From IMG/VR virus record IMGVR_UViG_3300019458_000039, positions 1 through 57,436 of that record: a DNA stretch of 57,436 nt; one strand, 5' to 3'. The position numbers and the translations under genes were made by a program. The notes under the pieces are model-generated. The model ran no database searches, had not been told where the DNA came from, and was given only the letters and a program-made list of their open reading frames with translations. The DNA comes from a virus. Position 1 is the stretch's first letter; each line of letters opens with the position of its first letter. Positions 1 to 57,436 of this stretch are shown piece by piece.

Positions 1-1547
1 AGTGTTACTGTGCCTGTGAACGCAACACCTACCGGGCTAACTGTAATTGAGTTTGCACCATTAGTCATTGCAACGTTGCCGGCAGCCAGCGTGACGCCGA
101 CTGCTGGAGTTGCTGTGTGCCACAGAGCCATGCCACCAACACCGCCTTGTGCGTAGCCGGAAAATGTCGTTACACCACCAGCGTCAAAACGAACTTTTTC
201 GGCACCCGCAATTGCGATACTCACTCGACCGGCGCCACTGTCGTACGTACCTTTGGTTGCATCTGATGCAAACGTGTATGCAGGAAGTGCTGCTGTTCCA
301 GCCGCCAGTGTTATCTTGGCTGTGTTGACCCAGTCTGTACCATTGTATTGTAGGACATTGTTTGTTGCTGGTGCAGTAAGAACTACGTCTGTTAGATCAT
401 CAAGTGCCAGGTTCTCGGCTGTAAGAATTGGGAATGCTGAGCCGTTGACGCCTGCAATCCACTGGTCCGTTGTTTCATCCCACTCGAGTAGTGCAAATGG
501 GTCTACGCCACGATCGACGTGGATACCCGCATCGCTTGCTGCACCTTTTGTGAAGTTGATGAACGAATTACCTGCATTTGCAAATGTTGGTGCTGCTGAG
601 AACGTTTTGGTGCCTGTGATTGTTTCTGTGCCAGCGAGGTGAACAACGAGGGCATCAAGAGCTGCAACTTCAGCATCTGTTGCAAGAGCTGAAAGTGCAA
701 TACCACCATCTGCTAGCGCTGTACCAAGACCCGCAACTACGACCACGTTGCCGTTTACACCTACGAAATCATCAAGTTTTGTTGCGATTTCTACATCAGT
801 TGCTAGGGCTGTTAGAGCTGTACCACTGTCAATGATTTCACCAACACCGTTGAATGTGCCAACATTACCAGAAACAGCTGCACCTTGAATTGGCATGAAT
901 GAGCCAGAAACCGATGCCATATCAACGAACGTTGTGCCGTCGTTTGTAAACTGCCACTTGTCTGTTGCCTCATTCCAACGAATCGAAACATCGACTGAAG
1001 CGCCACGATCAATTGAGAACAGTGCGTTTGCAGGACCTGCTGCTCCCTTGTTCATGTAGAACTGTGAGTTTGGTGTACCGTCAACGTCTGCTTTCAACGC
1101 AAGAGCGTTGTTCATATCTGTAAACGTTGGGTAGTCAACAAGTGCTGCTGTTGGATCAGCAACAACGCGGTTCTGAGGACGTACATCCATGATTACCACA
1201 GAAGTAATTTGGGTAGTTGCTGAGGTCATATATACAGCCGCCAATGGCAAGTTGCCTGTTGGTGGAGCTGGGATGGCTGGTGCTGCTGATGATGTGCCGT
1301 GCGTTAGTACAACGGAACCAGCTGCGTTCAATGAGACCAATGTCCAACGATTTAGGGAACCTGGAGCTGCAATTGCCGGTGAATTACCACCTGGAAATTC
1401 CACAACTTCATTATCAGCATTCCAGAATGAACCTGCACGAATGCTTACCGTGAGATTTGGAATCAGCTGTGCGGAAACAGAAAGAGGCGCAAACTGAGCA
1501 CCCAGTTCTTTGTCTGTTTCACCTTTGATAGGAACAGCGTTCGACAT
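1..1547 (-). CDS. Tail-fibre-like structural protein, 3' part outside window
   Basis: The minus frame is open from ATG at 1547 (with AAGGAGAAA just upstream) to the window edge, giving 515 codons without a stop, so the C-terminus is missing. The protein is low in Cys and rich in Gly, Ala, Thr and Val. It carries two copies of a module of the type DRG-x(6-8)-W(N/D)E-TD-W near residues 165-190 and 335-360, followed by a VHLAGTETITGTKTFS segment typical of phage tail-fibre and baseplate-attached proteins. A late-promoter box lies upstream, and the gene is divergent from the gp43 operon. Function as a fibre or fibre-hinge subunit is inferred from composition and repeats. The exact T4 equivalent is not identifiable. 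Confidence 0.8.
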   Translation of the reverse strand, partial: MSNAVPIKGETDKELGAQFAPLSVSAQLIPNLTVSIRAGSFWNADNEVVEFPGGNSPAIAAPGSLNRWTLVSLNAAGSVVLTHGTSSAAPAIPAPPTGNLPLAAVYMTSATTQITSVVIMDVRPQNRVVADPTAALVDYPTFTDMNNALALKADVDGTPNSQFYMNKGAAGPANALFSIDRGASVDVSIRWNEATDKWQFTNDGTTFVDMASVSGSFMPIQGAAVSGNVGTFNGVGEIIDSGTALTALATDVEIATKLDDFVGVNGNVVVVAGLGTALADGGIALSALATDAEVAALDALVVHLAGTETITGTKTFSAAPTFANAGNSFINFTKGAASDAGIHVDRGVDPFALLEWDETTDQWIAGVNGSAFPILTAENLALDDLTDVVLTAPATNNVLQYNGTDWVNTAKITLAAGTAALPAYTFASDATKGTYDSGAGRVSIAIAGAEKVRFDAGGVTTFSGYAQGGVGGMALWHTATPAVGVTLAAGNVAMTNGANSITVSPVGVAFTGTVT

Positions 1548-1588
1548 AATTTTTCTCCTTGAAAACCGCCGAGTAAAATGCGTAAGGG

Positions 1589-1596
1589 TATTTATT
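1589..1596 (-). promoter_or_regulatory. T4-type late promoter box AATAAATA
   Basis: Read on the minus strand the box is AATAAATA. It lies about 40 bases before the ATG at 1547 and matches the box found before other structural genes in this window. Confidence 0.65.
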
Positions 1597-1614
1597 GAAG
1601 ATGCTGGGTAAACG

Positions 1615-1643
1615 TTGTCGTTTCTGGTGGGCCGGCGTAAAAT
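1615..1643 (+). promoter_or_regulatory. Sigma70-like promoter of the gp43 operon
   Basis: TTGTCG (1615-1620), a 17-base spacer and TAAAAT (1638-1643) form a host-type promoter. A TAGGAGAAG ribosome site and the gp43 ATG at 1666 follow. The -35 is imperfect (4 of 6), so the call rests on spacing, position and the absence of a late box on this strand. Confidence 0.55.
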
Positions 1644-1665
1644 CTTGTATCTAGGAGAAGAATGA

Positions 1666-4600
1666 ATGAGTTATATTTCTGCAATCACGAAAAACGAGGA
1701 CGTCATCGTTTGGGAGCGAGACGAGAATGGCCGAACAGAAGTCGTTTACCCGGCACCGCACTATTTCTACATTGATAACGTCAATGGCAAGTATCGAACG
1801 ATTTATGGAGATCGAGTTTCCAGAGTTGAATGCATTAGCAAAAGCGATTTTTACAACAAACGTCAAGAATACGAACGCAATGGACACACTTTGTACGAAA
1901 GTGACATCGCATCAGAACAACGCGTTCTTTCAATGGCATACTATGCCAAACCAGCACCAAAGCTTCATATCACGTTTCTAGACATTGAGGTTGATTATAA
2001 CCCCGAACTGGGCTTCGCAGGCGTTCAAAATCCCTATGCTCCCATTAGTTCAATTGCTATGTTTCACGAATGGAGCAATGAATTGGTTGTCTACACCGTT
2101 CCACCAGAAGCAGGATGGACAACCGAACGACTACTTGAAGAAATCGGCAAGGACGTACCTATTCCAACAACATATAAACTTCGACTACACGTCTGTGAAA
2201 ATGAACTCGAACTTCTCAACAAGATGATTGATGAGATTAGTGATGCTGACGTTCTTTCTGGTTGGTACAGTGATTTGTTCGATATGCCATACATCGCAAA
2301 GCGCATGGAGCGCTACAAGATTCCGCTTTCAAAACTCGATTTTCGGGGTTGCAAGCCAACCTGGCGCGAAGTGTTCTCCAAAGCTATTGTTGATGTGCAA
2401 ACAGGAGAACGAAAGAAACTTGGTGATACGATCGATCTTGAAGGTCGAATCCGTGTTGACTATCAATTACTATACAAAAAATACGAAGTAGCTGATAAAC
2501 CATCATACAAACTAGCATCAATCGAACAAGAGGTTGGTCTGGGACTTCCAAAGTTGGAATATCAAGGCTCATTACATGATTTGTATCGGAAGAACTACGG
2601 GTTCTTCACACGATACAACATTCGAGATGTTGAAATTCTGCACGGTTTCGAACAAAAGCTTGGCTACATCGAGCTTGCAAATCAAATGTATCACATTTCA
2701 ACCGGATTATTCGAGCACGTCACGGGCACTTTGAAACTAGCAGAGTTTGCTATCATTAACTATTGTCATCACGTGTTGAAACGTGTTGTACAAAATGCAA
2801 AGCCACCAGCCGTTGATCAACAAATTGCAGGAGCGCTTGTACTATATCCACAAGTTGGACTGCATGAATTCATTGCTTCCATCGATATCAACTCTCTGTA
2901 TCCAAGTGCTATTCGAGCTATCAATATCTCCCCGGAAACACTTCGTGGTCAGTTTCGTGAAGAGGAAAAAGCAACCGAAGCAATTGCCAAGGGGACTTTT
3001 GCTCAGCTTCATTTAACACTCGAAACGGGAGAGGTCGTAGTAATGTCCGGTGATGAATTTCGAGACTGGTTGAAGAAACGAAAGTGGGCCGTCAGTGGAT
3101 TTGGTACGGTATTTGATCAAAACGAACAAGGAATCATTCCGACAATTCTTGCCGAATGGTATGCGATGCGACGGAAATATCAAGCGATGAAGAAGGAAGC
3201 TGAAGCTGCAGATGATCACGATAAGGCTGACTATTATGATCGTCTCCAGTATGTGTTCAAGATCAAATTGAACTCACTGTACGGGGCGCTCACCAATTTG
3301 TATTTCCGCTTCTACGATCTTCGGATGGGAGAGAGTACAACTGGGACTGGCCGCATGATTCTACGACACCAATGTCGAAAAGTTGCTGAAATTCTTGACG
3401 GCAATTATAATGTTGAGTTTCCTCAATATGATACACCGAAAAGTGCTAGTGAAGCTGGTGTCGCTGATGCGGCTGCATTAGGTGGACCAGTGTTCAACGG
3501 TCGCTTTATGGCAGAATCGGTTCTATATGGCGACAGTGTTGCTGGTGATACTTTGATAGAGACAGTTAAAGGTCCAAGAACGATTGAAAGTTTATTTACA
3601 GCAACCAATAAACAAATTGACAAGAAAGAATATTGTTTCTTACAAGACCAACAAGCGCTTACTTACGATAAAGAAACAAAACAAACGTGTTTTAGACCAA
3701 TTAAATACGTGATGCGTCATAAAACAACCAAACAATTATATCGCGTGTGGATTACAAATCGTCAATATGTGGACTTGACTGAAGACCACTCTTTAATAAC
3801 ATACAAAAACACCCAACAGAGAAAAACGTCAGGAGATTTTTTGCAAGAAACAAAACCAACTAACATTTGTTCATCATTACTAACTCTTCCCTACATTCCC
3901 TTTAAAGGAACTTGTCAAACCGATTATTCAAAACATCTTTATACATTAATGGGCTATGTTATGGGCGATGGTTATGTAGATAAAACTAAAACGGGCGGAA
4001 CATTACTTTCAGTTGGAAGACAGGATTTAAATGTCGTTTGTTCGAATCTTTTACAACCTCTAAAGGAAGATGGTTGGATTTCATCGTGGTATGTTAAGCC
4101 AAACGGTCACGATATTCAAATTTCTTCTGTAAAGCTTCGCAAAACGCTGCGAAAACATCTCTACGAAGAAAACCAAAAGATTATTCCACGTTGGTTATTT
4201 ACTGACACCACTGAAAATATTTGTGCCTTTTTGCGTGGTTGGTTTTCTGCTGATGGTTGGTCAAATAATCAAAAGGTTGTTGGCCTTGCAAGTGTCAACG
4301 AGCAACACATTAAAGACATTCATAGATTATTGCTGTTGTGTGGGATATCATCAACGTGGTTTACAGAAAACACACCCAATTCCTATAACGGGCAACCAAC
4401 GGGAACATTTTCAACAAGACTTACAATTAGAAATCAAAAAGACTTTTACTCTTTGGTAGGATTTATACAACCACGAAAAACAAAGAAGTGGAATGAGGGA
4501 CGGAAAAAACAAGCAGAAACACGATACAATCTTTCATTTGCTAAATGTTTAAAAGTTCAAGCTCTGCCCCCAAGAGAACAATACGTCTATGATATTGAAG

Positions 4601-5463
4601 TTAATGATACTCATCTGTTTTATGCGAATGAAATACTTGTTCACAACACTGATAGCACATATTTCCGAACACATTGTACAAACGTCCAAGACGCTGTCAA
4701 AGTTGCAGATGCAGTTGCGAAAAAGGTCAACGAGTCATATAAAGCATTCTTACAACAGACTTTTTTGTGTAATGAAGGCTTCGATGAGGTGATTAAAGTC
4801 GGTAGAGAGATCATATCGGACCGTGGGATTTTAGTTGATAAGAAACGCTATGTATTGCATGTTGTTGACAAGGAGGGTAAACCGTCAGATAGTATGAAGG
4901 TCATGGGTCTTGACACAAAAAAGACCACATTGCCACGTCCTATCGCTGATCGACTTAATGCGTTTGTTGCGGGATATCTGAAGGGTAGCTCGTGGGAAAC
5001 TGTGGCTAGAGAGGTTGTCAATTACAAAGATGAGCTGCGCGCTGTAAAGGATGTGATGCAAATTGGACTTCCCAAGGGAATTCATGGTATTGAAGATTAT
5101 GAGAGGCAATATCGACAATTCGGTGAAGATACGCGTCTGCCCGGCCACGTGGCAGCAGCAATTCATTACAATCAATGTTTGAAGGAGTACGGAGATAAGA
5201 TCAGTCCACCAATCACAAATGACATGAAAATCAAGGTCTTTTACCTCGATGCACTTCATCAACTCGGCGGTTCGAAATTCAAAAGTATTGCTCTTCCAAC
5301 CGACATTGAAGTTGTGCCACCGTGGTTCCTAGAAAATTTTGACATTGACTACGATGCTCACATTGAACGATTAGTTGACAATCCACTCCAAAACATTTTG
5401 AAAGCAATAGGAAAGCGAACACCAACGAAACAAGATTTGTTGTTTGATGATCTTTTTGGCTAG
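1666..5463 (+). CDS. 43: Family B DNA polymerase gp43 with an in-frame intein
   Basis: Replicative DNA polymerase of T4 gp43 type. The frame encodes 1265 residues. Removing the intein (residues 624-994) leaves 894, close to the 898 of T4 gp43. Exonuclease motif I is FLDIEVD (D106, E108), followed by exo II around GWYSDLFDMPYI and exo III YNIRDVEIL. Polymerase motif A is DINSLYPSAI, motif B is KLNSLYGALTN, and motif C, YGDTDS, is split by the intein. The ATG at 1666 has AGGAGAAG upstream. The gene heads a plus-strand operon whose next gene follows after 5 bases. Splicing is needed for activity because motif C holds the catalytic aspartates. Confidence 0.97.
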   Translation: MSYISAITKNEDVIVWERDENGRTEVVYPAPHYFYIDNVNGKYRTIYGDRVSRVECISKSDFYNKRQEYERNGHTLYESDIASEQRVLSMAYYAKPAPKLHITFLDIEVDYNPELGFAGVQNPYAPISSIAMFHEWSNELVVYTVPPEAGWTTERLLEEIGKDVPIPTTYKLRLHVCENELELLNKMIDEISDADVLSGWYSDLFDMPYIAKRMERYKIPLSKLDFRGCKPTWREVFSKAIVDVQTGERKKLGDTIDLEGRIRVDYQLLYKKYEVADKPSYKLASIEQEVGLGLPKLEYQGSLHDLYRKNYGFFTRYNIRDVEILHGFEQKLGYIELANQMYHISTGLFEHVTGTLKLAEFAIINYCHHVLKRVVQNAKPPAVDQQIAGALVLYPQVGLHEFIASIDINSLYPSAIRAINISPETLRGQFREEEKATEAIAKGTFAQLHLTLETGEVVVMSGDEFRDWLKKRKWAVSGFGTVFDQNEQGIIPTILAEWYAMRRKYQAMKKEAEAADDHDKADYYDRLQYVFKIKLNSLYGALTNLYFRFYDLRMGESTTGTGRMILRHQCRKVAEILDGNYNVEFPQYDTPKSASEAGVADAAALGGPVFNGRFMAESVLYGDSVAGDTLIETVKGPRTIESLFTATNKQIDKKEYCFLQDQQALTYDKETKQTCFRPIKYVMRHKTTKQLYRVWITNRQYVDLTEDHSLITYKNTQQRKTSGDFLQETKPTNICSSLLTLPYIPFKGTCQTDYSKHLYTLMGYVMGDGYVDKTKTGGTLLSVGRQDLNVVCSNLLQPLKEDGWISSWYVKPNGHDIQISSVKLRKTLRKHLYEENQKIIPRWLFTDTTENICAFLRGWFSADGWSNNQKVVGLASVNEQHIKDIHRLLLLCGISSTWFTENTPNSYNGQPTGTFSTRLTIRNQKDFYSLVGFIQPRKTKKWNEGRKKQAETRYNLSFAKCLKVQALPPREQYVYDIEVNDTHLFYANEILVHNTDSTYFRTHCTNVQDAVKVADAVAKKVNESYKAFLQQTFLCNEGFDEVIKVGREIISDRGILVDKKRYVLHVVDKEGKPSDSMKVMGLDTKKTTLPRPIADRLNAFVAGYLKGSSWETVAREVVNYKDELRAVKDVMQIGLPKGIHGIEDYERQYRQFGEDTRLPGHVAAAIHYNQCLKEYGDKISPPITNDMKIKVFYLDALHQLGGSKFKSIALPTDIEVVPPWFLENFDIDYDAHIERLVDNPLQNILKAIGKRTPTKQDLLFDDLFG
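3535..4647 (+). mobile_element. Intein in DNA polymerase motif C, LAGLIDADG type
   Basis: A 371-residue insertion sits between YGD and TDSTYF, the recurrent polymerase motif C site. It begins with Ser (SVAGDTLIE, block A), has a block B-like segment around LTEDHSLITY, and ends with DIEVNDTHLFYANEILVHN (blocks F and G, terminal His-Asn), with Thr as the +1 residue. Two LAGLIDADG-like helices, LMGYVMGDG and LRGWFSADG, indicate a homing endonuclease domain with acidic residues kept. By eye the intein looks more A+T rich than the flanking exteins, which suggests separate origin. Confidence 0.95.
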
Positions 5464-5468
5464 GAGGA

Positions 5469-6395
5469 ATGATGTATCCGCGAATTGTTTATTGCGCTTG
5501 GTCCATTGGCAAATTTGTTCTCTTGGCTGCGGCAATGGCAGGGCTTCTTTGGCTTGTTGCTGGTAAGGCAAAGGCCGACGAACAACCGCCGTTCCCTCTA
5601 AATGCTCAATCTGTACTTGTCATCGATGCTGAGACAGGTGAAAAAATCATCGAGAAAAACGCAGAAGACATCCGTTCGATCGCCTCGATTACAAAACTAA
5701 TGACAGCTGTTGTTATTCTCGATGCTCGTCTTGATCTCGAGGAAGAAATCGTAATTACACAAGAGGATGTTGAGGCAACACGAGCGGATAGTGGAACGAG
5801 CCGTTCATTACCAGTTGGTGCAAAGCTCACTCGAGCGGAGCTACTCCATCTGGCGTTAATGAATTCCCAAAATCGCGCTGCCGCTGCTCTTGCACGCACT
5901 TATCCAGGTGGGGTTGATGTTTTTGTGGGTGCGATGAACCACAAAGCACAAATGATTGGAATGTACAGTACAAAGTACGTCGATTCGATTGGATTGCGTA
6001 ATGACAACGTCTCAACCGCCACAGACCTTGCCATTCTCGTTCGACATTCAAGTGATTACGTTCTCGTTAAGGACTTCAGTACATCGACTCAATTTGAGAT
6101 GACAACGTATAGTAAAAAGCGAGCCAAAAAGGTTGGCTTTGGTACCACGAACGGCCTTGTTCGAAAGCCTGATTGGACTATCGAAGTTCAGAAAACTGGC
6201 TACATCAAGGATGCCGGCCGTTGTGTTGTAATGATGACTTCAATGGGCGTGAAAAAGGTTATCGTCGTGTTGCTCAATGCCATTAGTAATGAAGCTCGGG
6301 CTGCTGATGCGTCAAACATCAAGCATTGGGTGGAGACGGGAGAAGCGCCAAAGAAACCGGCACCGCCGAAGAAACCGATCAAGAAACGCAAATGA
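5469..6395 (+). CDS. Secreted D-Ala-D-Ala carboxypeptidase/endopeptidase (S11, PBP7-like)
   Basis: This is a penicillin-binding-protein-type serine peptidase. The active-site triad is complete: S-x-x-K as SITK (Ser73, Lys76), S-x-N as SQN (Ser133, Asn135), and QKTGY (Lys242-Thr-Gly). An N-terminal hydrophobic segment (about residues 13-32, then AKAD) is a signal peptide or membrane anchor, placing the enzyme in the periplasm. The C-terminus is a Lys/Pro-rich tail. The family trims or cuts D-Ala cross-links in peptidoglycan. AGGAGG sits at 5462-5467, so the second ATG (5472) has better spacing than the first (5469). It follows gp43 by 5 bases and overlaps the next gene by ATGA. A role in lysis or wall remodelling is inferred. 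Confidence 0.9.
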   Translation: MMYPRIVYCAWSIGKFVLLAAAMAGLLWLVAGKAKADEQPPFPLNAQSVLVIDAETGEKIIEKNAEDIRSIASITKLMTAVVILDARLDLEEEIVITQEDVEATRADSGTSRSLPVGAKLTRAELLHLALMNSQNRAAAALARTYPGGVDVFVGAMNHKAQMIGMYSTKYVDSIGLRNDNVSTATDLAILVRHSSDYVLVKDFSTSTQFEMTTYSKKRAKKVGFGTTNGLVRKPDWTIEVQKTGYIKDAGRCVVMMTSMGVKKVIVVLLNAISNEARAADASNIKHWVETGEAPKKPAPPKKPIKKRK

Positions 6396-6832
6396 AGCGC
6401 CTATACACGTCATACTATTCCCGTTCAGGGAAACGACCAGAAGCTGTATCAATTAGTGCAAAAGAACCGTTCTTCTATAAGGGAAAACGAATGCGTTCTT
6501 TGGCTCCGTCGTGGGAGTTACTTCGTGATATCAAAGGTGGCACAATCAATGCGCAGGAATACACTCGCCGTTACGGGAAAGAATTAAAACAACGTCATCT
6601 AACCCCGGGCGCTGTCGTTGATGCTCTTCCCGAGGGTTCGATCCTGCTATGTTATGAAGGTCCAGGAAAGTTTTGCCATCGACACATTGTTGCTGTATGG
6701 TTGAATCTTTCAGGCGAAGCAGAAGTCTTCGAGCTGGAGAAGGATGGCTCACCGCGCACTACACCAACGTCTGTTGACGATCTTGTTGCACTTCTTGACG
6801 CAGACAGCGAAAAGGAGGAAAATGGTGAGTAG
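6392..6832 (+). CDS. DUF488-family protein
   Basis: A 146-residue protein. The start is the ATG overlapping the previous stop (ATGA at 6392). The N-terminus YTSYYSRSGK and the motif ILLCYEGPGKFCHRHIVAVW (about residues 87-106) are hallmarks of the DUF488 family, in which a conserved Cys and the CHR motif are invariant. The biochemical role of the family is not settled. Its place between a wall peptidase and the sliding clamp in a tight operon suggests early or middle expression but does not reveal function. The C-terminus is acidic (DSEKEENGE). Confidence 0.82.
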   Translation: MKRLYTSYYSRSGKRPEAVSISAKEPFFYKGKRMRSLAPSWELLRDIKGGTINAQEYTRRYGKELKQRHLTPGAVVDALPEGSILLCYEGPGKFCHRHIVAVWLNLSGEAEVFELEKDGSPRTTPTSVDDLVALLDADSEKEENGE

Positions 6833-6846
6833 AACAAGGATAACAA

Positions 6847-7557
6847 ATGAAACTCGACCCATTTACCCTCGCATATATTCAAAACGTTGTTGAGACGGCC
6901 CTTCTCGTTCATATCGATAGCGTCATCATCGAACCGGACAAAATTCGAGCAGTTGACGATGATCGCCTCGTTGTAATCTTCCAAGACCACGACGTTCCAG
7001 TTCTTCCCTTTCGCTCGATTGGTCTCAATCGAATCGACATTTTCATGTCGCGCTACCAGATCGCAAAGAGTTGCGACAATGTTGAAATTGAAGCGACTCT
7101 GGACGACGCAAAAGAATTTGCACGAGCATTAACGATGAAAGGTAAGGGTGTAAAGATTGATTATCGTTGTGCAAATCCTGCTACGATTGCAGCTCCTAAA
7201 ACACTGAATGACACTGTGAAATATCGTATCACACTGACACCCGAAGCTGTTCTCCTAATGTCCAAGGGTGCTTCCGCAATGAAAGCGGATGAGATCGAGT
7301 TTGTGGGTGACCCAGTTGATGGGGTGTCGTTTAAAATGGAAGACATTAACAAAGATACATTCGTCCACACATTCGCCAGTTCCTACACACTCGAGGGTGC
7401 GACTGGAATGCCGTCGAAGTTTGCCCATAGATATCCTGTCAAACACCTGTTGACACTATTCAAACAGTGCCCTGACGGCGACTTCTTCTTAACATCAAAA
7501 GGCATGATTAAAGTCGTTGTAAACAAGCTGGATTTGTACATACCACCGAGGACATAA
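6847..7557 (+). CDS. 45: Sliding clamp gp45
   Basis: A 236-residue protein, close to the 228 of T4 gp45, the trimeric processivity ring that tethers gp43 and, in T4, also activates gp55-dependent late transcription. The N-terminus MKLDPFTLAYIQNVV, the internal VLLMSKGASAMKADEIEF segment and the C-terminal VKHLLTLFKQCPDGDFFLTSKGM pattern are typical of T4-type clamps. An AACAAGGATAAC ribosome site precedes the ATG. It lies between gp43 and RNase H, as expected for a replication cluster. Clamp-loader genes gp44/gp62 are not in this window. Confidence 0.92.
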   Translation: MKLDPFTLAYIQNVVETALLVHIDSVIIEPDKIRAVDDDRLVVIFQDHDVPVLPFRSIGLNRIDIFMSRYQIAKSCDNVEIEATLDDAKEFARALTMKGKGVKIDYRCANPATIAAPKTLNDTVKYRITLTPEAVLLMSKGASAMKADEIEFVGDPVDGVSFKMEDINKDTFVHTFASSYTLEGATGMPSKFAHRYPVKHLLTLFKQCPDGDFFLTSKGMIKVVVNKLDLYIPPRT

Positions 7558-7559
7558 CA

Positions 7560-8012
7560 ATGGGAATGTTTAGTTTTTTACAAGCAACACAACGACCACC
7601 GGAAGGACCTACTCTTGAAGAGCGTCTCAATACTCGTTTTGATGAGCTTGCCAATCGTCTAATTAGAATGGAAGAGGCAAATGCAATCCTTCGACACGAC
7701 AACGCACAACTCCGTACAAAGGTTGAAGGATTTGAAAAGAAAGAAATCGAAGAACAAGCCAAGTACGATGCAACCGATCCCTGGATTAAGATTACGAGCG
7801 AAGGATTTGATGAAGTCAAAGGAATCGCAATCGGCCTAGACTGGAATGAGGCCTTCATCCAATACTTGAAGGACAATGGACTGAAAGGTGCCAACGACGA
7901 AGACATCGTTCGGAAGTATGTCGCATTTCTATACGAAGACCTTCTGGAAAAACTCGAGGAGAATGTCGTTGAACACGCATCTCAAAAGGGCAAGATTGCG
8001 GATTTCGAATGA
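7560..8012 (+). CDS. Uncharacterised coiled-coil protein of the replication operon
   Basis: A 150-residue protein not recognised by name. Residues about 18-65 are rich in Glu, Arg, Leu and Lys in a heptad-like pattern (TLEERLNTRFDELANRLI) and probably form a coiled coil. The C-terminal half is globular and acidic. It starts 2 bases after gp45 stops and overlaps the RNase H gene by ATGA, so it is co-translated with replication proteins. A partner or adaptor role is conceivable, but nothing in the sequence proves it. Confidence 0.75.
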   Translation: MGMFSFLQATQRPPEGPTLEERLNTRFDELANRLIRMEEANAILRHDNAQLRTKVEGFEKKEIEEQAKYDATDPWIKITSEGFDEVKGIAIGLDWNEAFIQYLKDNGLKGANDEDIVRKYVAFLYEDLLEKLEENVVEHASQKGKIADFE

Positions 8013-8920
8013 AATATCTAGTTTTTGATATCTCCAATATGCTGTACCGCACGTTCTTTGCTCACAAGGACGAGAGTGATGATACGATCGCAGGCCTCGC
8101 AATGCACTCTGCACTGATGACGCTGAACAAATACTTTCGACAGCATAAGCCTGATCGAGTCGTTATGGCGTTTGATCGGTCAAGCTGGCGTAAGAGTTAT
8201 ACAGCTAGCGATCTCTGCATCTCAAAGCGACCATACAAAGGCAATCGCCGCAAAGATATGTCGCCGGGTCAACAAGCAAAGTACGAACGCTTCTGTGGAC
8301 ATCTTAAAGACTTTGAGACATTGATTACAAACTACTCAACAATCATTACGCTTGCAGCAGATTTACTCGAAGCAGACGACGTGATCGCTGGTTTTGTACA
8401 ACTGCATCCACAAGATCAAATCGTACTGATCAGTAGCGACCAGGATTTCTTGCAGCTTTTGCGCCACCCACAGCTAACAATCATTTCCCCCGCAACAGAC
8501 AAGCCGCTTACGTTGGCAGAATACAACAACGATGCTGATTACTTCGTATTCTTTAATTGTGTTCGTGGCGATCATCAGACTGACAACATTCAATCTGCAC
8601 TTCCACGTGTTGGTGCAAAACGAATCGAGAAAGCCTACACAGATCCATTTGAACGGGTTCAAATGATGAAGGAATTGTGGACTGACCCCAAAACCAAGAC
8701 TGAATTCATGGTTGAAGATCTGTACGAAGAGAACATTCTCCTTATGGACTTGGCCCAGCAACCCGACCCAATTCGCGTCAAAATCGAAAAGACTGTTGTG
8801 GAAGCAGAGGCATTGGAGCGAAAGTATTCACATTTCCATCTGTTGAAGTTCTTGGGTAAATACAAGTTGGACAATATTGCAAAGCAAATTGATCAATTTG
8901 TTCCCCTACTAAGCAAATGA
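8009..8920 (+). CDS. rnh: RNase H / 5'-3' flap exonuclease
   Basis: A 303-residue protein, matching T4 RNase H (305). This FEN-1/PIN-like nuclease removes RNA primers and flaps from lagging strands. The N-terminal metal-binding aspartate lies in YLVFDISNMLYRTFFA. Further acidic clusters are VVMAFDRSSWRK, LLEADDVIAGF and VLISSDQDFLQLL, followed by the DNA-binding stretch around VRGDHQTDNIQSALPRVGAK. The ATG overlaps the previous stop and the stop overlaps the next start (ATGA on both sides), so the gene is translationally coupled in the gp43-gp45 operon. Confidence 0.93.
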   Translation: MKYLVFDISNMLYRTFFAHKDESDDTIAGLAMHSALMTLNKYFRQHKPDRVVMAFDRSSWRKSYTASDLCISKRPYKGNRRKDMSPGQQAKYERFCGHLKDFETLITNYSTIITLAADLLEADDVIAGFVQLHPQDQIVLISSDQDFLQLLRHPQLTIISPATDKPLTLAEYNNDADYFVFFNCVRGDHQTDNIQSALPRVGAKRIEKAYTDPFERVQMMKELWTDPKTKTEFMVEDLYEENILLMDLAQQPDPIRVKIEKTVVEAEALERKYSHFHLLKFLGKYKLDNIAKQIDQFVPLLSK

Positions 8921-9069
8921 CAACAAACAAAGAAGAGAATATTCTCGTTGGCTACAAAGGCACCGGAGACTTTGTGTGGTTGGAAAACGGTGTTCTTGTC
9001 TTCATGCTTGGCGGAGCCCACGACACTGGCTATTTCTATTGTCCGTACATTCCCAATGTTCAACTTTAG
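8917..9069 (+). CDS. 50-residue protein resembling the gp23 C-terminal segment
   Basis: A 50-codon gene whose ATG overlaps the RNase H stop (ATGA). It contains ILVGYKG near residues 9-15 and DTGYFYCPYIP near residues 36-46. Both strings also occur, in the same order, in this phage's major capsid protein gp23, as ILVGYKGGNG and DTGYFYCPYIP, with about 20 extra residues between them here. The two DNA copies differ mainly at third codon positions, which suggests long divergence under protein-level constraint rather than recent copying. The gene is too short to fold as a capsid domain on its own. Function unknown. Confidence 0.65.
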   Translation: MTTNKEENILVGYKGTGDFVWLENGVLVFMLGGAHDTGYFYCPYIPNVQL

Positions 9070-9244
9070 TGCACATCACATTACGGGTGAAGAAGTCCCA
9101 AAACAATTTCGCGACCTATCGAATGGTGTTCGTGTGTGGCTAGACATACCAATTGGCTCAACGTTCTTCCACACCGGCCTCGGACAGATGTTCATGTATA
9201 CTGGCCGTGGATGGGTCGATGCTGTTCACGAGCCCAATCAATGA
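9056..9244 (+). CDS. Uncharacterised 62-residue protein
   Basis: ATG at 9056 lies inside the end of the previous gene (14-base overlap), and the stop overlaps the next start (ATGA at 9241). The product is rich in Phe, His and Gly (FNFSAHHITGEEVP, STFFHTGLGQMFMYTGRGW) and was not recognised. No strong ribosome site is visible, so it probably depends on translational coupling. Its compact fold-like composition and gene-to-gene overlap support it being real. Confidence 0.6.
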   Translation: MFNFSAHHITGEEVPKQFRDLSNGVRVWLDIPIGSTFFHTGLGQMFMYTGRGWVDAVHEPNQ

Positions 9245-9717
9245 GACCGTTTATCTACCGTAATCTTAACCGAAAAGGCTGGACGTATTCGCTCCGGAAC
9301 AAAGGATTGGTTGTTGGCTACGCCACATCCATACTCATCGCCGCTCCTGACTTTCGCGTCAGTGAAGCTGGTCGCCAACGTATTCTAGCCCACAAACGAA
9401 AAAACGTTCATGCCGGAATCGTTGGTGAGGTTCTCGACGTTCGAGGATACGTGACGCGCCTCGTCGACGAAAAAACTTTGTTAGCGGGATATACTGCCAG
9501 TAATATTGCAAAGTCATGGGACGCGGTTCACGACTTTGGAATTCCGATCAGTTATAATCCGTACAGAGCGGGGCATTTTATCGAAAAGAGCACAGGTAAT
9601 CCCGTACATTATGCTACATTCGTCAGCATCCGCGATCGAGACGTGCGTGCTTTACTCCCTAACGTTTTCGTTTCAGAAGAGTTCCGCGCCGCGACAAACG
9701 ATTACCAATGGGCGTAG
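9241..9717 (+). CDS. Conserved phage protein of unknown function
   Basis: A 158-residue protein starting at the ATG that overlaps the previous stop. The N-terminal part (MRPFIYRNLNRKGWTYSLR, then a strand-rich stretch and RQRILAHKRKNVHAGIVGEV) resembles a short protein I associate with phages and plasmids, but no function is attached to it. The C-terminal part has a separate YNPYRAGHFIEKSTGNPVHY segment. It is the last gene of the gp43 operon. Its stop lies inside a long inverted repeat (9701-9737) that may end transcription. Confidence 0.72.
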   Translation: MRPFIYRNLNRKGWTYSLRNKGLVVGYATSILIAAPDFRVSEAGRQRILAHKRKNVHAGIVGEVLDVRGYVTRLVDEKTLLAGYTASNIAKSWDAVHDFGIPISYNPYRAGHFIEKSTGNPVHYATFVSIRDRDVRALLPNVFVSEEFRAATNDYQWA

Positions 9718-9737
9718 AGGCTCGTCTCATTGGTAAT
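9701..9737. repeat. Perfect 10-bp inverted repeat at a convergent gene end
   Basis: ATTACCAATG (9701-9710) and CATTGGTAAT (9728-9737) pair perfectly across a 17-base loop that contains the stop codon of the gene ending at 9717. There is no T-run directly after it, so it is not a classical intrinsic terminator. It may end or stabilise transcripts between convergent genes. Confidence 0.55.
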
Positions 9738-9789
9738 GATCGACGTTGAGTTGCTTTGGACCGACGCCCGCAAGTAAGACACCCCGCCA

Positions 9790-10266
9790 TTATTTTTTCT
9801 CGTGTGGCGGCAATGCGTCATCTAATTCTTCGTCATCATCGTCTAGTTTTGGTGGTGGTCGTCGATAACCGCCGCCGTAACCACCAGGACGATAACCACC
9901 TCCATTACCGTTGTTGCCGTTGGCTGCTTTCATTTTCATAAAGGCAGTCCAGCCAGCACCACCAAGCAGGTACGAAAGGTACACACCAAAAATATCAAAG
10001 TCCAGCTTGCCACTGTCAGCGTAAGTGATTACTACCCAGGTGCCGACGATCAGTCCTAAAAGATAGCCGACTTTGTAGGGAGATGTCTTCCCTGTTATGT
10101 CGTCGACAATCAGATCTTCCCAATCGATTGGGCTTGCGGGGTCTCTTTGAGCCTTGCGAAATAGCCACACAAAGAAGCCAAGAATACCAAGTACGAGCCA
10201 GGTCGCTTTGGAAAATGGGATGGCAGCGAAAAACGCTATAATACCGTGTAAAATGCTCTCGAACAT
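9790..10266 (-). CDS. Small membrane protein, three predicted membrane segments
   Basis: A 158-residue protein. Hydrophobic segments lie at about residues 7-18, 22-36 and 66-82, with a weaker one at about 92-108. The middle loop contains IDWEDLIVDDITGK. The C-terminal third is a Gly/Tyr/Arg-rich low-complexity stretch followed by an acidic tail (DDDDEELDD). Similar small membrane proteins with a W-(x)-DL-(x)-T-G-K loop occur in other phages, without known function. A holin-like role is possible but unsupported by context. The ATG at 10266 has ACAGGAG 8 bases upstream. That sequence is one arm of an inverted repeat shared with the divergent PAAR gene. Confidence 0.72.
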   Translation of the reverse strand: MFESILHGIIAFFAAIPFSKATWLVLGILGFFVWLFRKAQRDPASPIDWEDLIVDDITGKTSPYKVGYLLGLIVGTWVVITYADSGKLDFDIFGVYLSYLLGGAGWTAFMKMKAANGNNGNGGGYRPGGYGGGYRRPPPKLDDDDEELDDALPPHEKK

Positions 10267-10274
10267 ATCGAACG

Positions 10275-10303
10275 CTCCTGTAAATACTTATTCAAAACAG
10301 GAG
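10275..10303. promoter_or_regulatory. Divergent control region: inverted Shine-Dalgarno repeat around a late promoter
   Basis: CTCCTGT (10275-10281) and ACAGGAG (10297-10303) are perfect complements separated by 15 bases. Each arm supplies an AGGAG ribosome site, one for the minus gene at 10266 and one for the PAAR start at 10311. The late box TGTAAATA (10279-10286) overlaps the left arm. A plus-strand late RNA starting near 10292 would lack the left arm and so could not fold over its ribosome site. The repeat may also be just two Shine-Dalgarno sites facing outward. Confidence 0.55.
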
Positions 10304-10310
10304 ATTTATC

Positions 10311-10595
10311 GTGCCAGCAGCAACCCGAATTGGCGACCCTTATAGCGACGGCGATACACAAGCCACGGGAAGCCCAAACGTTTTTGCAAATAGTATTCCA
10401 CACGCTCGTCTTACCGACTTAACAACCGGGCATGGGTGCTTTCCGCCCGCCGTTGTTGTCACGGCTTCCCCGAATGTCTTTGCCAATAATCTCCCTCTTG
10501 CACGCGTAGGCGACCTTCACAGCGTTCACTGTTGTCCTCCTAGCTGTCATGATGGTGCTTTCACGGCCGGTTCCCCCGACGTCTTTATAAACTAA
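10311..10595 (+). CDS. PAAR-repeat tail-spike tip protein
   Basis: A 94-residue protein starting at GTG with CAGGAG 8 bases upstream. It has the repeated PAAR pattern: ATRIGDPYSDGD at the N-terminus, three copies of GSPNVFAN, ASPNVFANN or GSPDVFIN, and the internal ARLTD and ARVGD turns. His and Cys residues in GHGCFPP and VHCCPPSCHDG can bind the metal of the sharpened cone. In T4 the equivalent is gp5.4, which caps the gp5 needle and pierces the outer membrane. The matching gp5-like spike is encoded at 30384-31871. Confidence 0.92.
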   Translation: MPAATRIGDPYSDGDTQATGSPNVFANSIPHARLTDLTTGHGCFPPAVVVTASPNVFANNLPLARVGDLHSVHCCPPSCHDGAFTAGSPDVFIN

Positions 10596-10630
10596 CCCTG
10601 TTTTCGATTGGGATGACCTGTAATTTCTGC

Positions 10631-10638
10631 TGTAAATA
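10631..10638 (+). promoter_or_regulatory. T4-type late promoter box TGTAAATA
   Basis: TGTAAATA lies 33 bases before the ATG at 10671. A ribosome site AAAGGAG follows, inside a small hairpin loop closed by GGTAA and TTACC. Confidence 0.55.
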
Positions 10639-10670
10639 TCCGTAAGGGTAAACTAACAAAGGAGATTACC

Positions 10671-11105
10671 ATGAAAGTAGTTAAATCACCGACACATCCA
10701 CACATGGAGTGGATTGAGCTAAACTCTGATGGCGTTCTCCATGAGTGTGCCGTTCTTCGAACCGACGCTCAGGGCAACAAACTGATGTTTCCAACAAACC
10801 ACCTTGACGCAATCGATCGTACACGTCTTGGACAGCTGCTACGGGATCGCAACGCTCGCAACTTTGAGCTTTGGGATCTGATGGCTCAGAAAACACTCGG
10901 CAATGGTATGAACGCTCTTGCGTATTTTCACCAGTATGTTAAAGTGCTAACACCAAGCGGCAAGCTGCTCGATCCTAAGTCAGGTCAGGTTGGTATGCCA
11001 GCAACAGGTACTATCACATTTGACGAAGGCAAAAAAGCTGCAGCGGATGCTGAAACGCAACAAGCACAACAAGCCGCACTAGCTGCTCTAACACCTAAGA
11101 AGTAA
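10671..11105 (+). CDS. Uncharacterised protein with late promoter
   Basis: A 144-residue protein preceded by a late box and AAAGGAG. The N-terminal two thirds are globular (HMEWIELNSDGVLHECAVL). The C-terminus is low-complexity, Ala/Gln-rich (QQAQQAALAALTPKK). Late expression and position after PAAR suggest a virion or assembly protein, but no family was recognised. Its stop overlaps the next start (TAATG). Confidence 0.72.
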   Translation: MKVVKSPTHPHMEWIELNSDGVLHECAVLRTDAQGNKLMFPTNHLDAIDRTRLGQLLRDRNARNFELWDLMAQKTLGNGMNALAYFHQYVKVLTPSGKLLDPKSGQVGMPATGTITFDEGKKAAADAETQQAQQAALAALTPKK

Positions 11106-11305
11106 TGTGTACAGTAAGTGTTGTCTATGACTTCGGGCGAAGTCTACCGCTAGACGTTTGGACACCACAGCGCTGGGTTGACTTCCAACACCTCCTCAAA
11201 GTCGCATATCAGGCTGATATCGAAATGAATCAGCCTGATTGCCACGACCCAGAAAAGGCCAAGTGGGTTTCTGCTGTTGAGACCAAACTCAATGAAACTG
11301 AATGA
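11105..11305 (+). CDS. Small conserved phage protein (MCTVSVVYDFG type)
   Basis: A 66-residue protein whose ATG overlaps the preceding stop. The N-terminus MCTVSVVYDFGRSLPLDVW and the central PDCHDPEKAKW match a short protein pattern I recall from several phages, without known function. The C-terminal part is helical and acidic. No signal peptide or catalytic motif is visible. Confidence 0.7.
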   Translation: MCTVSVVYDFGRSLPLDVWTPQRWVDFQHLLKVAYQADIEMNQPDCHDPEKAKWVSAVETKLNETE

Positions 11306-11654
11306 ACTCGCTTGGTGGTCGATAGATCGACTAATAGCCACTGGTAATGTCTATTTTCTGACATACAACACACACTTCCCGAACGGAATCCGTCGATATA
11401 TTCCGTCGACCGAATGTGCAATTTTTCTTGACGAAGTCTTTCTTACAGCTGAAGAAACGCAACAGTGTCTCGAAGACTGGAAGGAAAGATGCTTTCGATT
11501 TCATGTTGAATCTGGACTTTCCTACGACTTTGCTCATCAACACATTGCAGAAGAAACCGATAATCTTATCCTAAGAACACATCCTCTAAAGGAGCTCGTC
11601 GATGCGCATACGGTTGGTAAAGTTGATTATACTTACCCCCGGCTAGTTGCTTAG
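11292..11654 (+). CDS. Uncharacterised protein
   Basis: A 120-residue protein. The best start is ATG at 11292 (MKLNELAWW), which overlaps the preceding gene by 14 bases, suggesting translational coupling. It has alternating aromatic and charged residues, and a YIPSTECAIFLDEVFLTAEE segment followed by a helical region. Not recognised. It is the last plus-strand gene before the convergent tail block. The 72 bases after it hold only a weak hairpin (CTTAA/TTAAG near 11714-11731). Confidence 0.68.
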   Translation: MKLNELAWWSIDRLIATGNVYFLTYNTHFPNGIRRYIPSTECAIFLDEVFLTAEETQQCLEDWKERCFRFHVESGLSYDFAHQHIAEETDNLILRTHPLKELVDAHTVGKVDYTYPRLVA

Positions 11655-11726
11655 CAACTGCAATCTCAGAGATCCGGCAGCGGCCCAGGTCCCATCGCTG
11701 ACTTGGTCATGGCTTAATTTCCTTAG

Positions 11727-12944
11727 TTAAGATGTAATCGGTGGTGTACGTGCGACAGAGATGGTCAGCGTATACGTAATCGTAATAACTCGATTTGCTG
11801 CCTTCAAGACAGGTGAGAAGATCAAGTGAGCCAACAAACGTTCACGCTCCAATGTTGGTGCAATTGGATTGTTCTGAACACCTGCTGCTGAACCAGAAAC
11901 AGCTGTTTCCAACGTACCGCCAATCGGTGGATTTAGCGATGGAAGGAATGCTGTTGTGTTTGCACCGGCCAAGTTGATCGATGACGTTGTGCCTGTTGTT
12001 GCACTTTCAAATCGAATGAAACCAAACGTCTGCACACCTGCAATCGATGGAAACGTGCCACCCGTGTAGTCGGTAATTGTCATTACAGCTCCACCTGGTA
12101 GTGGGGAAACTCCCGTCATGAGCCACAAAACATCACCCGTGTTAATAGCCTCACACAAATCCCCATACAGAATCTCGCCGCCGGTGCCAGATCCACCCGA
12201 GGCTGGTGTCGTAAAACTAATTACGACCGGCAAGCCGCCATCCACAGCAATATTGAAGCTGTATGCTGTACCAGGTACCAGGCCGCTATCGTCCGTCGAT
12301 ACACGATTGCCAACATTGATGTATTGATAACCACTTGTTGCAATGGCGGCGCCACCCGAAGTGTAAAGACCAATTTCATCAAAAACAAATTCTTCTTCGG
12401 TGTTCTCCGTTGGTGGATTTGAGTCTGAACTGAATTGAGCTAGTGGTTCGTCTTCGTTCAGAACGCACGTAATAATGACTTCAGATGTAAGGCCCAGTTC
12501 GTTACTTCGAACGCCGGGTCCAGAAACGTGTGGTATCGACGGTGGATCGCTTGACGGAACTGCACCGCCACCCGGACGTGTTCCTGTATTTAAATCCGCT
12601 GATCCCGGATCAGTTCCGAGATCTGGGTTTAGAATAACTTGACCTTCGTCAACAATTTCACTATACGTTTCGTTGTAGATTCGACTATCCCACGTTGAAA
12701 TATCCGGTGGTTGTCCATCATTAGGTGTTTTATACGTGACGGTAAACGCTGCATCAACGATCGTACCACCATTACCAAACGCCACTCGATTGATAAAATA
12801 GTTGTGCTCGTTTGCAAGCGAACGAGCAAAGACACGAGCAAGGTTTTGTGGATGAACAGCATTGTGCTTGTCGACAAGAACATTGCCGAGATCATCTACG
12901 GCTTTCAAATGACCATCGACTTCAATTGGTAGGAACACGCGCAT
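11727..12944 (-). CDS. Structural protein, probably tail or baseplate
   Basis: A 405-residue protein. ATG at 12944 is preferred over an upstream TTG because GGAGAATTTG gives proper spacing. The N-terminus (RVFLPIEVDGHLKAVDDLGN) is followed by a Gly/Pro/Ser/Thr-rich, beta-prone body with few Lys and no Trp-rich catalytic region, and a C-terminal ITITYTLTISVA strand. Composition and the upstream late box fit a virion protein attached to the baseplate. It is the most distal gene of the 35799-11727 block. No T4 equivalent can be assigned. Confidence 0.75.
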   Translation of the reverse strand: MRVFLPIEVDGHLKAVDDLGNVLVDKHNAVHPQNLARVFARSLANEHNYFINRVAFGNGGTIVDAAFTVTYKTPNDGQPPDISTWDSRIYNETYSEIVDEGQVILNPDLGTDPGSADLNTGTRPGGGAVPSSDPPSIPHVSGPGVRSNELGLTSEVIITCVLNEDEPLAQFSSDSNPPTENTEEEFVFDEIGLYTSGGAAIATSGYQYINVGNRVSTDDSGLVPGTAYSFNIAVDGGLPVVISFTTPASGGSGTGGEILYGDLCEAINTGDVLWLMTGVSPLPGGAVMTITDYTGGTFPSIAGVQTFGFIRFESATTGTTSSINLAGANTTAFLPSLNPPIGGTLETAVSGSAAGVQNNPIAPTLERERLLAHLIFSPVLKAANRVITITYTLTISVARTPPITS

Positions 12945-12966
12945 CAAATTCTCCTGTTGGCTTGCA

Positions 12967-12974
12967 TATTTATC
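12967..12974 (-). promoter_or_regulatory. T4-type late promoter box GATAAATA
   Basis: Minus-strand GATAAATA, 22 bases before the ATG at 12944. Supports separate late transcription of this structural gene. Confidence 0.65.
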
Positions 12975-12976
12975 GG

Positions 12977-13201
12977 TTAGTCCATCCTCTTGACGCTCGT
13001 TGTAAGCTGTTTGATCGCATTGTTGAGCGCGACAGGTTCTACCCTAGCTTTACCAAGGTCATATTCATGAACTAACTCGGGGTCAACATTAGCAAAAACG
13101 AATGTACCCTTTTGCCCCTGTTTTTCAATCCCCGTCATCTCACAGCCACGGATCTTCAAAAAGGCGGCGAGCACGATATCTGTTGTTTTGTATAGGTCCA
13201 T
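12977..13201 (-). CDS. DUF5659-like small protein
   Basis: A 74-residue protein. ATG at 13201 follows GGGAGAACC. The pattern YKTTDIVLAAFLKIRGCEM, then GTFVFANVDPELV, fits DUF5659, a short domain common in phage and bacterial proteins whose role is unknown. It lies between two structural genes, has its own late box and is probably made late. Confidence 0.68.
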   Translation of the reverse strand: MDLYKTTDIVLAAFLKIRGCEMTGIEKQGQKGTFVFANVDPELVHEYDLGKARVEPVALNNAIKQLTTSVKRMD

Positions 13202-13218
13202 ATTTGGTTCTCCCAGTG

Positions 13219-13226
13219 TATTTATC
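13219..13226 (-). promoter_or_regulatory. T4-type late promoter box GATAAATA
   Basis: Minus-strand GATAAATA overlaps the last codon of the upstream gene (ending at 13225) and precedes the ATG at 13201 by 17 bases. Confidence 0.6.
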
Positions 13227-14337
13227 ACACCGTAAGGCCGTAGAAGTGGCGGACAGTTTGAACAGTTTCGTCAAAACCTCCCATATTAAAAGCCTGACCA
13301 TCAAAGCCTGTTGGAAGTAGTGTGATGCCTGTTGTTGGTGCTGTGTATGGATGACCATTTTGGCCCGTTCCATAACTGTCTCCATACGGTGAAACACCAT
13401 ATCCTCGAGGTTCGTTTTCAAGAACCTGCATCCCAGTAATTTCATCTCGGGGCGAAGTAACAATCTCAAAACGAATGTGTTCGTGAATAAATGTATCTGC
13501 ATGCAAATCTGGAGCTTGCAATAAGCGGCAGTAAGCTGGTTCGTCATAACCTTCAATATGCAGATACATACGACCATCAAATGGATTTGCGAGCGGCTTT
13601 GACGCTGGTACCATTTGCTTGACGTATACTCGTGTGTTTAGTCCCTCTGCAAACGACGCATGAACGATGTAGGAACCATTATTCTTACTAAGATACGAGT
13701 TATCAACTTTGATAAAGACGCCCTCAAAGAATTTTTCAAGCTGATTTCCTTGAACAAGAAATGAATTATTGACTGAATTACTATCGAGAATCAATTCCTT
13801 GTCTGTATCGAATACGTATGCAATACCATGTGGTGTTGCCGTTGCAATAATTGATGTCAACCAGAAATTCGGTGGAACAGGAACGGTTGTATCAATCGGA
13901 ATTGTTGTTGTGTTTGGGCCAGCATTATATGTCGACCCCAGGCCACTCACACGATACCAACCACTACCCCCTCCAACGTTTCGTCCAACAACAAACAATG
14001 TATTCGGCTGAAACGCAGCTGTTCGATCACCGTCAACTGTCCACGATCCTGCGCCTGTAATGACTCCCTTAATGGTAAAGGCAGTATGCGCAAATCCCGT
14101 TGGAGCATCCCAAATGATGCCATAGCCGCAGTCATAAACAACTTCCGGCATTGGGCGGGAGAAGACCATATCCCACCTCCACGCCTCACAAACGGAAACG
14201 TTGACGGCCTCTGTCCACACAAACTCAACCAGCGCTTCAAGAATCTTTGTGTGGTACGGCTTAATCGTTTGCACGTACTGAACGAAGCCTTCGGTCGGGT
14301 CGACGCGGAATAGAGCTTGTGTTAAACGAGTTGCCAT
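13225..14337 (-). CDS. Structural protein sharing a beta module with the giant tail protein
   Basis: A 370-residue protein. The likely start is ATG at 14337 (MATRLTQALFRVDPTEG). An in-frame ATG at 14355 would overlap the homing endonuclease gene. The N-terminal 60 residues (VQTIKPYHTKILEALVEFVW) look like a helical docking segment. Residues about 100-165 contain one copy of a G-W-V-GDxTAAF-F-VG module that also occurs five times in the 3684-residue protein upstream. This supports a common assembly, probably the baseplate or its fibres. A homing endonuclease gene separates the two genes, so the original operon was probably continuous. Confidence 0.8.
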   Translation of the reverse strand: MATRLTQALFRVDPTEGFVQYVQTIKPYHTKILEALVEFVWTEAVNVSVCEAWRWDMVFSRPMPEVVYDCGYGIIWDAPTGFAHTAFTIKGVITGAGSWTVDGDRTAAFQPNTLFVVGRNVGGGSGWYRVSGLGSTYNAGPNTTTIPIDTTVPVPPNFWLTSIIATATPHGIAYVFDTDKELILDSNSVNNSFLVQGNQLEKFFEGVFIKVDNSYLSKNNGSYIVHASFAEGLNTRVYVKQMVPASKPLANPFDGRMYLHIEGYDEPAYCRLLQAPDLHADTFIHEHIRFEIVTSPRDEITGMQVLENEPRGYGVSPYGDSYGTGQNGHPYTAPTTGITLLPTGFDGQAFNMGGFDETVQTVRHFYGLTV

Positions 14338-14338
14338 A

Positions 14339-15259
14339 TCAGTTGGCCTTTTCAATTTCTGTTTTCAGTGTAGAAAGGAGCGACAATGGAAAGCACTCTG
14401 TCCAACCAGTATATCCTATTTCGGTCAAAGTTTTTGTCTTGTAACGCTGCTTCTTATACTTTTGAAGCAACGTTTGTTCATGTTGATAGGCTTCATACAA
14501 CGTCATTTGTGTAGAAGTAACAACTTGAAAATTCAAACCCGGAAACCGTTGTTTGACATATTTTTTCTTTGTAATTCCCAGTTTACAAAATTGATCTTTT
14601 ACCTGAATAAGGTATAATTGTGCTGATAATTCACATTCTTGGGGATGATTTCGAAAATACTCCTCCGTATAACCACCTTGTTTACGAATTCCACACACCG
14701 AACAGCCAACACCGTTGATATGGTCAGCCGCTCGCTGAAAAAAGTCTCCGTGCTCTTTACAAATAATCCTAACTTTACTGTTCATACCACAAAGAGCTGT
14801 GCATGAATAATCATAATAAGTGCCATGAACTTGCTTGGCCTGTTTGATAAACTCTTTTGTCGTTCGTTTCCTGGTTCCGCCGCAGACAGGACAACCATAC
14901 CCACCATGTAGGTGATCGGTTGGTGTTTGTTTGAAAACACCATGCTCTGGACAAATAATCCTAACCTTTGTTGTTACATTTTTATAAACAACCCGATCAT
15001 ACAAATACTTATTATTGTGCCTCTCATTCGCACGGTGAGCAAACAGCTCCTTTGTCAAGGGTTGCCTTTCATTACATAAGGCACACCCACGACCGCTTGT
15101 GTGATCTATTGCTCTTTGAAAAAATTTACCGTGAGTAGGACATTCAATAGTTACCTTGTCATCAGCTCCTGTATACACCGTTGAAGAATAGTTATAGCGG
15201 TTGCCGTGCTTTTGTTTAACTCGAGCGATAAATTGCTCTGTTGTTAATTTTTTACCCAT
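14339..15259 (-). CDS. Free-standing homing endonuclease, zinc-module repeats plus GIY-YIG-like domain
   Basis: A 306-residue protein. Three tandem modules of about 57 residues share the pattern H-x2-Y-Y-KV-I-C-HG-F-Q-H-G-GC-x2-C (for example VTIECPTHGKFFQR, VRIICPEHGVFKQT, VRIICKEHGDFFQR), each with a paired Cys/His set likely to bind zinc and DNA. The C-terminal 95 residues (QLYLIQVKDQFCKLGITKKK, later YEAYQHEQTLLQKY) resemble the T5orf172/GIY-YIG nuclease fold. It lies between two structural genes, 2 bases from the downstream start. It is A+T richer than its neighbours by eye. Inserting between late genes is typical for phage homing endonucleases. Confidence 0.85.
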   Translation of the reverse strand: MGKKLTTEQFIARVKQKHGNRYNYSSTVYTGADDKVTIECPTHGKFFQRAIDHTSGRGCALCNERQPLTKELFAHRANERHNNKYLYDRVVYKNVTTKVRIICPEHGVFKQTPTDHLHGGYGCPVCGGTRKRTTKEFIKQAKQVHGTYYDYSCTALCGMNSKVRIICKEHGDFFQRAADHINGVGCSVCGIRKQGGYTEEYFRNHPQECELSAQLYLIQVKDQFCKLGITKKKYVKQRFPGLNFQVVTSTQMTLYEAYQHEQTLLQKYKKQRYKTKTLTEIGYTGWTECFPLSLLSTLKTEIEKAN

Positions 15260-15276
15260 AGGTTCCCCTGTTTGTG

Positions 15277-15301
15277 TATTTATATTGCGTGTGTATTTAT
15301 G
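15277..15301 (-). promoter_or_regulatory. Two tandem T4-type late promoter boxes
   Basis: Minus-strand CATAAATA (15294-15301) and TATAAATA (15277-15284, exact T4 consensus) lie 17 bases apart, each followed by CACA. They sit between the giant gene and the homing endonuclease. One may be the old promoter of the 13225-14337 gene. Confidence 0.65.
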
Positions 15302-15304
15302 GCT

Positions 15305-18300
15305 CTAGTCATCAAAAATACCTGCAATTTCAAGCACACGAATACCATGCAGTGCTACCCATGACGTCTTGAAGAACTCTTTATATTTAGATTTCACCGA
15401 GAAGCCATCTTCTAGGCAGTTAAACCAGATATTGTTGACGTGCAATGAGTTAAATGTGTTATATATCGCATCCATTGCCGTCGCAATATTTGCCGGTGTA
15501 TCAAAGGAATACGTTGCAAAGAATGAATTGATGTCAATTGGATAGAAATCGTTATTCGGGTCTTCCAAATAGGTGAGAACCGTGTCGAGTGACAGTGTTC
15601 CTGACGTCATTGCTTGCTTCTCATCCAAGCCGTATTGTGTGTCCGTTCCCGCGACTTCGTCGTACAAAGTACGCTCGAGTGATGGGACGAGGATGCTTGG
15701 ATCAGTTAGTTTGTATCCAATCAGGGCCTCTGTCAAACGATCCCACAGCGTTCGGTCAATATTCGATCCCTGTGACCGACGAATCAATAACCATTCCTGG
15801 TGTGTATCTTTCAGATTGACGCGGTCCTCCAATGTGTCTCGAAGCGTAAAATCACGTGTAAATCGAACTTCATAACGATCATCGGTTGTGATATAGTCAG
15901 CAGCTCGACGCAAAATAGCCTGACGATAAAAGACGGGAACGGCCGGAAACTGATCATAGATCCACGGCACGCTGTAAGAGCTATCGTAGATAATACCATA
16001 ACCAAAGCGCTCTGCAAGGTACGGATCGTCTTGTGGGCGCTGAACTACCAAGTAAGGCGTTGGAATGCTTGTCAGTTGTTGGCCAACAAGGATTGGTGCC
16101 AAGTTGTTCTGCACACCGATTTCACGATTCAATCGATTCTCAACCCAAAAATAGTACAATGTTCGATCTGTGCCATCAATTGTGATAGCACGTACTGTAA
16201 ACTCGGTCGATTCCTTATATTGGACGTTAATTGTTCCATCGTCTTCGGTGTCTGGGTCGAAGGCGAGTTGCTCTGGTGTTAATACTGGAACTGGACGAGC
16301 GACGACAACGATATCAGCGACCGTTAAACCAAGTTCTGTTACGATCTGCAACGAACTATCAATAATTAGGCCTTCGTCTGCCAATGTACCATTAACATAT
16401 ACATTCACAACATCATTCTCCGCAAACAGTGCCCCATCAAGCGTAAAGGTTGGGTTTGATAGGGGATAGCCCTCAATGGTTGGAAGGATTTTCTGTGATA
16501 CAACCGGCTTCCGTACCCAGTCTTCAGCAACAAATACTGGCACGACTTGTAGATTACCAATACCTGCCGTTGTGTATGTGAACGATGTTCCAGTTGCGGT
16601 ATCACTCAAGCGAAGAGCGCTAGTTGTTGTGCCAAACACGACGAAATATTTTGTTCCCGTTGCCAAAACTGTTGTTAGTGTTGTTGGCAATTCAAGTGGC
16701 AAAGATGTAATGATGATGGCATTGTTCTGTGCTTCGACTGTACCCACACCCAGCAAAGCTGTATTCATCAGGGTTGCCAACTCTTCAATAGTCGTTGTTG
16801 GACCTGGGATGATGACGGCGTATTCAATTGCACCTGCGCCGTTTAAGTTCACCTTGAAACCATACGTGCCGGCAACCAAGCCCGTCGCTGTATTTGGCTG
16901 AACAGTCGGTGTGTCATAAATTGTCGCAGTTGCTGTACTTGGCTCATCAAGCGTCCCAGCAACGTTAGTCAAAGAAATAATTGCCGTCATCGATGATTGA
17001 AGTGCACCAAACAATTCTGTATTTACAAAAACACCTGCTTGAGAAATGACAAGTGAACCACTGGTCGTCAACAAAACCTGATTACCAACATCAAATGTAT
17101 TTGCAACAACAAGATCCTGTGTACCAACCGTCGGTGTGGCACTCAGCGGCGTACGCTCACGACGGAAAGACATTAGTTTCGGAGTGCCCGTTGTCTTGGT
17201 ATTGGATGCAATTGTGTCATCACCAACCTGATCGGCGGCCGCTACTGTATATTCTTCAGGGGTCAAATCGGTCTCAACCCATTGGTAGACGCGTACCTCA
17301 CTCCAGTCTGCCAAACGGCCCCAAGAAACAAGCCTGTCATTGATGTTTGGGAACAGAATATCGTCGTAATACGGCACATAACCAAGTGAATTTGTCTCAA
17401 GCCATACTGTATTTTGTTCTGCCTGATTCCAAGGCTGTTCGGATAGATCATTAGGGTTTAACGTATTTGTGTACAGGGCCGGATCGGTTGCGTGTTGCAA
17501 ATCAACGTTATGAATTGCAATTGGTGAATGATGACCTCGAGCCGGATGCCAGAACGGAACATCTGACAAGACTACTTCCGATTGGTAGTCGATAATCTTT
17601 GCTGGACTGTTCTTCGACTTTGCCGGATTGATTGTAAAGATGTACAAGATACCTTCAAGACCGGTGCCGCTCATACGAATGATTTCGGAGTTTGTACGCT
17701 CAACCTCATCATTACCAAGTGGCTCGGTCAGCAGCGATGGCTGCATCAACAAATCATCATCAGGATTGATTGGTGATCGAGGAATGTTTTCAACCGTCAA
17801 GAATTCCGGTGTATAATACCGCAGATCACCAGAAGACGTTAGCACACGTCGTGTCACACGAACTGTATCACAGAACGTTGGGACTTTGATATAAAAGTCA
17901 CCAGACACCTCGGTAATAGTGATTGACGGATTTACGGCTATCGCCCACGATGTTCCATTCCACACAAGAAGCTGTTCCGTTGTTTTATTGTACCAATAGT
18001 CAACCGTTGTTTGCGCTGTCAGTGGCATCACAGATGATGCATAAACTTTTGTCAGTGTTGATACTTCGCTATCCAAGAACAAGATTGAATTTTCAAGCAA
18101 GTCACGCTGTTCAGGAGCATCGACCCATCGATCTTCGTCGCTGAAAGTAACAACTTGAAAGCCATTTGCTTCGTCCGCCTCAACAGCCTCGGTATCAGTT
18201 GCTTCACTATCGGTCAAGAATTCTAGCCGGACATCATCTAGCAAACCATCTGTTGCCAGGAGCTTAATCTCTGGATAAATTTTTGGTCGCGAGTCACCAA

Positions 18301-21300
18301 AATCCGCCAGTTTCCACGCCCAAAACTCATCAATCTTTGCGTCCACGAAGCGTCGTGAATTAACATAGGCCTTGACAGAATTAATCGAACCTTTGGCTTG
18401 AATCATTCCACGATAAAAGACAAATTGTGTCTTCGAGTTCGTATTCAACAGATCCAAGAATGAACTTTGTCCAGCGCGGTAGCCAAGTAGACTACGTGAA
18501 CGGCGCGCAACTTCTGTATTTTCATTTAGGTCATACGTATCGTAATACTTCCGCATGTCTGTGGTCTGACCTTCAATGTTGCGGTAGAACTTATTGCTCA
18601 GCAAGTAGTAGCCGCCCAAGGTCGGACGCAACGTATAGTCATTCTTTTCGTAATAATCCACCCCAAATCGCTGTGTTTGCAGACCAAAGAATTGGTCGTA
18701 GATAATCTGATTACCGACCGTGTAGTCGTTAAACAGGACAATATGTTCATATCCCTCAAGGAAGAAGTGTGCTCCACCCATGTGGATATAATTGTATGGG
18801 TCCGCCAAGGAAATTGCAGGTGGAACGACATCGTTTGGAATCGCAGCACGAATCGAAACACGATTCTGTTTGTCTTGACGATAGACAAGTAGTTTGTCTG
18901 GCGTTAGTGGACGGCTATACTGGTCAAAAATCGTCTGCTGTACGCGAATATCAGCATATGGACCTTGAATGACGTTTGCTAGAACACCTTGTGGTGTATC
19001 AATCCAAATATTATTGCGTGCTGGATTCAATTCCATGGACGGGAAACTCGTTGCACGTTTGTATGGTGCAATGAGCAACGTTCCACTACCATTACCTACA
19101 AGATCAACAATCGTTGTCGGGGAGATCAGACGCGAGGTTGAAAGCTGAAAGATTCCTGGTGTTGCTGTTGGAACGTAAAAGTAAGGCACATTTGCCTGCA
19201 AGGGATCAGGAAGCGTTCCTGTCGTTGAAACAAGTAGTTGTGTTCCCAATGTCCACTGTGGAATTTGCCCTGTAAAGATCAGTTCATCGTTTGGAAGACT
19301 GTTGACAACAAAGCCAAACCGATCACTCAACGACAATCGTGAACGACGCAACCGGAATGCCCAATCAATGAAGCGCTCTATCTCTAGTTGCCAACTTACT
19401 GCTCGACCTGTTTCAGGATCGACTTCTCCTGCCAGGCCAAGATTATACAAGACTCCCAAGTCTTTTTCATAAGCTTGATAGCCGTCGATAATATCAATCA
19501 TTCGCTGAATACCAGCGATTGTATAAGGTGGTGTAAAGGTTCGTACTTTCGTGTTGTCGAGGGCAAAATGATACCACAACTCATTCGAAAGCGACGCTGA
19601 TCCAAACACCGTGAATGACGAATCAACTTCACCTACATTCAAATCACCACTACCAGTGGTTGTCCACTTGAAAGAAGCATTCTGAATAGAACCATCAACA
19701 GTTGCGTTTGGCACTGATTGTGCCACCATTATTACAGTATTGGTTCCATCGAATAAAGTCGTTGAAACGGTGTAGTTTCCATCATTTCCAGTCGAGCCAA
19801 CAACACCAAACGCGGTGCTGCTCGGGAAATAAGCTGTTTGGTTCCCTGCGATCGAGAATGCTCCCATCGGCCCTGTTGCTACAGCAAGAATGGGCGATAA
19901 TATTGATGCACCTACTGGTGTGTCTGAAACTCGAAACTGGCGACCGTTCACAACAACTAGATACACAGGTTGATTTTGTACCAGTGGGGCGGGTAGAATC
20001 CGTGAAGAGGTAACGAAAACTAGCTGGCCCGTAGCCCACGGTAGAATAGAATTTGGAAAATCGATAATTCCGTCTGTGTTTGTTGAAGGGATCGTCTCTT
20101 CGACAGTAATACGAGTCCTGTTGGTCGATGGATCGTAAACGGCCGAGCCACTTACCGTATAGGTACCATCATTGCTTGATGAGTTGATGATATCAAACTG
20201 GGTCCCGTCCGTAAATTGTGTTACATGATCACCCTCAACTTCAAACAGTTTTGCAATTGGCAGAGCTGTTAGAATGTTGTATTGGAAAATCGTTGCTGTA
20301 TTTGTTTGGACATCCACAACAAACGGATAACGCTTGACGTCATAATATGAGATTGTTCGCGGAATGCTTGCCAAATTATCTAGTTCCAACCGCCACGACG
20401 ATTCATTGTTGTACTGTACGATTGCTGGAGGAATGTTCAACACCGTGACTTCAAACGCATCCATCCACATATCTTTGATGACGCCAATGTTTGCCAGAAC
20501 GATGTTGTAATCTTGCGCAACAACATCGTAATACTTGTTAGTAATTTCAAACGTACTCGTGTCAATAATGCCCGAAAACTGGTAGGCGAGCAATGGATCC
20601 CACTCAGCCCACAGTACACGGAATTCTTTGTTTGTATCATAGCCAACGTAGCGATTGTAGTTGACATACCACTGATTCAGCCCTCGTACCAAATACGACT
20701 GATCACCAGTGTAGAGGTCGCCGTGGAATAACACGTCTTCGTGGCTGTAGATCTGACACAGAGCCGTTTCAACCTGAAGATTATTCACGCGAGTAAATTG
20801 TGGACCGAACGTATAGTGCAAGAATCGAACCGGCTGCATACGGAAGGCAATTACCAATGGGTCGTAAACATGCTCTCCAGAAACAGTCCACAGCCATTCA
20901 ACTGGACCACCGTCGCCGTAAACATAATTTGCACCAGGTGCAACAATCTCCGCCGCCAGGCTTGTAAACAACGAACGAACAACAATTGATACCGTACTGT
21001 AATATGGAGGTAGCAAATCATCAGGATTGAAATTGCCCGCAATAGTTGTGTCAGCAATGTTGACCGAGAAGTAATTGTACGTACGCACTTCACCTGGCAC
21101 TGCTGTGCTTGGCGTACCATCAGGTAGGTCGTATGGTAGTGGGACCAGACCAACACGAATGTTCTCCCACATACCGGTTGTGGTGCTATGGTTGTAAATC
21201 CAACGACGTGTGCCTGATAGGTCTAGGTATTCAGCATCCCACCACGATGGCTTATCTGTATAGCCTTGAAGTTTCCATGGCTCAAGATGTGGATATGGCG

Positions 21301-24300
21301 TTCCATACCACCGAGTATACAATTCCTGCCATGAGGCAGCACGGTCGGGCGAAATCGCGCCGGTTGGTGGCGTTGTGATTGTGCTATTAATATAGTTCCA
21401 CGTGAAGGCGTTCGTTGGTGTATATCCAACATTTTCGAACGGTGCTCGAATGTGGCGCTCATTAACAAAAGCCATAAACTGTTCTTCAGTATACTCATCA
21501 AAGTATGCTTGTTCACTGACAGTTGGCGTCAACGAATCAAAGTCAAACACAAGTTCGTCGTAAACAGGTGTTACGGCATACAATCTATTCTCAACCTCCA
21601 ACAGAACGTCTGTCAACAATTCACGCATATCCACCTGTTGCCAAGCGGGTGAAATCACTCCCGGTAGACCAACAGCTACCCACAGACCTCCACTTGTGAT
21701 AAACAATTGCGTAAGGGCTGTATCCCAATAGTAGACTCCGTCGGGAAGACCGATAAGCGAAGGAGCGGTAGGAGTCGCCCCAATAATATTGAAGCGATAC
21801 AATGCGCGGGGGCCGGATGTGCGGTACCAATAAACACCACCTCGTTCTACTCCAAATGCCGTTAGGAATGCTGTCATGGTTGCTGGAGGTGCAGATGAAG
21901 AGAGCTTACCAAGAGTGTCATTGAACACACGTGGGTCGGGAAGATTCACAAGCAGTCGTGCGTAGCTATCTTCTTCACCCACGGTAAACTCAATGTGCGA
22001 TCGGTGTCCATCATGATGAACCAACTCATAGATTCCAAGATCAGCATCAATGTTTACGTATGGAATTGTTTTGAACCCAAATCCAAACATTGGTATGGTT
22101 GAGATCCAATGTCGAATACCGTTGACCCCGTCAAACGCACTGGTATCAACATAAACCTGACCATAAAAGTCATTTCCTTCATAAACGCCAATAACCGATG
22201 TTGTGATAAAGCTGGCCTGATCAATGATCGATGCTGTTGATGTGATAGCAAGGTATGACAACAGATTCTTTTGATACAATTCCTTGATTGTGAGCAACAG
22301 ATTTGCATATTGGTCTTCAGCAAATTCGATTACAGTAAGTGGCGTGAGAGCAATCTCATTTACCGCCGACAGCAATGTATCATAACTGTCATTGTGTTCT
22401 TTCATTATTCCGCCAAGCGAATAATCGTATTCGGCCTGTGTTCGAACATTCGCCCCACCTCCAAGAAAACCAAAGACATTTGGCTGTGCTGCAAGAACAG
22501 ATCGAAAATGTGTAACAATTTCACTATATTTCACCACAGCTTTGTTGTGGTGTTCTGCGTTAAGGCGCCACTGATCGGGAATTTCCCAGTCTCCATTTGG
22601 GTCGCCCACCGGCAACACGTTTCGGTCACCATCAACCCACTCAGGAATGTAAACTCCACCCGTCCATGTCGAAGGTGGACCGGATGTATTGTGTGTATAC
22701 TGTGGCACACTTCGCCAAATTGTGGTCAGTGTTGGATCCGTCCCTTCAATAAACAGACCAACGGGTGTGGTGCTGCTGAATGGATTGTCGTATTCCGGCC
22801 ACGCTACATCTGCCCACGCTACACCATTCGACTCACGAACAACTTTAGCGCTCGTGTCATACCATACACTACCGACAACTGATACCAAATATGTTGGTGG
22901 TGTTGTTCCAACAAATGGGCGATGTACTGTTAGTCGGTCATTCGTATCTTGGAGAACGACTACTTCTTGCCAGGTCCGACCATTCCATTTCTTCAGTGTG
23001 TTATTAGCGGTGTTGAACCAATAGTCATTCAGTTGGACTCGACCATCAAACAGTCGGTAGCTGTAAATTACTCCATCATCCTGTTCTAAGAGAAATTGTT
23101 CAAATGTATATTCACGTCCACCATCTTCTACAATGATGCGACGCTGAACCGCCCCATTAATTGGTTGGGTAGGATCTTCTTTGAAGGCAAATAGAGGTGA
23201 AGCCTTAATGACCTCGCTTGTACACGTGTCATAAACGTTGAACAACGGATATTGATTGAGCACTCGTTTCGTTTGGTTCGTTTCACCGTAAACATTCATG
23301 CCAAGATATACTGGCTGTGTACCTGCGAGGGCAGCAACAAGGAATGTTGCTTCGTTTTCAATTGTACGAACAGGAACATATTGCAAGCCCATATCCCGCA
23401 AGGATGCTGAGCCAACCTCAATCCGCACAACAGCGTACTGAGCTAGCGGTGCGTCGAACACTATACCTGTGACGTATGTAAAGCTCGCAAGCGTTGTCGT
23501 TGTTGTGCCTATTGCTGTGTAATCAGGTGATCCTGTAGCCGTTTGTTCTGTATAGGTACCGTACTGCTGGATATTGTCAACAAACACTCGCAGTTGATCC
23601 TGTCCAGCCAATGCAAATAGCAATCGCCCTGTTTCAATTGTGCCGCTTGCGTCAGCTAGCGGAGGAATAGTTTCATTCACCGTGATTGCAGTATTTGGAC
23701 CAGCATTTGCAACCGACGCTACGGTATAAATGCCATCTCCACCGCCTGTGTTGTTTGGAATGACGAATGATTGATTAATCGAAAACAGCGAGGCATAGTT
23801 GCCAGAGATAGTCCAAATACCGCCCGGTCCCGGGATAACTCCAACAACAACAAACTCAGTAATCGGTGCAAAGCGGAACGAAGCATCCAATTGAATTGTT
23901 GATACTGCTGTGGTGGGTGTGATTTCCTGAAAATAATCGCCAACAATCGTTGGTCCTACTGATGTTTGTGTGGCGAACGCCCAAGGATCGCCCTCATTGA
24001 CAGCTCGTGCTAAGACTGGATTCTCTGTTTGTGAGGCCGCCGCTTGTGTCGTCTCATCAGCCTGACTCAACACCCAATGAACGTGATATCCACGCCAGGT
24101 ATCCCCCCGACTTGTTGCTTGGGGCTCGAGACGTTTATTTGTCGCTGTGCCGCCACTCGGATTCAGTGCAAAGAATGCATCAATTGCGGGTCCTGTGTCT
24201 TGAAGCTTGACAACTGTGATCATGTAACCCTGTACAGCACTCGGATCAGTCGGTAATGCTTCTCGATGGACCGAATAATCGACTGTCAATAGCTGGTTAA

Positions 24301-26359
24301 GGAATGCATTATCGCGAACAAGGAAACGAAAGTCGGGAACAAATTCTTGTGTGTAGTCATAATCCCGAGCTTGCGTCATGTTTTCATCAAACAAATACAG
24401 ATACCACGTACTACTTGCCGGTGGATCTTCAACTGCCAACCAACCCCTGATTGGTTCCAATTCAAATCGCTGTGGAGGAGCTGAAACTGTTTCAAATGAA
24501 CCAGAACTTACTGGTCGATATTTCCACACGTGATTGATTTTTGTCCAACTGTTCAATTCTGCACGACTATCATATTCAATAATTGGAATTTGTGCACGAC
24601 GGACACCGGCAAATGAAGTCAGGTGGGATTTGTGAACCCACTTATTCTGCTGTGTCCATTGATTTGGTTCTTGAAGAGCGTTGAAACAGCTTGTTGCAAG
24701 ATCCCACAACACATCACCAACCAACATATCACCAACAAAAACCGTCCAATCAATAATAATTGGAATCCAAACATACGCACTGCCATCGTTTGTGGCCGTG
24801 CCAGGAATTACTTCGCTAACAGTGATCTGTGTTTCGAGGTCAACGGGAACATACACAGACGAAACAACGGTGAATCCTGCCGTTCCAATACCTGTGTTGC
24901 CAACAACTGCAAAATTTGTGCCAGCTGTGAAAGCAGCCGTTTGATCTCCACCGACTACCCACAAACTAGATCCTGGAACAACATCAGTAATCGTGTAGAC
25001 TGCTGGTGCCAACTGAAACAAAATATCATTGGTTGTATCGAGCCACAAGTCCAATGGAACTGGTGTACCGTTCATCGTAATCCAAGCTGCCTGTGTTGGT
25101 TGTGAAAGTGGCGTTAGGAACGCTTCCCAACCCGGTGGACTGTCGTCCCACAAAGCCAAATCCCAACCGTAATCACCATAGCAAACACAGTTTGTGTCTC
25201 GACGAAGAATGCTATGAAGCTCTTGAAGCGAAAGAGTACCACTTGCAATTGGCGAACATGGTATCCAAGCAAGTCCACTCCAACAATACACACTATTGTC
25301 GTCGGTATCGACCCAATAGCGACCCACCACCGACGCTGGTGGTGCGGTAGGACTACGGATGGCGATTGGTGATACGTCTGGATCAAAGAAAATCGTTGTC
25401 TGTGGTGGAAGTGTCTCACCCGCACACACATTCAAAGGAATTGTACACGTGCCAGTAGGTGTTGCTGATAGAGGAATCGTTTCATTCACCATAATAATGG
25501 TGTTCATTCCATCAAAGGTTGCTGCCGCCACCGTGTATGTGCCGTCGGCTCCGCCTGTATTACCTGTAATATTGAACACCGCTCCGGGCGTCAAAACCGA
25601 CAAGAAGTTGCCTGTAATAGTCCATTCCTGTGCTGGTGCATTCACGCCCACCACTAATGTTGTTTGTGTGGAGAGGTTATATGTCGATGTGAGAACTGTG
25701 AAGAACTGGTTACGAATGTTAATATCACTCGTACCCTTGATCCATACTCGGAAGCCCTCAATAAACAACGTTGTGTATTGACCAGAAATCGTTACGCTAT
25801 TCTCTGCTACATTGATCTCAATAATCGGAAACAAATCACCAAACGCTGCCACCAGTTTGTTATAGGCAGCCAAAATGCCCTGTTGCTTATTACAACGGCT
25901 CTCAATCGTTAGATATTGAGGGCGATCGAGTAAGTCACCCGAAAACCAAAAGTAGTCCGCATAATTGACCAGCATGTCAAAGTTAACAGGCGGCACCCAG
26001 TTGAACTGCAAAGCATTGCCCCATTCTTGCATGCGAGTGAAGTCGATGCCCATCAGTTCCGATTGTTTTTGAAATGACTTAAAAGGAAGCACATATTCAC
26101 TGCTTCCGACCTTTGTGTATAGTGTTGGTTGAAGTTGGAACGCTTGGAGCTGTGGTGTTGGCTCAGGAAGCTGACGTTTCGTTAGTGAAGTTGGATTGCT
26201 TTGACCAATATAGCCAGCAATATGGCTGGTATCGTCTTTTGTCAAGAACTTGTTGAAGACGTTCTCAAAGACAGCTTCGTTTGTGTCCGAACGGAGAACG
26301 TTCGGCAACATTTCGAATATGTTTGTACGTGGTTTGTCGTCTGCGTCGCTGTTGCTCAC
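15305..26359 (-). CDS. Giant 3684-residue tail/baseplate structural protein
   Basis: One uninterrupted frame of 3684 codons, about 400 kDa, one of the longest proteins expected in a phage virion. The start is GTG at 26359 with GAGGATTTACT upstream (MSNSDADDKPRTNIFEMLPN). It directly follows gp6, where T4 has gp7 and gp8, so a very enlarged wedge or wedge-attached protein is the best guess. At least five copies of a beta module (GDxTAxF-F-VxGNTGxxDGTYTV-NT-I-V-ETIP) and several YWxDT-LxxWNGxxW modules are scattered in it. There is no signal peptide, transmembrane segment or recognised enzyme motif. Many Asp/Tyr/Trp-rich segments suggest receptor- or sugar-facing surfaces, but this is inference. 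Confidence 0.88.
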   Translation of the reverse strand: MSNSDADDKPRTNIFEMLPNVLRSDTNEAVFENVFNKFLTKDDTSHIAGYIGQSNPTSLTKRQLPEPTPQLQAFQLQPTLYTKVGSSEYVLPFKSFQKQSELMGIDFTRMQEWGNALQFNWVPPVNFDMLVNYADYFWFSGDLLDRPQYLTIESRCNKQQGILAAYNKLVAAFGDLFPIIEINVAENSVTISGQYTTLFIEGFRVWIKGTSDINIRNQFFTVLTSTYNLSTQTTLVVGVNAPAQEWTITGNFLSVLTPGAVFNITGNTGGADGTYTVAAATFDGMNTIIMVNETIPLSATPTGTCTIPLNVCAGETLPPQTTIFFDPDVSPIAIRSPTAPPASVVGRYWVDTDDNSVYCWSGLAWIPCSPIASGTLSLQELHSILRRDTNCVCYGDYGWDLALWDDSPPGWEAFLTPLSQPTQAAWITMNGTPVPLDLWLDTTNDILFQLAPAVYTITDVVPGSSLWVVGGDQTAAFTAGTNFAVVGNTGIGTAGFTVVSSVYVPVDLETQITVSEVIPGTATNDGSAYVWIPIIIDWTVFVGDMLVGDVLWDLATSCFNALQEPNQWTQQNKWVHKSHLTSFAGVRRAQIPIIEYDSRAELNSWTKINHVWKYRPVSSGSFETVSAPPQRFELEPIRGWLAVEDPPASSTWYLYLFDENMTQARDYDYTQEFVPDFRFLVRDNAFLNQLLTVDYSVHREALPTDPSAVQGYMITVVKLQDTGPAIDAFFALNPSGGTATNKRLEPQATSRGDTWRGYHVHWVLSQADETTQAAASQTENPVLARAVNEGDPWAFATQTSVGPTIVGDYFQEITPTTAVSTIQLDASFRFAPITEFVVVGVIPGPGGIWTISGNYASLFSINQSFVIPNNTGGGDGIYTVASVANAGPNTAITVNETIPPLADASGTIETGRLLFALAGQDQLRVFVDNIQQYGTYTEQTATGSPDYTAIGTTTTTLASFTYVTGIVFDAPLAQYAVVRIEVGSASLRDMGLQYVPVRTIENEATFLVAALAGTQPVYLGMNVYGETNQTKRVLNQYPLFNVYDTCTSEVIKASPLFAFKEDPTQPINGAVQRRIIVEDGGREYTFEQFLLEQDDGVIYSYRLFDGRVQLNDYWFNTANNTLKKWNGRTWQEVVVLQDTNDRLTVHRPFVGTTPPTYLVSVVGSVWYDTSAKVVRESNGVAWADVAWPEYDNPFSSTTPVGLFIEGTDPTLTTIWRSVPQYTHNTSGPPSTWTGGVYIPEWVDGDRNVLPVGDPNGDWEIPDQWRLNAEHHNKAVVKYSEIVTHFRSVLAAQPNVFGFLGGGANVRTQAEYDYSLGGIMKEHNDSYDTLLSAVNEIALTPLTVIEFAEDQYANLLLTIKELYQKNLLSYLAITSTASIIDQASFITTSVIGVYEGNDFYGQVYVDTSAFDGVNGIRHWISTIPMFGFGFKTIPYVNIDADLGIYELVHHDGHRSHIEFTVGEEDSYARLLVNLPDPRVFNDTLGKLSSSAPPATMTAFLTAFGVERGGVYWYRTSGPRALYRFNIIGATPTAPSLIGLPDGVYYWDTALTQLFITSGGLWVAVGLPGVISPAWQQVDMRELLTDVLLEVENRLYAVTPVYDELVFDFDSLTPTVSEQAYFDEYTEEQFMAFVNERHIRAPFENVGYTPTNAFTWNYINSTITTPPTGAISPDRAASWQELYTRWYGTPYPHLEPWKLQGYTDKPSWWDAEYLDLSGTRRWIYNHSTTTGMWENIRVGLVPLPYDLPDGTPSTAVPGEVRTYNYFSVNIADTTIAGNFNPDDLLPPYYSTVSIVVRSLFTSLAAEIVAPGANYVYGDGGPVEWLWTVSGEHVYDPLVIAFRMQPVRFLHYTFGPQFTRVNNLQVETALCQIYSHEDVLFHGDLYTGDQSYLVRGLNQWYVNYNRYVGYDTNKEFRVLWAEWDPLLAYQFSGIIDTSTFEITNKYYDVVAQDYNIVLANIGVIKDMWMDAFEVTVLNIPPAIVQYNNESSWRLELDNLASIPRTISYYDVKRYPFVVDVQTNTATIFQYNILTALPIAKLFEVEGDHVTQFTDGTQFDIINSSSNDGTYTVSGSAVYDPSTNRTRITVEETIPSTNTDGIIDFPNSILPWATGQLVFVTSSRILPAPLVQNQPVYLVVVNGRQFRVSDTPVGASILSPILAVATGPMGAFSIAGNQTAYFPSSTAFGVVGSTGNDGNYTVSTTLFDGTNTVIMVAQSVPNATVDGSIQNASFKWTTTGSGDLNVGEVDSSFTVFGSASLSNELWYHFALDNTKVRTFTPPYTIAGIQRMIDIIDGYQAYEKDLGVLYNLGLAGEVDPETGRAVSWQLEIERFIDWAFRLRRSRLSLSDRFGFVVNSLPNDELIFTGQIPQWTLGTQLLVSTTGTLPDPLQANVPYFYVPTATPGIFQLSTSRLISPTTIVDLVGNGSGTLLIAPYKRATSFPSMELNPARNNIWIDTPQGVLANVIQGPYADIRVQQTIFDQYSRPLTPDKLLVYRQDKQNRVSIRAAIPNDVVPPAISLADPYNYIHMGGAHFFLEGYEHIVLFNDYTVGNQIIYDQFFGLQTQRFGVDYYEKNDYTLRPTLGGYYLLSNKFYRNIEGQTTDMRKYYDTYDLNENTEVARRSRSLLGYRAGQSSFLDLLNTNSKTQFVFYRGMIQAKGSINSVKAYVNSRRFVDAKIDEFWAWKLADFGDSRPKIYPEIKLLATDGLLDDVRLEFLTDSEATDTEAVEADEANGFQVVTFSDEDRWVDAPEQRDLLENSILFLDSEVSTLTKVYASSVMPLTAQTTVDYWYNKTTEQLLVWNGTSWAIAVNPSITITEVSGDFYIKVPTFCDTVRVTRRVLTSSGDLRYYTPEFLTVENIPRSPINPDDDLLMQPSLLTEPLGNDEVERTNSEIIRMSGTGLEGILYIFTINPAKSKNSPAKIIDYQSEVVLSDVPFWHPARGHHSPIAIHNVDLQHATDPALYTNTLNPNDLSEQPWNQAEQNTVWLETNSLGYVPYYDDILFPNINDRLVSWGRLADWSEVRVYQWVETDLTPEEYTVAAADQVGDDTIASNTKTTGTPKLMSFRRERTPLSATPTVGTQDLVVANTFDVGNQVLLTTSGSLVISQAGVFVNTELFGALQSSMTAIISLTNVAGTLDEPSTATATIYDTPTVQPNTATGLVAGTYGFKVNLNGAGAIEYAVIIPGPTTTIEELATLMNTALLGVGTVEAQNNAIIITSLPLELPTTLTTVLATGTKYFVVFGTTTSALRLSDTATGTSFTYTTAGIGNLQVVPVFVAEDWVRKPVVSQKILPTIEGYPLSNPTFTLDGALFAENDVVNVYVNGTLADEGLIIDSSLQIVTELGLTVADIVVVARPVPVLTPEQLAFDPDTEDDGTINVQYKESTEFTVRAITIDGTDRTLYYFWVENRLNREIGVQNNLAPILVGQQLTSIPTPYLVVQRPQDDPYLAERFGYGIIYDSSYSVPWIYDQFPAVPVFYRQAILRRAADYITTDDRYEVRFTRDFTLRDTLEDRVNLKDTHQEWLLIRRSQGSNIDRTLWDRLTEALIGYKLTDPSILVPSLERTLYDEVAGTDTQYGLDEKQAMTSGTLSLDTVLTYLEDPNNDFYPIDINSFFATYSFDTPANIATAMDAIYNTFNSLHVNNIWFNCLEDGFSVKSKYKEFFKTSWVALHGIRVLEIAGIFDD
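19683..25630 (-). repeat. Five dispersed beta modules within the giant protein
   Basis: Protein-level repeats of 60-70 residues lie at about 25434-25630, 24760-24985, 23630-23845, 20060-20245 and 19683-19872. Each has W or F-x-(I/V)-x-G(D/N), an F-x-(I/V)-x-(G/N)-(N/S)-T-G core, DGTYTV or a variant, NT-x-I-x-V and ET(I/V)P. A sixth copy is at about 13862-14060 in another gene. The copies are divergent in DNA, so duplication is old. Confidence 0.75.
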
Positions 26360-26380
26360 AGTAAATCCTCTGTTTCTAGA

Positions 26381-26388
26381 TATTTAGT
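26381..26388 (-). promoter_or_regulatory. T4-type late promoter box ACTAAATA
   Basis: Minus-strand ACTAAATA, 21 bases before the GTG at 26359. One base off the usual pattern. Confidence 0.5.
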
Positions 26389-26418
26389 TTTGGGGTACGA
26401 CTGAAATAAACCGCGATT

Positions 26419-29400
26419 TTAGCCGTTCAATCGCAGATTTACCGCATTATATGCAGGAACAATCTCGACGTTGTTTACACTAATGTCAGCGTAGAAAATC
26501 TCGTCCTCACGACACAACACCTCAAACATATCGCCGAATTGGTTGGTTGTAAATGTTGGAACAAGAACAACAGATCGAATCTCTGTTGGAAGAGCGGCAT
26601 GAATTGCTGCTGCCATTTCCGTGAAGAAGAACGTTTCACCAAACTCCCACGTCGTAATATCAAAGAAGTTTCGAATGGTTGTGACAATTGTCGTCTTGAC
26701 TTGATTATCAGTCAGCACCCCATTTTCCGCCCGAATGACCTTTAGTGTAGCTTGCAATTCTGGTGCCGCATTAGGCCCGAAAAGCAGACGAATAAGACCA
26801 CCGTGGAGGATTACGGTATCGCTGATCATCTTATTATCAAGCAAATAATTGTAAGACGTGCGCAAGTCTTGTGGTGTTGGTACAGATGGAAGAGTTTCAT
26901 TGTTCTCAAGAGCGCGCTTTAGAGATGTGTAATAGCCTTTCGTGATCACATACGTATCGATAATATTGCTTGCTGCTGGATCGACTAAATGGTACCGAGT
27001 TGAACGATGGAACCATGCAAAGTTGAAATTGTTTCGTCCATTATTTCGGCGCCACAGGTCTGAACCCGCCAACATATCTTCAATGAATAGAGACATTGAC
27101 TGAGGAGTTGTCTCTGTCGGCACCCACGGCTCTGTTATCGTTAGACGAGAGAAATACACGTAATCTTTCACAGAAACGGACACCTCAATATTGCCGTTCA
27201 TGTCAAACACATCAACAGTGTTGACAATCTCATTCGCTATTAGCGATCCTTCATTCCAATCGGATGTATTGACCATGCCCGTTAGATCGCCAGACACAGA
27301 CACATCTCCCTGTCCGGTAATGTAGTCACTCGGAACTGTCAGAACTGTTCCAGTATGTGGAGCTGTCGAAGAGCCAACGACTGCTGTGCCAATTGTGCCA
27401 GGTCCAGGATTAACAATGCTTCCGAAGATAAATGGACCACCGCCCGGCTGTGTTATTGCAACCGTAGAGGTCGTGTCGTAAGTTGCACTCGTGACGAGCA
27501 AACCTCCCTGGAAGAGCTGAATATGTCCTGCGCCTGGTGCAGGCGCAACGGGCAATGCAGCATTAACAGCGGCGACTAAACTACTAAAAGTAAATGTCAG
27601 TGGTGTAACGACCGGCATCGAAACAGGAGTTGCGACACCATCAATCGTAAGGGTTGCCGTGTATGTTGTTGCAACCGTATACGGAAGATCCGCACCGCTA
27701 ATTGGTGTCGTAAACGTTATTTCTTGGTAGCCCGCCGTCAATGTAAAAACTGGATTGATTAGTTCCAAAAGATTTGGGTTGTCAGGAACATGATCTCCGT
27801 TTTGATCTGCTGAAATTACACTCAACCGATGAATGTCTGTCAAGCCGAGATCAGGTCCACTTTCAATCGTCTCTTGCCCAAGAACATCAAACTCCCAATT
27901 CTGTGTTAGAACACCGTTTCGGTTGTTGTTCAAGTTAGCCTTAAGGATGATTACGTCATCATTCACAGAGTTCAATGTGTCATAGTCAACGACTGTGTTG
28001 GCATTATTTGTGTTCCAGAAACGTGTTGTCACGCTTTCTACAATTGTTCGACGTCCGAGACGTGAAACTCGGTAGATGTTGTCAACAATATTGATTTGTT
28101 CAGCAAAAATAAGAGCATACGGAATGAAGTCATTTAGAGCGGGACTTGCATTCCAACCTGCACCACCCAACCCATCCACGTACAATGGTGGGGTACCAGC
28201 GTTTGCCGGATCCGCGCTTTCCTTTACAGCAAACCATTCATTCAGGACTTTGTTATAATACAATTCGGCTGAAACAGGACTTGGTGGAGCAGTTAATGCC
28301 GCTGCAATACGGTCGAGTTCATCTTGATTGAAAATACGACGAATGTCGGCAACATCAACTCCGTTTGACACGAGCTGCATAAAGATGTCGGTTGACGACA
28401 ACAACGGCTGAATGTACGTTTCAATCAACGTATTGATGTTGACTGATGGCGTAAGTGTTCCCGTTAGGTTATCATCAAAGTATAGGTAGCCATCATCACT
28501 AAAGATTTTGACATTTTCGTAATTTTCTCGTGGGTCGTGCCATGCTATGTACTTGCTATCACCCGCAAAGGTTCTATTGATCGACCGGAGTTTTAGAATT
28601 GTGCTGTCTTGGAGCGGGAAGATATTGTAGTCTTCTGCATTTACCATACGATCTTGCGTAAAGTAAACTGCTGGTGCTGTGACGCGAATGTGTTCGATTG
28701 TTTCGCGCGCGGAAGCATTCTGCAAACTATTAATTAATGATACAGTAAACGTGAATGTTTGAACACGACCAAAAGCATCTGTGTATGTAAACGTTGCTGG
28801 AATATTAGCGACGGCAGACCGCGGAATACTAAGATCCTGATCGAGACTTGCGCGAGTCCAAATATCAAAGGTACCAGATGGAATGTCTGCAAATTCCCCA
28901 TCACCAAAGATCAAACGAATTCGGTCATCTGTTAACGTTTCGATTTCATATTTGTTGCGAGCAGGATTTGTGTTAAAGATGACGTTTTGCGCATGAGCTA
29001 AGTCAACCTGCTGCCATTCACCCGACGGAATATCACTTGCACGTTTATACGGTAGTAGAGCCGGTTCATCCAAGGTGACCCCCGTATCGGGGTTAACATT
29101 GTTCAGCCAAACATCAATCTCGTTGACATTTGTTGCATTGACATCATACGTTTGGTTTGGCGTAATACCATCAAATGTTGTGCGGAAACGTTGCAGAGTT
29201 CCCTGTTTGGTAAAACAGAAGAATCCCGTCGTATCAGAAGAATCGCCTAGTCCATCCGTTCCGTAGAGGAACGAGAAGTCAGAATTATTTTGTGGGCGAC
29301 GTTCAATAATACCCAACGAATCGTCGTGCTCAACCGGAACCAATTCCATACTCACGGATGTTCCACCTACCGAGGTGCCGTATGAAAACACACCTTGTGG

Positions 29401-29967
29401 CACTGGAATCAAATTCCACCGATATAGTTCAAATACAACGTCTTGAATTTGAAATCGGTCGGTTGGTCGAACCGTACCAAACGGTTGTGCAAGCACTCTA
29501 TTCATAATCAAAACGAATTGTTGCTTCCACTCCGTATTGTTTGTATCATTCCAACGAACAGCCGTATTAGCAAGATTGACACCATTAGCATCAATCACAG
29601 TTTCCGTGGTCATTGCTGATGTAATTTTGACCAAGCCTCGTGCAGGGAGCGCTCTGTCCGCTTTATACGAAATCAGCTTTGCTAAACGCAGAATACTTTC
29701 ACGGCGCTGTGCCGTAGAGATGAAAACCTCTTGTGCATTTGTATCAAGACGATATGCGATCAGTTCAGAAATATACGCAAATGTTTCAATAATTGCAATG
29801 AATTCACTACTTTCAATATAATCGTTGAAGGTTTCAGGAAAATATAGCTTGATGTAATCAATCAAGCTCTGTTTGACTGTGTTATAATCAAAGGCAGCAA
29901 AGTTAACGTTTTGGAACGCTGTATAGACACGATCCCAACTTTCAGCACGTGAAACAAGACGACTCAT
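26419..29967 (-). CDS. 6: Baseplate wedge protein gp6
   Basis: A 1182-residue protein related to T4 gp6 (660 residues), the dimeric inner-wedge subunit that ties six wedges into the baseplate. The N-terminus is diagnostic: FDYNTVKQSLIDYIKLYFPE, FNDYIESSEFIAIIETFAYI, YRLDTNAQEVFIST, then RRESILRLAKLISYKADRALPARG. The C-terminal region (TTIRNFFDITTWEFGETFFF, then MAAAIHAALPTEIRSVVLVP) fits the family fold. About 500 extra residues form beta-rich insertions in the middle (around residues 680-880). The start overlaps the gp25 stop (ATGA at 29964-29967). Late expression comes from the box upstream of gp25. Confidence 0.93.
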   Translation of the reverse strand: MSRLVSRAESWDRVYTAFQNVNFAAFDYNTVKQSLIDYIKLYFPETFNDYIESSEFIAIIETFAYISELIAYRLDTNAQEVFISTAQRRESILRLAKLISYKADRALPARGLVKITSAMTTETVIDANGVNLANTAVRWNDTNNTEWKQQFVLIMNRVLAQPFGTVRPTDRFQIQDVVFELYRWNLIPVPQGVFSYGTSVGGTSVSMELVPVEHDDSLGIIERRPQNNSDFSFLYGTDGLGDSSDTTGFFCFTKQGTLQRFRTTFDGITPNQTYDVNATNVNEIDVWLNNVNPDTGVTLDEPALLPYKRASDIPSGEWQQVDLAHAQNVIFNTNPARNKYEIETLTDDRIRLIFGDGEFADIPSGTFDIWTRASLDQDLSIPRSAVANIPATFTYTDAFGRVQTFTFTVSLINSLQNASARETIEHIRVTAPAVYFTQDRMVNAEDYNIFPLQDSTILKLRSINRTFAGDSKYIAWHDPRENYENVKIFSDDGYLYFDDNLTGTLTPSVNINTLIETYIQPLLSSTDIFMQLVSNGVDVADIRRIFNQDELDRIAAALTAPPSPVSAELYYNKVLNEWFAVKESADPANAGTPPLYVDGLGGAGWNASPALNDFIPYALIFAEQINIVDNIYRVSRLGRRTIVESVTTRFWNTNNANTVVDYDTLNSVNDDVIILKANLNNNRNGVLTQNWEFDVLGQETIESGPDLGLTDIHRLSVISADQNGDHVPDNPNLLELINPVFTLTAGYQEITFTTPISGADLPYTVATTYTATLTIDGVATPVSMPVVTPLTFTFSSLVAAVNAALPVAPAPGAGHIQLFQGGLLVTSATYDTTSTVAITQPGGGPFIFGSIVNPGPGTIGTAVVGSSTAPHTGTVLTVPSDYITGQGDVSVSGDLTGMVNTSDWNEGSLIANEIVNTVDVFDMNGNIEVSVSVKDYVYFSRLTITEPWVPTETTPQSMSLFIEDMLAGSDLWRRNNGRNNFNFAWFHRSTRYHLVDPAASNIIDTYVITKGYYTSLKRALENNETLPSVPTPQDLRTSYNYLLDNKMISDTVILHGGLIRLLFGPNAAPELQATLKVIRAENGVLTDNQVKTTIVTTIRNFFDITTWEFGETFFFTEMAAAIHAALPTEIRSVVLVPTFTTNQFGDMFEVLCREDEIFYADISVNNVEIVPAYNAVNLRLNG

Positions 29968-30347
29968 TGCGTTACGCCTTCAAAAGTAATGTTCAAATTC
30001 AACGTATCAATAAACTCCAACTCAACATAGAGCAAACGAGCTGTAGCAACTACGTAGTTCTGATCTGGAACTGGGACTACTTGAAGCGAGAGCATCTTCA
30101 CGCGTGGATCGAATCGGAAAACCGTCTCGAGATCTTCTCGAATAATGCCAAGCGTAATGTCGTCCATTGGTTCGAAGGCCATATCGGGAATTCGCGTTCC
30201 AAATGTTGGCATCATAACGCGCTCACCACGTCGCGTAAAGATGTGTTGTAGCAAGTCCACCTTCACTAGCTCGACATCGACCAATGAAAAACTCTTGTTT
30301 TTCTGGTATTCGAACGACGAGTAGCCTTTGTAAAGTCCCTTGATCAT
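29964..30347 (-). CDS. 25: Baseplate wedge subunit gp25
   Basis: A 127-residue protein, close to T4 gp25 (132). Start is ATG at 30347, with AAGGA in the leader; an adjacent upstream TTG is less likely. GPW/gp25 family features are LLQHIFTRRGERVMMPTFGT, the IPDMAFEPMDDIT segment, and the FRFDPRVKMLSLQVVP strand. In T4 it binds gp6 and gp53 and nucleates the sheath. It is translationally coupled to gp6. Confidence 0.93.
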   Translation of the reverse strand: MIKGLYKGYSSFEYQKNKSFSLVDVELVKVDLLQHIFTRRGERVMMPTFGTRIPDMAFEPMDDITLGIIREDLETVFRFDPRVKMLSLQVVPVPDQNYVVATARLLYVELEFIDTLNLNITFEGVTQ

Positions 30348-30369
30348 CAAACCGTTCCTTGTTTAGGCA

Positions 30370-30377
30370 TATTTATC
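30370..30377 (-). promoter_or_regulatory. T4-type late promoter box GATAAATA
   Basis: Minus-strand GATAAATA, 22 bases before the gp25 ATG at 30347 and just after the gp5 stop. It would drive gp25 and gp6. Confidence 0.65.
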
Positions 30378-30383
30378 GAAAGG

Positions 30384-31871
30384 TTAACGTCGCCAGAATG
30401 TGCCTCGTGGAATGGTTTCCCCACGCTCAACTCTACCAACTTGCTTGCTATCGTAAGGGAATTCTGGCGCATGTGTAAAGTCGTTTTGCGTCATAACACG
30501 AGCCCACGGTTCATGGTCAGGAACCCTATTAGTCCAGAATGCGGGCTGCTCACTCGGATCATTTGCTGGATCGGCCGTCGCTGCTGTTGGACCATTATGG
30601 TGAATTGCTGGTGCTGTTTCGATGATGTTGCCGCCAGCATTGTGATTTGTCACTCCACCAGACGTCAGATTTAATGTACTGCCAGCTTTTTCTTGAATGT
30701 TGGCAACCGCTTCAAGAAACATACTGCCTTTTGTTTTGATGTGGGTGTCGGAATCCGTCAAAATAAATGTGCTTTGATTGATATGAGCGCGCCAATTCAT
30801 GTGAAATTTGAAGTGAACGTCTTTCAGCGCCTCGACACGAATTTCATCTTCACTGTACATATGAATGCCTTTTTTGGCATACATACGAATCGTTTCATCG
30901 CTTGTGAAATTGATGTCTTTCTTAGCGTGGAACGTGATTCGACGATCGCAATAGATATCAAGGTTGCCACTTTCATCGAATTCCATCCACATTTTTCCTT
31001 TTGCGGTGGTAAAATATAGACGTTCATTCGTGTCATCCATCAAAATCTGAGCGCCGCTTGTCGTTCGTGTACGAACACGACAATTTCGTTGTCGATCATC
31101 CATCGAAAATGCATGGAAACCGGGTGATGTTAATGAAAACGCCTGACTATCAAGATTGCCTTCACCAAACAATCCGGTTGCATCTGGATCGATCCGGCTC
31201 TTATTATAGCCCTGACGACTTTCCCAACCATCCCACGTAAAATCCTTATCGTCTTGAACGAGGCTAGTCGCAAAGGGGAGTTGTTCGATGTCAACTGCAC
31301 TTGCTGTATAGTCCGCAGCTCGAGTTCGCCATTCAAAGTTTGGTTCTCCCTTTGGAAATGCCTCTCGAAGATTTTTGTTAAGTGGTTCAATGAAGTTTTC
31401 GTCAGAGGTATATGGACCAAAAGGACGCTGATCTGTACTACCTTTCTCTAACTCTGGGTGCTCGTCGTACATAAAACGACCATGTGGCATTGTGTGTGGA
31501 CGAAATTGATCCCAAATACCGCCAAGGAATACACGGAGACGAGGATCTCCGTCAATAAACATAACCAAAACCTGTGTTCCGACTTTTGGAACACACCACA
31601 ATCCATATCCAATTGCTCCCCGAGACTCACTTTCTTCCGGACCGCGAGTTCCAACTTCGGTCTGTCCTGCAAAGGGGGAAACGTAAATTGCCCACGGCAA
31701 GTCATTGATTGATGTACCAATTGTCTCTCCAAGTGTGGGACAGACCACACGTATACGGCCCATTTGCTGCGGATCGTTAGTATCAACGACCAATCCCATC
31801 GTGACAATCCCCTCAAAAGTTGAGCGAGGGTTTGCGTCTGCTAAAAATGTTTCTAGTTGTCTGGTTCTCAT
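30384..31871 (-). CDS. 5: Central spike protein gp5-like (VgrG/OB-fold), no lysozyme domain
   Basis: A 495-residue spike protein. Residues about 20-120 are the OB-fold region of gp5/VgrG (GIVTMGLVVDTNDPQQMGRI, WCVPKVGTQVLVMFIDGDPR). Residues about 260-410 have a repetitive pattern (ITFHAKKDINFTSDETIRMY, then GIHMYSEDEIRVEALKDV) typical of the triple-stranded beta-helix needle. Unlike T4 gp5, there is no lysozyme domain between OB-fold and needle: the linker (about residues 120-260) lacks the E-D-T catalytic pattern. The start overlaps the hub gene's stop (ATGA at 31868-31871). The PAAR protein at 10311-10595 is the likely tip. Confidence 0.88.
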   Translation of the reverse strand: MRTRQLETFLADANPRSTFEGIVTMGLVVDTNDPQQMGRIRVVCPTLGETIGTSINDLPWAIYVSPFAGQTEVGTRGPEESESRGAIGYGLWCVPKVGTQVLVMFIDGDPRLRVFLGGIWDQFRPHTMPHGRFMYDEHPELEKGSTDQRPFGPYTSDENFIEPLNKNLREAFPKGEPNFEWRTRAADYTASAVDIEQLPFATSLVQDDKDFTWDGWESRQGYNKSRIDPDATGLFGEGNLDSQAFSLTSPGFHAFSMDDRQRNCRVRTRTTSGAQILMDDTNERLYFTTAKGKMWMEFDESGNLDIYCDRRITFHAKKDINFTSDETIRMYAKKGIHMYSEDEIRVEALKDVHFKFHMNWRAHINQSTFILTDSDTHIKTKGSMFLEAVANIQEKAGSTLNLTSGGVTNHNAGGNIIETAPAIHHNGPTAATADPANDPSEQPAFWTNRVPDHEPWARVMTQNDFTHAPEFPYDSKQVGRVERGETIPRGTFWRR

Positions 31872-34681
31872 ATTTGGTGAAGTCCTACAAGGAAGGCGCC
31901 CTTATTTGATACATTAATTGTTCCAACTTTATTGATCTGCTTTATGCGACTCTGACCACGCGTAAAAGAAATGTGGAGCCAAAACGTTCGGTCCTTTTCT
32001 AAGAGGAATTGATCGTATGGTACTTCTCCAACAACCTTTTTCGCGCGTTCGAACATTGCACTTGAATTGGATTCTATGTTAGTAAATGCGACATCAACTG
32101 CTTCCCCAAGACCGTGTTGTGAATTGCTATTACTCCTGAAGGCAGAATTAATCACCAACGAGGCCCCGTAAGTGTTGCGCAGCGGCTCGACAATGTTAAC
32201 ACACAGTGCCCGCAAGTTGCACACGATTTCCTTTTCCGAAAGGCCATTTACTGCCCTCAGAGCATAATTCGGAGCAGAAATACGCGTATTCGTTGTCAAG
32301 TCCTTCAGTTGATAATTTGGCGACAATTGGAACGTTGGTGGGAATGGTCCCTCGTGTGCAAAAATATCTTGACAGTCCGAAGGCACATTCGTCGCCGGTT
32401 GTTTTTGAGGAGGAGGCGGCGGTGGTGTTGGTTGCGGTTGGGGCGTTTGCACCGCTGGTGGTGGATCAACCTTTGGTTTATCCTGACAGTCCTTATTATT
32501 CGCTTGTTTCTTTTTCTCTTCTGGGGTCGGACATGGTTTCGCACCCGCAGCGTTGCTTTTAGCGGTTGGCTCTTGGCCCTTTGCAGGTTCCGTGCACGGT
32601 TCAACAAAATCGTAACACTTGCTCACCATTGCTGTAAAAGCAACTGCTTTCTCTTTGTTCTTTTTCAAAAAGTCATACGTATTGGCCTCAGGTAGCGCGA
32701 TCATTTGAAGAGTCTGCGTAAATTCCCCAGCAGTGAAGTTATGCTCAATTCCATAGATGTAGTAATGCCCTTCAAACCAAAAGTTCGCCGCATAGCTTGT
32801 TCGATCACGAAATGCCTGCAAGTCGTCGTTTTTCTGAGGCATCTTAATGTTTATCTTTGCCAGGAGCGGAAAGTCGCCCATCAACATTGGTCCAATGGTT
32901 GATTGCGTTTCTGTTGTCGAATTGGTTGCACCACAAACGTTTGAACCGTCCGGCTTTAAAACTACTGCGTCTACAAATCGTAGCGAAACAGCAGGATTTG
33001 AAAGATTGCTAGCTGTTTCGAGGAATGCTGTATTCCCACGAATTTTTACAGTCGCCTCAGCAACCTCCAAACTGGCATGCTTTGCCATTGTAAAACTTGC
33101 ACCAATATTTGTTCCCGGGTGATCAGTATTATTTCCGCGCCCCTGTGCTTGTGATCCAAAGTAGACTGGAAACTTAACGGGATTAGTGGGAGTTTGTGGA
33201 TTCGTCCACCCATTCGGATCAATGTGAGTTGAACGAGCACCAATATTTTGCAGTTGTTCTTTAAATGAATTAGCGCTTGTTGCCGTTTGCAAATATGCTA
33301 GGCCTAAATTCATCTTTAAATCAAATTCAAGAATGTCCGTGTTCAACCCCGTGTAGATATAATCAAAAATCACCAAATGCCTGCTAATGATTTCATCACT
33401 GAGTCCACCCCTCGATGCTCCCCCCACCAAAGATTCGATCAATCCCCCCTTTGGGGAGGCAAAACGTTTTACGGAATAGATCACTTGATTTTTGTCCGGC
33501 ATAGAGCGAAGCGATGTATGAATCTTATACTCCCACTTAACTTTGTCGGGTCCAGCACCCGTCATATCAAGCTTAACTTGAGGCGACATTTGCATAACAG
33601 AGCGAATAGCGCTTTCAAGACTACCACCAATTGTCTGCTTGAGTGTTGCTGCTTCTTCGCATTCGCCTTTATCTTTGACCTGCTGGGGTGTATCGTTGAC
33701 TCGGTACAAATCGCTACAGTAAACAGGATCAAGCAGGATAATGTACTCAACCCTCTTATATTGGTTTTGGTCGGTAAAAAAACGGCTTTGATCCAGACCC
33801 GCGTCTTTCAATCTTCCAATAAAGCACTGGTAATACTCCTCATACCGCTTCGTAATCTGTGTTTGTATGTTGGCCATCGCGGCCTTCAGGGTTGGGCCCA
33901 CCTTTGCTGTAAAACCATCAGCCGCACGAGAATATTGTGGCATACGTGTGGCACCGTTCGCCATGCCAACCCACTGCATGTCATACACGCCTCCTGTTTC
34001 CGCAAACACACCTGCGATGTCGTATGGGATAAACATGACAGGCTTAATGTCGTTGATGAACAGGGCACTGTCTTGATTGTTTCGACCCAAGCCTTTATTG
34101 TCATATCCAACAAAGAACGGCTTTAACAACCAAACGACACTTGACGCGTCAACGTTAAGAGCCTGTGTGCACGTGACAATCTGGTCAACAAAAATTACAC
34201 CACGTGGCTCAGAAACTTTCACGGAACCTTCCACAGCAACAGATGTTCCTGCATCACCCGGAACCGCTTCCGCTGCCGTCGCAGATAGCCACCTTACATC
34301 GGTAATGGCAAAATCTGCATCAGACGAGCCATCAATCAATACACAAAACTCACACGGAACACCCTCTAGTGTAAGTTTTCGGGGTGAATACTTTCCCATC
34401 GCTCCCCACTTTTCGGCTTCGTCCGGACCAAGAGGATGGCGCCAAATACTACCAGTATTATCTTTCGCTAGGGCCTCGGCCGTGTCGCTATCTTTACACA
34501 TCACTAGCACAAAATAATAGCTATACGAGCGAGCATCAGACAATCGATTGATGTCAACAGATCGTCGACCCGTTAATTGACGAGGCTGGTCCGTTTTTGA
34601 CGGTGGTGGCGTCTCTGCTTCGCTCTTTTGTTTTGGATCATGTATCGGCTGAGATGTTTCTTTTCTTGGTTCTGCTGCCAT
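31868..34681 (-). CDS. Baseplate hub protein with C-terminal M15 peptidase domain
   Basis: A 937-residue protein with ATG at 34681 preceded by GGAGAGATAA. Residues 1-40 are hydrophilic, and about 50-690 form a large hub-like region (QALNVDASSVVWLLKPFFVG, VIFDYIYTGLNTDILEFDLK). A Pro/Gln-rich linker at about 725-765 leads to a domain with SAFRSNSNSQHGLGEAVDVA (zinc ligands His856 and Asp863) and FWLHISF (His903), the VanX-like M15 D,D-peptidase signature. It lies between gp53 and gp5 and is probably the gp27-position hub. The peptidase may replace the gp5 lysozyme in local wall digestion during DNA entry. Confidence 0.82.
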   Translation of the reverse strand: MAAEPRKETSQPIHDPKQKSEAETPPPSKTDQPRQLTGRRSVDINRLSDARSYSYYFVLVMCKDSDTAEALAKDNTGSIWRHPLGPDEAEKWGAMGKYSPRKLTLEGVPCEFCVLIDGSSDADFAITDVRWLSATAAEAVPGDAGTSVAVEGSVKVSEPRGVIFVDQIVTCTQALNVDASSVVWLLKPFFVGYDNKGLGRNNQDSALFINDIKPVMFIPYDIAGVFAETGGVYDMQWVGMANGATRMPQYSRAADGFTAKVGPTLKAAMANIQTQITKRYEEYYQCFIGRLKDAGLDQSRFFTDQNQYKRVEYIILLDPVYCSDLYRVNDTPQQVKDKGECEEAATLKQTIGGSLESAIRSVMQMSPQVKLDMTGAGPDKVKWEYKIHTSLRSMPDKNQVIYSVKRFASPKGGLIESLVGGASRGGLSDEIISRHLVIFDYIYTGLNTDILEFDLKMNLGLAYLQTATSANSFKEQLQNIGARSTHIDPNGWTNPQTPTNPVKFPVYFGSQAQGRGNNTDHPGTNIGASFTMAKHASLEVAEATVKIRGNTAFLETASNLSNPAVSLRFVDAVVLKPDGSNVCGATNSTTETQSTIGPMLMGDFPLLAKINIKMPQKNDDLQAFRDRTSYAANFWFEGHYYIYGIEHNFTAGEFTQTLQMIALPEANTYDFLKKNKEKAVAFTAMVSKCYDFVEPCTEPAKGQEPTAKSNAAGAKPCPTPEEKKKQANNKDCQDKPKVDPPPAVQTPQPQPTPPPPPPQKQPATNVPSDCQDIFAHEGPFPPTFQLSPNYQLKDLTTNTRISAPNYALRAVNGLSEKEIVCNLRALCVNIVEPLRNTYGASLVINSAFRSNSNSQHGLGEAVDVAFTNIESNSSAMFERAKKVVGEVPYDQFLLEKDRTFWLHISFTRGQSRIKQINKVGTINVSNKGAFLVGLHQI

Positions 34682-34692
34682 TTATCTCTCCA

Positions 34693-35025
34693 TCATACAA
34701 CCAACGGACGTGTCAAGAATTCGGTCAAGACACGCTCTCTGGTGGGCAGAATAATCGAAACTCCTTCAATAAACTCCTCATTAATGTCAACAATGTAGTT
34801 ATATTGGAGGATTAACCATCCCAAACTCACCTGCCCATACATATCATACGCAAGTAAGTCAGGCCGTTTACCATATCGGGGAGTAATCTTAAACGGAACA
34901 TCGGTGGCTGATCGCGAGAATAATCGACGATCCCACCAACCCAATCGCTCACGAAATTGTTCTGTCGTCCCACCCTGAATATACCGTCCGTTTCGAATCT
35001 CATCACTTCTTGCTTTGGTTGCCAT
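34693..35025 (-). CDS. 53: Baseplate wedge protein gp53
   Basis: A 110-residue protein starting at ATG 35025; an upstream TTG is less likely. The C-terminal part (YDMYGQVSLGWLILQYNYIV, then DINEEFIEGVSIILPTRERV) matches the LysM-like core of gp53, which in T4 (196 residues) clamps gp6 and gp25 around the hub. It is shorter than T4 gp53 and so near the minimal domain. It lies between the tube-initiator gene and the hub, all within 12 bases of each other. Confidence 0.82.
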   Translation of the reverse strand: MATKARSDEIRNGRYIQGGTTEQFRERLGWWDRRLFSRSATDVPFKITPRYGKRPDLLAYDMYGQVSLGWLILQYNYIVDINEEFIEGVSIILPTRERVLTEFLTRPLVV

Positions 35026-35034
35026 ATTCAATCC

Positions 35035-35799
35035 TTAGAAAAAGTCAAGCTGGCCAGTCTTGAATTTGATCAATGAGAATTGTTCAAATTCCCGTGGTGA
35101 GTGTGTTTCCGCGAGTGCAATATTCACATCAATCCGCACAGGCCACGGTTGTCCAAATGCGTTCGGAAGATAATCGACGTCTTCAGGAAAGGTAATATCT
35201 AGATTTGTCAAAACAACCGGAATGCGATTGATGTTTACCCAACCCACTTGTGCCCGATCGGTGTCGGGGCTCGAATAAGCATACAAATACAATACTTCTG
35301 GCGGTGCACCAAGCAATTCAAATCCACCTGATTCGCTTTTGATACGCAGGGTATTGACTTCTGCGAGTTGGACGTCTGTAATCTCCGTCCCCTCTAATTG
35401 AGCAGCATTGATTTTGTCTTCGGCCGTCAGAAGTTGGCCATCTACAGCTTTCTTTTGGTTTTGCGTAATCTGTCCTTCCTGAAAGGTACGACTTTGCTGA
35501 CCAAAGAACGGATATCGCCATGATCGCAACAGTTGAACATTGACCATGTTTGTCATTGCTTCGGAACGAGTGCGCGAAATCAACTTCGAGTTAATCGAGA
35601 ACGTTCGAGGAGCTGTATTCTTATAGATTTGGACTGCTCCGGGCATATGAACAGGCTGTACAGCTGTGTACTCAACCGAACCGTTTTCAGAGAAAGCGGG
35701 CGTGTTTTCAAACACGACTTCCTGCCGCGTAAAGCGTCCGTCGCTCGAAGCGATGTTGTTGAGTACTGAGATTAATCGAACCTTGAAGTTGCTTGCCAT
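35035..35799 (-). CDS. Baseplate tail-tube cap/initiator (gp48/gp54-like)
   Basis: A 254-residue protein. The region TAVQPVHMPGAVQIYKNTAP, RTFSINSKLISRTRSEAMTN and LLRSWRYPFFG is typical of the T4-type proteins that cap the hub and start tail-tube polymerisation (gp48 and gp54). I cannot decide between the two. The C-terminus (VVLTNLDITFPEDVDYLP) carries a tube-like strand pattern also seen in LysM-adjacent proteins. It is the first gene of the minus-strand tail block, with its own late box 31 bases upstream, divergent from gp55. Confidence 0.75.
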   Translation of the reverse strand: MASNFKVRLISVLNNIASSDGRFTRQEVVFENTPAFSENGSVEYTAVQPVHMPGAVQIYKNTAPRTFSINSKLISRTRSEAMTNMVNVQLLRSWRYPFFGQQSRTFQEGQITQNQKKAVDGQLLTAEDKINAAQLEGTEITDVQLAEVNTLRIKSESGGFELLGAPPEVLYLYAYSSPDTDRAQVGWVNINRIPVVLTNLDITFPEDVDYLPNAFGQPWPVRIDVNIALAETHSPREFEQFSLIKFKTGQLDFF

Positions 35800-35829
35800 T
35801 CTTATTTTCCCTAAATAGCGTTCCTTGAA

Positions 35830-35837
35830 TATTTATT
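35830..35837 (-). promoter_or_regulatory. T4-type late promoter box AATAAATA
   Basis: Minus-strand AATAAATA, 31 bases before ATG at 35799. It lies only 5 bases from the -35 of the divergent gp55 promoter, so late and early complexes on the two strands should compete. Confidence 0.65.
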
Positions 35838-35842
35838 CAGCG

Positions 35843-35870
35843 TTGACTGGTGGAAAAAACCTGCTATAAT
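35843..35870 (+). promoter_or_regulatory. Sigma70-type promoter of the gp55 operon
   Basis: TTGACT (35843-35848), a 16-base spacer and a perfect TATAAT (35865-35870) lie 42 bases before the gp55 ATG. This is the best host-type promoter in the window, as expected for a gene that must be made before late transcription. Confidence 0.8.
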
Positions 35871-35912
35871 AAAAGGAACCCCACCAAAAACAACAATAAA
35901 AGGGCGCTCTCG

Positions 35913-37787
35913 ATGAAAAAAACGAAGAATAAGGTCCGTTCCAAGAAAGTCAAAGCCGCAAAGAGTAAGAAAACTATCGTTAAGCGTGTCGTAAAATCAG
36001 CTACTCCACGTAAACCCAAACTCACCAAAAAACAAAAACTAAAACAAGAGGGTCTCTCGTACTACCATCGTAAAAAGCAAGAGCAAAAACGAGCTGTACG
36101 TAAAGCGCGACGCGAAGAACGGAAAAAACTGACAGCAGTTTTGAATCGACACACTCCTGCGGAGCCTGAAAAAGTCAAAGAAATCATTTACAAGGTTCCT
36201 GGTCCGGTTCGACCAAAGGTCAAAGCACTTCCACCACCGCCTGAACTTGTTCTTGAACGACCACCGCAAGTAGTTCCAAAAAACATCTACTTGAACAATA
36301 GAGACCTTCTTGCTGAAGTCAAACATAGCAAGAAAGATAAACAGATGACAAACAAACTAGCGCAAATGCTTCAGTTGCTATGTGCCAAGTATGCAAAGAA
36401 GGGCAATTTCGTTAATTACTGTGTTGATGGTGCCACACTAGCATTAACAAAAAGTGGTTGGAAAACACATCAACAAATGACAACAGACGATGAGATTCTT
36501 TCGTATAGTCTGGAAACACAACAGCTCGTATGGTCAAAAGTTCTTGAAGTCTTTCGAAGCGACTATTCAAACACAATGCACAAACTCTCAACACAAGGAC
36601 TTGACGCTCTCGTAACACCAAATCATAAGTTTGTTTCTATGGAACGTGGTTTGATTCCCGTTGAGGATATCATCTGCAATGAACACATCGTTTTAATGGG
36701 ACAACCGGTGGCAGATGGTAGGATTATCTATTCCGACAATGTTGTGGAGCTTGTAGGGTGGTGCATTACTGAAGGATACTACAGCACTAACTCTAAAAAG
36801 CGACACTCGATACAAATTTCCCAAAAACAGGGAGCCAAAGCTAACCAAATCCGCCAACTATTACAATCACTCGCTATTCCCCATAAGGAATATCTGAACA
36901 ATCAGGGGATTGTTCTCTTTAACTGTACAGGCACCTGGATATCAAAAATACATCAAACAATTGCTCCGTCCCGTGTACCTGCATGTGAATTTCTTTTAGA
37001 CCTTATTCAAACACAACGACTATTACTTATCAAAACTATGGTGGCTGGTGATGGGTGGATACGACCATCAGGAGGGATGTCATACGTCCAAAAGTCCCCC
37101 GAACATATTGACGCATTCCTAATGCTCTGTACGTTAGCGGGGCAGACCGTTTCTGTTACACCAATGACGTACAAAACACCCATTAGCAGAAAAAATCCCT
37201 GTGGTGGTGTTAGTGATGTACTCAGCGTGAACATTTATAGTGAACCAAAAACTACATGTCGTGCGGAGTGGATTGACTTTCACGGTGGAAAGCAAGCAGC
37301 CGGCGGTCGTAGGAACAACAAACCGAACCTCCCCACCGAGCAATACACCGGACAGATATGGTGCCCACGGACTGAGTATGGTACTTTTGTCGCTCGGCGT
37401 GGCAAGTATATCTACGTCACAGGGAATACATACAACGAGGATATGCAGGGATATGCAATGATGATGCTTGTTCGAACATGGAACAGTTTCGATCCTGCAA
37501 AAAGTAGCAATGCTTTCGCTTTCTTTACACAGTGCATCAAACACTCTTTCATTCAGTATCTAAACCAAGAGAAACGACAACGTGTTATTCGAGATCTGCT
37601 CATCATTGATCAAGGTCTCAATCCTTCTCATGGTTATGGTGAAGGTGAAGGCCGCGACGGAGATGATGATTTCCACCTCAATAAACAGATTGCAGATGCC
37701 CTCGAGCGATTACCAAAGGCCCCTGCGTCTGCGACAACCGTTGACAACCCTCCTGCGGAAGATGATAATCAACCACTGCAGTACTAA
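35913..37787 (+). CDS. 55: Late sigma factor gp55 with an in-frame intein
   Basis: The start is ATG 35913, downstream of the promoter and with AAAGGG upstream. The frame has 624 codons; removing the intein (residues 170-505) leaves 288, against 185 in T4 gp55. The conserved core spans IYLNNRDLLAEVKHSKKDK, MLQLLCAKYAKKGNFVNY, then after the intein TYNEDMQGYAMMMLVRTWNS and FFTQCIKHSFIQYLNQEKR, corresponding to the sigma region 2-like part that reads the late box. The first 100 residues are an unusual Lys/Arg-rich extension, probably disordered or DNA-binding. Together with gp45, gp55 would direct host RNA polymerase to the NNTAAATA boxes seen throughout this window. Confidence 0.92.
   Translation: MKKTKNKVRSKKVKAAKSKKTIVKRVVKSATPRKPKLTKKQKLKQEGLSYYHRKKQEQKRAVRKARREERKKLTAVLNRHTPAEPEKVKEIIYKVPGPVRPKVKALPPPPELVLERPPQVVPKNIYLNNRDLLAEVKHSKKDKQMTNKLAQMLQLLCAKYAKKGNFVNYCVDGATLALTKSGWKTHQQMTTDDEILSYSLETQQLVWSKVLEVFRSDYSNTMHKLSTQGLDALVTPNHKFVSMERGLIPVEDIICNEHIVLMGQPVADGRIIYSDNVVELVGWCITEGYYSTNSKKRHSIQISQKQGAKANQIRQLLQSLAIPHKEYLNNQGIVLFNCTGTWISKIHQTIAPSRVPACEFLLDLIQTQRLLLIKTMVAGDGWIRPSGGMSYVQKSPEHIDAFLMLCTLAGQTVSVTPMTYKTPISRKNPCGGVSDVLSVNIYSEPKTTCRAEWIDFHGGKQAAGGRRNNKPNLPTEQYTGQIWCPRTEYGTFVARRGKYIYVTGNTYNEDMQGYAMMMLVRTWNSFDPAKSSNAFAFFTQCIKHSFIQYLNQEKRQRVIRDLLIIDQGLNPSHGYGEGEGRDGDDDFHLNKQIADALERLPKAPASATTVDNPPAEDDNQPLQY
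36420..37427 (+). mobile_element. Intein in late sigma factor gp55, LAGLIDADG type
   Basis: A 336-residue insertion between NFVNY and TYNEDMQG. It begins with Cys (CVDGATLALTKSGWKT, block A), has VTPNHKFVSMERG (block B, with His), and two LAGLIDADG-like helices (ELVGWCITEGYY and LIKTMVAGDGW). It ends RGKYIYVTGN, with terminal Asn, a Gly in place of the usual His before it, and +1 Thr. The insertion interrupts the most conserved part of gp55. Confidence 0.93.
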
Positions 37788-37807
37788 GAAAAAGAAGATC
37801 AAGAAGA

Positions 37808-38863
37808 ATGACAAAAAAGCTGCGTAAGGGCAGCTTCGCAACCGACATTCACTTCGGGAAAAAAGCGAACTCACAACTGCACAATGAAGACTGTTTAAAG
37901 TTCATTGATTGGTTTTGTGAACAAGTCAAGGCCGATACAACAATTGACTACGTTGCTTTCCTGGGCGACTGGAATGAAAATCGAAGTGCCCTTAATATTG
38001 CAACACTAAACTACTCATATCAGGGAGCCAAGAAACTTAACAATCTTGGTCTCCCGGTTTTCTTTTGTGTTGGCAATCACGACCTATATCATCGCCACAC
38101 TCGAGAGGTTCACTCGGTCATTCCTTTTCAAGAATTCAACAATTTCAAAATCATCGATCAGCCTCTTATCGTGCCGGAGATTGGCGATGGTGCTCTTTTC
38201 AGCCCGTATATGTTCCATGATGAATACCCGTCCCTTACCGAGTATTTGAAGGTCCCATTCTGGGCTGGCCATTTTGAATTCCAGGGATTTGTCGTCACGG
38301 GGTACAATGTCAAAATGAATACCGGCCCAAATCCTCTGGACTTCAAAGGGCCAAAACATATCATTTCTGGACACTTCCATAAACGCCAAACGCAAGACAA
38401 TATTGTCTACATGGGCAATTGCTTCCCAATGGACTTCGGCGATGCTGGCGATTTGGAACGCGGTATGATGATCTACGACCACGAGACAGCAAAAATTACG
38501 TATAAGAACTGGAAAGAATGCCCCCGATATATCAAGACACGGCTTACAGACGTCCTTGACAAGACAGTTGTAATCACACCCGAAGCTAGGGTACGATGCG
38601 TGATGGACGTACCCATCTCATTCGAGGAAAGCACTTACCTTCGAGCCAAATTCATCGAGGATTATCACCTGCGTGAATTCATTACAGAGGAATCCGCGGA
38701 CATTGCCGAGGCGGTTGTTAATACAGAAACGTCAGTTGTTGTAAATGAAAACACCGAACTTGATACAGTTGATGAACTGGTCGTCGCAATGTTAAAAGAG
38801 ATCAAAAGCGAACACATTGAGAATGATATGCTTGTGGAACAATATAGGAAACTACAATCATGA
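37808..38863 (+). CDS. 47: Recombination nuclease subunit gp47 (SbcD/Mre11-type)
   Basis: A 351-residue protein, close to T4 gp47 (339). Calcineurin-like phosphoesterase motifs are in order: DIHFG (Asp13, His15), LGDWNEN (Asp54), VGNHD (about 89-92), and ISGHFHKR near residue 195. It forms the Mre11-Rad50-like complex with gp46 and resects DNA ends for recombination-dependent replication. It starts 20 bases after gp55, and its stop overlaps the NADAR gene by ATGA. The C-terminal 60 residues are acidic and Val/Glu-rich. Confidence 0.94.
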   Translation: MTKKLRKGSFATDIHFGKKANSQLHNEDCLKFIDWFCEQVKADTTIDYVAFLGDWNENRSALNIATLNYSYQGAKKLNNLGLPVFFCVGNHDLYHRHTREVHSVIPFQEFNNFKIIDQPLIVPEIGDGALFSPYMFHDEYPSLTEYLKVPFWAGHFEFQGFVVTGYNVKMNTGPNPLDFKGPKHIISGHFHKRQTQDNIVYMGNCFPMDFGDAGDLERGMMIYDHETAKITYKNWKECPRYIKTRLTDVLDKTVVITPEARVRCVMDVPISFEESTYLRAKFIEDYHLREFITEESADIAEAVVNTETSVVVNENTELDTVDELVVAMLKEIKSEHIENDMLVEQYRKLQS

Positions 38864-39318
38864 AACTCGACACAGATACCCACGTTTTCTTTTATGAACA
38901 AGAGTTTTATGTTCTATCAAACTTTTCTGCCTTTACACTTCAGTGGAAGGGCCACAGATTTGATACAAGCGAAGCTGCATATCATTGGGAGAAATTTCCA
39001 AACTATCCACACATCCAAGAGTTAATTTTGAAAGCTATTTCTGCACATGAAGCTTTCAAGATTGCCGAAAAACACAAAACATACTATCGACACGATTGGA
39101 ATGTTGTGAAAATTGACATCATGCGTGAGATCCTCCTTGCAAAAGCCCACCAACACGAATATGTTCGTCGAAAATTACTCGAAACGGGCGATCGTATTCT
39201 TGTTGAGGATAGCTGGCGAGATGATTTTTGGGGGTGGGGCAAGGACCAAAAAGGACAAAACAGGCTCGGCACGCTCTGGATGGAAGTGCGAGCCGAGATT
39301 CGAGCTGAGCATGATTGA
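38860..39318 (+). CDS. NADAR-domain protein (YbiA-like)
   Basis: A 152-residue single-domain protein. NADAR hallmarks are FYEQEFYVLSNFSAFTLQW, FDTSEAAYHWEKF, LLETGDRILVEDSWRDDFWG and GQNRLGTLWMEVRAEI. NADAR proteins act on ADP-ribose N-glycosides: YbiA on riboflavin-pathway intermediates, others by removing ADP-ribose from guanine bases. It overlaps gp47 by ATGA and gp46 by 8 bases, so all three are co-translated. The placement suggests a role on phage nucleic acid or NAD-linked damage, possibly reversing a host ADP-ribosylating toxin. Domain assignment is strong, role is inferred. Confidence 0.88.
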   Translation: MKLDTDTHVFFYEQEFYVLSNFSAFTLQWKGHRFDTSEAAYHWEKFPNYPHIQELILKAISAHEAFKIAEKHKTYYRHDWNVVKIDIMREILLAKAHQHEYVRRKLLETGDRILVEDSWRDDFWGWGKDQKGQNRLGTLWMEVRAEIRAEHD

Positions 39319-41062
39319 GTTCAAGACACTAACATTTCGAAACTTCCTGTCGTACGGCAACAATACAACGCTCTTTCAGTTGCAACGACCTGGAACGTCG
39401 CTCATTGTTGGAGAAAATCTAGACAACACAGCCGAAGGCAAAGGCTCAAATGGTGTCGGCAAGAGTGCAATCATCAACGCACTAACGTATGCTGTGTATG
39501 ACTTGCCTGTGTCCGACCTTGCCAAAGACGATCTAGTCAACAACATCAATAAAAAGAATATGGAAGTTGTTGTTGAATTTGTGATTCGAAAGAAGACGTA
39601 CAGGATACAACGCACAAGAAAAGCAAAAGCTGGTGCGGCTGGTAATACGGTCTACGTTTTTGAAGATGGAAAAGACATCACACCAGATAGTGCCAATGCT
39701 GCAAATGCATTGATTGCCAAGATTATTGGAATGCCTTACGAGCTATTCGTTCGTATTGTTGTGTTCTCCGCGTCTCACTTACCGTTTTTGAACTTGAAAA
39801 CAACCGAACAGACAGCAATCATCGAAGAATTGTTTGGGCTCACAGCTCTTTCACAGAAGGCCCTCACTTTAAAAGAGCTGATCAAAGATACCGAGAAGCG
39901 AATCGACGTTCAGCGAGCAAAGATTTCTGCTCAAGAACAGGAACAAACGCGACATGCTCAGCAAGTTGCTGGCTTACACCGCCACCTACTCACATGGGCT
40001 ACACAAAATAAAGACACAATTAAGGGATTGAAAGCAAAGCTAAAGCGTGTTGAGTCAGTAAACTTTGATGAGCAACGTGCTTTACAACAGAACCTAAAGG
40101 ACGTGAACGATCAATTAAATGCTACGTTGAATACTCAACGGGAATTGACAGCACATATTCGGACAATAACAACCAACCTCAAAGACACACAGCATGAAAT
40201 CATCCACCTGCGGGGTGAAACTTGCCCCCGATGTAAGCAACATTTTGCTGCTGGTCTCGATCAAGTTGATACCTATGAGAAGAAAGCCACGGGACTTGAG
40301 GATCAAATGCTAGCATTTGCTGATCAAAAGAAGCTAGTTGATGAGCAAGTAGTGAATTTTACACATGCTATAAAGGATGTAAAGAAGCAAATCACTGTTG
40401 ATAATCTCGATGAATTGCTTCTAATACGCCAAGAGAGCGCCAATATTCGTACCAAAATCGAACAACTAGAGCAGACACCGAATCCTCATCACAAGCCTTT
40501 GGAAGAACTACAGGCTGTTGTATTCGAAAGGATCGACTATGCAGATGTAAATGAGGCAACAAAACTGCTCGAACACCAGCAATTCCTGTTAAAACTGCTG
40601 ACCAAAAAGGATAGCTTTGTTCGCAAAACACTGTTGAATAAGAATATACCGTTCCTAAATGCACGTTTACAGCACTACCTGACCACTTTAGGCCTACCAC
40701 ATAAGGTCGAATTTACGCATGAAATGTCGGCGAAAATCACACAATTTGGTCGCGATCTGACCTTTGGAGGTCTCTCAAACGGGCAACAAGCACGTGTCAA
40801 CTTTGGTTTGGCATTAGCTTTCAAAGATGTCCTTCAAAATCTACATGAAAAAGTCAATGTTTGCATGTTGGATGAAGTATTGGATCATGGTCTTGATACG
40901 ATTGGCGTTCAAGCATCGGCTCGTTTGCTAAAAAGAAAGGCACGAGACGAAGGATTGTCGCTATATATCATATCACATAGAGATGAGATTGACCGAGCCT
41001 TTGACCACACTCTTACAGTCCAGTTTAGCAAGGGATTCTCATATATTGTGGAGGAAGTATGA
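39311..41062 (+). CDS. 46: Recombination nuclease ATPase gp46 (SbcC/Rad50-type)
   Basis: A 583-residue protein (T4 gp46 has 560). Start is ATG 39311 (MIEFKTLTFRNFLSYGNN); the frame is open further upstream but that part overlaps NADAR. The Walker A-type loop is KGSNGVGKSAIINAL. Two long coiled-coil arms flank a zinc hook CPRC (Cys305, Cys308). The ABC signature is FGGLSNGQQARVNFGL, Walker B is VCMLDEVLDHGLD, followed by IISHRDEID. It pairs with gp47 encoded just upstream. The stop overlaps the next gene by ATGA. Confidence 0.95.
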   Translation: MIEFKTLTFRNFLSYGNNTTLFQLQRPGTSLIVGENLDNTAEGKGSNGVGKSAIINALTYAVYDLPVSDLAKDDLVNNINKKNMEVVVEFVIRKKTYRIQRTRKAKAGAAGNTVYVFEDGKDITPDSANAANALIAKIIGMPYELFVRIVVFSASHLPFLNLKTTEQTAIIEELFGLTALSQKALTLKELIKDTEKRIDVQRAKISAQEQEQTRHAQQVAGLHRHLLTWATQNKDTIKGLKAKLKRVESVNFDEQRALQQNLKDVNDQLNATLNTQRELTAHIRTITTNLKDTQHEIIHLRGETCPRCKQHFAAGLDQVDTYEKKATGLEDQMLAFADQKKLVDEQVVNFTHAIKDVKKQITVDNLDELLLIRQESANIRTKIEQLEQTPNPHHKPLEELQAVVFERIDYADVNEATKLLEHQQFLLKLLTKKDSFVRKTLLNKNIPFLNARLQHYLTTLGLPHKVEFTHEMSAKITQFGRDLTFGGLSNGQQARVNFGLALAFKDVLQNLHEKVNVCMLDEVLDHGLDTIGVQASARLLKRKARDEGLSLYIISHRDEIDRAFDHTLTVQFSKGFSYIVEEV

Positions 41063-41358
41063 AGGTAGTACTAAAGAACACTGCAGAAGGTACAGACCAC
41101 CGAAATGTCTTTCGTAATCCGAAAGTCACGGAGGTTGAAATACGTTCAAAGACTACGTCGATCAACACTGCGAAACGAATTAGCGACCCATTTTTTGCCC
41201 TCCATATTAGTTCACTAACATTCCTAACCGAATATCGAGAGTGTATCAACTGGGACATGACGTTTACATATCACGGAATTACACGGTCAGAAGTGCTTCC
41301 TGTTCCTTCATCTAACATAATCGTTGAAAGCAATGGGGTTATGATTTTCAAGCCATAA
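41059..41358 (+). CDS. Uncharacterised protein after gp46
   Basis: A 99-residue protein whose ATG overlaps the gp46 stop. Beta-prone sequence with no recognised motif. Basic N-terminus (KVVLKNTAEGTDHRNVFRNP) and a hydrophobic C-terminus (VESNGVMIFKP). Its stop codon lies inside the next late promoter box. Last gene of the gp55 operon. Confidence 0.65.
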   Translation: MKVVLKNTAEGTDHRNVFRNPKVTEVEIRSKTTSINTAKRISDPFFALHISSLTFLTEYRECINWDMTFTYHGITRSEVLPVPSSNIIVESNGVMIFKP

Positions 41359-41361
41359 ATA
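41354..41361 (+). promoter_or_regulatory. T4-type late promoter box CATAAATA
   Basis: CATAAATA overlaps the upstream TAA stop and is followed by GGAGG 5-6 bases later. The late RNA would start almost at the ribosome site of the gene at 41380. Confidence 0.65.
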
Positions 41362-41379
41362 CGTCTGGAGGATGTATTC

Positions 41380-41703
41380 ATGCGTCTAAACAGCTTTCTC
41401 ACGGAACGATCCAACCCTGTATGGGACCTGCAACTTGCAACACTTGTCCACGATGCCATTGACTATCACGTCAAGAACCCAATGAGTGAAGCAGGAAAAT
41501 TGTTTCGAAACTACGTTGCCCCTATGCTTAGTTATGCACACCAACATCCAGCAGAAGTTGAATATCCAGACGATTTCCAGCTTGGTGTCAATATGGTTCG
41601 TTCATGTTTTCCAAACCCAGATGCTTCCACCCTAAAACGAGCTGTTGAACACCTCCACAAAGCGATGCCTTCTTATCACGAATCGCATCAGGGCCTCGTT
41701 TAA
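41380..41703 (+). CDS. Uncharacterised late protein, possible internal capsid protein
   Basis: A 107-residue protein with GGAGG 9 bases upstream and its own late box. The first nine residues, MRLNSFLTE, resemble the short capsid-targeting leaders of T4 internal proteins (about ten residues ending in an L/I-x-E cleavage site of the gp21 protease). The rest is mostly helical (HDAIDYHVKNPMSEAGKLFR, STLKRAVEHLHKAMPSYHES). No enzyme motif. Assignment as a packaged protein is inferred from the leader and late timing only. Confidence 0.68.
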   Translation: MRLNSFLTERSNPVWDLQLATLVHDAIDYHVKNPMSEAGKLFRNYVAPMLSYAHQHPAEVEYPDDFQLGVNMVRSCFPNPDASTLKRAVEHLHKAMPSYHESHQGLV

Positions 41704-41704
41704 G

Positions 41705-41731
41705 CGTAAATAGTCTCCATCAAACGGAGAC
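41705..41731 (+). promoter_or_regulatory. Late promoter overlapping a Shine-Dalgarno-masking hairpin of the resolvase gene
   Basis: The late box is CGTAAATA (41705-41712). GTCTCC (41713-41718) pairs perfectly with GGAGAC (41726-41731) over a 7-base loop. The right arm is the ribosome site of the ATG at 41736. A late RNA starting about 6 bases after the box (near 41718) would lose the left arm and expose GGAG. Read-through RNA would keep it masked. T4 gene 49, the resolvase of T4, is known to be controlled this way. Confidence 0.68.
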
Positions 41732-41735
41732 CCAT

Positions 41736-42305
41736 ATGACTTTTTACATGGGCATAGACCAGTCTTATACAAGCACTGGTGTTGTTGTTCTAAATCATGA
41801 TAAAGAAATTATCGCAACGCGCATCATTTCAACAGCTCCCGCTGATGGCGACGCGTTTCAACGCTCATGGTCAATAATCAATGAGATTCAAAATCTTGTT
41901 AAAATTTACGCTCCGGAAACAATTGGACTTGAGGGATTAGCTTATGCGAAGTTTGGAGACGCTACTCGCGATTTGGCTGGCCTTCAATTTGGAATCGTTC
42001 ATCGACTTCGTTTCGTGGATGATCAACACCTGGTAATCGTCACGCCGAATGAATTGAAAAAGTTCGGAAGCGGTAAAGGAAATGCCGATAAGAAAAAAAT
42101 GGTTGACAGCTTACCGAAAGCTGTGCTAAAATATTTCGAGGCTCAGGGGTATAAGAAGACCAAGGGCCTATATGATATAACAGACGCATATTGGATTGCT
42201 AGATACGTACTAGAAAAAACTAAAGTAAAACCAGCACCGACAGAAACTAAAGTAGTTATCCCTCCTAGAACCGAATCCTCGGAAAAAGTAGACCTGACAC
42301 GTTAA
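41736..42305 (+). CDS. ruvC: RuvC-family Holliday-junction resolvase
   Basis: A 189-residue protein with the RNase H-fold catalytic set in RuvC order and spacing: Asp8 (YMGIDQSYTSTG), Glu66 (IGLEGLAYAKFG), Asp147 and Asp150 (LYDITDAYW). It would cut branched DNA before packaging, replacing T4 endonuclease VII (gene 49). The C-terminal 30 residues are a Lys/Pro/Glu-rich tail. The ribosome site lies in a hairpin with an embedded late promoter. The gene directly follows a late gene and ends 260 bases before the convergent gp26/51 block. Confidence 0.9.
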   Translation: MTFYMGIDQSYTSTGVVVLNHDKEIIATRIISTAPADGDAFQRSWSIINEIQNLVKIYAPETIGLEGLAYAKFGDATRDLAGLQFGIVHRLRFVDDQHLVIVTPNELKKFGSGKGNADKKKMVDSLPKAVLKYFEAQGYKKTKGLYDITDAYWIARYVLEKTKVKPAPTETKVVIPPRTESSEKVDLTR

Positions 42306-42565
42306 AACAAATAACGATAAAAATAGAAACGCCCTCGCAAATACCCTTCTGGCGACTGAGTTAGCAGTAAATCCTTGGGAGCAGGCTACAACTCCATCTA
42401 CAGTAAGCATGTATTCTTCTCATGCCGTGAGGTTTATTCCAGTCAGCTACGATAATGCGGGGAAGCTACCTGATCTTCCGATTGGAATTAGATTAGAAAC
42501 AAAACAACGAGCGAGCAGACCGACGAACGAAGTGAGGAGGGACGCGAGTGAGTTCGCGAAGCGAA
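42306..42565 (+). other. Intergenic stretch with an open frame and a repetitive GC-rich patch
   Basis: After the ruvC stop the +1 frame is open from 42298 to 42618 and reads like protein (NPWEQATTPSTVSMYSSHAV, then DNAGKLPDLPIGIRLETK). It has no usable start before the ATG at 42409, which itself lacks a ribosome site. From about 42510 to 42565 a patch rich in CGAGCGAGC, GACGCGAG and TTCGCGAAGCG-like strings can form several small hairpins and may end transcription between convergent genes. It may be a gene remnant or a ruvC +1 extension. Confidence 0.4.
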
Positions 42566-42796
42566 TCAATAATTCTGGTGTAATTTGTCCTTTTCCTGCT
42601 CAAGGCGATCTTCAATAAATTCTTGCACGAGTCGGCGTTCAGCAGGCGTCATTGCTAACATATCATGATATTGAATGGCACCACGCATGAAATAGACGAG
42701 TTGAATAATTGATTTAATCAAGTTCCGTGCATCACCTTGTAACTCTTCGAATAAGCGCCGCTTTTCAGCTGGTGTACCAAATCGAAGAGTTAGATA
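42566..42796 (-). CDS. gp51-like C-terminal partner, read by -1 frameshift from the gp26-like gene
   Basis: A 76-codon stretch in the -1 frame relative to the gp26-like gene. It has no ATG and no well-placed start after the GGAGG at about 42825; the frame is open to a TTG at 42847, inside gp26. The product (DARNLIKSIIQLVYFMRGAI, then MLAMTPAERRLVQEFIEDRL) resembles the helical F-M-R-G-x(12)-P-x-E-R motif of short gp51-like proteins. It is best explained as the C-terminal part of a fused 341-residue product made by slippage at 42796-42802. Confidence 0.72.
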   Translation of the reverse strand, partial: YLTLRFGTPAEKRRLFEELQGDARNLIKSIIQLVYFMRGAIQYHDMLAMTPAERRLVQEFIEDRLEQEKDKLHQNY

Positions 42797-42802
42797 AAAA
42801 AA
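42740..42802 (-). promoter_or_regulatory. Programmed -1 ribosomal frameshift signal
   Basis: On the minus strand the gp26-like frame reads AGT TTT TTT ATC TAA. Seven Ts (42802-42796) form the canonical X-XXY-YYZ slippery heptamer, in the right phase for -1 slippage. Three bases later, TAACTCTTCGA (42792-42782) pairs perfectly with TCGAAGAGTTA (42750-42740) over a 31-base loop, an 11-bp stem that overlaps the zero-frame stop. Slippage enters the 76-codon downstream frame. Confidence 0.75.
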
Positions 42803-43590
42803 CTTACCGGATTTACCGGTACCTCCAGTGGAATTGATTGGCGACAATCACGACATTCAATAGATACAACGGGATTCAACCCCCAATTTGCAATCTCTTG
42901 AGATTTCGTTCCAATTTCCTGCAGCATTCCCGGTGTGAGGAGTGTTACCCACTCTCGTATTTGATCTCTATCAGAAATACCATCAACTTCAAGAATCATG
43001 TTGACAAAGATTTCGACTAGGTCTGTATGAATCTTTTTTAAGTCTTTATCGGCAAACTCATCTTGCCCACTTGCAAGTACCGATGTCTGGAACACCTCAA
43101 TAACGTTTTTGAACAGGGCGGGTCGTAGATGGACAACCTGGCCAGCTGATGTTGTTAAAACGAAAACTTGTGCTAGTGTCGTTGGATCAATTTGACGAGA
43201 CTCTCGCAACAATGGGCGAATTGGAATTGTATATGAATGACTCTTTGAGTTTTCACAACCATGCTGATAAGAGACACTAAGGTCGTTTCCATACGACAAC
43301 AGACGTAGTGCCATAAGCAAATAGTCCACGTCCTTCGCGAGCAGGTCGCGCGGTTTAAGGATTTGTGGAATACAGTGTTGAAATACTTCTGCAATACCTT
43401 CACCAGATAAGAGTTTATCGGGTGTTCTCAGGACGATTTCATCAATTCCCGTCATGGGATAGACGTGCACTTCGCCTTCTTTGACAGATTCATCCAGTTC
43501 ACCATTTGTATAAAACAAGGCTTGTGAAGGCAACCGGAACGATTCACCAGGAATTCGAGCTTTCAGCGTTTCAATCAGTGGATTAGTCAT
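42790..43590 (-). CDS. 26: Baseplate hub/tail assembly protein gp26-like
   Basis: A 266-residue protein starting at ATG 43590 with AAGGAG 7 bases upstream. Family features are FRLPSQALFYTNGELDES, VHVYPMTGIDEIVLRTPDKL, AEVFQHCIPQILKPRDLLAK and DVDYLLMALRLLSYGNDLSV, then a degenerate zinc ribbon (QHGCENS and IECRDCRQ). This is the T4 gp26 baseplate family pattern. The gene ends in a slippery T7 run followed by a strong stem, so part of the product should be extended by the gp51-like segment, as in the gpG/gpGT tail-assembly chaperones of lambda. It is divergent from the tape-measure gene. Confidence 0.82.
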   Translation of the reverse strand: MTNPLIETLKARIPGESFRLPSQALFYTNGELDESVKEGEVHVYPMTGIDEIVLRTPDKLLSGEGIAEVFQHCIPQILKPRDLLAKDVDYLLMALRLLSYGNDLSVSYQHGCENSKSHSYTIPIRPLLRESRQIDPTTLAQVFVLTTSAGQVVHLRPALFKNVIEVFQTSVLASGQDEFADKDLKKIHTDLVEIFVNMILEVDGISDRDQIREWVTLLTPGMLQEIGTKSQEIANWGLNPVVSIECRDCRQSIPLEVPVNPVSFFI

Positions 43591-43610
43591 ACATTTCTCC
43601 TTACTTGAAA

Positions 43611-43618
43611 TATTTAGC
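43611..43618 (-). promoter_or_regulatory. T4-type late promoter box GCTAAATA
   Basis: Minus-strand GCTAAATA, 20 bases before ATG 43590, with AAGGAG between. It lies in the 104-base divergent region with the tape-measure promoter. Confidence 0.6.
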
Positions 43619-43649
43619 GTGAGTACCCACAGGTTTACAAACCGGGAAA

Positions 43650-43688
43650 CCTTCAATAAATACAAGCGGTAAACAAGATTTTTGAAGG
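43650..43688 (+). promoter_or_regulatory. Late promoter within a hairpin covering the tape-measure ribosome site
   Basis: CCTTCAA (43650-43656) pairs perfectly with TTGAAGG (43682-43688), which holds the GAAGG ribosome site of ATG 43695. The late box AATAAATA (43655-43662) overlaps the left arm. A late RNA starting near 43668 lacks that arm. Confidence 0.58.
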
Positions 43689-43694
43689 GTCAAT

Positions 43695-46025
43695 ATGGCT
43701 GATATCAACACTCAAGCGATTACTCAAGCTTTTGCAGCTGTCGAAGCTCACCTCGGTTCCATGTCGGCGGCCGTTAAGGATACTATCGATGCCATGAAGC
43801 AACGTGGCGACGCCGAAGAAGAACAACTTAAGAAAACAATCAAAGGCGATGATGAAATAGCCCAGAAACGCCGAGCGACGTTGATGTCGTTGATTAATGC
43901 GGAACGAGAGTTCCGCAAGAAGAAAAAAGAAACTGATAGTAAATTCATCGACGACGCACGGAAGTTTTTGGAGCTTCAAAAAGAAACGGCAGCGCGAAAA
44001 CAGCGTTGGGACGACGCGCAGCTCGCGGGGGTAAGTAAGGCTACGTTCTTGCATCAACAGCAGCTTTGGAACGCACATCGGAAAGAACTTGCTGACCGAC
44101 ATGCAATGCTAAGACAGAATCGCAAACTATCAGCTGAATACCAGCAAGCAGGCGATAAGATGCATCAAGAATGGGAGAGCGCAGAGCGTAAACTAGGTGG
44201 TTTTTGGTCGATGGCTGGCGAACGGATGGCAAAGCAGATTGGTGGTGCTATCACGAGTAAATTGAATACGTTCTTCTCTGGTGCTGCTTTCTTGTCCGGT
44301 ATGAAAGAAGCTTTTGGTATTGTTAAGGAAGAAATCTCATCAGGTATGTCTGCTACAACAGAGCAACTGATGACACTTGGTTATCAGTTGGGATTAACAG
44401 GTCAAGAATATGCAAAGTTGAGCAAGGCACACCGAGATGTTGTGCTCGCGGCTGGTGGAACAACAAAACACCTCGAGTTGCTGACAGCAGCAAACAAACA
44501 ATACGAAGATTTGATTGGTGATAATGCTGAACGTACTCAATTTGTCGCCGAACAGATGAAAATGTTGGCTGAGCGAGGCATTAAGCCGACAGCAAAGAAT
44601 ATGGAATTACTTGCTCCTGAATTTGCAAAATTGCAGAAAACTTCTAACATGACATCGGCGGAATTCAATTCAGCGATGGCAGACATCACAGATGATGCAG
44701 CCACAAGTGCACAATTACGTGCAGCATCATCTGAGGAAGAGCGCGCCGCGATTATGAAAGGAATCGCTGGTCGTCTTGCTGAAAATCGTGCAATGGGTAT
44801 GACAACAAAACAAGCTATTGAGGCAACAAAAGCCTTGAATAAGCTCTCAGGGCAAGGTCCGCTTGAACGATTTAAACAAGCTGCAAAACTTCGAGCGATG
44901 GGTGGCGCGATGGGCGTTGCTGGTGGTGATGAAGCGTCGAGAATCTTAATTAAAGGACAGCGTGCATCAGCAGACGAAAAACAAGAACTGCAGAAATATT
45001 TGTCGAACCTTTCAAACACAATGTCAGAATCACAAATGGGTTCGATTGGTGGTGAAATTTTTGCAGCAACACTAGCAGATAAATTAGGCCTACAAGAACT
45101 AATTGGTCCGACAAGTCCATTTAACACACGTTTAGTTGAAGGAACGAAATACGAGCAGGATTCTCTAAAACTACTTGGGGAAAACAATAAAGACCTAAAG
45201 AAGATCGTAATATTCTTCGACCGTGTTATTGATGCTCTAACTAAAAATCCTCTCTTAATGATTATTACCGGGGCGATCGGTGGTATCTTTGGTATACTGA
45301 AGGGCAAGGCATTTGCTTCGTTGTTGGGAGGAGCTGCGAAGAGTCTCGCTGGTGGAGCAGGAGGCCTATTGAGAGGAGCTGCAGCAATGGGAGGTGGTGC
45401 ATTAGCAGCCAAGGGTGCTTTGGTCGCGGGTGCTGCTGGTGCTGCTGGTGCTGCGGCCTACTTCGGTACACGAGCACTTCTTGAAAATACCGAGGCTGGG
45501 AACAAATTTGAGGTAGGTCTCGGCGGCCTGGTTGACAAAATCATGGGCAAGGCAAGTATGAATGACGCCATCATGGCAGCAAAGTCTCGAGCGGATTTCG
45601 AAAAGATTAGCAAAGAATATGGTGTTAGTATGGAGAGTCTCGGCTTCAAGCCGGGTGGGCCAACAGTTGCACCTGGGGTTCAAGCACAAGCACAAACAAC
45701 AGGAGCAGCTGCTCCAGTGGGTACAGTCGAAGAAAGAAAAGAGAAAGAAGCAAAAGAAGAAGAGAGGAAAAAGAAGATTGACGAGACCCAGAAAGCAACT
45801 GCGACAACAATTGAGACACAATTGGTTCAGATGAAAGAGAACAGTATGACCCTTACACAATTGCTTGAAGCAATGAAGGAAAGTAATGAGCTTTCAAAAG
45901 AAATGCTAACGGCGCTCGCAATGACTGATGAAAAAGAGCGCAAAGCAATGAATGTGGGTGAACGTTTGAGCAACATCAAGAACCTCACAAAGCAGTATAA
46001 AAATTTGGGAACAAACACCGCGTAA
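43695..46025 (+). CDS. Tail-length tape-measure protein (gp29-like)
   Basis: A 776-residue protein with the overall architecture of tape measures. It has long charged helices and coiled coils (residues about 10-160), a helical Ala/Met/Gln-rich body, hydrophobic Gly/Ala-rich segments at about 515-600 (LLMIITGAIGGIFGILKG, then ALVAGAAGAAGAAAYFG) and a charged coiled C-terminus (ERKEKEAKEEERKKKIDE). The T4 equivalent is gp29 (590 residues). The usual 1.5 Angstrom per residue rule gives a tail tube of about 115 nm. It sits next to the frameshifted gp26/51 pair but on the opposite strand, and 57 bases upstream of the portal gene. Confidence 0.8.
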   Translation: MADINTQAITQAFAAVEAHLGSMSAAVKDTIDAMKQRGDAEEEQLKKTIKGDDEIAQKRRATLMSLINAEREFRKKKKETDSKFIDDARKFLELQKETAARKQRWDDAQLAGVSKATFLHQQQLWNAHRKELADRHAMLRQNRKLSAEYQQAGDKMHQEWESAERKLGGFWSMAGERMAKQIGGAITSKLNTFFSGAAFLSGMKEAFGIVKEEISSGMSATTEQLMTLGYQLGLTGQEYAKLSKAHRDVVLAAGGTTKHLELLTAANKQYEDLIGDNAERTQFVAEQMKMLAERGIKPTAKNMELLAPEFAKLQKTSNMTSAEFNSAMADITDDAATSAQLRAASSEEERAAIMKGIAGRLAENRAMGMTTKQAIEATKALNKLSGQGPLERFKQAAKLRAMGGAMGVAGGDEASRILIKGQRASADEKQELQKYLSNLSNTMSESQMGSIGGEIFAATLADKLGLQELIGPTSPFNTRLVEGTKYEQDSLKLLGENNKDLKKIVIFFDRVIDALTKNPLLMIITGAIGGIFGILKGKAFASLLGGAAKSLAGGAGGLLRGAAAMGGGALAAKGALVAGAAGAAGAAAYFGTRALLENTEAGNKFEVGLGGLVDKIMGKASMNDAIMAAKSRADFEKISKEYGVSMESLGFKPGGPTVAPGVQAQAQTTGAAAPVGTVEERKEKEAKEEERKKKIDETQKATATTIETQLVQMKENSMTLTQLLEAMKESNELSKEMLTALAMTDEKERKAMNVGERLSNIKNLTKQYKNLGTNTA

Positions 46026-46046
46026 AGGTACCTTTGTTTTCCAGCG

Positions 46047-46054
46047 GATAAATA
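46047..46054 (+). promoter_or_regulatory. T4-type late promoter box GATAAATA
   Basis: GATAAATA, 28 bases before the portal ATG at 46083. The ribosome site is TAGGACC. No convincing hairpin covers it. Confidence 0.65.
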
Positions 46055-46082
46055 ACTTTGCACTATAAAAATAGGACCTAAC

Positions 46083-49000
46083 ATGGCAAAGTTCGTCGAT
46101 TTTTTCAAGGTCGTCCAACCAAGAGTTGGTACGACAACAATGACCGATAGTCAGGCGCTTGGTGATCAAGGCGTCTATGCAAACTACACATGGTATCAAC
46201 GTCTCATTCAAGGTTCCGCGTCTCGTATTACACGTTATCGTGAATATGATTTGATGGACAACGACGTTGAAGTGGCACGTGCTCTCGACACAATCGCTGA
46301 AGAGATGACAGGCAGCAACCCACAGGTGGAAATGCCAATCGAGTTGTATGTGAAACAAGAGAAGGAAGAATTCATTCCACCTTCAATCGTCATGACACTG
46401 AAATCAGCATTGCGCTACTGGTGTGATCTTCATGACTGGGAAACACGATTGTTTAAAGTTGCTCGAACAACTATCAAGTATGGAGATTGTTTCTTTCTTC
46501 GAAAGAGCGACACAAGAAAATGGGAATACCTTCATCCAAAAAACGTTGTCGCTGCTATTGTTGATGAAAATGACATGACAAGAGTGCTTGGATGGCAGAT
46601 CAAGCAAGAAATTAAAACACCTAACTCACCATATAATTCACCTGTTGGTCATTTTGGTAAGTATGCCGAAACACAGGTCGACACATTCACAGCGGATGAG
46701 ATTGTTTGGTTTACATTGAACGACGATATCGGTGAATCGGCTCCGTTCGGAGAAAGCGTGTTGCGCGCGATTTATCGAGCGCAGAAGCAAAAAGAACTTC
46801 TTGAAGATGCCATCATCATCTATCGAATCCAACGAGCCCCAGAACGTCGTGTGTTCTATATCGATGTTGGTAAGATGCCTCCTCAACGAGTAAAGACATA
46901 TCTGGAACAAATCAAGAACGAAATTCGTCAGAAGAAAATCCCAACATATGGTGGTGGGGTTGAACAGGTCGATAGTGTGTACAACCCACATTGTTTGGCT
47001 CTTGACACACAAATTCCATTATTGGACGGCCGTCATCTTACGTTGCAGGAGATTATTGGTGAATTTGAACAGGGTAAAACAAATTGGGCGTACAGTATTA
47101 ATCCGAAAACAGGAGAAGTTGTTCCCGGAGAAATTTCATGGGCTGGTATTACACGTCGCAATACGACCGTTGTCAAGTTGACATTTGACAACGGTGAAAC
47201 GTTGGTGTGCACACCAGATCATAAAATTCCTGTTCAAGGTGGTGGATACAAGCTTGCAAAAGACTTGACACAGGAAGACTCGTTGTTCCCATTCACATTG
47301 CGACAGAATGCTATTCGAAACCAATTGACGTATACACAGGTTTATCAGCCTGGTGCAAAAAAGTGGGAATATGTTCATAAGATGGTTGGCAACTATATAA
47401 AAACTAAAGGGCGACACGTTGAGTTTGTGTTTGACGAACAACTGTCAGTAGAGAAAAAGCAAACACTTCATCACGTTGACTTCAATCGATACAACAATAA
47501 CCCAGAAAACCTTGTGTTTATGAATTTTGTTGATCATCGGAGATATCACAACAGCCATTATGAACAAGGAAAATTGAGTCGGGAAACAGGCCGCAAAGCA
47601 TTCAGAGAAAGATTAAATGCTGATCCTGATTTGAAAAGACAGTTTGTCGCAAGTCATGGAAAGACACTTTCTGAAAGAATGAAAGTTGATCTTGCACTTC
47701 GTGAAAAGTTCGTCAAAAATATTCGTTCAAAACCAACACCGCTTAAAAATCAATCGCTCGTATTCACGAATGAAATGTTTGATATCGTGAAGAATGTAAT
47801 TATGCAAAAACCAACAATATCTCTTGATCAACTCATTGAGACGGTTAATCAGCCAGGTTGTGAATTTTTACAATCATACGCAGACGCAAATAAGAAACAA
47901 CAGCAGAAATCGCTAATGGTAAAAATCAAGACTGATGTGTTCTCAAAACGATCTTTGCGAATAATGATGCAGCAATATGGCTATCAGAGTTTCAAAGTTT
48001 TTCGCACATCAATCATTCAAAATAACATTGAAGCCCAAACAATTCAAACGAGTAGTTTGATGAACGAAACAATATCTTTAATTACAAAAGTATCCCCGCA
48101 TAACTTCGCTATTGTCAACTATTTAAAGCAAAATCCAGATGTATGGAAGCAGTATGCCTCTGCATACAATAAGACATTTGACACGGAAATCAATATTCCT
48201 GACGCACATATGTTTGAGGGTGTTGCACATCACTACAATTACAGGTCATTCAAACATCTTGTTAGTGAATTGTCAAATTTCAACCACAAGATAGTCAGTA
48301 TTGAATGGTTGCCAGAGAAAGTTGATACAGGAACAATCACTATTGACGGACACCACAAGCTACACGACTACCATAATTTTGCAATTTCCGCAGGGATTTG
48401 GGTACTTAATAGTATGAATGAGGACTTCTTCTTTGCACAACGTCCAGAAGGCAAGGGGTCGAAGGTTGAAGTTCTTCCAGGCGGTCAAGGTCTTGGTGAG
48501 CTAGCCGATCTTGAATACTTCCAGTGGAAAGTCTTCCGAGGACTGCGAATTCCTCTTTCGTACATGCGTGAAGGCACGGACAACGCTGTCATCACCGATG
48601 GTGCTGTTGGTGTTGCTTATATTCAAGAGTTGCGCTTCGCCTTGTTCATTCGACGTCTCCAACGCTATGTTGAAAAGGTGATGGATAAAGAATTCAAACG
48701 TTATCTGCATGCTGCAGGCATTCATGCAGAAACATCAATGTTTAGTCTACGATTGCCTGATCCAGAGAACTTTGGTATCTATCGCCAGCAGAAACTTGAC
48801 AGTGAATTGCTCAATACAATGTCGACCGCTATGTCGATTACGTGGTTGTCGGCACGCTTTGCTGGTAAGAAATATCTGCAACTTTCAGATGCAGAGCAAT
48901 TGGAAAACTACTACAAGAAGTGCGAAGAGTTGCAGCTCAATCCAGACGATCCAGCAAGCATGGTCAAAGTTTATGGCCCACAACCTGAACCTGGTGCAGA

Positions 49001-49229
49001 AGCCGGTATGGGTGGTTTGGGCGGTGGAGGAGGCATGTTCCCAGGTGCGCTTCCAGCAGGCGGCGGTCTTGGTGATTTAGGTGGCGCTCCAGGCGGCGCT
49101 CCAGGAACGGAACCCGGTGGTTTAGGTGGTGAAACAGGCGCTCCACCAGCTGGTGGACCTGCAGGAATTGGAACCCCTCCAGCCGGACAAACCCCTGAAT
49201 TAGCAGGGGGAATGCCGCCACCCGCATAA
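46083..49229 (+). CDS. 20: Portal protein gp20 with an in-frame intein
   Basis: The frame has 1048 codons; removing the intein (residues 304-776) leaves 575, against 524 in T4 gp20. Diagnostic portal segments are RYREYDLMDNDVEVARALDT, APFGESVLRAIYRAQKQ, AIIIYRIQRAPERRVFYIDV, and after the intein NEDFFFAQRPEGKGSKVEVL followed by PGGQGLGELADLEYFQ. The dodecameric ring is the DNA gate and head-tail joint. The last 85 residues are an added Gly/Pro/Ala-rich tail, not present in T4. Ribosome site TAGGACC and a late box precede it. It is followed by the prohead core genes in T4 order. Confidence 0.94.
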   Translation: MAKFVDFFKVVQPRVGTTTMTDSQALGDQGVYANYTWYQRLIQGSASRITRYREYDLMDNDVEVARALDTIAEEMTGSNPQVEMPIELYVKQEKEEFIPPSIVMTLKSALRYWCDLHDWETRLFKVARTTIKYGDCFFLRKSDTRKWEYLHPKNVVAAIVDENDMTRVLGWQIKQEIKTPNSPYNSPVGHFGKYAETQVDTFTADEIVWFTLNDDIGESAPFGESVLRAIYRAQKQKELLEDAIIIYRIQRAPERRVFYIDVGKMPPQRVKTYLEQIKNEIRQKKIPTYGGGVEQVDSVYNPHCLALDTQIPLLDGRHLTLQEIIGEFEQGKTNWAYSINPKTGEVVPGEISWAGITRRNTTVVKLTFDNGETLVCTPDHKIPVQGGGYKLAKDLTQEDSLFPFTLRQNAIRNQLTYTQVYQPGAKKWEYVHKMVGNYIKTKGRHVEFVFDEQLSVEKKQTLHHVDFNRYNNNPENLVFMNFVDHRRYHNSHYEQGKLSRETGRKAFRERLNADPDLKRQFVASHGKTLSERMKVDLALREKFVKNIRSKPTPLKNQSLVFTNEMFDIVKNVIMQKPTISLDQLIETVNQPGCEFLQSYADANKKQQQKSLMVKIKTDVFSKRSLRIMMQQYGYQSFKVFRTSIIQNNIEAQTIQTSSLMNETISLITKVSPHNFAIVNYLKQNPDVWKQYASAYNKTFDTEINIPDAHMFEGVAHHYNYRSFKHLVSELSNFNHKIVSIEWLPEKVDTGTITIDGHHKLHDYHNFAISAGIWVLNSMNEDFFFAQRPEGKGSKVEVLPGGQGLGELADLEYFQWKVFRGLRIPLSYMREGTDNAVITDGAVGVAYIQELRFALFIRRLQRYVEKVMDKEFKRYLHAAGIHAETSMFSLRLPDPENFGIYRQQKLDSELLNTMSTAMSITWLSARFAGKKYLQLSDAEQLENYYKKCEELQLNPDDPASMVKVYGPQPEPGAEAGMGGLGGGGGMFPGALPAGGGLGDLGGAPGGAPGTEPGGLGGETGAPPAGGPAGIGTPPAGQTPELAGGMPPPA
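46992..48410 (+). mobile_element. Intein in portal protein gp20, HNH type
   Basis: A 473-residue insertion between VYNPH and SMNEDFFF. It begins with Cys (CLALDTQIPLLDGRHLTLQE, block A), has VCTPDHKIPVQGGGYKLA (block B), and ends HDYHNFAISAGIWVLN with +1 Ser; the penultimate residue is Leu instead of His. The nuclease is HNH-like (LHHVDFNRYNNNPENLVFMN, then DHRRYHNSHYEQG), unlike the LAGLIDADG type of the other two inteins. A helical DNA-binding region follows at about intein residues 250-400. Confidence 0.93.
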
Positions 49230-49235
49230 AAAGTA

Positions 49236-49262
49236 GATAAATCAACAATGTAGAAATAAATA
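49236..49262 (+). promoter_or_regulatory. Two T4-type late boxes before the prohead core operon
   Basis: GATAAATC (49236-49243) and AATAAATA (49255-49262). The second is the better match and lies 59 bases before ATG 49322. Downstream, CTTTTG and CAAAAG form a small hairpin directly before the AGGAG ribosome site. Confidence 0.6.
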
Positions 49263-49321
49263 AACACGAATCACCTTTAATTGGGTGAGATTTACTTTTG
49301 TCGACCAAAAGGAGCAGACCG

Positions 49322-49684
49322 ATGAATAAAGCACAAAAGGCAAGCCTTGAAGTAGTTATCAAGGGATTAATCAACGATGATTCCAAAGCAGCAGGCGAAG
49401 CTCTTCATGAGTATCTTCGCGGCAAAGCTCAATCGATCCTCGTTGGTGAGCAAGACGAAATGGAAGACGAGCCTGTCGAAAAGAAAGCACGAGTATCCGA
49501 TGAAGACATGGACGACGAAGAGCCTGTAGAAAAGAAAGCATCTTCCGACGACGAAGACATGGACGACGATGAAGGTGAAGACGAAGACATGGACGACGAT
49601 GAAGGTGAAGACGAAGACATGGACGACGAAATGTCTATGGAAGAGGAAGAAAAAGCGAAGAAGAAAAAGAAAGCCAAGTGCTAA
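49322..49684 (+). CDS. Prohead core protein, gp67/gp68-like, highly acidic repeats
   Basis: A 120-residue protein with ATG at 49322 after AAAAGGAGCAG. Residues 1-45 are helical and basic (NKAQKASLEVVIKGLINDDS). Residues about 50-108 are acidic, with the decapeptide DEDMDDDEGE repeated, then a Lys-rich C-terminus (KAKKKKKAKC). Small acidic scaffold proteins encoded between gp20 and gp21 (gp67, gp68) form the prohead core with gp22. Charge, size and position support this assignment, though sequence similarity is hard to judge in such low complexity. Confidence 0.75.
   Translation: MNKAQKASLEVVIKGLINDDSKAAGEALHEYLRGKAQSILVGEQDEMEDEPVEKKARVSDEDMDDEEPVEKKASSDDEDMDDDEGEDEDMDDDEGEDEDMDDEMSMEEEEKAKKKKKAKC
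49551..49629 (+). repeat. Tandem 30-base repeat coding the acidic decapeptide
   Basis: The 30-base unit beginning ACGAAGACATGGACGACGAT occurs at 49551-49580 and 49581-49610, followed by a partial third copy to 49629. Copies are identical, so length may vary by slippage or recombination without changing frame. Confidence 0.85.
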
Positions 49685-49695
49685 GGAGTACTTGA

Positions 49696-50334
49696 ATGAC
49701 TAAGTCTAGCTTTCTTATCGAAGAACTATTGCCGTCCGAATGTAATCTGATTCAAGAACAGGCTGTCGATGGTAAATCGCTCAGCCTCGCAGGAATCTTC
49801 ATGCAGGCGGATATTAAAAACCGTAATGGTCGTACGTATCCTCTTAGTGAACTTTCAGCAGCGGTCGAAAGCGCTCAGACGCGTATTCGCGAGCAAAATG
49901 GTATCATGGGTGAGCTTGATCACCCACAATCTTTGCAAATCAATTTAGACCGTGTTTCGCACGTAATCGTTGAATTGAAAATGCTAGGTTCAAACGCCTA
50001 CGGAAAAGCAAAGATTCTCGAAACACCAATGGGCAACATCGCACGTGAAATTATTCGTGCTGGTGTGAAACCGGGCGTTTCCAGCCGAGGTGCCGGTAAT
50101 GTAAGCGATGGCGGTGGTGTTAGTGGTTTTCAGTTCATTACTGTGGATATTGTTGCGCAGCCGTCTGCTCCGAACGCATTTCCACAAAGTGTTTACGAAA
50201 GCCTACAACTAGCACGCAACGGCAAGCAAATCGAAACCCTCGCTGAAGCTGCTCGTCACGATCCGAAAGCGCAAAAATACCTACGTGAAGAAATTTTGAA
50301 GTATCTTGCGTCGGTAAATTTTCGTAAAGGCTAA
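49696..50334 (+). CDS. 21: Prohead maturation protease gp21
   Basis: A 212-residue protein identical in length to T4 gp21 as I recall it. The S77-type serine protease signature is present: GELDHPQS with catalytic His76, and GVSSRGAG with the catalytic Ser at 129 or 130. It cleaves core proteins and gp23 after L/I-x-E during head maturation. Ribosome site AAGGAG lies before ATG 49696. It sits between gp67 and gp22 as in T4. Confidence 0.94.
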   Translation: MTKSSFLIEELLPSECNLIQEQAVDGKSLSLAGIFMQADIKNRNGRTYPLSELSAAVESAQTRIREQNGIMGELDHPQSLQINLDRVSHVIVELKMLGSNAYGKAKILETPMGNIAREIIRAGVKPGVSSRGAGNVSDGGGVSGFQFITVDIVAQPSAPNAFPQSVYESLQLARNGKQIETLAEAARHDPKAQKYLREEILKYLASVNFRKG

Positions 50335-50385
50335 ATTCAGAAAATTAGACGCGAACTAACTAGTTGATTTAGAAGGGAAAAAGAA

Positions 50386-50408
50386 GCGGGGAAAACGTGT
50401 TTTCCCGC
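50386..50408 (+). other. GC-rich hairpin between gp21 and gp22
   Basis: GCGGGGAAAAC (50386-50396) and GTTTTCCCGC (50399-50408) form a strong stem with one bulged G and a tight loop. There is no T-run after it, so it may be a weak terminator or an RNA processing or stability element. Confidence 0.55.
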
Positions 50409-50413
50409 CGTAA

Positions 50414-50442
50414 TTGTGGGCACCAATAAATATTTCCCACAA
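50414..50442 (+). promoter_or_regulatory. Late promoter of gp22 flanked by an inverted repeat
   Basis: TTGTGGG (50414-50420) and CCCACAA (50436-50442) are perfect complements. The late box AATAAATA (50425-50432) lies exactly in the loop. The gp22 ribosome site AAAGGAG is 20 bases further on and is not covered. Confidence 0.62.
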
Positions 50443-50472
50443 GGAACAACTTGTTATCAAAGGAGAGTTTAC

Positions 50473-51435
50473 ATGGAAGAGCTGCTCAAGAAATTGCTAG
50501 AGAACGAGGTTCTAACGCCAGAAACGCGTAAAGATCTCGAATCAGCATTCAAGCAAAAGATTGATTCAGAAACCAAAAAAGCTCGTGAAGAAGCAACGGC
50601 TTCCGTCACGGCTGAACTGAACGAAAAATGGATTATCGAGCGTGATACTCTGATTGAAGCTCTCGACGCGAAGGTCAGTGAAGTTCTAAAGGAAGAACTT
50701 GCTGAACTTAAAGAAGACATCGAGCGTTTCCGCGACCTAGAAGCAGAGTACGCAGAAAAGCTCGTCGAAGCAAAAGGCGAAATGGCCAAGGACCTCAAGA
50801 AAGACGTCGATACACTTATCGAGAAGCTTGATGCATTCCTTGAAATTCGTCTTGCAAAAGAACTTACAGAACTACGCGAAGACATTGCATCCGAGAAGAA
50901 GAAGCAATTCGGTAAGAAGGTTTTCGAAGCGTTCGTTGAAGAATTCAAGAAGCACTATGCTGCAGATGATTCCGTTGAAGGCAAGCTCAATGAGACCGAA
51001 CAGCGTCTAGATGACGCTCTGAAGGCTCTCGAAGACGCAGAGAAGAAAATTGCTAAGATGGAACGCGGCAAGAAGCTTGACGAAGTTCTCAAACCTCTAT
51101 CGGGCCGTTCGAAAGAGGTAATGGAAGCCATCCTAAAGAATGTGGACACACCTCTACTTGAAGATGCATACAAGACATACATTGGTCGTGTCTTGAAAGA
51201 AACTGTCGTTGAAGAGCCTAAGAAAGACGAAAAGGCTGGCGACAAGAAAACTTCAGAGAAGGAAACTAAAGTACTAGCTGAAGGCAAGAAAGAAGAGAAG
51301 AAACTAAACGGCAAAGTAGTATCCGGCGACGACAAAGAGAAGATCACAGAGGGTGAGAAGCTCGAACAGCAGCCAGGCAAGATCTCGGAAGAGAAAAAGC
51401 AACAGCTGCGCCGTCTCGCAGGTATCCCTTCTTAA
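50473..51435 (+). CDS. 22: Prohead scaffold core protein gp22
   Basis: A 320-residue, highly charged, helical protein rich in Glu, Lys and Leu, with long coiled coils throughout (ELAELKEDIERFRDLEAEYA, LNETEQRLDDALKALEDAEK). The C-terminus PGKISEEKKQQLRRLAGIPS resembles T4 gp22, which is degraded by gp21 after assembly. Several L/I-x-E sites are present. T4 gp22 has 269 residues; the extra length is a Lys/Glu-rich stretch at about 250-300. The start ATG 50473 has AAAGGAG 7 bases upstream. It is followed 24 bases later by gp23. Confidence 0.9.
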   Translation: MEELLKKLLENEVLTPETRKDLESAFKQKIDSETKKAREEATASVTAELNEKWIIERDTLIEALDAKVSEVLKEELAELKEDIERFRDLEAEYAEKLVEAKGEMAKDLKKDVDTLIEKLDAFLEIRLAKELTELREDIASEKKKQFGKKVFEAFVEEFKKHYAADDSVEGKLNETEQRLDDALKALEDAEKKIAKMERGKKLDEVLKPLSGRSKEVMEAILKNVDTPLLEDAYKTYIGRVLKETVVEEPKKDEKAGDKKTSEKETKVLAEGKKEEKKLNGKVVSGDDKEKITEGEKLEQQPGKISEEKKQQLRRLAGIPS

Positions 51436-51459
51436 TTAGTTAGTACAAGGAGCAATATA

Positions 51460-52896
51460 ATGAATGAACTTTTTGAAAATTGGAGTGAAGTCAAGGAAGC
51501 TCTTCTTGATGGTCTGACAGCCGATCAGAAAAAGATCGTAGGTCCAGTCCTCGAGAACGAAAAAGACTATCTGCTTGCAGAAACAGCAGCAGCTGGTGCA
51601 GTCCAGGCTCACGACATCGCAGGTTTCCGCAAGATCCTGATCCCGATGATTCGTCGTATTCTTCCAGGCACAATTGCAACCGAAATCGTTGGCGTTCAGC
51701 CAATGCAAGGTCCAGTTGGTCTGGTTTACACGATGCGTTATCGTTACGGTGAGAGCGTCACGGTTCCGGGTGCACCAACAGCCGACAACCCATGGTCGCC
51801 AAACCCAGCAGGAAACTTTGGTAACGTCACAGCAGGCGATGAAATGTTTGGTAACAACCCTGTCCTACGTCAGTTCTATTCTGGCGCAGCAGGTGCAGTA
51901 GTTGGTACACCGTTGGCACAGCCAGCAGGTGCATCAGGTATCACAAACGCAGCAGCTGACGAAGCTGACATCCAAGGCGCAGCATCACGTGGTGCATGGC
52001 CATCCAGCATCCCATCGTGGGACACATCATTCTTCGGTCCATACGGCCCGGATGCAATTGGTAAGTCCTACGCAGGTCGTCTGTATGGTGGTTCCGGCTC
52101 CTTCATCGAAGGTTCTGGTGGCCGTACAGTCAAGCTGGAAGTTATCAGCCAGGCTGTTGAAGCAGGTACACGTAAGCTACAAGCTGGTTGGACAATCGAA
52201 GCAATGCAAGACCTTAAGGCACAGCATGGTCTGGATCTTGAGTCTGAGTTGTCACAGGTTGTTTCAGCAGAAATCGTACAGGAAATCGATTCCGAAATCC
52301 TGACAGACCTTCTGGCCCTCGCAGGTACAGTTGGTGTATACGACTACGCAACAATCGGCCTTGGCCCACAGTATCAGCCAGCCTACCTAGGCGATCGTTT
52401 TGCTAACCTCGGTATCGTTATCAACGCAGTTGCTAATGAAATCGCTCGCAAGACACGTCGTGGTCCAGGTAACTTCATCGTTGTATCGCCAATGGTCGTT
52501 TCGATCCTTCAGAGCGCAGCTAAGTCGGTGTTCGCACCTGCAGTCGCTGGCAGCTTCAAGGGTCCAAACAACACAATGTTGGTTGGTACACTGAACGGTA
52601 CAATCAAGGTTTACAGCTACCTGTGGAACCAAGTTTCAGGCCTTTCAGCAGCAACAAACGACGTCATCCTAGTTGGTTACAAGGGTGGCAACGGCGAGAC
52701 AGACACTGGTTACTTCTACTGCCCATACATCCCACTGATGTCAAGTGGTGTTGTTATCAACCCAGTAACGTTCCAGCCAGTCGTTTCGATGATGACACGC
52801 TATGGTAAGACAGCGTTCACCCAGACAGAAACGAGTTTGGGTAATTCGGCTGACTACTACGGCAAGGTGAATGTTCTGAACTTCCAGTTTGCTTAA
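51460..52896 (+). CDS. 23: Major capsid protein gp23
   Basis: A 478-residue HK97-fold capsid protein of the T4 family (T4 gp23 has 521). It begins with a prohead delta-region (MNELFENWSEVKEALLDGL). A likely gp21 cleavage site follows Glu41 (YLLAE, then TAAAGA). Conserved segments are FRKILIPMIRRILPGTIATE, VGVQPMQGPVGLVYTMRYRY, KLQAGWTIEAMQDLKAQHGL, GNFIVVSPMVVSILQSAA, and ILVGYKGGNGETDTGYFYCP. ATG 51460 has AAGGAG upstream. No separate late box is obvious in front, so it is probably transcribed with gp22. A strong terminator follows. Confidence 0.97.
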   Translation: MNELFENWSEVKEALLDGLTADQKKIVGPVLENEKDYLLAETAAAGAVQAHDIAGFRKILIPMIRRILPGTIATEIVGVQPMQGPVGLVYTMRYRYGESVTVPGAPTADNPWSPNPAGNFGNVTAGDEMFGNNPVLRQFYSGAAGAVVGTPLAQPAGASGITNAAADEADIQGAASRGAWPSSIPSWDTSFFGPYGPDAIGKSYAGRLYGGSGSFIEGSGGRTVKLEVISQAVEAGTRKLQAGWTIEAMQDLKAQHGLDLESELSQVVSAEIVQEIDSEILTDLLALAGTVGVYDYATIGLGPQYQPAYLGDRFANLGIVINAVANEIARKTRRGPGNFIVVSPMVVSILQSAAKSVFAPAVAGSFKGPNNTMLVGTLNGTIKVYSYLWNQVSGLSAATNDVILVGYKGGNGETDTGYFYCPYIPLMSSGVVINPVTFQPVVSMMTRYGKTAFTQTETSLGNSADYYGKVNVLNFQFA

Positions 52897-52909
52897 TAGT
52901 AAACCTCGT

Positions 52910-52935
52910 AAAACCCCGCGGAAACGCGGGGTTTT
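52910..52935 (+). terminator. Intrinsic terminator after gp23
   Basis: AAAACCCCGCG and CGCGGGGTTTT form a perfect 11-bp stem with a GAAA tetraloop, ending in four Ts, 14 bases after the gp23 stop. Classical Rho-independent terminator, and usable in both directions. Confidence 0.93.
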
Positions 52936-52969
52936 ACTTTCTCTAGTAGGTAATCCAACAGACTTGTAC

Positions 52970-53026
52970 AGCGTTGAAATATTCTCATAAATAACGGTAG
53001 AATACTTTATATTTTTGGAGAACGCT
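52970..53026 (+). promoter_or_regulatory. Late promoter with ribosome-site-masking hairpin of the Hef-like endonuclease
   Basis: The late box is CATAAATA (52986-52993). GAGAACGCT (53018-53026), part of the ribosome site of ATG 53027, can pair with TTCTC (52982-52986) and AGCG (52970-52973) across an 8-base bulge. Late RNA starting near 52999 lacks both left segments. T4 I-TevI is known to be held to late expression this way. Confidence 0.5.
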
Positions 53027-54688
53027 ATGCCCCAAGAAGGTGAACTAGATGATAGCTATCCTGCGACGCTTGAACAGGAAAACAGAATTAAGTTGTTAGA
53101 ACCATTCTCAGGTGCTAAACAACATCATTCAATGCAATGTTTAACATGCCACCATACATGGACGGCTACACCAATTTCCAAACGTCAAACATATAAGAAA
53201 TACGGTGTTGGTGGATGCCCTATGTGTAATAAAGCTCGTAAAAAAGAAGCAACGCAGCAAATACAGCAAATTCACCTAGATAAAATGGCCAATCTTGGAG
53301 TTGTTATTGTGGGTGAATATTCAGCATTGAGATCAACGACACAAAAAATAAAATTCAAGAACATTATATGTGGTCATGAATTTGAGACATATCCTGGAAA
53401 TGTTATAGAATTACAAACTAAATGTACTGTGTGTGGAAAAAGAGATAGAACGTCTACAATCACCGCTTGGTCGAAAGCAAATTCCGCTAAATGGCGTAAA
53501 ACAGCTTCTGAGTGGCAGAAGTATAAAGCTGATGTTTCATCATTGACGTCTCAAACGTACCGAAAATACAAGAAGCATATCAATCCGAAGAATCTCCCCA
53601 AAGGTAAGGCAGGAACCGAAGGAGCATATCATCTTGATCATATCGTTCCAAAACGATTTTGTTTTGATAACCAAATCCCCCCAGTAGTTTGTGCTGACAA
53701 AAGTAACCTGCAAATGATTGGATGGCGTGAAAATGTTGGTTCGCGCAATCACCTAAAAGGAACAATCCCTCCTGTTTTCTATCCACATCTTTCCGCTCAC
53801 GATCGTTTGAAATCATACAGAGACACTTTGACTGTCGATGACTACAAACCATTTTATAAGTTAGGTGATACCATCGTTGATCTCTATAGCGAACAATACA
53901 ACCATGCGATCGTCTTGATTCCTTTGGACCGTTCTCAATCAAATAGCAAAACAGCACTTCATTCCAAAAAAGCACTCGACGCACAGGGGATAACAACAAC
54001 AATCGTCTTTGAGGATGAACTGGCAAACATTAACTTGATACGAAGTAAACTGTTACACAGAACACGCGTTAATGGTGTCGAACGAATTCATGCACGACAA
54101 TGTGACATACGAATGTGTATCCCACAAGAAAAAGCTGCTTTGCTAAATGCTCATCATAACCAAGGAAATGACAACGCCCAAATTGCGTATGGTGCCTACT
54201 ACGCAGATGCTATAATTGCAGTTATGACATTTTCAACACCGCGAGCTGGCATAGGTAAACATAATAAGAAACAGAAAGGAACGTTTGAGCTTGTACGGTT
54301 CGCCACGGACACTAATTATCGTATTCCAGGAATAGCTTCGAAATTATTGAAGCATTTCCAAAACAACAACACGTGGAAGGAAATTTACAGCTATGCTGAC
54401 CGTCGTTGGAGTGTTGGTAACTTGTATGAAAAGCTTGGCCTCAAACTTGAAAAAATCAACCCACCTGATTACTTTTACGTCGTTGACAATAAGAGGAAAC
54501 ATCGTTGGAATTACCGCAAAGACATCATTAAGAACACATTGCCAAATTATGATGCTGGTCTAACGGAATATCAAAACATGGAAAACCATGGTTTCTATCG
54601 TGTTTGGGACTGTGGAACGCTCAAGTTTGTTCTCAAAAACAAGCAAGATCCACAAGAGTGTTGTCCCAGCAATTTTCGAGCAGTATAA
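53027..54688 (+). CDS. Hef-like homing endonuclease (zinc modules, HNH, GNAT-like C-terminal domain)
   Basis: A 553-residue protein from ATG 53027. Two Cys-pair zinc modules lie at the N-terminus (CLTCHHTW and CPMCNK, then ICGHEF and CTVCGK). An HNH-like nuclease follows (AYHLDHIVPKRFCFDNQIPP, SNLQMIGWRENVGSRNHLK). The C-terminal half has IHARQCDIRMCIPQEKAALL and SYADRRWSVGNLYEKLGLKL, the acetyltransferase-like pattern shared by Hef-type phage endonucleases. It lies directly after the gp23 terminator, a usual place for such genes, where T4 relatives often have gp24. Selfish element; spread by cutting an allele without it. Confidence 0.83.
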   Translation: MPQEGELDDSYPATLEQENRIKLLEPFSGAKQHHSMQCLTCHHTWTATPISKRQTYKKYGVGGCPMCNKARKKEATQQIQQIHLDKMANLGVVIVGEYSALRSTTQKIKFKNIICGHEFETYPGNVIELQTKCTVCGKRDRTSTITAWSKANSAKWRKTASEWQKYKADVSSLTSQTYRKYKKHINPKNLPKGKAGTEGAYHLDHIVPKRFCFDNQIPPVVCADKSNLQMIGWRENVGSRNHLKGTIPPVFYPHLSAHDRLKSYRDTLTVDDYKPFYKLGDTIVDLYSEQYNHAIVLIPLDRSQSNSKTALHSKKALDAQGITTTIVFEDELANINLIRSKLLHRTRVNGVERIHARQCDIRMCIPQEKAALLNAHHNQGNDNAQIAYGAYYADAIIAVMTFSTPRAGIGKHNKKQKGTFELVRFATDTNYRIPGIASKLLKHFQNNNTWKEIYSYADRRWSVGNLYEKLGLKLEKINPPDYFYVVDNKRKHRWNYRKDIIKNTLPNYDAGLTEYQNMENHGFYRVWDCGTLKFVLKNKQDPQECCPSNFRAV

Positions 54689-54691
54689 TTC

Positions 54692-54699
54692 GATAAATA
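54692..54699 (+). promoter_or_regulatory. T4-type late promoter box GATAAATA
   Basis: GATAAATA begins 4 bases after the Hef stop. The expected RNA start (about 54705) falls on the ATG at 54704, so that ATG would be leaderless or unused. Confidence 0.6.
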
Positions 54700-54756
54700 C
54701 AAGATGAAAATTAATGAGATTTTTGCTGCTGATCCACGTAAGGCAACCTACGTTTT

Positions 54757-55008
54757 TTGCAATCACGAATTACGTATTATGTGAATCGAATCGACGATCA
54801 CATAACGATGCATTATCCGGACGATAGAATGTACCTTTTGACCGACATTAAGTACGATCTACAACGAGCGATACAACTACAAAAACCCGCTGGCCTAGAG
54901 CGGTTTCAAATACTCCTGCAAAAAGACGAAGAGCTTCGGCAATTAGTCGATCAGTACAAAGAAACCGTCGAACAGCAGCGCTTACTCAAAAAGGGACTGA
55001 AACCGTAG
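54757..55008 (+). CDS. Uncharacterised small protein, start unresolved (possible frameshift)
   Basis: The frame is open from 54742 to 55008, with only TTG 54757 or GTG 54781 as possible starts, neither with a ribosome site. The C-terminal 60 residues are helical and charged (YLLTDIKYDLQRAIQLQKPA, then FQILLQKDEELRQLVDQYKE). A short ATG frame at 54704 (MKINEIFAADPRKATYVF) ends after 26 codons and would run into this frame by a -1 shift at six Ts (54753-54758). The two parts may therefore be one gene, broken or frameshifted. Confidence 0.45.
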   Translation: MQSRITYYVNRIDDHITMHYPDDRMYLLTDIKYDLQRAIQLQKPAGLERFQILLQKDEELRQLVDQYKETVEQQRLLKKGLKP

Positions 55009-55016
55009 GAGTGTTC

Positions 55017-55051
55017 TTTTCTCTGAATAAATACTGATTTACCGGAGAAAA
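55017..55051 (+). promoter_or_regulatory. Late promoter within a ribosome-site-masking inverted repeat
   Basis: TTTTCTC (55017-55023) pairs perfectly with GAGAAAA (55045-55051), which overlaps the GGAGA ribosome site. The late box AATAAATA (55026-55033) is in the loop, so late RNA (start near 55039) lacks the left arm. Confidence 0.55.
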
Positions 55052-55054
55052 AGT

Positions 55055-55096
55055 GTGAAAATCACCGCACTTGAAAACAGCATTCGCACACATTAA
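55055..55096 (+). CDS. Possible 13-residue peptide ORF
   Basis: GTG at 55055, 7 bases after GGAG, begins MKITALENSIRTH and stops at 55096. The ribosome site and late promoter are well formed, but the peptide is very short. It may be a leader peptide for the gene at 55133 or a decayed remnant with an MK-x-x leader like its neighbours. Confidence 0.3.
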   Translation: MKITALENSIRTH

Positions 55097-55132
55097 TCGG
55101 ATTATAACTCAATATTGTCAAGGCAAATCATC

Positions 55133-55477
55133 ATGAAAATATTCGAAGTTATTCCGGCTGGCGACATTTCGTCAACTCTGCAGAAGAAACTTGATCACGC
55201 TAAGCCAGAGTATAAATTGTTGCTTCGAGTAACACGGGGATATACTTTCGAACGAGATCGTATTAATCGTCTCGTTGGTCGTGAACCAGAATGGCGTGAT
55301 GACGAAGGAAACGCTCTGGCGGATCGTTATTGGTGGTGGTTTCATGTTAATGAAACCGACGAAGCGGAAGGCGCTCATTTCCGCCTCAAAAATGCTATAC
55401 GCACATGGCCAGAGGCGGGTGTATTTTTGTATAAGATAAATCATCTTTCTGGCGCATGGTATGAGGTAGAGGACTAG
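55133..55477 (+). CDS. Uncharacterised small protein with MKIFEV leader
   Basis: A 114-residue protein. ATG 55133 is chosen over an upstream TTG. The N-terminus MKIFEV resembles the MKLFEI starts of two downstream genes. Middle section DRYWWWFHVNETDEAEGAHF is aromatic and acidic. No known family. Late expression likely from the box at 55026. Confidence 0.62.
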   Translation: MKIFEVIPAGDISSTLQKKLDHAKPEYKLLLRVTRGYTFERDRINRLVGREPEWRDDEGNALADRYWWWFHVNETDEAEGAHFRLKNAIRTWPEAGVFLYKINHLSGAWYEVED

Positions 55478-55480
55478 AAT

Positions 55481-55807
55481 ATGAGCTATAAAGCATATCC
55501 CGGCCTCAACCCAGTCTATTTTAAGCTCGAGATAACTTTTGCTGATGTTCTTGTCGCCAGATTTCCGGAAGTGTTCAATTTTCAGAAACTCGCCGAAGTT
55601 GTTGGGCGCGAAACATATAGACAAGACATTCTTTCACAGGGAATTGCTCGTTCGGTTTCATGGGTATTCCAACCAGTTGAGTATGATTTAGCTCGAGCAC
55701 AACAATTTCGTTTGCAACATTACTTCCGTCGGCATCTATCCACGCCGTATAGTATTACCTTGCGTGGTTATGATGGACACGGGTTTGGTGTGGGAGATTC
55801 CGAATGA
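55481..55807 (+). CDS. Uncharacterised small protein
   Basis: A 108-residue protein starting 3 bases after the previous stop, with the stop overlapping the next start (ATGA). It has aromatic and basic content (YDLARAQQFRLQHYFRRHLS) and a Gly-rich end (GYDGHGFGVGDSE). Not recognised. Confidence 0.62.
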   Translation: MSYKAYPGLNPVYFKLEITFADVLVARFPEVFNFQKLAEVVGRETYRQDILSQGIARSVSWVFQPVEYDLARAQQFRLQHYFRRHLSTPYSITLRGYDGHGFGVGDSE

Positions 55808-56199
55808 AATTGTTTGAAATATACACGCAAGACGAGCAAATCGAAGCAGCATTTTTCCGATATTTTCATTACGAAAAAGCATTCATCAAGCTGTGGGGTG
55901 AAATGGCGGATGCGGCTCATACACACTATCGAGACCCAGCAGAAGTACGCTCAAAGAACATCTACGGCCTAATTCAGGAACATCCGCAAGACTTTATAGT
56001 TAAACAGAAGACCGATTGTTGTAAAGAATTTAATGACCATTATAAGCTTTATGGGGGGAAACAGGTCCTGCCAGTGCATTCGCTTGTGTCTAGTTTTTGG
56101 AAGCTTTGGACTCCAAATAAATTAGACCGGCTTCAAGCTCTTTGGCATCGATTGGATGATTTTTCCGCGCCGTACTGTGAAAAGTGGGGCACCAAATGA
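55804..56199 (+). CDS. Uncharacterised protein, first of two tandem paralogues
   Basis: A 131-residue protein starting MKLFEI. It shares with the next gene MKLFEI at the N-terminus, FRYFHYEK near residues 18-25, and a C-terminal LW-x(2)-W-x-P-x-KL-x(2)-L-x-A-W-x-RL pattern. It has a unique middle (PAEVRSKNIYGLIQEHPQDF). Both ends overlap neighbours by ATGA. Function unknown. Confidence 0.66.
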   Translation: MKLFEIYTQDEQIEAAFFRYFHYEKAFIKLWGEMADAAHTHYRDPAEVRSKNIYGLIQEHPQDFIVKQKTDCCKEFNDHYKLYGGKQVLPVHSLVSSFWKLWTPNKLDRLQALWHRLDDFSAPYCEKWGTK

Positions 56200-56579
56200 A
56201 ACTGTTTGAAATCAGCAACAAAAAAGCGGCAATACTTTTCCGGTATTTTCATTATGAAAAAGACATGGAGAAACTGTTCACAGAAATGAACGTAGCAGCA
56301 AGCAAGGCGTCTCACCTTCCGGATGATTTCATTCCTGACGGCGCGTGTGTTCCTTGTGAGGAATTGGAGGCTGCTTACAACAGAGAAGGTGGAAAATATA
56401 CGATTCCATTCTTTGGTGGGAATTGGCAGGGTACCGATCCGCGGGCGAAGCCTGGGGAACCGGTTCCACTTTATCTTTGGAAACATTGGGACCCGACGAA
56501 ATTACAACAACTGCGCGCTGTTTGGAATCGCCTCAATGCACTAATAACAGCATATTGTCAAGAGGGCAGAAAGTTTTAG
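56196..56579 (+). CDS. Uncharacterised protein, second of two tandem paralogues
   Basis: A 127-residue protein from ATG 56196, overlapping the previous stop. It has MKLFEIS, LFRYFHYEKDMEKLFTEM, then YLWKHWDPTKLQQLRAVWNR, aligning with its upstream neighbour at both ends but not in the middle (a Gly/Pro-rich FFGGNWQGTDPRAKPGEPVP). Tandem duplication followed by divergence is the simplest explanation. Confidence 0.66.
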   Translation: MKLFEISNKKAAILFRYFHYEKDMEKLFTEMNVAASKASHLPDDFIPDGACVPCEELEAAYNREGGKYTIPFFGGNWQGTDPRAKPGEPVPLYLWKHWDPTKLQQLRAVWNRLNALITAYCQEGRKF

Positions 56580-56585
56580 GGGAAC

Positions 56586-56593
56586 GATAAATA
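56586..56593 (+). promoter_or_regulatory. T4-type late promoter box GATAAATA
   Basis: GATAAATA ends 6 bases before ATG 56600. The expected RNA start is at or next to the ATG. Confidence 0.6.
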
Positions 56594-56599
56594 TCTGCT

Positions 56600-56941
56600 A
56601 TGGACCTCTCATTCAAACAATATCTGGATAGCAAGCAAGAACTTCGGAAAGCGATCGAGAATACGCCCGTATCGATTACCGAGCATGAGGTCCGTAAATA
56701 CTGTTCGATCGCTGTGGGAGACAGTAAAGAAGAGGCAAGAATTGTTGGGTTGAAGCCAAAACAAAAGCTGGTTGTGGAGTGGCGCTACGATGTTCTAGAA
56801 GATCCAACGATAGTCCACATCAAGTTTCAGAAGGTACAAGCATTAGATGAGACGGAACAATTTTCAATGTTCTGGACATCAAAGAAGTTAAAGAAGTGGT
56901 TAGCACGACACACAAAAGAGTCAGCCGGCGTTATTACGTAA
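56600..56941 (+). CDS. Uncharacterised protein, possible leaderless late mRNA
   Basis: A 113-residue protein. The N-terminus MDLSFKQYLDSKQE resembles short capsid-targeting leaders (M-x-F-x(2)-(F/Y)-(L/I)). The nearest Shine-Dalgarno-like string (AGGGGA) is about 16 bases upstream, too far for normal use. The body is mixed alpha/beta (KQKLVVEWRYDVLEDPTIVH). Not recognised. Confidence 0.64.
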   Translation: MDLSFKQYLDSKQELRKAIENTPVSITEHEVRKYCSIAVGDSKEEARIVGLKPKQKLVVEWRYDVLEDPTIVHIKFQKVQALDETEQFSMFWTSKKLKKWLARHTKESAGVIT

Positions 56942-56952
56942 AGGAAAATTTT

Positions 56953-57436
56953 ATGGCTAAGAAACAAAAGAAGAACCAAATTCCTTTGGTTATGAAAGTT
57001 CGCAAAATCAAGCGAATGATGGATATGTACAAACCATACGGCATGATCAAAGAGGCAGAAGTGTCAGAGCGTAAGCGTGATGAACGTCTTGGCCTTTGCG
57101 AACAAGCATTGATTAAAATGTTTAAGGAAAATGCTCCTCAGGCAGCATCAAACCTTACACAGATCCTTCAGGCAGCAACGAATTTGGCGAAAAATGGAAA
57201 GCCACCTGCTGCTGTTCCTGGACACGAACAGCAAATGGTTGACATCCTGAGTGGACTTCAAGCAATCGAAAAATCCGGCGGTGGAGTAAGTCCGTTGAAA
57301 GCTGCTTACGATCAAGTTAAAGCCAAGAATAAAGGACTTTCGCCTGATCAAGCGGCGATCGATGCCATTGCGGCAATTGGTCGTTCAGCGACATCGCCCG
57401 AAGTTCAGCAATTTAAGCAGGCCGTGTCGCAAGTTC
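56953..57436 (+). CDS. Uncharacterised helical protein, C-terminus outside window
   Basis: Open from ATG 56953 (with AAGGAAAATTTT upstream) to the window end, 161 complete codons. The N-terminus is very basic (AKKQKKNQIPLVMKVRKIKR). The rest is Ala/Gln/Lys-rich and helical (QAASNLTQILQAATNLAKNG, SPDQAAIDAIAAIGRSATSP). It could be a nucleic-acid-binding or virion protein. No family recognised. Confidence 0.65.
   Translation, partial: MAKKQKKNQIPLVMKVRKIKRMMDMYKPYGMIKEAEVSERKRDERLGLCEQALIKMFKENAPQAASNLTQILQAATNLAKNGKPPAAVPGHEQQMVDILSGLQAIEKSGGGVSPLKAAYDQVKAKNKGLSPDQAAIDAIAAIGRSATSPEVQQFKQAVSQV

Follow-up and report, generated by a model that had tools for sequence, protein, structure and literature searches.

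A conserved −1 frameshift of long-tailed phages, which in lambda makes gpG and gpGT, was reportedly described by Xu, Hendrix and Duda in 2004. The gene considered here lies in a window of 57,436 nucleotides (the whole stretch of DNA that was analysed, from IMG/VR virus record IMGVR_UViG_3300019458_000039), and it is like gpG/gpGT in that two frames overlap, a slip site lies near the end of the short gene and a −1 shift would add a C-terminal domain. No sequence similarity to lambda gpG is claimed; the N-terminal part, as an AlphaFold model, aligns best with the HK97 chaperone, and does so modestly. Unlike in lambda, where the N-terminal part is about 140 amino acids long, that of the window has 266, and the long neighbouring gene is divergent rather than downstream on the same strand.

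According to a T4 review (PMC3004832, accessible text), gp26 and gp51 are hub assembly chaperones and the finished particle contains no gp51, but the same review also cites genetic work that places gp26 in the hub. Papers that cite Vladimirov, Gautam and Davidson (2022) credit it, in the portions available, with the T4-like chaperone pair and with poly-T signals: PRFect cites it for some T4-like phages that, in place of frameshifting, have one short gene and another, longer gene for the fusion, and the Adele paper (PMC12846349) cites it for poly-T signals that direct frameshifting in TAC-N genes of the T4-like type. By these accounts the T4-like pair is already published and frameshifting is known in other phages, T4-like ones included; a −1 shift in jumbo phages or in the window's clade was not recognised in the mostly open-access literature searched. 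The window gene belongs to the same family (PF12322) as the T4 pair, and the −1 tail of its clade shows profile similarity to the gp51 C-terminus. It differs in that T4 gp26 and gp51 are divergent neighbouring genes, whereas in the window one gene would make both, and in that T4 gene 26 ends GAG TTC TTT GAG, with no slippery run.

The TAC genes of Vandenendeviridae and Andersonviridae (PMC12846349, accessible text) resemble the window gene in having a short −1 C-terminal extension after a poly-T near the end of the short gene, an extension that is mostly annotated as a separate hypothetical protein; their motif, however, is GTTTTT and not T TTT TTY, and they belong to other phage families. For cyanophages and marine vibriophages, Sullivan et al. 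2010 (PMC3037559) reported a 'reduced' gp51 of about 20% of the usual length, in which the first ~200 residues are missing; by position and family it is the same tail as the one discussed here. In S-RIM8 and a KVP40-like phage we found this tail as a −1-frame extension of gp26, whereas that paper, in its accessible text, treats it as a stand-alone short gp51 and does not use the word frameshift. In view of the comparisons set out below, we consider it highly probable that the window gene is a tail assembly chaperone gene of the lambda G/GT type, of T4-like (PF12322, gp26) kind, with a −1 frameshift.

The gp26-like gene and its junction

The features of the locus are as follows, with the kind of evidence in brackets.

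42790 to 43590, minus strand: gp26-like gene (PF12322) with a 266-aa 0-frame product, the putative short, G-like or TAC-N form (profile matches, AlphaFold)
42796 to 42802, minus strand: slip-site heptamer T TTT TTT, in 0-frame phase (sequence, conservation)
42793 to 42795, minus strand: 3-nt spacer ATC between heptamer and stem (sequence)
42790 to 42792, minus strand: 0-frame stop TAA, the second codon past the heptamer (sequence)
42782 to 42792, minus strand: 5' arm of an 11-bp stem, its first three bases being the 0-frame stop (fold energy)
42740 to 42750, minus strand: 3' arm of the 11-bp stem (fold energy)
42566 to 42796, minus strand: −1-frame gp51-like tail of 76 codons plus stop, which would be translated only upon the shift, the putative T-like or C domain (sequence, hhalign, AlphaFold)
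43695 to 46025, plus strand: divergent neighbouring gene for a 776-aa protein, a possible tape measure (homologues in several own-clade loci)

On the minus strand the 0 frame at the end of the gp26-like gene reads ...AGT TTT TTT ATC TAA, and the stem arms, TAACTCTTCGA (42792-42782) and TCGAAGAGTTA (42750-42740), pair at 11 of 11 positions. Past the slip the −1 frame reads FF-YLTL... and runs for 76 codons to a stop at 42568-42566; by arithmetic, the shifted product from the ATG at 43590 would have 265 + 76 = 341 residues. An earlier note made from the letters of this DNA had claimed a T7 heptamer in exact X-XXY-YYZ phase at the end of the gp26-like gene, a perfect 11-bp stem 3 bases downstream, 76 open codons in the −1 frame and a product of about 341 residues; the heptamer proved correct to the base, and the stem, the 3-nt spacer, the open −1 frame and the product length all agree with the sequence. 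Its statement that the −1 frame has no start of its own does not hold entirely: there is a TTG at 42847, 15 codons before the run, and past the run the first start codon lies 27 codons in. No sequence resembling a ribosome-binding site was seen by eye at that TTG.

The 60 nt that begin 3 nt past the heptamer, the stretch to which the fold z of each junction given here refers, have a folding energy of −21.8 kcal/mol, whereas 200 shuffled versions average −10.5 (z −4.18). Three of the 80 mechanically called window ORFs of at least 100 aa contain X XXY YYZ in phase and a long −1 extension past the stop, and the gp26-like gene is the only one of the three in which the slip site is a T run. A chance origin of the signal was rejected on this fold z, the window ORF scan and the background heptamer count given below. 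Also rejected was a Shine-Dalgarno stimulator: the window has a GGAGG 19 nt upstream, and nothing similar was seen by eye in the own-clade junctions inspected. Right after the tail stop, at 42509-42560, there is a GC-rich stretch (GAGCGAGC.../TTCGCGAAGCGAA), which is present in a single copy in the window and, among the loci examined, elsewhere only in those of the near-identical contig; it is possibly a terminator or an inserted repeat.

The junction in related phages

A tblastn search with the window protein identified 68 phage records, all at <60% identity and, among the 60 matches listed, mostly large genomes. The public records examined comprised 16 from that search, seven found via T4 gp26 and four of T4 type. 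Twenty-two loci of the window's own clade were taken from IMG/VR, 20 of which reach the junction (L046 and L050 fall short of it and were excluded), and a cyanophage-type set consisted of the best 80 of at least 598 relatives. Of the alignments made, A3 omitted L008, L016 and L018, and A1 omitted L016, L018, L023 and L026. Among the non-T4-type public records, gp26 ends with an in-phase T TTT TTY in 20 of 23, and in these the −1 frame continues for 58-82 codons past the heptamer; the three without the heptamer are L018 and both Ackermannviridae. An in-phase T TTT TTN is present at the homologous place in 18 of the 20 own-clade loci, or 15/17 once two duplicates and a near-copy of the window (L035) are removed. 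For the cyanophage-type loci the pattern is uniform, with T TTT TTC 10 nt before the stop in 80/80 (75 distinct junctions). In 78 of these loci the −1 frame continues for 61-70 codons, and in the other two it is cut off where the contig ends.

The heptamer is also confined in position: in 35 of 40 related gp26 genes the last 90 nt contain T TTT TTN in phase (70 nt from the stop in L008), and outside that stretch it occurs at two of 9,503 codon positions. In all 35 heptamer-bearing genes the −1 frame is open for 58-83 codons past the heptamer. The first T of the heptamer comes from various codons in the different loci (AGT, GCT, TCT, ACT, AAT, CAT, GAT, GGT, CGT or TAT), and this base is therefore not fixed by one amino acid. 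The conserved in-phase heptamer and −1 extension thus support the analogy with a G/GT-type frameshift that the earlier note had drawn.

Variation within the −1 frame, counted at codon positions 1/2/3 over alignable pairs, was 52/41/70, 36/16/57 and 4734/3707/8246 in the three sets. The idea that the tail is a decayed sequence was rejected, given that third positions vary most in all three sets.

Several loci depart from the common arrangement. The own-clade locus L031 (TCG TTT TTT TCG) has no canonical heptamer, and its tail is still in the −1 frame. The same is true of the tail of own-clade L041, on a 363-kb contig, in which TCT TAT TTT ATG replaces the T run; this locus is a natural test of the heptamer requirement. 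A huge-phage relative, L018 (LR756508), was seen by eye to have tail-like sequence in the +1 frame at 2198-2500, with no T run and with an ATG upstream, which is another way to make or separate the tail. The Ackermannviridae L023 and L026 keep the tail in the −1 frame with no tandem slip heptamer; their gp26 3' ends (G GTT TTC ATC TGA; C GTT TTT CGC TAA TG) resemble the GTTTTT motif reported for Vandenendeviridae.

Downstream of the heptamer, RNA folding was enriched in each set (the folding and start-codon counts omit the heptamer-less loci L018, L023, L026, L031 and L041). The mean fold z was −1.63 in the own clade (n = 16), −1.18 in the records (n = 20) and −1.52 in the cyanophage-type loci (n = 74), as against −0.90 to +0.67 for four flanking control stretches per set, with p values for the excess of 4e-4, 0.009 and 1e-16, respectively. 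Helices of 6 bp or more that begin 3-9 nt past the heptamer were present at 47 of 111 junctions versus 63 of 329 controls (p 2e-6). This excess was seen in the public records (11/20 versus 14/60, p 0.010) and in the cyanophage-type loci (30/75 versus 36/221, p 4e-5), but it was not significant in the own clade alone (6/16 versus 13/48, p 0.31). The stem sequences compared vary from lineage to lineage. The most frequent stem start is 6 nt in the own clade and the records and 5 nt in the cyanophage-type loci, and in the window the start would move from 3 nt to 6 nt if three basal pairs opened. The concern, raised at the outset, that the window spacer is shorter than usual is eased by these values.

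The alternative to a frameshift that survives best, which we nevertheless regard as improbable, is that the tail is a separate small gene, unfused to gp26, which ribosomes enter at a start of its own or by re-initiating once they have reached the 0-frame stop. Deposited annotations do give short separate ORFs, and 74 of the 111 unique junctions (those bearing the heptamer, with L035 and duplicates removed) have some −1-frame start codon before tail codon 12, in some cases beside the 0-frame stop. An ATG overlaps that stop or lies within a few bases of it in L029, L030, L033, L034, L006, L007, L014 and L025, and re-initiation could occur at junctions where the start codon sits at the 0-frame stop. 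The two Ackermannviridae, which lack the heptamer and of which VAP7 has a stop-start overlap at the gp26 end, may use this route to the tail. However, a conserved separate start for the tail, which the earlier note had named as grounds for refuting the frameshift, was looked for in the relatives and none was found. No ATG, GTG or TTG is present from the −1-frame 5' stop through tail codon 12 at 37 of the 111 unique junctions (9/16 in the own clade, 11/20 in the records and 17/75 in the cyanophage-type set); the window has only its upstream TTG in this frame, and PA5oct has no start codon in the whole 78-codon −1 frame. In the own clade and the records, for which the −1-frame starts were listed, their positions vary, and several annotated starts remove part of the conserved tail. 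Re-initiation would also leave the in-phase retention of T TTT TTN unexplained. To judge from these sequences, a −1 shift would account for all 111 junctions, whereas starts of their own could not cover the 37 without loss of the beginning of the tail.

Still less likely is transcriptional slippage on the T run, by which a fused message would be produced in place of ribosomal slipping. It is favored by the runs of T7 to T9 that are reached in the window's clade, but in 80/80 cyanophage-type loci and in 17 of the 20 heptamer-bearing records (all except L003, L004 and L020) there are six T and then C only, and six T is short for polymerase slippage. Moreover, the run keeps the phase of a tandem slip, and there is excess RNA structure after it. 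A split frame created by a homopolymer sequencing error in a gene that is really continuous was rejected, since, error-prone as homopolymers are in metagenome assemblies, the same split is found in isolate genomes with T6C and in 80/80 other contigs, and a second contig, possibly not an independent sample, carries the same T7 in 6801 bp with one mismatch.

Identity of the encoded domains and the neighboring gene

The gp26-like identity proposed at the outset was borne out by a profile match, and the gp51-like identity found support in profile comparisons of the clade. The 0-frame protein matches PF12322 'T4_baseplate' (E 8.9e-7, 29.2 bits, cut-off 24.5) and phrog_150, baseplate hub (E 1.3e-10). 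T4 gp26 and T4 gp51 both match the entire PF12322 profile and are therefore paralogues, and T4 gp51 is, on the evidence of its sequence, a gp26-like body plus a C-terminal tail. The tails of the own clade are similar to those of T4-like gp51 proteins over 33 columns (hhalign probability 83.7, P 8e-6). Residues 147-246 of T4 gp51 are taken by phrog_634 'baseplate hub assembly catalyst', which is also matched directly, with E down to 7.5e-31, by the tails of cyanophages, KVP40-like vibriophage, PhiW-14 and ZPAH1; the window tail gave no direct match to phrog_634 in the PHROG search. Cyanophage-group tails align with gp51 tails at an hhalign probability of 97.3 (P 2.7e-11), and own-clade with cyanophage-group tails at a probability of only 33.7. 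The tails of the enterobacterial jumbo phages RaK2 and Serratia BF and of Vibrio phage 2.275 match phrog_18291, function unknown, instead of phrog_634.

The AlphaFold model of the short form has a mean pLDDT of 84.6. A Foldseek search with it against the PDB returned nothing significant (best E 1.0), and PDB sequence searches with the gp26 alignment and T4 gp51 gave best E values of 0.5 and 1.3; an IMG/VR search with deep alignments yielded nothing useful. Upon VIA realignment to 575 chains the HK97 tail assembly chaperone 2ob9 ranked first (Z 5.9, 99/107 residues, rmsd 4.8), followed by 3klu, YqbN, at Z 5.6, with the third at only 3.3; Z values below 8 can mean a common arrangement, and chains that scored below Z 3.5 were treated as unrelated. 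YqbN is presumably a prophage relative of the tail chaperones. Compared with predicted viral proteins, the short-form model had named matches that were largely T4-like baseplate hub proteins. When FF and the tail are modelled together, the result consists entirely of helices (2-8, 11-40, 45-49 and 53-71; mean pLDDT 83.7).

The earlier note had also placed the gene pair next to the tape measure gene, on the opposite strand. A divergent gene of 776 aa is indeed present there. It may encode the tape measure, but searches of PHROG, Pfam and NCBIfam gave no informative match that would identify it as such. A tblastn search with this protein identified a homologous divergent gene in several own-clade loci and no match in the jumbo-phage, cyanophage, KVP40-like or T4 loci tested. 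The RaK2 record annotates 'similar to tape measure', a note that does not transfer by sequence because the window neighbor has no jumbo-phage match. In XacN1, CM1, L048 and L049 a shorter gene occupies the neighbor position, and in the hydrophobicity profile of the 776-aa protein one 19-mer is above threshold.

Other genes were noted in passing. In S-RIM8 (L022) the gene directly after the tail, 3362-5674, matches phrog_790 'endolysin' over 771 aa, a label that looks doubtful at that position. By eye, the DNA polymerase, sigma-factor-like and portal-like ORFs of the window (1666-5463, 35850-37787 and 46083-49229) have apparent in-frame intein-like insertions, and the ORFs at 14339-15259 and 53015-54688 are homing-endonuclease-associated-like, with repeated zinc-binding-like motifs.

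From the sequence evidence we infer that the −1 shift occurs, and the proposal for its rate and for chaperone function is as follows. Most ribosomes would end at 42790 and release the 266-residue short form (TAC-N, lambda gpG-like). A minority would be stalled by the hairpin while two tRNA-Phe occupy T TTT TTT; by moving one base backwards, these ribosomes would avoid the stop and extend the chain by 76 residues to the 341-residue long form (TAC-NC, lambda gpGT-like). The added helical tail would be the domain found at the C-terminal end of T4 gp51. If lambda is a guide, the short form would bind tail tube subunits, and the tail would recruit the tape measure protein during tail assembly.

Origin of the T4 gene pair

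In a tree of 25 gp26-like bodies, which was midpoint rooted and has long branches and several open forks, T4-type gp26 and gp51 are joined (97/93). They fall in a 17-row group together with the frameshifting cyanophage-type, KVP40-like, ZPAH1 and PhiW-14 genes and the two Ackermannviridae. Across a long branch is a group of jumbo phages and the window's own clade, in which 8/8 rows are frameshifting. The RB43 gene after gp51, which we took as gene 26, falls with the gp51 clade, which is a further caveat on the tree. Since the shift is present on both sides of the tree, the T4 pair appears to be the outcome of a duplication that took the place of the shift. We therefore lean towards the view that a single frameshifting gene is ancestral in the sampled part of the T4-like superfamily (Kyanoviridae, KVP40-like and ZPAH1-like Straboviridae, PhiW-14, jumbo phages and the window's clade), and that T4 gp26 and gp51 arose by duplication within the Straboviridae, with one copy frozen in the shifted frame. 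A duplication of this kind would also explain the cyanophage 'reduced' gp51.

If the frameshift is as proposed, one frameshifted chaperone gene would replace two hypothetical or split annotations in jumbo and marine T4-like phages, and the short cyanophage gp51 noted in 2010 would be accounted for. The sampled phages would then offer a natural comparison of frameshifting with gene duplication as means of setting the tail chaperone ratio.
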